Counted from the stretch's first letter, positions 1-27,745 are shown. The stretch: 27,745 bases of DNA from Candidatus Auribacterota bacterium (GCA_016932965.1 JAFGBW010000167.1:1-27745), one strand, 5' to 3'. Made by a program: numbers and translations. Notes: generated by a model from the sequence alone, not told the origin.

Positions 1-938
1 ATCCGTTGCTGCGCCTCTTCCACGTCTCTCAGCCGGACTGGCCCCATGAATTCGATTTCCTCCTGGATCAATTCTGCAGCGCGCTTTGATACATTCGAAA
101 ACACTTTGCTTTTGACTTCCTCACTGGCGGATTTCAAAGCCAACGCCAGTTCAGATGTGTCTATCTCCTTCAATACACGCTGGATGGAACGATTCTCCAC
201 TAGAACGATATCCTCGAATACAAACATCATTTTCTTCACTTCCTCGGCCAATTCCTGGTTCTGCTTTTCAATGGCAGAAAGAATGTTCCTTTCCGTTGTC
301 CTGTCCACCAGGTTTAAAATCTCAGCGACATTTTTTGCTCCTCCTGCAGATTTCAAATGCTGCTGTCCAATGGAAGACGACAATTGCTTCTTAACAACAG
401 AGCCCACTTGAGCCACTATCTCGGGATCAGTCTGGGACATGGTTGCCATCCGGATCATCACTTCTGATTGCTGGTCCACCGACAAGCCTGAAAGAACCTG
501 CGCGGCCTGAGACGGATCTAAGTGCGATAATATCAACGCAATGGTCTGAGGTTGTTCCGAATGAAGAAAATTGGACAATTGCCCCATGTCCACGGATTTT
601 AATATGTTAAAAATATCAGCATCCCCTCTTCTTCCGAGATTCATACGCTGTAAATAATCCGTGGCCTCTGCTTTGCCCAGTATGGTTTCTAAAAGTTCTT
701 TTACAGAGGCATCCCCGCCCATTACTCCACCCTTCGCAGCGATCACTTCCTGGTAGAATTCTTTGAGCACATCTTCCTTGATTCTAGGTTCCACCAGGGT
801 CATTTCCGAAATCGCCATGGTGATCCGGTCAATCTCACTGTCTTCCAGATTTTTGAACAATCTGGCCGCCCGCTCCTTTCCCAAAGCCAGCATCACAATG
901 GCTGCTTTTTGAGTTCTAGTCAGTTCAGTGATATCCAT
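1..938 (-). CDS. fliG: Flagellar motor switch protein FliG (C-terminus cut by window edge)
   Basis: FliG is the C-ring protein that links the MS ring (FliF) to the switch and interacts with the stator for torque. I translated the reading frame by hand: it is open from the ATG at 938 (MDITELTRTQKAAIVMLALG) to the window edge, 312 codons. The family is usually about 335-340 residues, so roughly the last 25 are missing. Recognisable parts are the N-terminal FliF-binding domain, the middle domain with QPQTIALILSHLDPSQAA (EQPQ in place of the common EHPQ), and the C-terminal motor domain with RSIQRVLKEID and the family signature EFMGPVRLRDVEEAQQ. The start lies 7 nt after the fliF stop, and an AAGGAA near the end of fliF can serve as ribosome site, so translation with fliF is likely coupled. 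Identity is secure from these motifs and from synteny. Confidence 0.95.
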   Translation of the reverse strand, partial: MDITELTRTQKAAIVMLALGKERAARLFKNLEDSEIDRITMAISEMTLVEPRIKEDVLKEFYQEVIAAKGGVMGGDASVKELLETILGKAEATDYLQRMNLGRRGDADIFNILKSVDMGQLSNFLHSEQPQTIALILSHLDPSQAAQVLSGLSVDQQSEVMIRMATMSQTDPEIVAQVGSVVKKQLSSSIGQQHLKSAGGAKNVAEILNLVDRTTERNILSAIEKQNQELAEEVKKMMFVFEDIVLVENRSIQRVLKEIDTSELALALKSASEEVKSKVFSNVSKRAAELIQEEIEFMGPVRLRDVEEAQQR

Positions 939-945
939 GTTCCAT

Positions 946-2571
946 TTATTCCTTCAGCCATCTTTTCAAAACCCGTTCTGATTCTACCTGATTCTGATCC
1001 ACCATTTTAGTCACTTCCTGGTCAATGAATGCCCTTTTCTCCACTGCTTTCAATCCTCTTGACTGAAAATCAGTCATGTTTTCTTCCTCTTCTTCTTCAG
1101 GCTGAGTTCCAGATGGTTTCATCTTCTTTTTTTCGATAAAACTTCCTCCCTCGCCTCCCTTTTTCTTAAACATGATCCAGAATAAAATCAAAACTACAAT
1201 TGAAAAACCAAGCTTCATCAGCGTGCCAATCAGGGTATTGACATCATGGGGACTTTTCAAATCCATGGTCTTGAAAATATCCCGGCTGGTTTTATCAAAG
1301 GGAACCTCCTTAATGACCACGTTATCCCCGCGCTTTTCATCAAAACCAATGGCATTTTTCACAATATCAATAAAAACTTTCATCTCCTCAGCAGTCCTTG
1401 GCTCATAAGTCTTATTGCCGTTTTCATCCAGAACCGTTTTTCCACTTTTATCGAGTTTGACTTTCTGTTCAAGAAAAACTGAAACAGTCAGTTTCTTTAC
1501 ATCCCCAACTGCTTTGATGATGTGTCTTACTTTTTTATCAATTTCATATTTATTGTTAATGACTTCCCGGTTTGATTGATTCTCCTGAGAAGACCCGCTG
1601 GAACTCTTTTTACCCGGAGCCATGTTGGATTCAACGCCCGGAGGCCCTTTTGCCACGTTTGATGCCCCTGAAGATTTTTCTGATGTGATGATTTCAGACC
1701 GTACCACCGCGGATTCCGGATCGAATTTTTCCTCTGTTTCTTCAATTTTATCAAAATCCAAAAGGGCATCCACGCGCACAACGGAGTTATTTCTTCCAAG
1801 AACCGAATCTAAAAGCGTCTGAAGCTTTTTAAGATAGTAAGCTTCCACGCTTTTTTGAATATTTATCCTGGATGAAAGAACCCCGTTATCTCCATCATCT
1901 TCTGAGGGGGGACTAAGAACATTGCCATAATGATCCACCACGGTTACATTTTTCGGTTTCAATCCTTCCACTGACGAAGCAGTCAACTGTTGGATTCCCT
2001 TGATTTGAGCTCCTTCCAGCACTCCTTCATAACTTAAATTCAGAAATACCGTGGCTGAAGATTCCTTTTTATCCTGTTCAAAAAGTGTTTCTTCAGGAAG
2101 CACTACATGGACCCTGACTCCCTCCACACCTTTTATTTTGGCAATCGTCCTCTCCAATTCACCGGCCAGAGCCCTATGATGCTGTATTCTTTGAACGAAA
2201 TCCGTGACACCCAGATTTTTTCTGTCAAAAATCTCAAATCCCAGATTATCTCCTTCTTTCGGAAGGCCTTTATTTTTCAACATCAACCTGACATTATTGA
2301 CCCTGTCTTTGAGAACATAAATATCCTTCCCGTTATTTTTTAATTCATATGGAATATTGTTATCTTCCAGATGTTTCACCATCTCTGAAGCAGTTGACTC
2401 ACTGAGACTAGCGTATAAAAGGACATAGTGAGGCTTCATATTAAGAGAAACGGCAACGGACACAGCAATGATCAAAACCACCAGGAAAAGCATCACAATC
2501 AGTTTTGTACTGGGATCCACTTCCTTCCAGAAAGCAATAAACTGCCTTTTTATATTTTCAAAAAATCCCAT
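946..2571 (-). CDS. fliF: Flagellar MS-ring protein FliF
   Basis: FliF forms the inner-membrane MS ring on which the export gate and C-ring assemble. The 541-residue protein has the expected plan. A short cytoplasmic N-terminus is followed by a membrane helix at about 24-44. The YscJ/FliF ring-building domains come next (for example GLPKEGDNLGFEIF and ELERTIAKIKGVEGVRVHVV). A Ser/Gly/Asn-rich linker lies around 300-335 and a second helix at about 447-467. The acidic cytoplasmic tail ends RVLKRWLKE, the FliG-binding end. The ATG at 2571 has a purine-rich AAGGAAAGGG just upstream. fliG follows after 7 nt. Oddly, the next gene upstream, fliE, is 384 nt away rather than adjacent, so fliF may have its own promoter or depend on read-through. 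Confidence 0.97.
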   Translation of the reverse strand: MGFFENIKRQFIAFWKEVDPSTKLIVMLFLVVLIIAVSVAVSLNMKPHYVLLYASLSESTASEMVKHLEDNNIPYELKNNGKDIYVLKDRVNNVRLMLKNKGLPKEGDNLGFEIFDRKNLGVTDFVQRIQHHRALAGELERTIAKIKGVEGVRVHVVLPEETLFEQDKKESSATVFLNLSYEGVLEGAQIKGIQQLTASSVEGLKPKNVTVVDHYGNVLSPPSEDDGDNGVLSSRINIQKSVEAYYLKKLQTLLDSVLGRNNSVVRVDALLDFDKIEETEEKFDPESAVVRSEIITSEKSSGASNVAKGPPGVESNMAPGKKSSSGSSQENQSNREVINNKYEIDKKVRHIIKAVGDVKKLTVSVFLEQKVKLDKSGKTVLDENGNKTYEPRTAEEMKVFIDIVKNAIGFDEKRGDNVVIKEVPFDKTSRDIFKTMDLKSPHDVNTLIGTLMKLGFSIVVLILFWIMFKKKGGEGGSFIEKKKMKPSGTQPEEEEEENMTDFQSRGLKAVEKRAFIDQEVTKMVDQNQVESERVLKRWLKE

Positions 2572-2955
2572 CGTTTTCCCTTTCCTTAACTGGTCGTTGT
2601 CATGTCTAATTTTTCACCAACAAGGAATATAAATCAATTTTCATACCAATAGGCACGTCCTGACTTACTTAATTCGTGAAATCCCCGATCAGCAGATAAA
2701 ATAATTTGACAATTATGGAAAAAAGTGATTAAAAACAGGACAAATCGAGAGTAGAAACTTCTAAAAGCAAGCTCATGAGAATCTCCGTTCGCCGCAAGAA
2801 TGCTTCTCAGTTGTTTTTTTGGCTTGTTTCTGCTGTAAACAGTGTGAAAAACGACCAGCGAATTCAATAGGAAAAAAAAGTTATGTTGTTTTTTTCTATA
2901 CACCAATAGGTATTTATTCTCAATTCTCGCTACTCGATTCCCGATTCTATCTCAA
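2572..2955. other. 384-nt gap between fliE and fliF, AT-rich, no convincing gene
   Basis: In most genomes fliE and fliF abut. Here they are separated by AT-rich DNA. The only open frame of any size (2634-2906, minus, 90 codons) is rich in Phe, Arg and Ser and resembles no family I know. I scanned for a GC-N10-CC sigma-54 pattern on the reading strand and found none. The fliE-proximal end holds a degenerate heptamer array (2915-2949). The rest could be a leader, a degraded insertion or a small RNA locus; nothing in it decides which. Confidence 0.5.
2915..2949. repeat. Degenerate heptanucleotide tandem repeat (5 units)
   Basis: Five consecutive 7-nt units read TATTCTC, AATTCTC, GCTACTC, GATTCCC, GATTCTA, followed by a partial TCTC, directly after the fliE stop. 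The period of seven and the ATTC core match the array at 12430-12457. Heptamer arrays of this kind (short tandemly repeated repetitive sequences) are known in intergenic DNA of cyanobacteria and other bacteria; their function is unsettled. Confidence 0.6.
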
Positions 2956-3276
2956 TCACATCCCTCCGCCTAATTTCATGACTTCTTTATAGGCGTTCAT
3001 GAGTTTATTGCGGATATCCATCATGATTCTGAAGGAAGTATCAGCCTCGGTAACTGCAGTCATGACCTCATGGATATCCTTGACTTCGCCTGTGGCGAGT
3101 TTTTCGATTTTATCTTCTGCTTTTAGCTGAAGATCATTGACTTCTGTCATAAACCCTTTCAATATTTCATTAAAACCGGGTCCATCAGTCTCATTCTTTT
3201 TTACGCCGGTTTTCAGTTTTTCACTGATTTTATCAAGGCCAATATGGGTCAGACGGCTGGCATTGATTTCATTCAT
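2956..3276 (-). CDS. fliE: Flagellar hook-basal body protein FliE
   Basis: FliE is the small export-gate-proximal rod protein that joins the MS ring to the FlgB rod. The product has 106 residues, normal for the family. The diagnostic C-terminal half is present: VNDLQLKAEDKIEKLATGE, then HEVMTAVTEADTSFRIMM and the signature RNKLMNAYKEVMK near the end. The ATG at 3276 has a clear AGGAG about 8 nt upstream. It lies 17 nt downstream of flgC in the same operon (flgB-flgC-fliE). The following gene, fliF, is unusually far away. Confidence 0.95.
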   Translation of the reverse strand: MNEINASRLTHIGLDKISEKLKTGVKKNETDGPGFNEILKGFMTEVNDLQLKAEDKIEKLATGEVKDIHEVMTAVTEADTSFRIMMDIRNKLMNAYKEVMKLGGGM

Positions 3277-3293
3277 TGTCCTATTCTCCTGAG

Positions 3294-3725
3294 TTATAAG
3301 TTAGACATCAAGTCAATCATTTTTCTTATCATAGCCCGGGTATTTTTCAGCACACTCAGATTCGCTTCATAAGAACGGGATGCGGCGATCATATCCACAT
3401 TCTCTTCCACTATATCCACGTTCGGCATGGAAACATACCCTTCCCCATCAGCATCAGGATGCCCTGGTTTGTATATTTTTTTAAACGGCCTCTGATCCTC
3501 CACCAATTCTGTGACCTCCACCCCTTTTCCAATTGGTTCCGTATTGGCAAGGCTTTTATCCATCACAGTCTGAAACACCACATACTGCCTTCTGTAAGGT
3601 TCCTCATTTGCCCCGCGTGTTGTATTGATATTGGCAATGTTATTGGCAATGACATTCATACGCCTGCGTTCAGCAGTCAAGGCGGAAGCACTGATCTTCA
3701 ACGTTTCATAGACCTTTTCCAGCAC
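3294..3725 (-). CDS. flgC: Flagellar basal-body rod protein FlgC
   Basis: FlgC is a proximal rod subunit exported by the flagellar type III system and assembled in the periplasm. The 143-residue product carries the rod/hook N-terminal signature RRRMNVIANNIANINTTRG and the family C-terminus (NVDIVEENVDMIAASRSYEANLSVL followed by MIRKMIDL). The start is GTG at 3725, supported by AAGGAG with 7-nt spacing; no in-frame ATG would retain the N-terminal helix. It follows flgB by 11 nt and precedes fliE by 17 nt, so the three are one transcription unit. Confidence 0.96.
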   Translation of the reverse strand: MLEKVYETLKISASALTAERRRMNVIANNIANINTTRGANEEPYRRQYVVFQTVMDKSLANTEPIGKGVEVTELVEDQRPFKKIYKPGHPDADGEGYVSMPNVDIVEENVDMIAASRSYEANLSVLKNTRAMIRKMIDLMSNL

Positions 3726-3736
3726 AGAATTTCTCC

Positions 3737-4114
3737 TTAATTTTTAACATTCTCAAAAACTTCACGCCAGTGAACCAGACGTTTTTTCAATAAGGTAGCT
3801 GCCAACTCATAATTGGTTCGATTCTCTTCCATGGCAACCAGTTCTTTTTCCATATCAACGTTATTCATATCCATCCTGAAAGGCGAATCATAATTGTCGG
3901 AAATAGAAGCAGTCACAGATTCAATACGCTGAAGATCCCCACTCTCCACAGCCTGTTTGAGGGCTTCATTAAAATTCAGTTTTTTTGCTATGAAACCGGG
4001 AGTCTCCACATTGGCTATATTATTGGCTATGACTTTTTGATTCATCGCAGTCAAATCAAGGATCTTTTTCAGAATCACTGCCCGCTTATCTTCAAATATC
4101 TTATCCATTATCAT
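3737..4114 (-). CDS. flgB: Flagellar basal-body rod protein FlgB
   Basis: FlgB is the first proximal rod subunit. The 125-residue product has the rod signature NQKVIANNIANVETPGF at about 25-41 and the C-terminal VDMEKELVAMEENRTNYELAA helix used for rod packing. The ATG at 4114 has GAGG six nt upstream; a second in-frame ATG at 4108 would also keep the domain. It is the first gene of the flgBC-fliE cluster. A plausible -24/-12 sigma-54 element (4141-4156) lies just upstream, giving a short leader of about 15 nt. The sigma-54 activator gene is the next gene upstream on this strand. Confidence 0.95.
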   Translation of the reverse strand: MIMDKIFEDKRAVILKKILDLTAMNQKVIANNIANVETPGFIAKKLNFNEALKQAVESGDLQRIESVTASISDNYDSPFRMDMNNVDMEKELVAMEENRTNYELAATLLKKRLVHWREVFENVKN

Positions 4115-4478
4115 AACACGCCTCTTCGAATCTTAAAATCAGCAAGAAATATTCCCTTTAATTTCGATTATATATTTTTGTTTATCCTATTGGAATAAAA
4201 TGAGTTATGATTTTATAAAATTTAATCTTGTAATCCTAATAGGTATATTTTACCAGTTTTCATGCGCCAAAAAGGCTTTTCTTTTCCGAATTCTCAACTT
4301 TTCCATCCTATTATCCTCATAAAGAAACCCTTCCCTATTGATTGAACTTCCCTAAAGCAAAGTTGTTAAAAATTTCCGCTTAAACAAGGATGCTTCGCAA
4401 CTGGTTGATCAGCCTAAACCCCGCCGCAATCAAAGGGGGATGAAGCCGATGAATTCAACCTGAATAAATAAAATTTTC
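4115..4478. other. Intergenic region between the sigma-54 regulator gene and flgB
   Basis: These 364 nt are AT-rich and hold no convincing ORF. The flgB-proximal end has a candidate -24/-12 promoter (4141-4156). The regulator-proximal end (about 4380-4460) is more GC-rich, with a weak CCCC...GGGG pairing but no T-run, so I do not call a terminator. Activator binding sites expected 80-150 nt upstream of the promoter would fall around 4230-4310; I could not pick out a clear dyad there. Confidence 0.45.
4141..4156 (-). promoter_or_regulatory. Candidate sigma-54 (-24/-12) promoter for flgB
   Basis: Read on the minus strand the site is GGGAATATTTCTTGCT. It keeps the invariant GG-N10-GC spacing and a perfect TTGCT -12 box. 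The -24 half fits only GG and the following A of TGGCACG. Initiation would fall near 4130, 15-16 nt before the flgB ATG. Proximity to a sigma-54 activator gene raises the odds; the sequence match alone is moderate. Confidence 0.45.
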
Positions 4479-5858
4479 CTATTCCTCCATTTCTTCCTCT
4501 ATGATTTCTCCATTTCGTCTGTATTCATTCAACTTATTCCTCAATGTTCTGATACTAATATCAAGGGACTTTGCCGTCTGGGTTCTGTTATTATGATGCA
4601 GTTTCAATGTTTTTAAGATGACCTCTTTTTCAACCTCTTCCAAGGTCTTTCCTGCTTGAAAAGAAGTATCTTCCGCCTTCTGGACAAATTCAAAATGGAA
4701 ACCTAAATCCTCTTTCTCTATTAGTCCCGTGCGATCCATCACCACTGCCCTTTCAATGACATTTTGAAGTTCCCGGATATTCCCAGGCCAGGCGTAAGTC
4801 TCCATGCTTTTCATAGCTTCTTCAGAAATACTTTTCTCCTGTTTCTTATTTTCCATAACGAACCGTTTTAAAAAATAATTCGCCAGAAGAGGGATATCCC
4901 CCTTTCTTTCTCGTAACGGCGGCAGCATGACGGGAATCACATTTAAACGGTAGTATAAATCTTCACGGAATTTCCCCTGCGTGATGACCTCTTTCAAATT
5001 TTTATTCGTACTGGAGAGCAATCTCACATCCACCTTGATACTCTTGGATGATCCGATCCGCTCGAATTCACGTTCCTGAATCACGCGCAACAGTTTAGCC
5101 TGCAAGGAAATATCGATTTCTGAAATCTCATCCAAAAAGAGGGTTCCGGAATCAGCGAGTTCGAATCGTCCCTGTCTTTGAATAAATGCTCCTGTGAATG
5201 ATCCCTTTTCATGTCCGAACAATTCACTTTCAATGAGTGTCGGAGGCAACGCAGCGCAATTCAATTTAATAAACGGCTTCCCTTTTCTCTCACTGTGATA
5301 ATGAATGGCTCTGGCCACGAGTTCCTTGCCTGTGCCGCTTTCACCGCAAATCAGAACACTGGCTCTGGAATCCGCTACTTTTTTTATCGTTTCATACAAT
5401 TCCAGTAACAGTTTCGACTGCCCGATGATTTCACCAAATCCCAGCCTTTCGTCCATTTCCTTTTTAAGATAGGCATTCTGCGCCCTTAAATTCAACGTTT
5501 CTGAAATTTTTTTGATTAGAAGCTCCACCTGGTCAGGTGTAAATGGTTTCAACAGATAATCGCATGCGCCTGCCTTCATCGCCTCCACGGCTGTCTCAAT
5601 GGTCCCGTAAGCAGTCATCACGACCACCTCTGTCTCCGGACTAGTTGATTTTGCCTTTTTCAGCACTTCCAAACCGGATAATTTCGGCAGTTTCATGTCC
5701 GTGAAAATCACGTCATAATTCTCGTTCTCCAGCATCCTCACAGCCGAAGTCCCGTCTTGCGCCTGCTTTACCTCACACCCCATTCTCATGAGCGTCTCCC
5801 CCACAAATTCTCTCATCAAGGGCTCGTCATCCACTACCAATACTTTTTGAATATTCAT
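4479..5858 (-). CDS. Sigma-54-dependent response regulator (FlgR/NtrC family)
   Basis: This is a two-component activator that opens sigma-54 promoters by ATP hydrolysis. The 459 residues comprise three parts. The receiver (about 1-120) has phosphoacceptor D54 in FTDMKLP and K104. The AAA+ domain has Walker A GESGTGKE at 172-179, the sigma-54 contact loop at 219-224 and Walker B FLDE at 241-244. The C-terminal Fis-type helix-turn-helix contains NRTQTAKSLDISIRTLRNKL. The contact loop reads GSFTGA rather than the usual GAFTGA. The histidine kinase gene lies upstream, 194 nt away, and flgBC-fliE follows downstream, so the pair is probably the flagellar FlgS/FlgR-type system. AtoC/ZraR-like regulators have the same layout, so the flagellar role rests on context. 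The start ATG at 5858 begins directly with the receiver (MNIQKVLVVDDE). Confidence 0.9.
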   Translation of the reverse strand: MNIQKVLVVDDEPLMREFVGETLMRMGCEVKQAQDGTSAVRMLENENYDVIFTDMKLPKLSGLEVLKKAKSTSPETEVVVMTAYGTIETAVEAMKAGACDYLLKPFTPDQVELLIKKISETLNLRAQNAYLKKEMDERLGFGEIIGQSKLLLELYETIKKVADSRASVLICGESGTGKELVARAIHYHSERKGKPFIKLNCAALPPTLIESELFGHEKGSFTGAFIQRQGRFELADSGTLFLDEISEIDISLQAKLLRVIQEREFERIGSSKSIKVDVRLLSSTNKNLKEVITQGKFREDLYYRLNVIPVMLPPLRERKGDIPLLANYFLKRFVMENKKQEKSISEEAMKSMETYAWPGNIRELQNVIERAVVMDRTGLIEKEDLGFHFEFVQKAEDTSFQAGKTLEEVEKEVILKTLKLHHNNRTQTAKSLDISIRTLRNKLNEYRRNGEIIEEEMEE

Positions 5859-5880
5859 GCTTTTCCTTTTCTTCTTTTAA

Positions 5881-5904
5881 GGGAACTTTTTGAAAAAAGT
5901 TCCC
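5881..5904. terminator. Perfect hairpin between kinase and regulator genes
   Basis: GGGAACTTTTT and AAAAAGTTCCC form a perfect inverted repeat with a very short loop; in practice about nine pairs with a six-nt loop. It sits 22 nt upstream of the regulator ATG on the minus strand. Its A/T tracts allow it to act as a terminator or attenuator in either direction. Which direction matters in vivo is not visible. Confidence 0.5.
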
Positions 5905-5930
5905 TTAAACCCTCAAAAACTTTTAAATTG

Positions 5931-5977
5931 TTGAAACGATCCTGCCGTAGATATAAATTGCGGCAGGATCGCTTCAA
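5931..5977. repeat. 17-bp inverted repeat, strong stem-loop
   Basis: Arms 5931-5947 (TTGAAACGATCCTGCCG) and 5961-5977 are complementary with one mismatch, enclosing a 13-nt AT-rich loop. No T-run follows on either side, so it looks like a REP-type or RNA-stabilising element rather than a classical terminator. It is the middle of three hairpins in the 194-nt gap between the kinase and regulator genes. Confidence 0.6.
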
Positions 5978-6007
5978 CTCAATTCAATTTTTCAAACGGG
6001 TTTCAAA

Positions 6008-6034
6008 GGGATCTTTTGTCCATAAAAGGTTCCC
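6008..6034. terminator. Imperfect stem-loop just downstream of the histidine kinase gene
   Basis: GGGATCTTTT and AAAAGGTTCCC can pair with one bulge around a GTCCAT loop, 18 nt beyond the kinase stop on the minus strand. It resembles the 5881-5904 hairpin in base composition. It could partly terminate transcription before the regulator gene. No perfect T-run follows, so confidence is limited. Confidence 0.35.
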
Positions 6035-6052
6035 CTGAAAACTTTCCTGCAA

Positions 6053-7366
6053 TCACTTTTCTCCTGCTAAATCAGGCAGATAGATTTTAAATTCAGCCCC
6101 GCCCAGGGGACAGCAGCTGAAGACCTCGATTTTCCCTTCCAGAGCCTCGGTGATTTTCTGAACCATAGAAAGGCCGATCCCGGTTCCGAAGGCCTTGGTA
6201 GTAAAAAAAGGTTTAAACATTTTTTCAGCGACTTCAATAGGAATGCCGGGTCCGGAATCCCTGACACTGATTAAAACATGACGTCTGTTTTCCTCAAAAT
6301 CAAAACTTTTAATGATCCGGACTGGTAAAGGATCTGCTAATTCAGGCAGGGTTTCGATTTCAGAAAATTCGATCTCTACCCGGCCCTGGTTATCCAGGAT
6401 CTGATAGGCATTGAGGAGAAGATTGAGGACGGCCTGCCTGATCAAATCGCTGTCTGAATGGATCATGACCGGGGACATACTTTTCTTGAGAACCTTGATA
6501 CCGGAAAGGGAATCTTCTGTTTCAGTCTTACCGGAATAAAGGATCACCTTATCGACAATCTGATCCAAAGATGCCTGAGAAGGATTGACTTTTACGGGTT
6601 TGGAAAAGGTTAAAAGAGCTGTGATGAAAGCATTCAATTCACGGACTCCGCTGATGATTTTATCCAGAAGCTGCAAATGAGAAGAATTGGCTGAAAGATC
6701 TCTTTTTAAAAGAGCGGCAAAACCCTCGATGCCTCCCAAAGGATTTCTGATTTCGTGCGCCACAGTCACTGCCATCTGACCGAGCCCGGCCAATGATTCG
6801 CTTTGAATCAACTGTTTTCGCAAGTCTTTGACTTCGGTCAGATCTTTCACGACCAGAAGGAATTCAAGCCGATCCTTTCCAAAAAAGGTTCCGGACAATT
6901 CCAGCCATTTATCTCCTGCCTTCATGATCTTATTATGCTGATCATACGGCGATCTGCGGCAAGTCTCCACCCATTTCTGCAATGGGCTCAAAGAGGGAAT
7001 ATCGCTCAATTGTTTTTCTGAGACGTTTCCTTCTTCACACCCGAGAATGGACAAAAGAGCCTGATTGGTTTTAATGATCCGGTTTCCGGAATCCAGGACC
7101 ATGATTCCTTCCATCATTCCCTGAAACACCTTGTTCAGAAACTCGCCGGCTTGTTCCAATTCCTGATTTTTATGTTCCAGTTCCATGTTGACTCTCGCGA
7201 CCTCTTTTTTTAGTTCCTGATAAGCTTGCGTGAGAGTCTGGCTTTTGAGATTGAACTGCTCAAAAGCCTCCTGTATCATTTGTTTCATGATTTCGGCTTC
7301 TGACATGTGCAATGTCTTCTCTGAATGATCCTTGCTTTTTTCAGGAGTGGAAACGGAATCAAGCAT
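6053..7366 (-). CDS. Soluble PAS sensor histidine kinase (FlgS/NtrB-like)
   Basis: This is the probable cognate kinase of the adjacent sigma-54 regulator. With the ATG at 7366 the protein has 437 residues. It begins with a coiled coil (about 25-75), followed by a PAS-like segment (about 78-180, beginning [19 protein letters not shown]). The HisKA domain has phosphoacceptor H204 in [11 protein letters not shown]. The ATPase domain has the N-box around LNLLLNAYQ (312-322), RDSGPGIP, and [11 protein letters not shown]. No membrane helix or signal peptide is visible, so it should sense a cytoplasmic cue, as FlgS/FleS kinases do. The open frame continues upstream to 7564, but that part is basic, low in family likeness and overlaps the FlgN-like ORF, so I start at 7366. 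ATG and the upstream TGA overlap (ATGCTTGA), indicating coupled translation. Confidence 0.88.
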
Positions 7367-7817
7367 GACTGGATTCTTTCGAAGACGAGTGAGGAGTATG
7401 AGAGTAAGCTTTCTTGGCTCGAAGCAGGTTGTCTTCCTGAATGGTTTTTGGTTTTGCAGCCAGGAGAGTATTTTGATAGCTAGCTTGCATGGAATGCTGG
7501 TTCTGTTCATCCAGAAGGATTGTTTCCTGAAGGATCTTCTCCACGTCTTTGAGTAAACGGACAAGATCTTCGGGAAGAGTCAGACCGTGTTGTTTATGAT
7601 ACGCCCATGCGTCTTTTAAATTCTCCAGGGAGACGTCCAACAATCTTATTTTTTCCAAAAGGGTCATCTTTTCAGGAAGCAAGGTGAACACCTTTTGCAG
7701 CGGGACCCCGCCTGTCAGCCATTCCTGCTCTTTTCTGGATATAGCAAGGATATCCCTGTAAAGAATGATCTGTTCCTCAAGGGCTTTTTTCCATTCATTA
7801 ATTTCCTGTGCCTTCAG
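7359..7817 (-). CDS. FlgN-like coiled-coil protein, possible CTG start
   Basis: FlgN-family proteins are cytoplasmic export chaperones for the hook-associated proteins. The 152-residue segment is almost all helical, with a FlgN-like pattern: EINEWKKALEEQIILYRDIL, a Lys-Glu-rich turn, a second long helix (LPEKMTLLEKIRLLDVSLENL) and a third ending near LLDEQNQHSMQASYQNTLL. I recognise the pattern, not a strict signature, so the family call is tentative. The start is the odd point. No ATG, GTG or TTG lies near the end of the preceding gene. An ATG at 7970 would overlap that gene by 173 nt. A GGAGGG seven nt before CTG 7817 makes CTG the best start, inside the last codons of the TPR lipoprotein gene. 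Its stop overlaps the kinase ATG by 8 nt. Confidence 0.5.
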   Translation of the reverse strand: MKAQEINEWKKALEEQIILYRDILAISRKEQEWLTGGVPLQKVFTLLPEKMTLLEKIRLLDVSLENLKDAWAYHKQHGLTLPEDLVRLLKDVEKILQETILLDEQNQHSMQASYQNTLLAAKPKTIQEDNLLRAKKAYSHTPHSSSKESSHA

Positions 7818-10335
7818 CGTACTTCCCTCCGACTGAAATGGCCTGCTTTTGAAACTGGCGGCTCCACGCCAGATTATTGCTGTCGAATCTAGCCTGATCC
7901 ACCCAAAATCCTTCCCCTCCCTTTTCCACAATGCTTTGATACTGAACAATCGCCTTTTCCTTTTCGCCATTCAATTCATAGCATTTCCCAATGAGATAAC
8001 GGCTCCAAGAGGAGTCTTCTCCCAAAGGATATTCCTCCGCCACCCTTGTGAAATAGACAATGGCTTCAGAATATTTCTTTAACTGCATCAACAAATCCCC
8101 ATATTCAAATATGATCTTATAAAAATATTTCAAATAAAGCGATCTTTCCTTTTCCGGCAACGACATGATCAATGGCTTTTTCATGTCATTGTTTGGAATT
8201 AAATCGGAAAAATATTTCAGCAACAAGGTATTTTTACCCATTTTTTTAAAGCATTGAATTCTTTTATAGTTTGACATAAAAGCCGAAAATCCTTCAGGAT
8301 TTTCCAGGTAAGCGGCATGGTATTGCTTTTCAGCCGAATCGTACTTCTCCTGAGCCAGATAAATATCCCCTAAAAGATACCCCCCTTCCTTGGCATAAAC
8401 GCTGTCCGGAGCCATTTTATTGAGAGCGGAAAGCTTGTCTTTAGATTCCTTATAACGGCACTGCCCATACAATAATTTAGCAGACTCATACAGGGCCTGG
8501 GGAACAACCGATGAATCCTCATATTTATCAATGATCTGCTGATAAACCGAAAGCGCTGAATCAGCGAGGGCAGATTGCGCGTACGCATCAGCCAAATAGA
8601 TCAGGTATTGGACCTTATTTTTGTAATCAGGGGATTCATTCAGCGCTTTTTGGAGAAGAACAATGGCTTTAGAGTGATTCCCTTCGGCATAATAAGTCTG
8701 GCCATAACGGTACGCCGCATCCATTTTATACGCATTCAAACGATCGCCATTCATGATGTCTTCCAATTCAACTCTGGCTTCCGTAAACCGGTTCAATCTG
8801 ATGAGAGCAAGGGTGCGGTTGAACCTGGCCTTTTCATACTGCCTGCATTTCACCCCCTTCTTGATCAAGGAGGCATATAAATCATAGGCGATCTCCGGTT
8901 TACCCATCTCCATTTGTGTATCAGCGATGAGAAGATCCATTTCATCGATCACTGAAGAGTCCTGATGGGACTTTTCCCTCAGACCGCGATAAAGTTTCAG
9001 AGCGGATTGGTAATTTTTTTCATCCCGATGAATTTGCGCCATTTCTTTATAGGATTCCAACTGCATTTCATCAAACGGGAGAATGAGACCGTTGCGCCCT
9101 GCATTCTCATTTTGCGGCAGGCTGGGAAAATCAATCACCTTTTCAAAAGCTTCATAAGCCTTTTTAGGCTCTTTTTTCGTCAGATAGATCAGACCGCTAT
9201 GATAGCACGCTGCCGGAAAAAACTTCGAATTTGAAAATTGAGATGTGATGCCTGAAAAATACTGCAGGGCATCTTCCGGATTTTTCTTTAGCTCGTAATA
9301 TTTCCCAATTGAGAAATAGGCCTCCGCTACTCCTTCCCGATAATCTCTGAATTCCTTTTCATTGAAACTAAGGATGGATCCTTCCTTCATTTCCTTTTCG
9401 TATTCCGAAATCAGCTTCCTGAATACGATGAGGGATTGCTCCTCCAGAAAATCTGCTTTAACAGGCTGTTCCAAAGCCAGAGGCAGATTGGCAAAAATCA
9501 TCTGACGCCTGAGAATAGTCTCCATGTCTCCCTGAGACTGTTTCTGGATTCGATCTTCAAAATGATCTTTTTTCCCTTTACCGGATTGAGAAACCGCATC
9601 CCCCTTTCCCCTTCTCCGGGATGATGACTTTTCCGTTTTCCCATTCCCTGCAGCAACCCTTTCTGATTTTACCGGTTGTTTTGTTCTGGAGATGAATCTG
9701 TCCTTTTTAGATTGAGCCTGTTTTGCTTCCTTTATTTTTTCTATCATTCTCCATTCTTCTTCTGATTTGGCGACCTTCACCCACATAGCCGAAGCTTCTT
9801 TCGAATCAGGAAAAATCATCATCGCTTTACGTGTGAATTTCTTTGCCTTTTCAAAATCATGGTCAGCCAAAGCAATGCCTGCTTCATACAGGGCTTTTGA
9901 AAAAGCCAGGGTTTTGTCCAGATTTTCTTTCTTCTCCTTCTCCTGAGAAAGGGCCGTTTCCAGTCTCTGATATTCATTTCTGAATAGAGACAATCTCTCG
10001 GAATTCTTTTTGCGGATTTTTTTTAACGAATTTTTATAGGAGTGCTGCTGTTCCTGCAGAATCTGAAGGATTTTCTTGCTTTCCTGAATCATGGAAATCG
10101 CTGTCTGATTTTCCGGATCCTGCGTCAGAACTTTCTGCAAAATTGCAATCGCCTCAGGAAATTGCCCCTCCTCCTGAAGTTTCCTGGCTCCGGTTAGATA
10201 TTCCTGAACAGTCGCAGTCTGATTATCCATCAACGGACTCTCTTCCACTCCGGACTTGGTTGCCCGGGAAGTGAACATAACACAGCCGGAAAGAACCATG
10301 ATCATGACCAGAGAAAGCATTCGGTATCTTCTCAT
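7798..10335 (-). CDS. Large TPR lipoprotein in the flagellar regulatory operon
   Basis: With the ATG at 10335 the protein has 845 residues. It opens with a type II signal peptide (MRRYRMLSLVMIMVLSGC; lipobox LSGC, Cys18), so it should be anchored in the envelope. After it come an N-terminal TPR (about 45-95, GQFPEAIAILQKVLTQDPEN), a charged coiled coil, a very basic Ser/Gly/Lys-rich linker (about 210-265), and then roughly a dozen TPR-like repeats to the C-terminus. The start is set by AGGAG upstream and by the lipobox. The frame stays open to 10473, but that part crosses a strong sigma-54 promoter. TPR lipoproteins often organise outer-membrane or peptidoglycan complexes, and some TPR proteins (PflA) support flagellar motors. 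Its position directly ahead of a FlgN-like gene and the kinase makes a motility role plausible, but no specific family is recognised. Confidence 0.8.
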   Translation of the reverse strand: MRRYRMLSLVMIMVLSGCVMFTSRATKSGVEESPLMDNQTATVQEYLTGARKLQEEGQFPEAIAILQKVLTQDPENQTAISMIQESKKILQILQEQQHSYKNSLKKIRKKNSERLSLFRNEYQRLETALSQEKEKKENLDKTLAFSKALYEAGIALADHDFEKAKKFTRKAMMIFPDSKEASAMWVKVAKSEEEWRMIEKIKEAKQAQSKKDRFISRTKQPVKSERVAAGNGKTEKSSSRRRGKGDAVSQSGKGKKDHFEDRIQKQSQGDMETILRRQMIFANLPLALEQPVKADFLEEQSLIVFRKLISEYEKEMKEGSILSFNEKEFRDYREGVAEAYFSIGKYYELKKNPEDALQYFSGITSQFSNSKFFPAACYHSGLIYLTKKEPKKAYEAFEKVIDFPSLPQNENAGRNGLILPFDEMQLESYKEMAQIHRDEKNYQSALKLYRGLREKSHQDSSVIDEMDLLIADTQMEMGKPEIAYDLYASLIKKGVKCRQYEKARFNRTLALIRLNRFTEARVELEDIMNGDRLNAYKMDAAYRYGQTYYAEGNHSKAIVLLQKALNESPDYKNKVQYLIYLADAYAQSALADSALSVYQQIIDKYEDSSVVPQALYESAKLLYGQCRYKESKDKLSALNKMAPDSVYAKEGGYLLGDIYLAQEKYDSAEKQYHAAYLENPEGFSAFMSNYKRIQCFKKMGKNTLLLKYFSDLIPNNDMKKPLIMSLPEKERSLYLKYFYKIIFEYGDLLMQLKKYSEAIVYFTRVAEEYPLGEDSSWSRYLIGKCYELNGEKEKAIVQYQSIVEKGGEGFWVDQARFDSNNLAWSRQFQKQAISVGGKYAEGTGN

Positions 10336-10431
10336 TCTTTCCTGCTCCTTTTGGAGGTTTTTTCCAACATCACAAGATTTAGTATACACCTTTATTAAAA
10401 AAACGACACTTTCCTGACCTCCTTGAAGAAT

Positions 10432-10447
10432 CGCAACTCTCATGCCA
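10432..10447 (-). promoter_or_regulatory. Strong sigma-54 (-24/-12) promoter before the TPR lipoprotein operon
   Basis: On the minus strand the site reads TGGCATGAGAGTTGCG against consensus TGGCACGNNNNTTGCW. Only the C at position 6 and the last base differ, and GG-N10-GC spacing is exact. Initiation is predicted near 10421, leaving a leader of about 86 nt to the ATG at 10335. It would drive the TPR lipoprotein, the FlgN-like ORF, the kinase and possibly the sigma-54 regulator. A Shine-Dalgarno-like AGGAGG lies at the predicted start point (10418-10423) without an in-frame start codon. Confidence 0.7.
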
Positions 10448-10465
10448 GATTTTTGAAAAAGCTTT

Positions 10466-10490
10466 AAATACAAAGCCCCGGCTTGTATTT
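10466..10490 (-). terminator. Probable terminator after the GT-C glycosyltransferase gene
   Basis: Immediately past the stop of the upstream minus-strand gene, AAATACAAGCC pairs with GGCTTTGTATTT (one bulged base), followed on that strand by AAAGCTTTTT. This hairpin plus T-rich tail separates the glycosyltransferase gene from the sigma-54 promoter at 10432-10447, which fits a transcription-unit boundary. Confidence 0.5.
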
Positions 10491-10492
10491 CC

Positions 10493-12184
10493 TCATTTGT
10501 TTTTTTGCCGACTCATAAAATCAGGTTTGATTTTTTTGATCTCATTGAAACAATGTACAGCTTGTTCCTCCTGATGCCTCATCAGATAAATATTCCCGAG
10601 CAGATAAAGAGCGAAATAATTCTCCGGCCAGAAAGATAAAACCGTTTCCAGATTCTGTCTGGCTTTTTCCACCTCTCCCAGAACAAGCTGGGTTTGCGCC
10701 ATGTTAGTGAGGGTCTTAAAATATTTGTCTTTTTCTTCAAAGGGAAGACTGAGCCCTTGATTCAAATAACATTGGGCCTTTTCGTATTCCCCGCGGATCA
10801 TGTAATAATAACCAAGCCCCTGATAGGGATCCAGTCGCAAGGGTGTCTGTTGGATTTGATACAGATGAAGCCGTTCACTGTCATGCCACAAACTGGCTGT
10901 CTTAAATGATTGAATGGCTGTCCATGCCAGATAGATCAATAACAATCTGGGCAGGATTTGTTTTAACATATTGCCCTGCGAACCTTTCACAACTGCGTAT
11001 ATGAGAAGGAGATAAACCCCGAATGAAGGCAAATACAAAAGATGTTCCGGAGAGTATATCTGTTTTTCCGCAACACAGGGGGCGAGCGGCAGAAAATTTG
11101 AGACCGGAAGATAAAACAAGCCAAACCAGATCCCGGCATAGGTCAGAACCTGATTTTTTCTTAACCGGATAAAAAGCAAAAAAAATCCGCAAAAAAGACC
11201 CACCCATAACCAGGCTGACACATTGGAAATAAGAGGGATATAAGATTTGAAATACCAGAGACGAAAAGGAAAAATCGTCTGAAAAATATTCCTGAAAAAG
11301 GCCTGTATAATGGTTCCATAATATGTCAGGAAATGAAACAGCACCCCGTCGGGCAACCAATCCAAATGAAGAATATATTTCCTGATCCAGAACAGGCTTA
11401 AGGGAACCGGCAGATATAATAACAGGATATGCCATTTTTTTCTCCGGACATTTTTATAGCGGACAGAATGGAAAATAAAAGGAATCATCGGAAGCAGAAA
11501 AGCGATCTCCTTCGTGTAGATGGAGCATCCGTAAAGAATACAACTCCATCCCAGTTTCCATTTCGATTTTAGGGGTTGGGCCAGGTAAGCTTGAAGCAAA
11601 AAAAAAGAAAATAGCCCGAACAAAACAGCCTGAAGATCCACAATACCCGTGATGTAATAAACAGCCTGATGATGCACCGGATGGATAAAAAAAACCACCC
11701 CGCTCAAGAAAGAAATAAATCCAGAACTGGTTATTTGAAAACCGATCCGGACCAACAAAAGTGTGATCATGAGATGCAGGAACAGCCCGTAGAGATGAAA
11801 TAAAAATGGCTTGTTTCCGAACACCTGATATAGCAGGGCATAAGTGACGTTTGCCAACGGCCGGTAATAACCAACGTTACCCGGACAGGCCGGATAATCA
11901 GGAAGATAAAAATATTCGTGACTCAACAGGGATTTTAATGAATTCAGGGAAAAATCCGTGACATTTTTGTTTAAAACAATCAGGGAAAAATCATCCCAAA
12001 CCCATTCCCCTGTATAAGCAGGAAAAAAAAGGACAGCTCCCAATAGAAGTAAAATCAAAACTTGTTTGAACGGATTCAGGAAAAATGGCCTGGATTCCAG
12101 CGTCTCTTCAGCCATTATTTCATAAAACCAGTTTTTCATAATTTTTGATTGATTTAATGCTGGTTTATTTTTATCAAAACGCAT
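10493..12184 (-). CDS. TMTC-like GT-C membrane glycosyltransferase with C-terminal TPRs
   Basis: This polytopic inner-membrane protein (about 563 residues) has the plan of TMTC/PMT-type GT-C transferases, which move a sugar from a polyprenyl-phosphate carrier to a protein or glycan. Features in order: an acidic WVWDDFS motif in the first outer loop (about 62-68), YYRPLANVTYALLYQVFG, the IHPVHHQAVYYITG segment, KEIAFLLP, SPEHLLYLPSFGVYLLL, about ten hydrophobic helices, then two to three TPRs from about residue 450 (GLGYYYMIRGEYEKAQCYL, then LETVLSFWPENYFALYLLGN). The acceptor is unknown; flagellin or another surface protein is possible given the neighbours. The start is uncertain: ATG 12184 is the longest ATG form, and ATGs at 12139 and 12115 also precede the first helix. 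None has a good ribosome site. A terminator-like hairpin follows. Confidence 0.75.
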   Translation of the reverse strand: MRFDKNKPALNQSKIMKNWFYEIMAEETLESRPFFLNPFKQVLILLLLGAVLFFPAYTGEWVWDDFSLIVLNKNVTDFSLNSLKSLLSHEYFYLPDYPACPGNVGYYRPLANVTYALLYQVFGNKPFLFHLYGLFLHLMITLLLVRIGFQITSSGFISFLSGVVFFIHPVHHQAVYYITGIVDLQAVLFGLFSFFLLQAYLAQPLKSKWKLGWSCILYGCSIYTKEIAFLLPMIPFIFHSVRYKNVRRKKWHILLLYLPVPLSLFWIRKYILHLDWLPDGVLFHFLTYYGTIIQAFFRNIFQTIFPFRLWYFKSYIPLISNVSAWLWVGLFCGFFLLFIRLRKNQVLTYAGIWFGLFYLPVSNFLPLAPCVAEKQIYSPEHLLYLPSFGVYLLLIYAVVKGSQGNMLKQILPRLLLIYLAWTAIQSFKTASLWHDSERLHLYQIQQTPLRLDPYQGLGYYYMIRGEYEKAQCYLNQGLSLPFEEKDKYFKTLTNMAQTQLVLGEVEKARQNLETVLSFWPENYFALYLLGNIYLMRHQEEQAVHCFNEIKKIKPDFMSRQKNK

Positions 12185-12332
12185 GGCATTCAAATACAGA
12201 AACTGCCCAGAGATACGCCAGTTATCTGATTGAACTTTAAAAGGAGCATTTAAACAGCCTCATTCTCAGCATTGTTTCCTTATCTACAACAAGATACAAA
12301 GCGGATCAGACATTAGCAAGATGAAAAAACTC

Positions 12333-12360
12333 TTGTGAATCCTGAATGTTATGATAATAT
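12333..12360 (+). promoter_or_regulatory. Weak housekeeping-type promoter candidate
   Basis: TTGTGA (12333-12338) and TAATAT (12355-12360) are separated by 16 nt. The site lies about 110 nt ahead of the dehydrogenase/hppA gene pair, which needs a promoter in this gap. In AT-rich DNA such matches are common by chance. Confidence 0.25.
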
Positions 12361-12429
12361 GCGTCAATTTTTTATAAGTTCTGTTTAAGTTAAAATCCAG
12401 GTGCTAGTATCCGGAATCAAACCAGTTTA

Positions 12430-12457
12430 ATTCTGAATTCTGACTTCTGCATTCTGA
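12430..12457. repeat. Heptanucleotide tandem repeat (4 units) just before a start codon
   Basis: Four consecutive units read ATTCTGA, ATTCTGA, CTTCTGC, ATTCTGA and end 13 nt before the ATG at 12471. The period and ATTCT core match the array at 2915-2949. Because it occupies the place where a ribosome site should be, no Shine-Dalgarno sequence precedes the dehydrogenase gene. Copy-number change by slippage would alter the leader length. Confidence 0.75.
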
Positions 12458-12470
12458 CTAGTGATATTTT

Positions 12471-13520
12471 ATGAATTCGCCCAAAATAGCCTTTTTTGAC
12501 GCCAAACCCTATGACATGGAATCATTTGACAACATGAATAAGGAGTTTGGGATGCAGATCAAATACATCAAAAATCATTTGACTGCAGACATGCTTTCCT
12601 TGACTCAAGGTCATGATGCCATTTGTGTTTTCGTGAATGATTTTCTTAACCAGGAAGTCATCAGCGGACTGATACAAAACGGTATCCGGCTCATCGCAAT
12701 CCGGGCCGCTGGTTACAATAATGTGGACCTCCGGGCTGTCTTTGGAAAAATTCATGTTGTTCGGGTCCCGGCCTATTCGCCTCACGCTGTCGCTGAACAC
12801 GCCGCGGCGCTTATTCTGACACTGAACAGGAAAACCCATAAAGCCTACTACCGGACACGAGATTTCAATTTCAGCCTGAACGGTCTGATGGGATTTGACC
12901 TCACGGGAAAAACAGCCGGCATCATCGGCACTGGTAAAATCGGAAAAATCCTGATTAAAATCTTGAAAGGATTTGACATGAAAGTCCTGGCATATGACTC
13001 CTTCCCTGATCAGTCATATGCAACTCAATGCGGATTTCAGTACACGGACCTTGACACTCTATACAGGGAATCCGACATCATATCCCTTCACTGTCCCCTC
13101 ACCAAAGAAACAAGGCACATCATCAATAAGGACAGTATTCTTAGAATGAAAGAAGGGGTCATGATCATCAACACCGGAAGAGGAGGTCTCATAGATACCC
13201 AGGCGCTCATTGATGCCTTGAAAACCAAAAAAATCGGCTGCGCAGGACTCGATGTCTACGAGGAAGAATCCGAATACTTTTTTGAGGATTTTTCCGATTC
13301 CATCATCACTGACGACACGCTGGCAAGACTTTTGTCTTTCAATAATGTGCTGATCACGTCCCATCAGGGGTTTTTCACGAAGGAGGCCATAAGCAATATA
13401 GCCAGAACCACTCTGGAAAACATCCATCAATATTTTCAATCCGGCCAACTGACTAATGAAATTTGTTATAAATGCGAAGCAAGTACATGCAGAAAAAAAA
13501 TCAACGGAACATGTTTTTAA
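12471..13520 (+). CDS. D-lactate dehydrogenase-like 2-hydroxyacid dehydrogenase with a cysteine tail
   Basis: This cytoplasmic NAD-dependent enzyme probably interconverts pyruvate and D-lactate. The 349 residues have the D-2-hydroxyacid dehydrogenase fold: split catalytic domain, Rossmann motif GTGKIG (153-158), and catalytic Arg237 (NTGRGGLID), Glu266 (DVYEEE) and His298 (TSHQGFFT). The LdhA-type details FFEDFSD and the SHQ...T segment favour lactate dehydrogenase over glycerate or phosphoglycerate enzymes. Unusual is the C-terminal tail with four cysteines (332, 335, 340, 348; spacing CX2CX4CX7C), which suggests a metal or redox site. The ATG at 12471 is preceded by a heptamer repeat rather than a ribosome site. 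hppA follows 30 nt downstream on the same strand, so the two are probably co-transcribed. Confidence 0.85.
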   Translation: MNSPKIAFFDAKPYDMESFDNMNKEFGMQIKYIKNHLTADMLSLTQGHDAICVFVNDFLNQEVISGLIQNGIRLIAIRAAGYNNVDLRAVFGKIHVVRVPAYSPHAVAEHAAALILTLNRKTHKAYYRTRDFNFSLNGLMGFDLTGKTAGIIGTGKIGKILIKILKGFDMKVLAYDSFPDQSYATQCGFQYTDLDTLYRESDIISLHCPLTKETRHIINKDSILRMKEGVMIINTGRGGLIDTQALIDALKTKKIGCAGLDVYEEESEYFFEDFSDSIITDDTLARLLSFNNVLITSHQGFFTKEAISNIARTTLENIHQYFQSGQLTNEICYKCEASTCRKKINGTCF

Positions 13521-13550
13521 CTACTGTTTAACTGCGAGGAGGCAACAACG

Positions 13551-16175
13551 ATGAAAAGAGACAAACAGAACCATTTTTTTATGAGGCACCCATTCCTGAG
13601 CACAGTCATGCTCATTGGACTAACGGTTTTTCTTTTCAATTTGGGAGACAGTTTCCGCAACAGGTCTTTTGCACAGGATCAGACTTCTGTATCCGTTTCA
13701 GAAGAGACCCCATCTGTTTCAAATGATACAGAAGCCGTCCATGAATCCGGATTTCAATATTTTGAATTCTTTAACTCGGACAAATATTCCCATCCAGAGC
13801 GGATCGCTCTTTTTGCAACTCTATTCATCGCCTTTGGGGGGCTGCTCTATGCAGGTTTTCTGATGAAACAGGTCAGGGCTGCAGATACAGGCACTCCAAA
13901 GATGCAGATGGTTGCCAATGCTGTCCGGGAAGGAGCCAATGCTTACCTGAAGAGGCAATTGACCACCGTGGCATTTCTCATCGTGGTTCTTGTGGTCATT
14001 CTATTTTTTACAAAGGCTATGGCATCGGACATGGGTTACAAAGACCCCTTCGCGTGGGGACGGGCCGGAGCCTTCCTGATGGGCGCGATTTTTTCCGGAA
14101 CCGTGGGTTTTGTAGGGATGCGTCTTGCCACTTTAGGCAATCTTCGAGTGGCAACAGCCGCGCAGGTCGGTTTTGGAAGAGCACTGATGCTGGGTTATCG
14201 GACAGGCACCATCACAGGCATGCTGACAGACGGGCTTGGTCTTTTAGGCGGGACACTCATTTTTATGACATACGGGGAGCATGCTTACGAGGCATTGCTC
14301 GGTTTTGGCTTCGGCGGAACCTTGCTCGCTCTTTTCATGAGGGTAGGAGGCGGAATTTATACGAAAGCCGCGGATGTAGGAGCGGACCTGGTAGGAAAAA
14401 TCGAAAAAAACATTCCTGAAGATGACCCCCGTAACGCAGCCACCATTGCCGACAATGTGGGTGACAACGTGGGGGATTGCGCCGGAATGGCTGCGGATAT
14501 TTTCGAGTCTTACGAAGTGACCATTGTGGCAGCCATGATCCTAGGATTTGTGGCTTTTGGCCACAAAGGCGTCATATTTCCCATATTGGTCCGTGCTATT
14601 GGAGTATTGGGCTCCATTATTTCCACGTATCTTGTACGCGCCGGTGACAAGGGGAACGTGGCTGAAGCCATGAAATCCATTAACCGCGGGTTCTGGATCG
14701 GTTCTTTGATCTCTGTGATCGGGTTCGTCCTGATCGGATTTTTCTATCTCTATTTTGCTCCGGATTCCACCCGTCCCTGGGTAGGACAGGTTCCTTATTG
14801 GGCCAACTTCGGATTAAAAACGGCTAAAGGGTGGCTTCTGGATCTGCGTCCCAGCTACACCTGTTTTATCGGGATTGTATTATGCGTCGTGTTAAACCGC
14901 TGCACAGAGTATTACACAGGAACAGAATATTCCCCGGTAAAAGGCCTGGTTAGAAACTGCACAACCGGCCATGCCACTAATATCATTGAAGGATTCGGAG
15001 TGGGTTATGAATCCAGCGTCATGACGGCCTTGATTCTTTGCATTGCGATTTTTCTTTCTGTTCTGGTTTACATGGGCACCAATGCCATCTGTGTCGCCTA
15101 TGGAGTGGCCATGTGCGGAATCGGGATGCTGACGATGACTGGCAACACCATCTCCATGGACGTGTTTGGCCCTGTGGCAGACAATGCGAACGGTATCGGC
15201 GAAATGGGTTATGAAAAAGAAAAAATGGGCGAAACAAAATATAATGAAGCCAGACAAATCCTGGCGGACCTGGATGCAGTAGGGAACACCACGAAAGCGG
15301 TCACCAAGGGAGTTGCCATCGGCTCAGCCGTGATTGCCGCTTTTTCTCTGTTCGCCAGTTTCATCACCGTAATCGGTTCAGGAGGAGGCAGTGAACAGGA
15401 CGCCCTGCCGATCGCTCTTTTCAATAAAGTCGCAGGACTTTTAACCGTGGCGGACCCGAGACTTCTTATCGGCATGCTGATCGGTGGAAGCATCCCCATG
15501 CTGTTCTCATCCATGACCATCCGTGCTGTGGGCCGTGCGGCTTATCTAATCGTGAATGAATGCCGCGAACAATTTCATCGCCCCGGAGTCATGGAAGGAA
15601 AAGTACTTCCTGATTACGGGAAAGTGGTCAATATCTGCACAACTGCCGCCCAAAAAGAATTGATCGGACCTGCGATTCTGGCTGTATTTGCGCCTGTACT
15701 GGTCGGCTTTCTTTTAGGCCCGACGGCCCTTGCCGGCTTTCTGGGAGGGTCCATTGTAGTCGGACAGTTGCTGGCTTCCTTCATGTGCAATGCCGGAGGG
15801 GCGTGGGATAATGCCAAAAAAACTATCGAAGATGAGCCGAAAAACATGGAAGCAAACACCGGCAAAGGCAGTGAAAAACATAAAGCTGCTGTGACGGGTG
15901 ACACGGTGGGAGATCCTTTAAAAGATACTTCCGGCCCTGCCATCAATCCGCTTTTGAAGGTCATGAACATGGTTTCCGTGCTTGCTGTGGCACTGATGCT
16001 GGTTTACGACGAAAAACTGGTGAATTCAGTGAAACAATACGCCTTAGAAGAAAATTTCGTCTTACGAAGCGGCTTTCAATACAAATCGTTCGACACCTTC
16101 TGGTATGTGGCAGTCATCGTCACTCTGCTGGGATTACTCTGGGCCTTCTGGCAGTCCAAACGCGAGGCAAAGTAG
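13551..16175 (+). CDS. hppA: Membrane H+-translocating pyrophosphatase (K+-independent type)
   Basis: This enzyme hydrolyses pyrophosphate and pumps protons across the inner membrane. The 874-residue protein shows the family signatures: DVGADLVGKIE (275-285, substrate and Mg2+ site), the acidic DNVGDNVGD (301-309), and the C-terminal conserved segment GDTVGDPLKDTSGPAINPL. At the potassium-determining position it has Lys582 with Thr585 (GNTTKAVT), the pattern of K+-independent H+ pumps; K+-dependent enzymes have Ala there. It is longer than the usual 650-750 residues, mainly through an N-terminal extension with a signal-peptide-like segment (hydrophobic 17-31, then SFAQD around 39-43) and a Ser/Glu-rich stretch before the first core helix. 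AGGAGG precedes the ATG at 13551. It probably shares a transcript with the dehydrogenase gene and is followed by a strong hairpin. Confidence 0.96.
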   Translation: MKRDKQNHFFMRHPFLSTVMLIGLTVFLFNLGDSFRNRSFAQDQTSVSVSEETPSVSNDTEAVHESGFQYFEFFNSDKYSHPERIALFATLFIAFGGLLYAGFLMKQVRAADTGTPKMQMVANAVREGANAYLKRQLTTVAFLIVVLVVILFFTKAMASDMGYKDPFAWGRAGAFLMGAIFSGTVGFVGMRLATLGNLRVATAAQVGFGRALMLGYRTGTITGMLTDGLGLLGGTLIFMTYGEHAYEALLGFGFGGTLLALFMRVGGGIYTKAADVGADLVGKIEKNIPEDDPRNAATIADNVGDNVGDCAGMAADIFESYEVTIVAAMILGFVAFGHKGVIFPILVRAIGVLGSIISTYLVRAGDKGNVAEAMKSINRGFWIGSLISVIGFVLIGFFYLYFAPDSTRPWVGQVPYWANFGLKTAKGWLLDLRPSYTCFIGIVLCVVLNRCTEYYTGTEYSPVKGLVRNCTTGHATNIIEGFGVGYESSVMTALILCIAIFLSVLVYMGTNAICVAYGVAMCGIGMLTMTGNTISMDVFGPVADNANGIGEMGYEKEKMGETKYNEARQILADLDAVGNTTKAVTKGVAIGSAVIAAFSLFASFITVIGSGGGSEQDALPIALFNKVAGLLTVADPRLLIGMLIGGSIPMLFSSMTIRAVGRAAYLIVNECREQFHRPGVMEGKVLPDYGKVVNICTTAAQKELIGPAILAVFAPVLVGFLLGPTALAGFLGGSIVVGQLLASFMCNAGGAWDNAKKTIEDEPKNMEANTGKGSEKHKAAVTGDTVGDPLKDTSGPAINPLLKVMNMVSVLAVALMLVYDEKLVNSVKQYALEENFVLRSGFQYKSFDTFWYVAVIVTLLGLLWAFWQSKREAK

Positions 16176-16191
16176 AAAAAAGAAATCATAT

Positions 16192-16225
16192 CCGGAAAAA
16201 CCTTTATGTATGAAGGTTTTTCCGG
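16192..16225 (+). terminator. Perfect 13-bp hairpin downstream of hppA
   Basis: CCGGAAAAACCTT (16192-16204) and AAGGTTTTTCCGG (16213-16225) are perfectly complementary around an 8-nt loop, 17 nt after the hppA stop. On the plus strand no long T-run follows. On the minus strand the stem is followed by TTTCTTTTTT, so it may also stop antisense transcripts arriving from the FlaG-like gene. Confidence 0.65.
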
Positions 16226-16252
16226 CACCTTTTCCAGACACTTTTATCGGGT

Positions 16253-16285
16253 GGTTTGATTTTTCCAGGTGCAGAAAATCAAACC
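16253..16285. repeat. Second perfect hairpin (11 bp) upstream of the DUF3592-like gene
   Basis: GGTTTGATTTT (16253-16263) and AAAATCAAACC (16275-16285) pair perfectly with an 11-nt loop. It lies 35 nt before the ATG at 16321, so it may be a leader structure of that gene or a backup terminator for hppA. Confidence 0.5.
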
Positions 16286-16320
16286 GTAAAATTTTAAAAG
16301 ACAGTCTTCTATACTGAATC

Positions 16321-16806
16321 ATGAAACGGAATAGCAATTGGGTCCTTGTGATGATCGTGGCAACAGGCATTGCTGCTTCAGGGTTTGTCGATTCCCAACA
16401 TGCTTTTGAAAGCAGAAACTGGCCTGTGACAAGGGGAATGATTGTTTCCTCACAAATTGAAAGGACCAGCAAACGCAAAAAAGAAAACGGACAATATGTC
16501 CTGAAGACCAAGTTCAATGCCAAGATCACCTATGCCTATCAGTTGAACGGTCTGGCTTACTCTTCATCCAGGATTTCGTTCTCCGATCCAAAATCCTTGC
16601 CTCATGAAGAGGCCGTACGGCTCACCACTACCGTCTATCCCAAGGGAAAGGAGGTGGAGGTCTACTTCAATCCAAAGGACCATAACATTTCAACGCTGGT
16701 GCCGGGCATGAGCAGAAAATCAGTCCTTTCTTTTCTCATTTCACTCATGCCGCTCATCTTCAGCCTGCTCTATTACATGAAAAACAAGAAAAAAATTTTG
16801 GGCTGA
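16321..16806 (+). CDS. DUF3592-like membrane protein
   Basis: The 161-residue protein has an N-terminal hydrophobic segment (about 7-22), a polar domain, and a C-terminal membrane helix (about 132-152) followed by a Lys-rich end. The middle follows the DUF3592 pattern: a Trp/Pro start (NWPVTRGMIVSSQIER), a beta-rich stretch (KITYAYQLNGLAYSSSRISF) and the closing YPKGKEVEVYFNPKDHNISTLVPG. The family has no firmly known function; members are small membrane proteins with an extracytoplasmic beta domain. It stands alone between hppA and the convergent FlaG-like gene, with no clear ribosome site at the ATG. Nothing ties it to the flagellar or sugar genes beyond position. Confidence 0.7.
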   Translation: MKRNSNWVLVMIVATGIAASGFVDSQHAFESRNWPVTRGMIVSSQIERTSKRKKENGQYVLKTKFNAKITYAYQLNGLAYSSSRISFSDPKSLPHEEAVRLTTTVYPKGKEVEVYFNPKDHNISTLVPGMSRKSVLSFLISLMPLIFSLLYYMKNKKKILG

Positions 16807-16846
16807 TTGATGTTCTCTACAGCAAGCTTTTGGGAATCTCCGATTA

Positions 16847-17254
16847 TCAGACCGATTCATCCACGATCAATCCCTCACCATTCTCAATATGCTCCAGCCA
16901 CTTGAAAAAATCTTCATGGGTGATGTTCTTCCTGACCGTATCCCGGATGGCTCCATTGGAATCCAGTCTGACAATGTCAATCATGATTTCTTCTCCTTCC
17001 TGATAAACACAAAAACGATAAGGGCTTTTATTTTTAATAAGCAAATGATGCGCCTGTTCCGCTGCCCGGGACAGCTCGTCAAAATGGGATTTATTCTCTT
17101 CATGAAAAAAATGCTGATGTCCTTTTTTTCTTTTCTGCTCATCCGATACTTCATCTTTTGGATGGATCGCTTCAGGAGACTGAACCGATTCCACTTTCAG
17201 GTCAGGTCGTTTGACTTGTGAATCAAATTTCAGGGGATCAGGAACATCAATCAA
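16847..17254 (-). CDS. FlaG-like protein
   Basis: FlaG proteins are small, poorly understood factors encoded near flagellin genes that influence filament length. The 135-residue product has the FlaG layout: a disordered, charged N-terminus (1-50) and a compact C-terminal domain with the helix LSRAAEQAHHLLIKN, the strand pair YRFCVYQEGEEIMIDIVRLD, and the end GEGLIVDESV. The usual D-x-TGEVIRQIP core is replaced by LDSNGAIRDTVRKN, so it is a diverged member. The start codon is TTG at 17254, supported by AGGAG with 8-nt spacing; there is no in-frame ATG nearby. It is convergent with the DUF3592-like gene and divergent from the glycan island. Confidence is moderate because the motif match is partial. 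Confidence 0.6.
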   Translation of the reverse strand: MIDVPDPLKFDSQVKRPDLKVESVQSPEAIHPKDEVSDEQKRKKGHQHFFHEENKSHFDELSRAAEQAHHLLIKNKSPYRFCVYQEGEEIMIDIVRLDSNGAIRDTVRKNITHEDFFKWLEHIENGEGLIVDESV

Positions 17255-17291
17255 CTTATTATCTCCTATCTATTTATTTATTATGCAAATT

Positions 17292-17321
17292 CTGATCATT
17301 CTGATGACAAGTCATGATCAG
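17292..17321. promoter_or_regulatory. Nested dyad, possible operator
   Basis: CTGATCAT (17292-17299) and ATGATCAG (17314-17321) are inverted repeats, and between and overlapping them ATGAC/GTCAT (17304-17308 and 17311-17315) forms a second dyad. The element lies about 40 nt upstream of the FlaG-like TTG start, where an operator or leader hairpin would sit. Confidence 0.35.
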
Positions 17322-17367
17322 GAAAAGAAACATATTTTATGCCAAAAGGTCATTCCTGCTTTTTCAA

Positions 17368-17383
17368 CGGAATAATAGTTGCT
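17368..17383 (+). promoter_or_regulatory. Possible sigma-54 promoter towards the glycan island
   Basis: The plus strand reads CGGAATAATAGTTGCT: GG-N10-GC spacing and a perfect TTGCT -12 box, but a poor -24 box apart from GG. It resembles the flgB candidate (both GGAATA...TTGCT). It would give a leader of about 235 nt before the reductase gene at 17631. Confidence 0.3.
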
Positions 17384-17387
17384 TATT

Positions 17388-17414
17388 TATAAAACCGGAA
17401 AAAATTGCCGATAT
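17388..17414 (+). promoter_or_regulatory. Possible sigma-28 (FliA-type) promoter
   Basis: GCCGATAT (17407-17414) matches seven of eight bases of the flagellar -10 GCCGATAA. A TATAAAAC stands at the consensus distance (11 nt between the two octamers) and differs in several bases from TAAAGTTT. It could drive the glycan genes in step with flagellin. It overlaps the leader of the sigma-54-like site, and only one, or neither, may be real. Confidence 0.3.
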
Positions 17415-17615
17415 AGTTTATGAATATGTAGATTTTTTAAACAGTACCGGTATTTAAAAATTATTGCATATCTTCTTAATTTATAAAGAGTTATAAATAA
17501 TATTATCTGTGACTCAAAGAGCGGAGCTATCTGGATACCGGATTAAAAACTCATCAAAAATGAACTTGTTAAACAATTTCGTACTGATTAGTCAGAGGAT
17601 AATAAAGATGAATAA

Positions 17616-18566
<951 letters not shown>

Positions 18567-18659
18567 GACCATCAAGGAAAAGGAAAAATACTATCTTTAT
18601 CTTTATTTGCGGGAAAAAGTTGGAAAAAACCAGCATTAATGAAATTATCATATCGTAGC

Positions 18660-18689
18660 TATGCCAGTATTCCTGAGAATATAGGCATA
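18660..18689. terminator. Hairpin in the gap after the reductase gene
   Basis: TATGCC/GGCATA and, inside it, TATTC/GAATA form a two-part stem with a CTGA tetraloop and a 2x2 internal loop. The plus strand continues AT-rich but without a clean T-run, so this may be a weak terminator or a leader structure for the gene at 18786. Confidence 0.35.
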
Positions 18690-18785
18690 CCATAAAATAC
18701 ATATATTTATTTACAAAAAACAATAATATCATTCACACAAGTTCAGCCATAAATTTAATCAGAGAATCAATATAGACATCTACTC

Positions 18786-19736
18786 ATGAAAAACCTCCCT
18801 GAAAAAAAAGAAATCCCCCGCCCTGTTTCAACGAGTATAGACATTAAAAACCGTATTGAGGAAATGCAGAAAAAATACCGCCTGGAATATAAGGGCTCAA
18901 TAGGGAAATTTACTGCTCCCGTTCATATTGCTCCAGGAAATAATTCCATCTGGGTTGTCAATCATGAGGAAAAAGGCAGTTCTCTTGTAGAAGTACACAA
19001 AGAGACGGGAGAAATAAAAAATCAATTCCATTTCGACGAATTGTTGCATTACATCCAATGGATTCCGGAAAATGAAAGTATCTTATTCTGTCACTGGGCA
19101 AACGTGGGATTATTGTATCGTTTTGATCTTAAAACAAATAAAATATCCCTGCTTAACCTGGATCAGGAAAAACATGGGCATGTTTCATCAATAAAAATCA
19201 TCAATGATAAAATTGTTTCACCGGATACTTATACGCACCAATTATTTTTTTATGATCTGAATGGGAATCTGGAACGGGTAATTAATCTGAAAACCAAGTT
19301 TGAATTCCCTATCCAACTATGCAGAATCCTGAGTACAACTCAAATCCTTTTAACTGCCTATGATGAAAGTTACAGAACCAGGTATCCTGATCTCTTTAAT
19401 AAATACAGGATTACAGATATGAATCCAAAAACAAATCTGGCAATACTTGATTTGAAGAATGAATCAATCCATTATTTACCAAAACTTGAAACACCGCCTG
19501 GCGAATATATATGGTCAATCTCTCAGCATATAGACGGTTCTTTTTTTCTTAATTCTCCTTCAACCTTATTCAAACTTGATTCCAACCTGAATATCATTTT
19601 TTCTATCAATTTAGAAAAAAATATTGAACGGATAAATCAAAATCAATTCCGGTGTTACGGTTCTTTTATTGAAAATAACAGGCTTTTTCTTCTTGAAATT
19701 TATAAAAATAGAACCATTTATCAATTTTCAATCTGA
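18786..19736 (+). CDS. Unrecognised beta-propeller-like protein in the glycan island
   Basis: I do not recognise this 316-residue protein. After a charged N-terminal helix (about 18-32, KNRIEEMQKKYRLEYKG) it is beta-rich with a period of about 45 residues. Repeated segments of the type SIWVVNHEEKGSSLVEVHKETGEI, ILFCHWANVGLLYRFDLKTNKI, QLFFYDLNGNLERVINL and TLFKLDSNLNIIFSINL resemble blades of a six- or seven-bladed propeller (NHL/PQQ-like). No signal peptide, membrane helix or catalytic signature is visible, so it should be cytoplasmic, possibly a binding or scaffold protein. It lies between the GDP-fucose synthase-like gene and pseB, on the same strand, 52 nt before pseB. No good ribosome site precedes the ATG. 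A link to surface-sugar handling is only positional. Confidence 0.6.
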   Translation: MKNLPEKKEIPRPVSTSIDIKNRIEEMQKKYRLEYKGSIGKFTAPVHIAPGNNSIWVVNHEEKGSSLVEVHKETGEIKNQFHFDELLHYIQWIPENESILFCHWANVGLLYRFDLKTNKISLLNLDQEKHGHVSSIKIINDKIVSPDTYTHQLFFYDLNGNLERVINLKTKFEFPIQLCRILSTTQILLTAYDESYRTRYPDLFNKYRITDMNPKTNLAILDLKNESIHYLPKLETPPGEYIWSISQHIDGSFFLNSPSTLFKLDSNLNIIFSINLEKNIERINQNQFRCYGSFIENNRLFLLEIYKNRTIYQFSI

Positions 19737-19788
19737 TTTATTCAAAAAACAAATCCGCACACATTTTGCGCTTTAAAAAGAGGTTATT

Positions 19789-20787
19789 ATGAGCATTTTT
19801 AAAGGAAAAAAAATCTTAATTACAGGGGGGACTGGCTCTTTTGGCAATGCATTTATTTCCAGAATGCTGAAAGATCCCACAATTGACCGTCTGATTGTCT
19901 ATTCACGTGATGAGTTTAAACAATTCGTCATGAAAAAAAAATTTGAAAAACATGAAAAAAAGCTCAGATTTTTTATTGGAGATGTGAGAGATAAAACTAG
20001 GCTTTATCGTGCTTTTGAAGGTGTAGATTACGTCATTCATGCCGCTGCTTTAAAGCAAGTGCCTGCATTAGAATACAATCCCATTGAAGCGATTAAAACA
20101 AATATCTATGGCGCTGAAAACATCATTGATGCCGCTCTTGATAAGGGGATTAAAAAAGTTATCGCTCTTTCCACTGACAAATCCGTTCATCCAGCTAATA
20201 TGTACGGTGCTACCAAAATGGTCTCTGATAAGCTTTTTATCTCAGCCAATGCCTATGCCGGAATGAAGGAAACACGCTTTTCCGTTGTCCGGTACGGCAA
20301 TATCATTGGCAGCAGGGGATCCGTCATTCCCTTTTTCAAATCCCTGATTGAACAGGGTGCAACGGAACTTCCTATCACAGATATGCGTATGACTCGCTTC
20401 TGGATAACGCTTGATCAGGGAGTTGATTTGGTTATTGAGGCCCTAAAATCTTCACAAGGAGGAGAAATCTACGTAGCCAAAATTCCTTCTTTTAAAGTCA
20501 CGGATTTGGCTAAAGCCATGGGCCCCCATTTAAAACAGACCGAAACTGGTATTCGGGTGGGTGAAAAACTTCATGAAATCATGATCACTGAAGAAGATTC
20601 AAGAAACACTTATGAATATCGAAATCATTTCATTATTTATCCCAATTTTGAATGGTGGAGTTGCTCACAGCAGATTAAAACCAATGGAAAAAAGGTCAAA
20701 GATGGATTCCGCTATACTTCTGATACCAATAAAAAATGGCTTGATATAAAAACCTTACAGAATCTTCTACCTAGACTCAAGATGTGA
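19789..20787 (+). CDS. pseB: UDP-GlcNAc 4,6-dehydratase (inverting) PseB
   Basis: PseB makes the first step of pseudaminic acid synthesis: C4 oxidation, C6 dehydration and C5 inversion of UDP-GlcNAc to the 4-keto-6-deoxy-L-arabino sugar. The 332-residue cytoplasmic protein keeps the family hallmarks: GGTGSFGN (13-20), VYSRDEFKQ, FFIGDVRDKTRL, HAAALKQVPALEYNP, the catalytic cluster STDK (Asp130, Lys131), Tyr139/Lys143 in MYGATK, RYGNIIGSRGSVIPFF, and TDMRMTRFWITLDQGV. The last motif and ExxLHEIMI (EKLHEIMI) separate it from membrane CapD/WbpM dehydratases and from the retaining enzymes of legionaminic acid synthesis. GAGG precedes the ATG. pseG starts 3 nt after its stop. The PseC aminotransferase that normally follows is absent here. 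Confidence 0.95.
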   Translation: MSIFKGKKILITGGTGSFGNAFISRMLKDPTIDRLIVYSRDEFKQFVMKKKFEKHEKKLRFFIGDVRDKTRLYRAFEGVDYVIHAAALKQVPALEYNPIEAIKTNIYGAENIIDAALDKGIKKVIALSTDKSVHPANMYGATKMVSDKLFISANAYAGMKETRFSVVRYGNIIGSRGSVIPFFKSLIEQGATELPITDMRMTRFWITLDQGVDLVIEALKSSQGGEIYVAKIPSFKVTDLAKAMGPHLKQTETGIRVGEKLHEIMITEEDSRNTYEYRNHFIIYPNFEWWSCSQQIKTNGKKVKDGFRYTSDTNKKWLDIKTLQNLLPRLKM

Positions 20788-20790
20788 TAA

Positions 20791-21783
20791 ATGAAGGTTT
20801 ACATTTTATCTGAAGGAAATAAAGAGACCGGATTCGGTCACGTAACCCGATGTATGTCTATCTATCAGGCTTTTCTTGAAAAAAGGATTTCCCCTATCTT
20901 CATTATCAACGGGGATGAATCAACTCAAACAGTATGGAATGGGGCATCTCCGCTTTTGATGAATTGGATAGAGCAAAAAGAGGTTTTAGAGGAGATTTAT
21001 GGATCGGATATGGTGATCATTGACTCATATTTAGCTGACATCCCATTTTATCGAACAGTATCTAAAATCGTTAAGATCCCAGTATATTTTGATGATATCC
21101 AGCGGCTGGAATACCCGAAAGGAATCGTGATCAACGGAGCAATAGGCGCAGAAAATATATCCTATCCTATAAGAAAAGATATTCACTACTTATTAGGTCA
21201 TCGATATTCCTGTCTCAGAAAAGAATTCTGGAGAGTTCCTGTTAAAAAAATCAGAAAAAATATTCAGAATATTCTGTTCACTTTTGGGGGAAATGACATG
21301 AGAAACCTGATGCCATCTGTATTATCCGCTGTTATCCGCGAAGCGCCAAAGATAAATAAATTCATTGTAGCAGGAAGAGCGTTTAACCATATCGAGGAAA
21401 TCGAAAAGGTAAAAGACGAATACACTCAAATAATTTACGACCCAGATGCAAAAACAATAAGGAACCTGATGCAAAGGGCGGATATCGCCGTTACTGCCGG
21501 CGGTCAGACTTTATATGAGCTCGCAAGGATGGGAGTCCCCTCAATCGTGATTTCTGTAGCGGATAATCAGAAAAATAATATCTTGGGCTGGCTGAAGATG
21601 GGTTTTATTGAATATGCAGGCTCTTGGCATGAAAATAATCTATTAGAAAAAGTGAAGAGAGCTATCCGGAAAATCAAATATCAAAAAATCAGGAAACATC
21701 AATCCGAGATTGGAAAAAAACTTATCAATGGGAAAGGATCACGTTTGATAGTCAAGACATTGCTTGAAAGATTATCCGCATGA
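20791..21783 (+). CDS. pseG: UDP-2,4-diacetamido-trideoxy-L-altropyranose hydrolase PseG
   Basis: PseG removes UDP from the altrose derivative before condensation with phosphoenolpyruvate. The 330-residue GT-B-fold protein has the N-terminal ETGFGHVTRCMSI with the catalytic His at residue 17, as in characterised PseG, the FTFGGNDMRNL nucleotide loop, and the C-terminal VTAGGQTLYELARMGVPSIVI segment. Length is typical for the stand-alone enzyme; the PseH acetyltransferase domain found fused in some organisms is missing. It follows pseB by 3 nt and overlaps the formyltransferase gene by 4 nt (ATGA), so translation is coupled. In this operon its substrate is probably a 4-formamido rather than 4-acetamido sugar; this is inferred from the next gene. 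Confidence 0.9.
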   Translation: MKVYILSEGNKETGFGHVTRCMSIYQAFLEKRISPIFIINGDESTQTVWNGASPLLMNWIEQKEVLEEIYGSDMVIIDSYLADIPFYRTVSKIVKIPVYFDDIQRLEYPKGIVINGAIGAENISYPIRKDIHYLLGHRYSCLRKEFWRVPVKKIRKNIQNILFTFGGNDMRNLMPSVLSAVIREAPKINKFIVAGRAFNHIEEIEKVKDEYTQIIYDPDAKTIRNLMQRADIAVTAGGQTLYELARMGVPSIVISVADNQKNNILGWLKMGFIEYAGSWHENNLLEKVKRAIRKIKYQKIRKHQSEIGKKLINGKGSRLIVKTLLERLSA

Positions 21784-22472
21784 AAAAAAAAACGGTTATT
21801 ATTGCCACCATTAAATCATGGAATATCGAAAACGCCAAAAAGTTCAAAAAACAATATCTCTCCCATCTGAATACGATTTTAATAACCCATCAAAATCAAC
21901 TGGATGCTTCAATTTTACATGAATTAAATCCCTCCTATATCTTTTTTCCTCATTGGTCATGGATCATTCCTGAAACAATTTTCAAAAATCATGCGTGTGT
22001 TATTTTTCATATGACAGACTTACCTTATGGAAGAGGAGGAAGCCCGCTGCAGAATCTGATAGTCAGGAGAATTAAAAAAACAAAAATCACGGCTTTAAAA
22101 GCAGTGCGCGAACTTGATGCAGGCCCTGTTTATATGAAAAAAGATTTAGACCTCCGCGGATCAGCTACCCAAATCTATAAAAGAGCCTCAAAAATTATTT
22201 TTAACAAAATGATTCCTGAGATTATTAAAAAGAATCCCACTCCAGTTACACAAAAAGGCAAGCCGGTTTTTTTTCACAGGAGAAAACCATACCAAAGCCG
22301 CATTGCAAACCTGAAAACATTAGATGAAATTTATGATCATATAAGAATGCTCGATGCAGAAGGGTATCCGAAGGCTTACATTGAAAATAAAAAAGTTAAA
22401 ATATATTTTGAAAACGCAAAATTGCGTAATGGGATTTTAACAGCAAAAGCTTTTATGGAGATCAATCAATGA
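21780..22472 (+). CDS. Formyltransferase-family enzyme, probable sugar N-formyltransferase
   Basis: Members transfer a formyl group from N10-formyl-tetrahydrofolate to an amine. The 230-residue protein has the core motif HMTDLPYGRGGSPLQN (77-92) and the later ELDAGPVY with Asp113, the counterpart of the catalytic His and Asp of methionyl-tRNA formyltransferase. It is far shorter than that enzyme and lacks its C-terminal tRNA-binding domain. Its C-terminus (HRRKPYQSRI, IRMLDAEGYPKAYIE) is typical of sugar-locus members. The Asn two residues before His is Ile75 here. It lies between pseG and a deacetylase gene with 4-nt overlaps on both sides, in an operon without PseH. The simplest reading is N-formylation of the 4-amino sugar, giving an N7-formyl pseudaminic acid. 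That substrate is inference. Confidence 0.8.
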   Translation: MKKKTVIIATIKSWNIENAKKFKKQYLSHLNTILITHQNQLDASILHELNPSYIFFPHWSWIIPETIFKNHACVIFHMTDLPYGRGGSPLQNLIVRRIKKTKITALKAVRELDAGPVYMKKDLDLRGSATQIYKRASKIIFNKMIPEIIKKNPTPVTQKGKPVFFHRRKPYQSRIANLKTLDEIYDHIRMLDAEGYPKAYIENKKVKIYFENAKLRNGILTAKAFMEINQ

Positions 22473-23149
22473 AAAATAAGATATTGATTGTCGCAGCCCA
22501 TCCTGATGATGAAATACTCGGATGCGGGGGAACAATAACAAGATTAGTGAAAGAAGGTCATGAGGCTTACACCTTGATATTAGGAGAAGGAATAACCTCA
22601 AGGGATGAAACAAGAGACATCCGGAAAAGAAAACGGGAAATTGAGAAACTTAAAAATGAAGTAGCTGAAGCTAATCAAATAATTGGAGTCAGAAAGATTT
22701 TTACACATGATCTTCCTGACAACCGCTTTGATACCGTGCCTTTTTTGGATATAGTCAAAATCATTGAGAACATTAAAAATCAAATCAAACCATCAATCAT
22801 TTTCACGCATTTCAAGGATGATTTGAATATTGACCACCAGATTACAAATAAAGCAGTCATTACCTCAACAAGGCCCCTAAAAGATGAGCCGGTTAAAACC
22901 ATCTATGCATTTGAAATCCTTTCCTCAACTGAATGGAATTTTTCTGAATCATTTTCTTCAGACGTCTTTTTTGATATTTCTGAAGTATTGCCGACCAAAT
23001 TAATGGCATTAAAGAAATACACAAACGAATTAAGAAAGTTCCCCTTTCCGCGATCTTTAGAAGGCATAGAATTAAATGCAAAAAACTGGGGAATGAAAAT
23101 CGGGGTTGCCTATGCTGAGGCTTTTAAACTTATTCGAACTATTGTGTAA
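22469..23149 (+). CDS. PIG-L family (LmbE-like) N-deacetylase
   Basis: PIG-L enzymes are zinc hydrolases that remove N-acetyl groups from GlcNAc-type sugars. The 226-residue protein has the zinc motif AHPDDE (residues 10-15; His11, Asp14) and the second ligand region THFKDDLNIDH (His114, His123), plus the usual GCGGTITRL and RFDT segments. No signal peptide is visible, so it acts in the cytosol on a nucleotide sugar or free sugar. The ATG overlaps the formyltransferase stop (ATGA); pseI follows after 72 nt. In this setting it may deacetylate a pseudaminic acid precursor so that another acyl group can be placed. This would be the N-acetyl left from UDP-GlcNAc, position 5 of the final sugar. 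The substrate is not shown by sequence. Confidence 0.88.
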   Translation: MKNKILIVAAHPDDEILGCGGTITRLVKEGHEAYTLILGEGITSRDETRDIRKRKREIEKLKNEVAEANQIIGVRKIFTHDLPDNRFDTVPFLDIVKIIENIKNQIKPSIIFTHFKDDLNIDHQITNKAVITSTRPLKDEPVKTIYAFEILSSTEWNFSESFSSDVFFDISEVLPTKLMALKKYTNELRKFPFPRSLEGIELNAKNWGMKIGVAYAEAFKLIRTIV

Positions 23150-23221
23150 GAAACTATTTTTAAGAGTATCGTTTTTTAATTCTCATTAATGATGCACGTC
23201 TCAGATAGGGACCCGTAATCC

Positions 23222-24232
23222 ATGCTTAAACCTACATTCATCATTGCCGAAATCTCGGCCAATCATGGCCAAAATTATAATACCGCCATAAAATTAATTA
23301 AAAAAGCCAAAGAAAGCGGAGCAAATGCAGTCAAATTTCAAGCTTATACACCTGACACAATGACCATCAACAAAAATACAAAGTATTTCAAAATAAAACA
23401 TCCAAGATGGGGAGGACAAACCCTTTATCAACTATACCAAAAAGCATCCACTCCATGGGAATGGTTTAAGAGTCTTAAGAAATATTCAGAAGAGTTAGGT
23501 CTGATCTTCTTTTCGACAGCTTTCGATAAAACGTCAGTAGATTTCCTTGAATCATTGCATGTTCCAATGCACAAAATCGCTTCCTTTGAACTCGGGGATT
23601 TGGATCTCATTGAATATATTGGGAAAACGAAAAAACCGCTCATCATTTCAACAGGCATGTCAACTTTTGAAGAAGTCAAAGCAGCGGTTCGAACTGCGAA
23701 AAAGGCAGGAGCAAGAAGGATAACCTTGTTGAAATGCAGCAGCAGTTATCCGGCGGACCCACAATACATGAATTTGAAAACGATCCGCCACATGATACAA
23801 TATTTCAAACTGCCCGTAGGGCTATCTGACCATACGATTGGGATATCAAGCTCAATCGCAGCTGTATCTCTAGGTGCAACCGTTATCGAAAAGCATTTTA
23901 CCCTGTCCAGAAAGCATAAAACTCCTGATAGTTTTTTTTCAATGGAACCTGATGAATTTAGAAGCTTGGTAAATCATATCCGCGTTGTAGAAAAATCGTT
24001 GGGGAAAGTCTCTTACGGCATCACTCCTGAAGAACGAAAAAATCTTGTCTTTAAAAGGTCTCTTTTTGTTGTCAGGGATATGGGGAAAGGTGAAACATTT
24101 ACCCGAGAGAACATCAAAAGTATCAGGCCGAATCACGGTTTGCCTCCTGCAGAAATTACAAATATTCTTGGAAAATGCGCCACTAAAAATATTATAACTG
24201 GAACACCTTTAAACTGGAAAATGGTTGAATAA
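23222..24232 (+). CDS. pseI: Pseudaminic acid synthase PseI
   Basis: PseI condenses the hexose with phosphoenolpyruvate to form the nine-carbon sugar. The 336-residue protein has the NeuB-fold TIM barrel (FIIAEISANHGQNY, AVKFQAYTPDTMT, ISTGMSTFEEV, LLKCSSSYPA, GLSDHTIGISS, VIEKHFTLSR) and a C-terminal antifreeze-like SAF domain (from about 275, FKRSLFVVRDMGKGETFT...SIRPNHGLPP). The segment WGGQTLYQLYQKASTPWEW is characteristic of PseI and differs from sialic acid and legionaminic acid synthases. The ATG at 23222 follows a 72-nt gap with only a weak GGGA upstream, and pseF begins right at its stop. Any sugar made here therefore enters the pseudaminic branch. Confidence 0.94.
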   Translation: MLKPTFIIAEISANHGQNYNTAIKLIKKAKESGANAVKFQAYTPDTMTINKNTKYFKIKHPRWGGQTLYQLYQKASTPWEWFKSLKKYSEELGLIFFSTAFDKTSVDFLESLHVPMHKIASFELGDLDLIEYIGKTKKPLIISTGMSTFEEVKAAVRTAKKAGARRITLLKCSSSYPADPQYMNLKTIRHMIQYFKLPVGLSDHTIGISSSIAAVSLGATVIEKHFTLSRKHKTPDSFFSMEPDEFRSLVNHIRVVEKSLGKVSYGITPEERKNLVFKRSLFVVRDMGKGETFTRENIKSIRPNHGLPPAEITNILGKCATKNIITGTPLNWKMVE

Positions 24233-24233
24233 A

Positions 24234-24959
24234 ATGGCCCCAGCAGTTGCCATTATAACCGCCCGTGCCGGGAGCAAAAGAATTCCAAAAAAAAATATAA
24301 AACCTTTTGCTGGCGCCCCGATTATCAAATATTCCATCGAAGCCGCATTGTTTTCAGACTGTTTTCAAGAAGTGATGGTTTCAACAGATGATACAGGTAT
24401 TGCCGAAATTGCTGTTTCATATAAGGCAAAAGTACCTTTTTTCAGATCCAAAAAAACTTCTGATGATTGTGCAACGACGGCTGATGTAATCAATGAAGTT
24501 TTGCTGGAATACCAGAAGAACGGACAATATTTCGAATATTGCTGCTGCCTCTATCCAACCGCTCCTTTCACTACATCTGAAAAAATCATACAAGGTTTTA
24601 AGTTATTAAAAGAAAAAAAAGCTGATTCAGTAATCCCTGTGGTTCGCTTCAGTCATCCGATCCAAAGGGCCCTTAAAATTAAAAATGGAAAGCTAAAAAT
24701 GATCCACCCTGAATATATTCACGTCAGGTCCCAGGATTTAATAACGGCTTATCATGACGTGGGGCAGTTTTATTGGTTAAAGGTGAAACCATTTTTAAAA
24801 CATAAAAAGCTGTTTATGGAAAATACTGTTCCCATGGAAGTATCAGAAATGGAGGTTCAGGATATCGATGATGAAAATGACTGGAAGCAGGCTGAACTTA
24901 AATATAAAATTTTGAAAAGCAGGGTCTCCTCAGAGAGATATTCCCATGAAAAAATATAA
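24234..24959 (+). CDS. pseF: CMP-pseudaminic acid cytidylyltransferase PseF
   Basis: PseF activates pseudaminic acid with CTP for transfer to flagellin or surface glycans. The protein (241 residues from this start) has the cytidylyltransferase motif AIITARAGSKRIPKKNIKPF near the N-terminus, VMVSTDDTGIAEIA, LYPTAPFTT and the PseF-type VGQFYWLKVKPFL, followed by EVQDIDDENDW. I chose the ATG at 24234, one nt after the pseI stop. An upstream in-frame TTG at 24225 would add three residues and overlap pseI by 8 nt; GGA sits at a suitable distance from the TTG, so it cannot be excluded. It overlaps the next gene by 14 nt. Confidence 0.92.
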   Translation: MAPAVAIITARAGSKRIPKKNIKPFAGAPIIKYSIEAALFSDCFQEVMVSTDDTGIAEIAVSYKAKVPFFRSKKTSDDCATTADVINEVLLEYQKNGQYFEYCCCLYPTAPFTTSEKIIQGFKLLKEKKADSVIPVVRFSHPIQRALKIKNGKLKMIHPEYIHVRSQDLITAYHDVGQFYWLKVKPFLKHKKLFMENTVPMEVSEMEVQDIDDENDWKQAELKYKILKSRVSSERYSHEKI

Positions 24960-25572
24960 TACCGAGCAGGAAAAATTCTGGGCTGGAAGATTTGGAGATG
25001 AATACAGCCAAAGAAATCAAGGAAAGAATATTATCGCCTCAAATACCGCATTATTTACAAAAATTCTTTCTAAAACGAACAGTATTAGCTCCATAATAGA
25101 AATGGGCGCAAATATTGGATTAAATCTTATAGCAATAAAAACCTTACTACCTGGCGCATCTATTACGGCTCTTGAAATAAATCCCAAAGCAGTGAAAGAA
25201 CTAAAAAAGATTCCCTGCATTAAAGTTTATAATGAATCGATGCTTGAATATATTCCTGATCGGAAATGGGATCTTGTTCTTTCAAAAGGGGTTTTGATTC
25301 ATCAAAATCCTGATAAACTTGAAAAACTTTATCAATTGATGTATGACGCTTCAAAAAGTTATATCTGCATCGCCGAATATTACAATCCTTCACCAGTTGA
25401 AATTCCCTACCGGGGTCATAAAAATAAACTCTTCAAAAGGGATTTTGCCGGAGAGATGATGGATGCTTTTCCTGATCTTAAATTAATTGACTATGGTTTT
25501 GTATATCACAGGGACAATAATTTCCCACAAGATGATATCACATGGTTTCTCCTTAAAAAATTGCATTTCTGA
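24946..25572 (+). CDS. Pseudaminic acid biosynthesis-associated methylase
   Basis: This class I SAM-dependent methyltransferase of 208 residues matches the family regularly found in pseudaminic acid loci (TIGR03587 type). Features are the N-terminal TEQEKFWAGRFGDEYSQRN, SAM motif I EMGANIGLNLIAI (about 48-60), motif ALEINPKAVKEL, DLVLSKGVLIHQNPDKL, and the late IAEYYNPSPVEIPYRGH segment. It is cytoplasmic. Its start overlaps the 3' end of pseF by 14 nt, so it is translated with the Pse genes. Family members are thought to methylate pseudaminic acid or its nucleotide form; the exact position is not known to me. The gene marks this cluster as a true pseudaminic locus and suggests a methylated product. 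Confidence 0.88.
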   Translation: MKKYNTEQEKFWAGRFGDEYSQRNQGKNIIASNTALFTKILSKTNSISSIIEMGANIGLNLIAIKTLLPGASITALEINPKAVKELKKIPCIKVYNESMLEYIPDRKWDLVLSKGVLIHQNPDKLEKLYQLMYDASKSYICIAEYYNPSPVEIPYRGHKNKLFKRDFAGEMMDAFPDLKLIDYGFVYHRDNNFPQDDITWFLLKKLHF

Positions 25573-25617
25573 AAAAATAATTCTAATTCATCATTCATCC
25601 AGTCATATCTTTTGACC

Positions 25618-27603
25618 ATGAGTAACAGCCTTTTTGAGACTATTCAACAGATCAAGGAACCTTGTTTCAATGGGCCATACTGGACAGCAGAGATCTATGG
25701 ATTCGGAAAATGGATCCGTGATTATGGTTTTTTCCCGCGTCTTCTTCCCCTTTATATAATGACAGATCATGGCCCAAGATTTCGAAATGATGATATACAA
25801 TTTGAATTGAATTTTTCTGCACCTGTTCAATTCTTTCACTGCCAGCTATCTGTTGAAGCATGGAAAAAAGTTTCAAAAAAACCTTGTTATGTATTGTTCT
25901 CTCCCTTTGTTCATTATCGTCAGAGCAGGAATATCAAACAGAATCAAGATGCCAAAGGGACACTTGCTTATCCTGCTCACTCTACTCTTCAGATTAATGA
26001 GGAAACTGATACGGAAAAATATATTGAAGAGCTTCTCAAATTGCCTGAAGAGTTTCAGCCTATTCATGCGCAATTTCATTACTATGATATCTTAAGGGGA
26101 CGCCATTATCTATGGGAGAAAGCTGGAATTAAGGTTCACACTGCAGGCCATCCTGATGATTATTGTTTCACAGAACGGTTTTATGATATTTTAAGACGTT
26201 TCAAATTCACAACATCCAATCTACCCATGTCCTGTCTCTATTATTCAATAGAAATGGGGATTCCTCATTTTATTTATGGACCATCTCCAAAGTATTATAA
26301 TTATGGAGATGATACAGTAAAACTTGGAGAATATGACCCCGTTACTTATTTTTCCGGGATAAAACAAGTGTATGAAAGTTTTAATGGGATACGAAAAGAT
26401 ATCTCTCAGGAACAAAAAAAATTAGTTGAACTCGGATTAGGTCTTAAAACAGGAATCAGCCGTATTCATATGGCATTAATTCTTTACAGGATATGGATCA
26501 TAGAAACTATAAATAAAATCTTTAATTCATTTAAAATCTTTCTTGACCTGGCGCGAAGTAGGCTGAACGAACCTAAAGAAATGGCTATTGCCCGGCAATA
26601 TCAGAAAGCATCTCGGGAAAGACAATTGGGTAATTTAAAAAGTGCTGAAATTCTTTTTACATCTCTTCTTCAAAAAGCATCCCTATTATCTCCGGAATTA
26701 AAATCAAAGTATCTCGGAGGAGCTTGCTTCCATCTGGGATTAATAAAATTACAGAACGGACAAAAGGAAAAAGCTACTTCTTATTTTAAAAGAGCTTTGG
26801 AATTTAATCCGGATCATAAGAAAGCAAAAGAATACCTGGCAGATCCGGATATGATTTTCCCTCTTTCCGATCCCGAACGTTTAAGGATTGCATCATTACC
26901 TAGATATCAAAAGGATACTGTTTTATTTCATAATCATTTTCTAACTTTTCTGGATGGTCCCTCCTTATTATCTGGAATTAAAAAAATTTTTGAAGAAAAG
27001 AATTATGAATTCTTCACAACCAATCCAACTCCGGTAATTATTGATGCTGGAGCTAACATAGGGCTATCCATCATCTATTTTAAAAAAAAATTTCCCAATG
27101 CCAGAATCATCGCCTTTGAGCCGAATCCCGATATTTATAAGGTCCTATCACAAAATATGAAAAGTTTTGAATTTACCAATATTGAATACCACCAGAAAGC
27201 AGTCTGGAAGGAGAATGGCATATCACAATTTGATACTGAAGGAGGAGTTTCAGGACGGTTGATAAAATACAATGATAAGAAACAACTGATTAACGTATCC
27301 ACCATTCGTCTAGCTGATTTTTTAAAAGAAAAAATTGATTTTTTAAAAATAGATATTGAGGGAGCGAGAACAGAAGTGATACAGGACTGTTACGACAATC
27401 TACATAATGTGTCATATCTATTTGTGGAATATCATTCCTATCATAAAGAAAAACAAAGCCTCCATGAGATTTTAACTCTCCTTCACAAAGCTGGTTTCCG
27501 ATATCATGTTAAAGAACTATTTACTGTTCCCTATCCTTTTTTAAAAAGATCACTTCAAGATGAGATGGAACTGCAATTAAATATTTTTGGATTGAGAAAA
27601 TAA
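25618..27603 (+). CDS. Glycosyltransferase-like / TPR / FkbM methyltransferase fusion
   Basis: This 661-residue protein appears to join three modules. Residues 1-280 resemble a GT-B-like surface-glycan enzyme (YWTAEIYGFGKWIRDYGF, a DHGP loop at 50-53, and a donor-site-like FTTSNLPMSCLYYSIEMGIPHFIYG around 197-221). Residues about 328-408 contain TPR helices (SAEILFTSLLQKA, YLGGACFHLGLIKLQNGQ...SYFKRALEFNPDHKKA). Residues about 470-640 are an FkbM-type methyltransferase with SAM motif IDAGANIG (475-482), AFEPNPDIY and FLKIDIEGAR. No signal peptide is seen; a hydrophobic helix near 284-300 may touch the membrane. I start at ATG 25618; an in-frame TTG at 25612 is the alternative. It follows the methylase by 45 nt. 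The FkbM assignment is firm; the N-terminal call is tentative. It may transfer and O-methylate a sugar on a surface glycan. Confidence 0.75.
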   Translation: MSNSLFETIQQIKEPCFNGPYWTAEIYGFGKWIRDYGFFPRLLPLYIMTDHGPRFRNDDIQFELNFSAPVQFFHCQLSVEAWKKVSKKPCYVLFSPFVHYRQSRNIKQNQDAKGTLAYPAHSTLQINEETDTEKYIEELLKLPEEFQPIHAQFHYYDILRGRHYLWEKAGIKVHTAGHPDDYCFTERFYDILRRFKFTTSNLPMSCLYYSIEMGIPHFIYGPSPKYYNYGDDTVKLGEYDPVTYFSGIKQVYESFNGIRKDISQEQKKLVELGLGLKTGISRIHMALILYRIWIIETINKIFNSFKIFLDLARSRLNEPKEMAIARQYQKASRERQLGNLKSAEILFTSLLQKASLLSPELKSKYLGGACFHLGLIKLQNGQKEKATSYFKRALEFNPDHKKAKEYLADPDMIFPLSDPERLRIASLPRYQKDTVLFHNHFLTFLDGPSLLSGIKKIFEEKNYEFFTTNPTPVIIDAGANIGLSIIYFKKKFPNARIIAFEPNPDIYKVLSQNMKSFEFTNIEYHQKAVWKENGISQFDTEGGVSGRLIKYNDKKQLINVSTIRLADFLKEKIDFLKIDIEGARTEVIQDCYDNLHNVSYLFVEYHSYHKEKQSLHEILTLLHKAGFRYHVKELFTVPYPFLKRSLQDEMELQLNIFGLRK

Positions 27604-27606
27604 AAT

Positions 27607-27745
27607 ATGAATCATTCCTCGTCCATCCAATTAAATTCTAAAGAACTAGAATGGATCGGGGTAAGATTCTTAGACCCCCTAGGCAGAGTATTTAAATATA
27701 AAGAAAATTATTATCGGGCAATCTATCCGAAAGCAAAAGAATTTG
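27607..27745 (+). CDS. Start of a further gene, cut by the window edge
   Basis: An open frame begins at the ATG 3 nt after the fusion gene stop and runs 46 codons to the window end (MNHSSSIQLNSKELEWIGVR, then FLDPLGRVFKYKENYYRAIY). The DPxGRVF...YYRAI pattern resembles the N-terminus of some class I methyltransferases of sugar loci, but too little is present for a firm call. The tight spacing suggests the same operon. Confidence 0.55.
   Translation, partial: MNHSSSIQLNSKELEWIGVRFLDPLGRVFKYKENYYRAIYPKAKEF

Follow-up and report, generated by a model that had tools for sequence, protein, structure and literature searches.

The window, a stretch of 27,745 bases that makes up the entire contig C243 of the Candidatus Auribacterota genome, carries a tightly packed operon on the plus strand between positions 19789 and 25572. 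The seven open reading frames are real and their order is the one first claimed: pseB, pseG, a small formyltransferase gene, a PIG-L deacetylase gene, pseI, pseF and the gene of a Pse-associated methylase. The formyltransferase is called FT here; FT2 denotes a separate formyltransferase subfamily of ~215 residues (See below). Curated NCBIfam cut-offs were used for the pse genes and Pfam models for FT and PIG-L.

19789..20787, plus strand: pseB, inverting UDP-GlcNAc 4,6-dehydratase (TIGR03589, 530 bits, cut-off 407.8)
20791..21783, plus strand: pseG, UDP-sugar hydrolase (TIGR03590, 147.1 bits, just below the cut-off of 153.6; adjoins FT in relatives too)
21780..22472, plus strand: FT, small sugar N-formyltransferase of the 1zgh/PF21553 family (PF21553, 74.6 bits, cut-off 27)
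22469..23149, plus strand: PIG-L (LmbE-like) zinc N-deacetylase (PF02585, 91.4 bits)
23150..23221, no strand: 72-base gap from PIG-L to pseI, a slot filled by FT2 in loci L008, L009 and L010
23222..24232, plus strand: pseI, pseudaminic acid synthase (TIGR03586, 451.7 bits, cut-off 340.3)
24225..24959, plus strand: pseF, CMP-pseudaminic acid synthetase (TIGR03584, 292.2 bits, cut-off 205.7)
24946..25572, plus strand: Pse-associated methylase (TIGR03587, 292.7 bits, cut-off 112.1)
25612..27603, plus strand: TPR and FkbM methyltransferase protein, N-terminal part unassigned (TIGR01444, PF05050, TPR)

When the junctions were read from pseB to the methylase gene, values of +3, -4, -4, +72, -8 and -14 bases were obtained. 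Thus, the seven genes are closely spaced and the PIG-L/pseI junction is the sole real gap.

The operon was compared with the CMP-pseudaminic acid pathway (PseB-C-H-G-I-F). PseB, PseI and PseF are present above cut-off and PseG is just below it; the top-scoring NCBIfam model for the window's pseG is PseG. In contrast to that pathway, the operon lacks PseC and PseH and has PIG-L, FT and the methylase in addition. Neither between the operon genes nor among the scanned upstream genes is there an aminotransferase or GNAT gene, and the whole-contig window contains neither PseC nor PseH, in agreement with the original prediction.

The FT and PIG-L families

FT (230 residues) has its nearest solved structure in PDB 1zgh (E-value 7.7e-81), with 56% identity across nearly the full length. 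That protein, from Clostridium (Acetivibrio) thermocellum, is labelled 'methionyl-tRNA formyltransferase'; its structure has been solved, and no substrate on record was found for it in the open literature. As the relatives sit in nonulosonic acid (NulO) operons, this family name is probably wrong. The motifs FFPHWSWI and GRGG.P.QN are present in FT and invariant in 32 aligned rows, and His77 and Asp113 are invariant in the 32 relatives. FT thus keeps the His and Asp of the Asn-His-Asp triad of Fmt and ArnA, but not the Asn, whose position is occupied by Ile75 and is non-Asn (Val, Ile, Cys and the like) in 32 of 32 rows. The sugar N-formyltransferases ArnA and VioF share with FT the Formyl_trans fold region including His and Asp, whereas FT is short, has its own C-terminal domain and matches them with only ~20-25 bits by phmmer. 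Because the catalytic Asn is missing in FT and its relatives, the formyl donor, presumably 10-formyl-tetrahydrofolate, was assigned from the family only. No activity or glycan structure was found in the open literature for members of the FT subfamily or for this organism.

PIG-L (226 residues) contains the AHPDD metal/base motif and the distal His ligands. His11, Asp13, Asp14, His114 and His123 are invariant among 28 aligned proteins, as are the subfamily motifs. PF02585 and the metal ligands are common to this protein and the BshB1/LmbE-like deacetylases. However, it reaches 73 bits with the BshB1 model against a cut-off of 182.5 and has subfamily motifs of its own (SST and PHPRS).

Pairing of FT and PIG-L in related loci

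Scanning GTDB genomes yielded 80 FT loci, spread over numerous bacterial phyla and several archaea; an FT open reading frame was called in 78. The reading frames were called mechanically and the gene labels came from models built on the same loci. In 71 of these 78 loci the distance from FT to PIG-L is at most three genes, and the pair is nearly always inside a NulO operon. Among the seven others, the contig breaks off close to FT in three (L011, L066 and L078), and in L023 PIG-L is four genes away. Of the 50 well-covered loci, 48 have PIG-L, 43 have a DegT aminotransferase and 44 have an acyltransferase other than FT. The comparison of gene order in relatives, which had been proposed as a check, thus supports the pairing.

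A draw of 398 genomes was made from the phylum of a clostridial genome (G063). PIG-L of this kind was found in 35 of them and FT in five, and in all five PIG-L is directly beside FT (chance of co-occurrence 4e-6, or 6e-4 for the three genomes new to the FT set). The pairing is thus not only an artefact of searching with FT. In one genome of this draw, G666, the FT reading frame is broken and PIG-L is intact.

PIG-L is also found beside other formyltransferases (L122-L126, L194, L200 and L201), in clusters where no nonulosonic acid synthase was seen. In addition, it occurs in NulO clusters without FT (L191 and L192), and can therefore serve other acyl groups as well.

Although the FT/PIG-L module is widespread, we found no description of the pair as a unit in the open literature. 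A study of flagellin glycosylation in Aeromonas (PMC7874193) describes pse islands that contain deacetylase genes as well as PseG-PseH fusions. It differs in giving gene content only, and we saw neither a named formyltransferase nor a proposed acetyl-to-formyl role in it.

N7 acylation, missing genes and origin of the operon

In the original prediction, FT replaced PseH: it would formylate the 4-amino group on the product of PseC to give N7-formyl, and PIG-L would make N5 available to another acyl group. No other N-acyltransferase could be recognised in the window, and Pseudomonas is known to have N7-formyl pseudaminic acids. We nevertheless consider this unlikely, as the relatives contradict it and the one known structure for which the gene set matches, that of Halorubrum (See below), is N5-formyl. 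FT is not confined to loci without PseH or an equivalent. The GNAT beside FT is PseH above the cut-off of 93.1 bits in L024 (170 bits), L034 (136 bits), L037 (131 bits) and L081 (98 bits). Methanohalophilus profundi is one organism in which FT, PIG-L and PseH are found together. PseG-GNAT fusions adjoin FT in eight loci, PseI-GNAT fusions also coexist with FT, and in L079 a GNAT and FT are fused in a single open reading frame.

When the acyltransferases of the 50 well-covered loci were sorted, 29 loci had a GNAT only, 13 had FT2 only, two had both and six had neither. GNAT and FT2 replace each other with a Fisher p of 6e-6, a value to be read as a guide rather than as a probability because the rows are related. 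The same exchange is observed within classes. In Clostridia the gene before pseI is a GNAT in L014 and L039 and FT2 in L025 and L048, and in Gammaproteobacteria the gene before FT is a GNAT in L044 and FT2 in L063 and L067. L025 and L067 come from cultured strains with a complete set of genes, Clostridium sp. KNHs214 and Shewanella kaireitica. PseC is retained in most FT operons together with another N-acyltransferase, which is either a GNAT (in some cases PseH above cut-off) or FT2; the predicted substitute for PseH is therefore FT2, not FT. In the three nearest FT relatives (L008, L009 and L010), FT2 lies between PIG-L and pseI. Since only the 72-base gap stands in this slot here, the window operon looks to have lost, or never to have had, an N7 acyltransferase.

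The genome was then searched with profiles for the missing steps, as had also been proposed, and no match reached either cut-off. For PseC (cut-off 423.5 bits; genome 92.6% complete) the best match scored 364.5 bits. This protein (L001) was rejected as PseC since it is an ArnB within an arnBCA-like operon. The next match (L002) was not accepted either, as its branch is long and only loosely associated with PseC-type enzymes. For PseH the best match in the genome scored 45.5 bits. FT2 is absent from the genome; the matches to the formyltransferase models were FT, ArnA and an Fmt-sized protein only. PseC must thus come from elsewhere, as first supposed. Weak candidates for the amination and acylation of N7 are L002, an orphan and divergent DegT aminotransferase that is encoded on contig C215 and has PseC as its best family (298.7 bits), and a GNAT on contig C211. 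The latter contig carries flagellar genes (judged by eye from the sequences).

A second nonulosonic acid pathway was considered as a supplier and rejected. NeuB homologues are found on contigs C133, C200 and C161, but no PseC or PseH was recognised there by the models. The NeuB homologue on C161 adjoins a cytidylyltransferase. There was also no hint of misassembly at the pseB/pseG junction, where a 3-base gap without a gene remnant is found.

FT alone could also act twice: with FT2 or PseH lost, it would formylate N5 (after PIG-L) as well as N7, giving a di-N-formyl sugar. The missing FT2, in the operon as in the genome, would fit such a loss. However, no precedent was found, and the C211 GNAT, with about 46 bits to the PseH model, scores like the operon GNATs of several FT relatives (47-51 bits). 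We hold the di-N-formyl product to be very unlikely.

The G+C content is 0.34-0.39 for the genes from 18786 to 27603, compared with about 0.41-0.46 in eight other contigs sampled, and FT was found in none of the other 43 genomes of the phylum. Both observations indicate horizontal gain of this low-G+C region. No FT was found in phages, and plasmids gave one full-length match, in a Synechococcus record.

The same observations would suit an import that is partial, truncated or in decay and from which no complete nonulosonic acid results. Alternatively, the missing genes may lie on an unassembled contig: the source genome is in 300 contigs, this one ends 142 bases past the last gene and, as the window is the whole contig, the operon could run on into an unassembled neighbour. 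Against this account, the reading frames are all open and the invariant residues of FT and PIG-L are kept. Moreover, two of 30 other FT genomes (L039 and L040) also have no PseC above cut-off, and L062 has no DegT gene near FT yet has PseC above cut-off in its genome. It was judged quite improbable.

Proposed acetyl-to-formyl exchange at N5

We propose, with a probability of about 0.6, that the operon makes a CMP-activated pseudaminic acid-type nonulosonic acid in which PIG-L and FT exchange an N5 acetyl for a formyl group. As to the substrates, the nitrogen position, the order and the donor of this exchange, we infer the following. PIG-L would remove the N-acetyl group inherited from C2 of UDP-GlcNAc, which becomes N5 of the final sugar. 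FT would then place a formyl group on the freed amine, presumably from the donor named above. The two enzymes would thus act in series on one nitrogen, most likely N5, and convert N-acetyl to N-formyl. The usual steps would be carried out by PseB, PseG, PseI and PseF, and the methylase would add a methyl group. The exchange may take place on the UDP-sugar, the free sugar, the nonulosonic acid or CMP-Pse. Formation and acylation of the 4-amino group (N7) would fall to enzymes whose genes lie in other parts of the genome or are missing from the assembly. As the operon has neither PseC nor an N7 acyltransferase, its pathway may be incomplete, which counts against this reading.

The strongest support from outside is chemical and comes from Halorubrum sp. 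PV6 (record MH673034), which makes 5-N-formyl-legionaminic acid (PMC6137143). The mass step reported for this strain (PMC6137143; 2 x 151 = 302, our arithmetic) fits one formyl and one acetyl group. In the same paper, genes 1046-1051 and 1053 are given with amplicon lengths and HrrPV6_1052 is undescribed (PMC6137143). We compared this cluster with locus L133 of genome G167, in which gene order and lengths match (legC 379 aa, legB 341 aa, legF 240 aa, legG 387 aa, formyltransferase 317 aa and neuD 209 aa). Judged from gene order and lengths alone, G167 would be PV6 or a close relative. At the position of HrrPV6_1052, G167 has a PIG-L gene (222 aa) on the other strand, followed by legI, and this protein has the same metal ligands and the same SST and PHPRS motifs as the family of the window PIG-L.

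Like the window operon, the PV6 cluster is a NulO cluster that contains a formyltransferase gene, and its match in G167 also encodes a PIG-L from the same subfamily. The PV6 cluster differs in having legionaminic acid instead of pse genes and a NeuC-type hydrolase, and in that no PIG-L gene is described in the paper. The Halorubrum formyltransferase also lacks the catalytic Asn and belongs to another subfamily (PF00551 and PF02911; 65 bits to the FT model). The parallel is therefore one of function, and homology is close for PIG-L only.

The original prediction holds in part under the exchange model. Support was obtained for a pseudaminic acid operon without PseC and PseH, for a product that likely bears a formyl group and for removal of the GlcNAc-derived N5 acetyl as the predicted role of the deacetylase, and a formyl-bearing pseudaminic acid made with a working deacetylase is reasonable. 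The assignment of FT to N7 in place of PseH did not hold. The pathway is also not confined to the window, which contains a reduced form of a module that spans lineages.

N5 exchange is the most likely role of this module, and we consider it somewhat better than an even bet that PIG-L and the formyltransferase form a widespread N5 acetyl-to-formyl unit in bacteria and archaea, with N7 set by FT2 or, interchangeably, by PseH. Four acyl patterns would result, and gene content would predict 5Ac or 5Fo combined with 7Ac or 7Fo. The sialic acid-family surface sugars of bacteria carry many N-acyl groups, and the enzymes that set these are mostly unassigned. A gene pair signalling N5-formyl would make the sugar chemistry of flagella, S-layers and O-antigens readable from genomes and would correct the family now labelled methionyl-tRNA formyltransferase. 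It also offers a candidate for the deacetylation step so far lacking in the route to the Halorubrum sugar.

The gene for the TPR and FkbM protein starts 39 bases past the methylase gene and has the low G+C content of the operon. We regard its product as a candidate glycan-modifying partner.

Formyltransferase and PIG-L pairs in other clusters

A longer formyltransferase adjoins a gene for a PIG-L (LmbE-like) N-deacetylase at eight loci (L122-L126, L194, L200 and L201). No nonulosonic acid synthase is visible in the clusters containing these pairs, an arrangement suggesting that the proposed acetyl-to-formyl exchange also acts on other sugars. A PIG-L gene (L133:7842-8507, genome G167) was also observed inside a cluster matching the 5-N-formyl-legionaminic acid cluster of Halorubrum, at the position of HrrPV6_1052, which was left undescribed in the Halorubrum paper. 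In genome G666 (L197), the frame of the small sugar formyltransferase (FT) is split into two pieces and the adjoining PIG-L and GNAT genes are intact.

Related formyltransferases and their annotation

In some nonulosonic acid operons, the place of the PseH-type GNAT is occupied by a second small formyltransferase subfamily, FT2. This subfamily (for example, L017:10342-11013) was found at about 20 further loci. Natural GNAT-FT and GNAT-PseI fusions were also observed (L079:8401-9678, a GNAT-FT fusion; L022:7466-8989; L043:1563-3071).

FT family members (PDB 1zgh; AP017960.1) are labelled as methionyl-tRNA formyltransferase. Despite this label, relatives in the family are situated in sugar operons, and the label is probably wrong.

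Flanking genes and additional synthases

Genes flanking the pse operon
18786-19736: 316-residue protein, low G+C, 52 bases upstream of pseB
25612-27603: 663-residue protein that combines TPR and FkbM methyltransferase domains

The 316-residue protein, for which neither Pfam nor NCBIfam gives a match, was probably acquired by import along with the operon. In the 663-residue protein, the N-terminal ~320 residues gave no family match; this part is a possible glycosyltransferase.

Three more NeuB-family synthases are encoded in the source genome (contigs C133, C200 and C161). As the C161 synthase adjoins a cytidylyltransferase, at least one additional nonulosonic acid pathway is likely.
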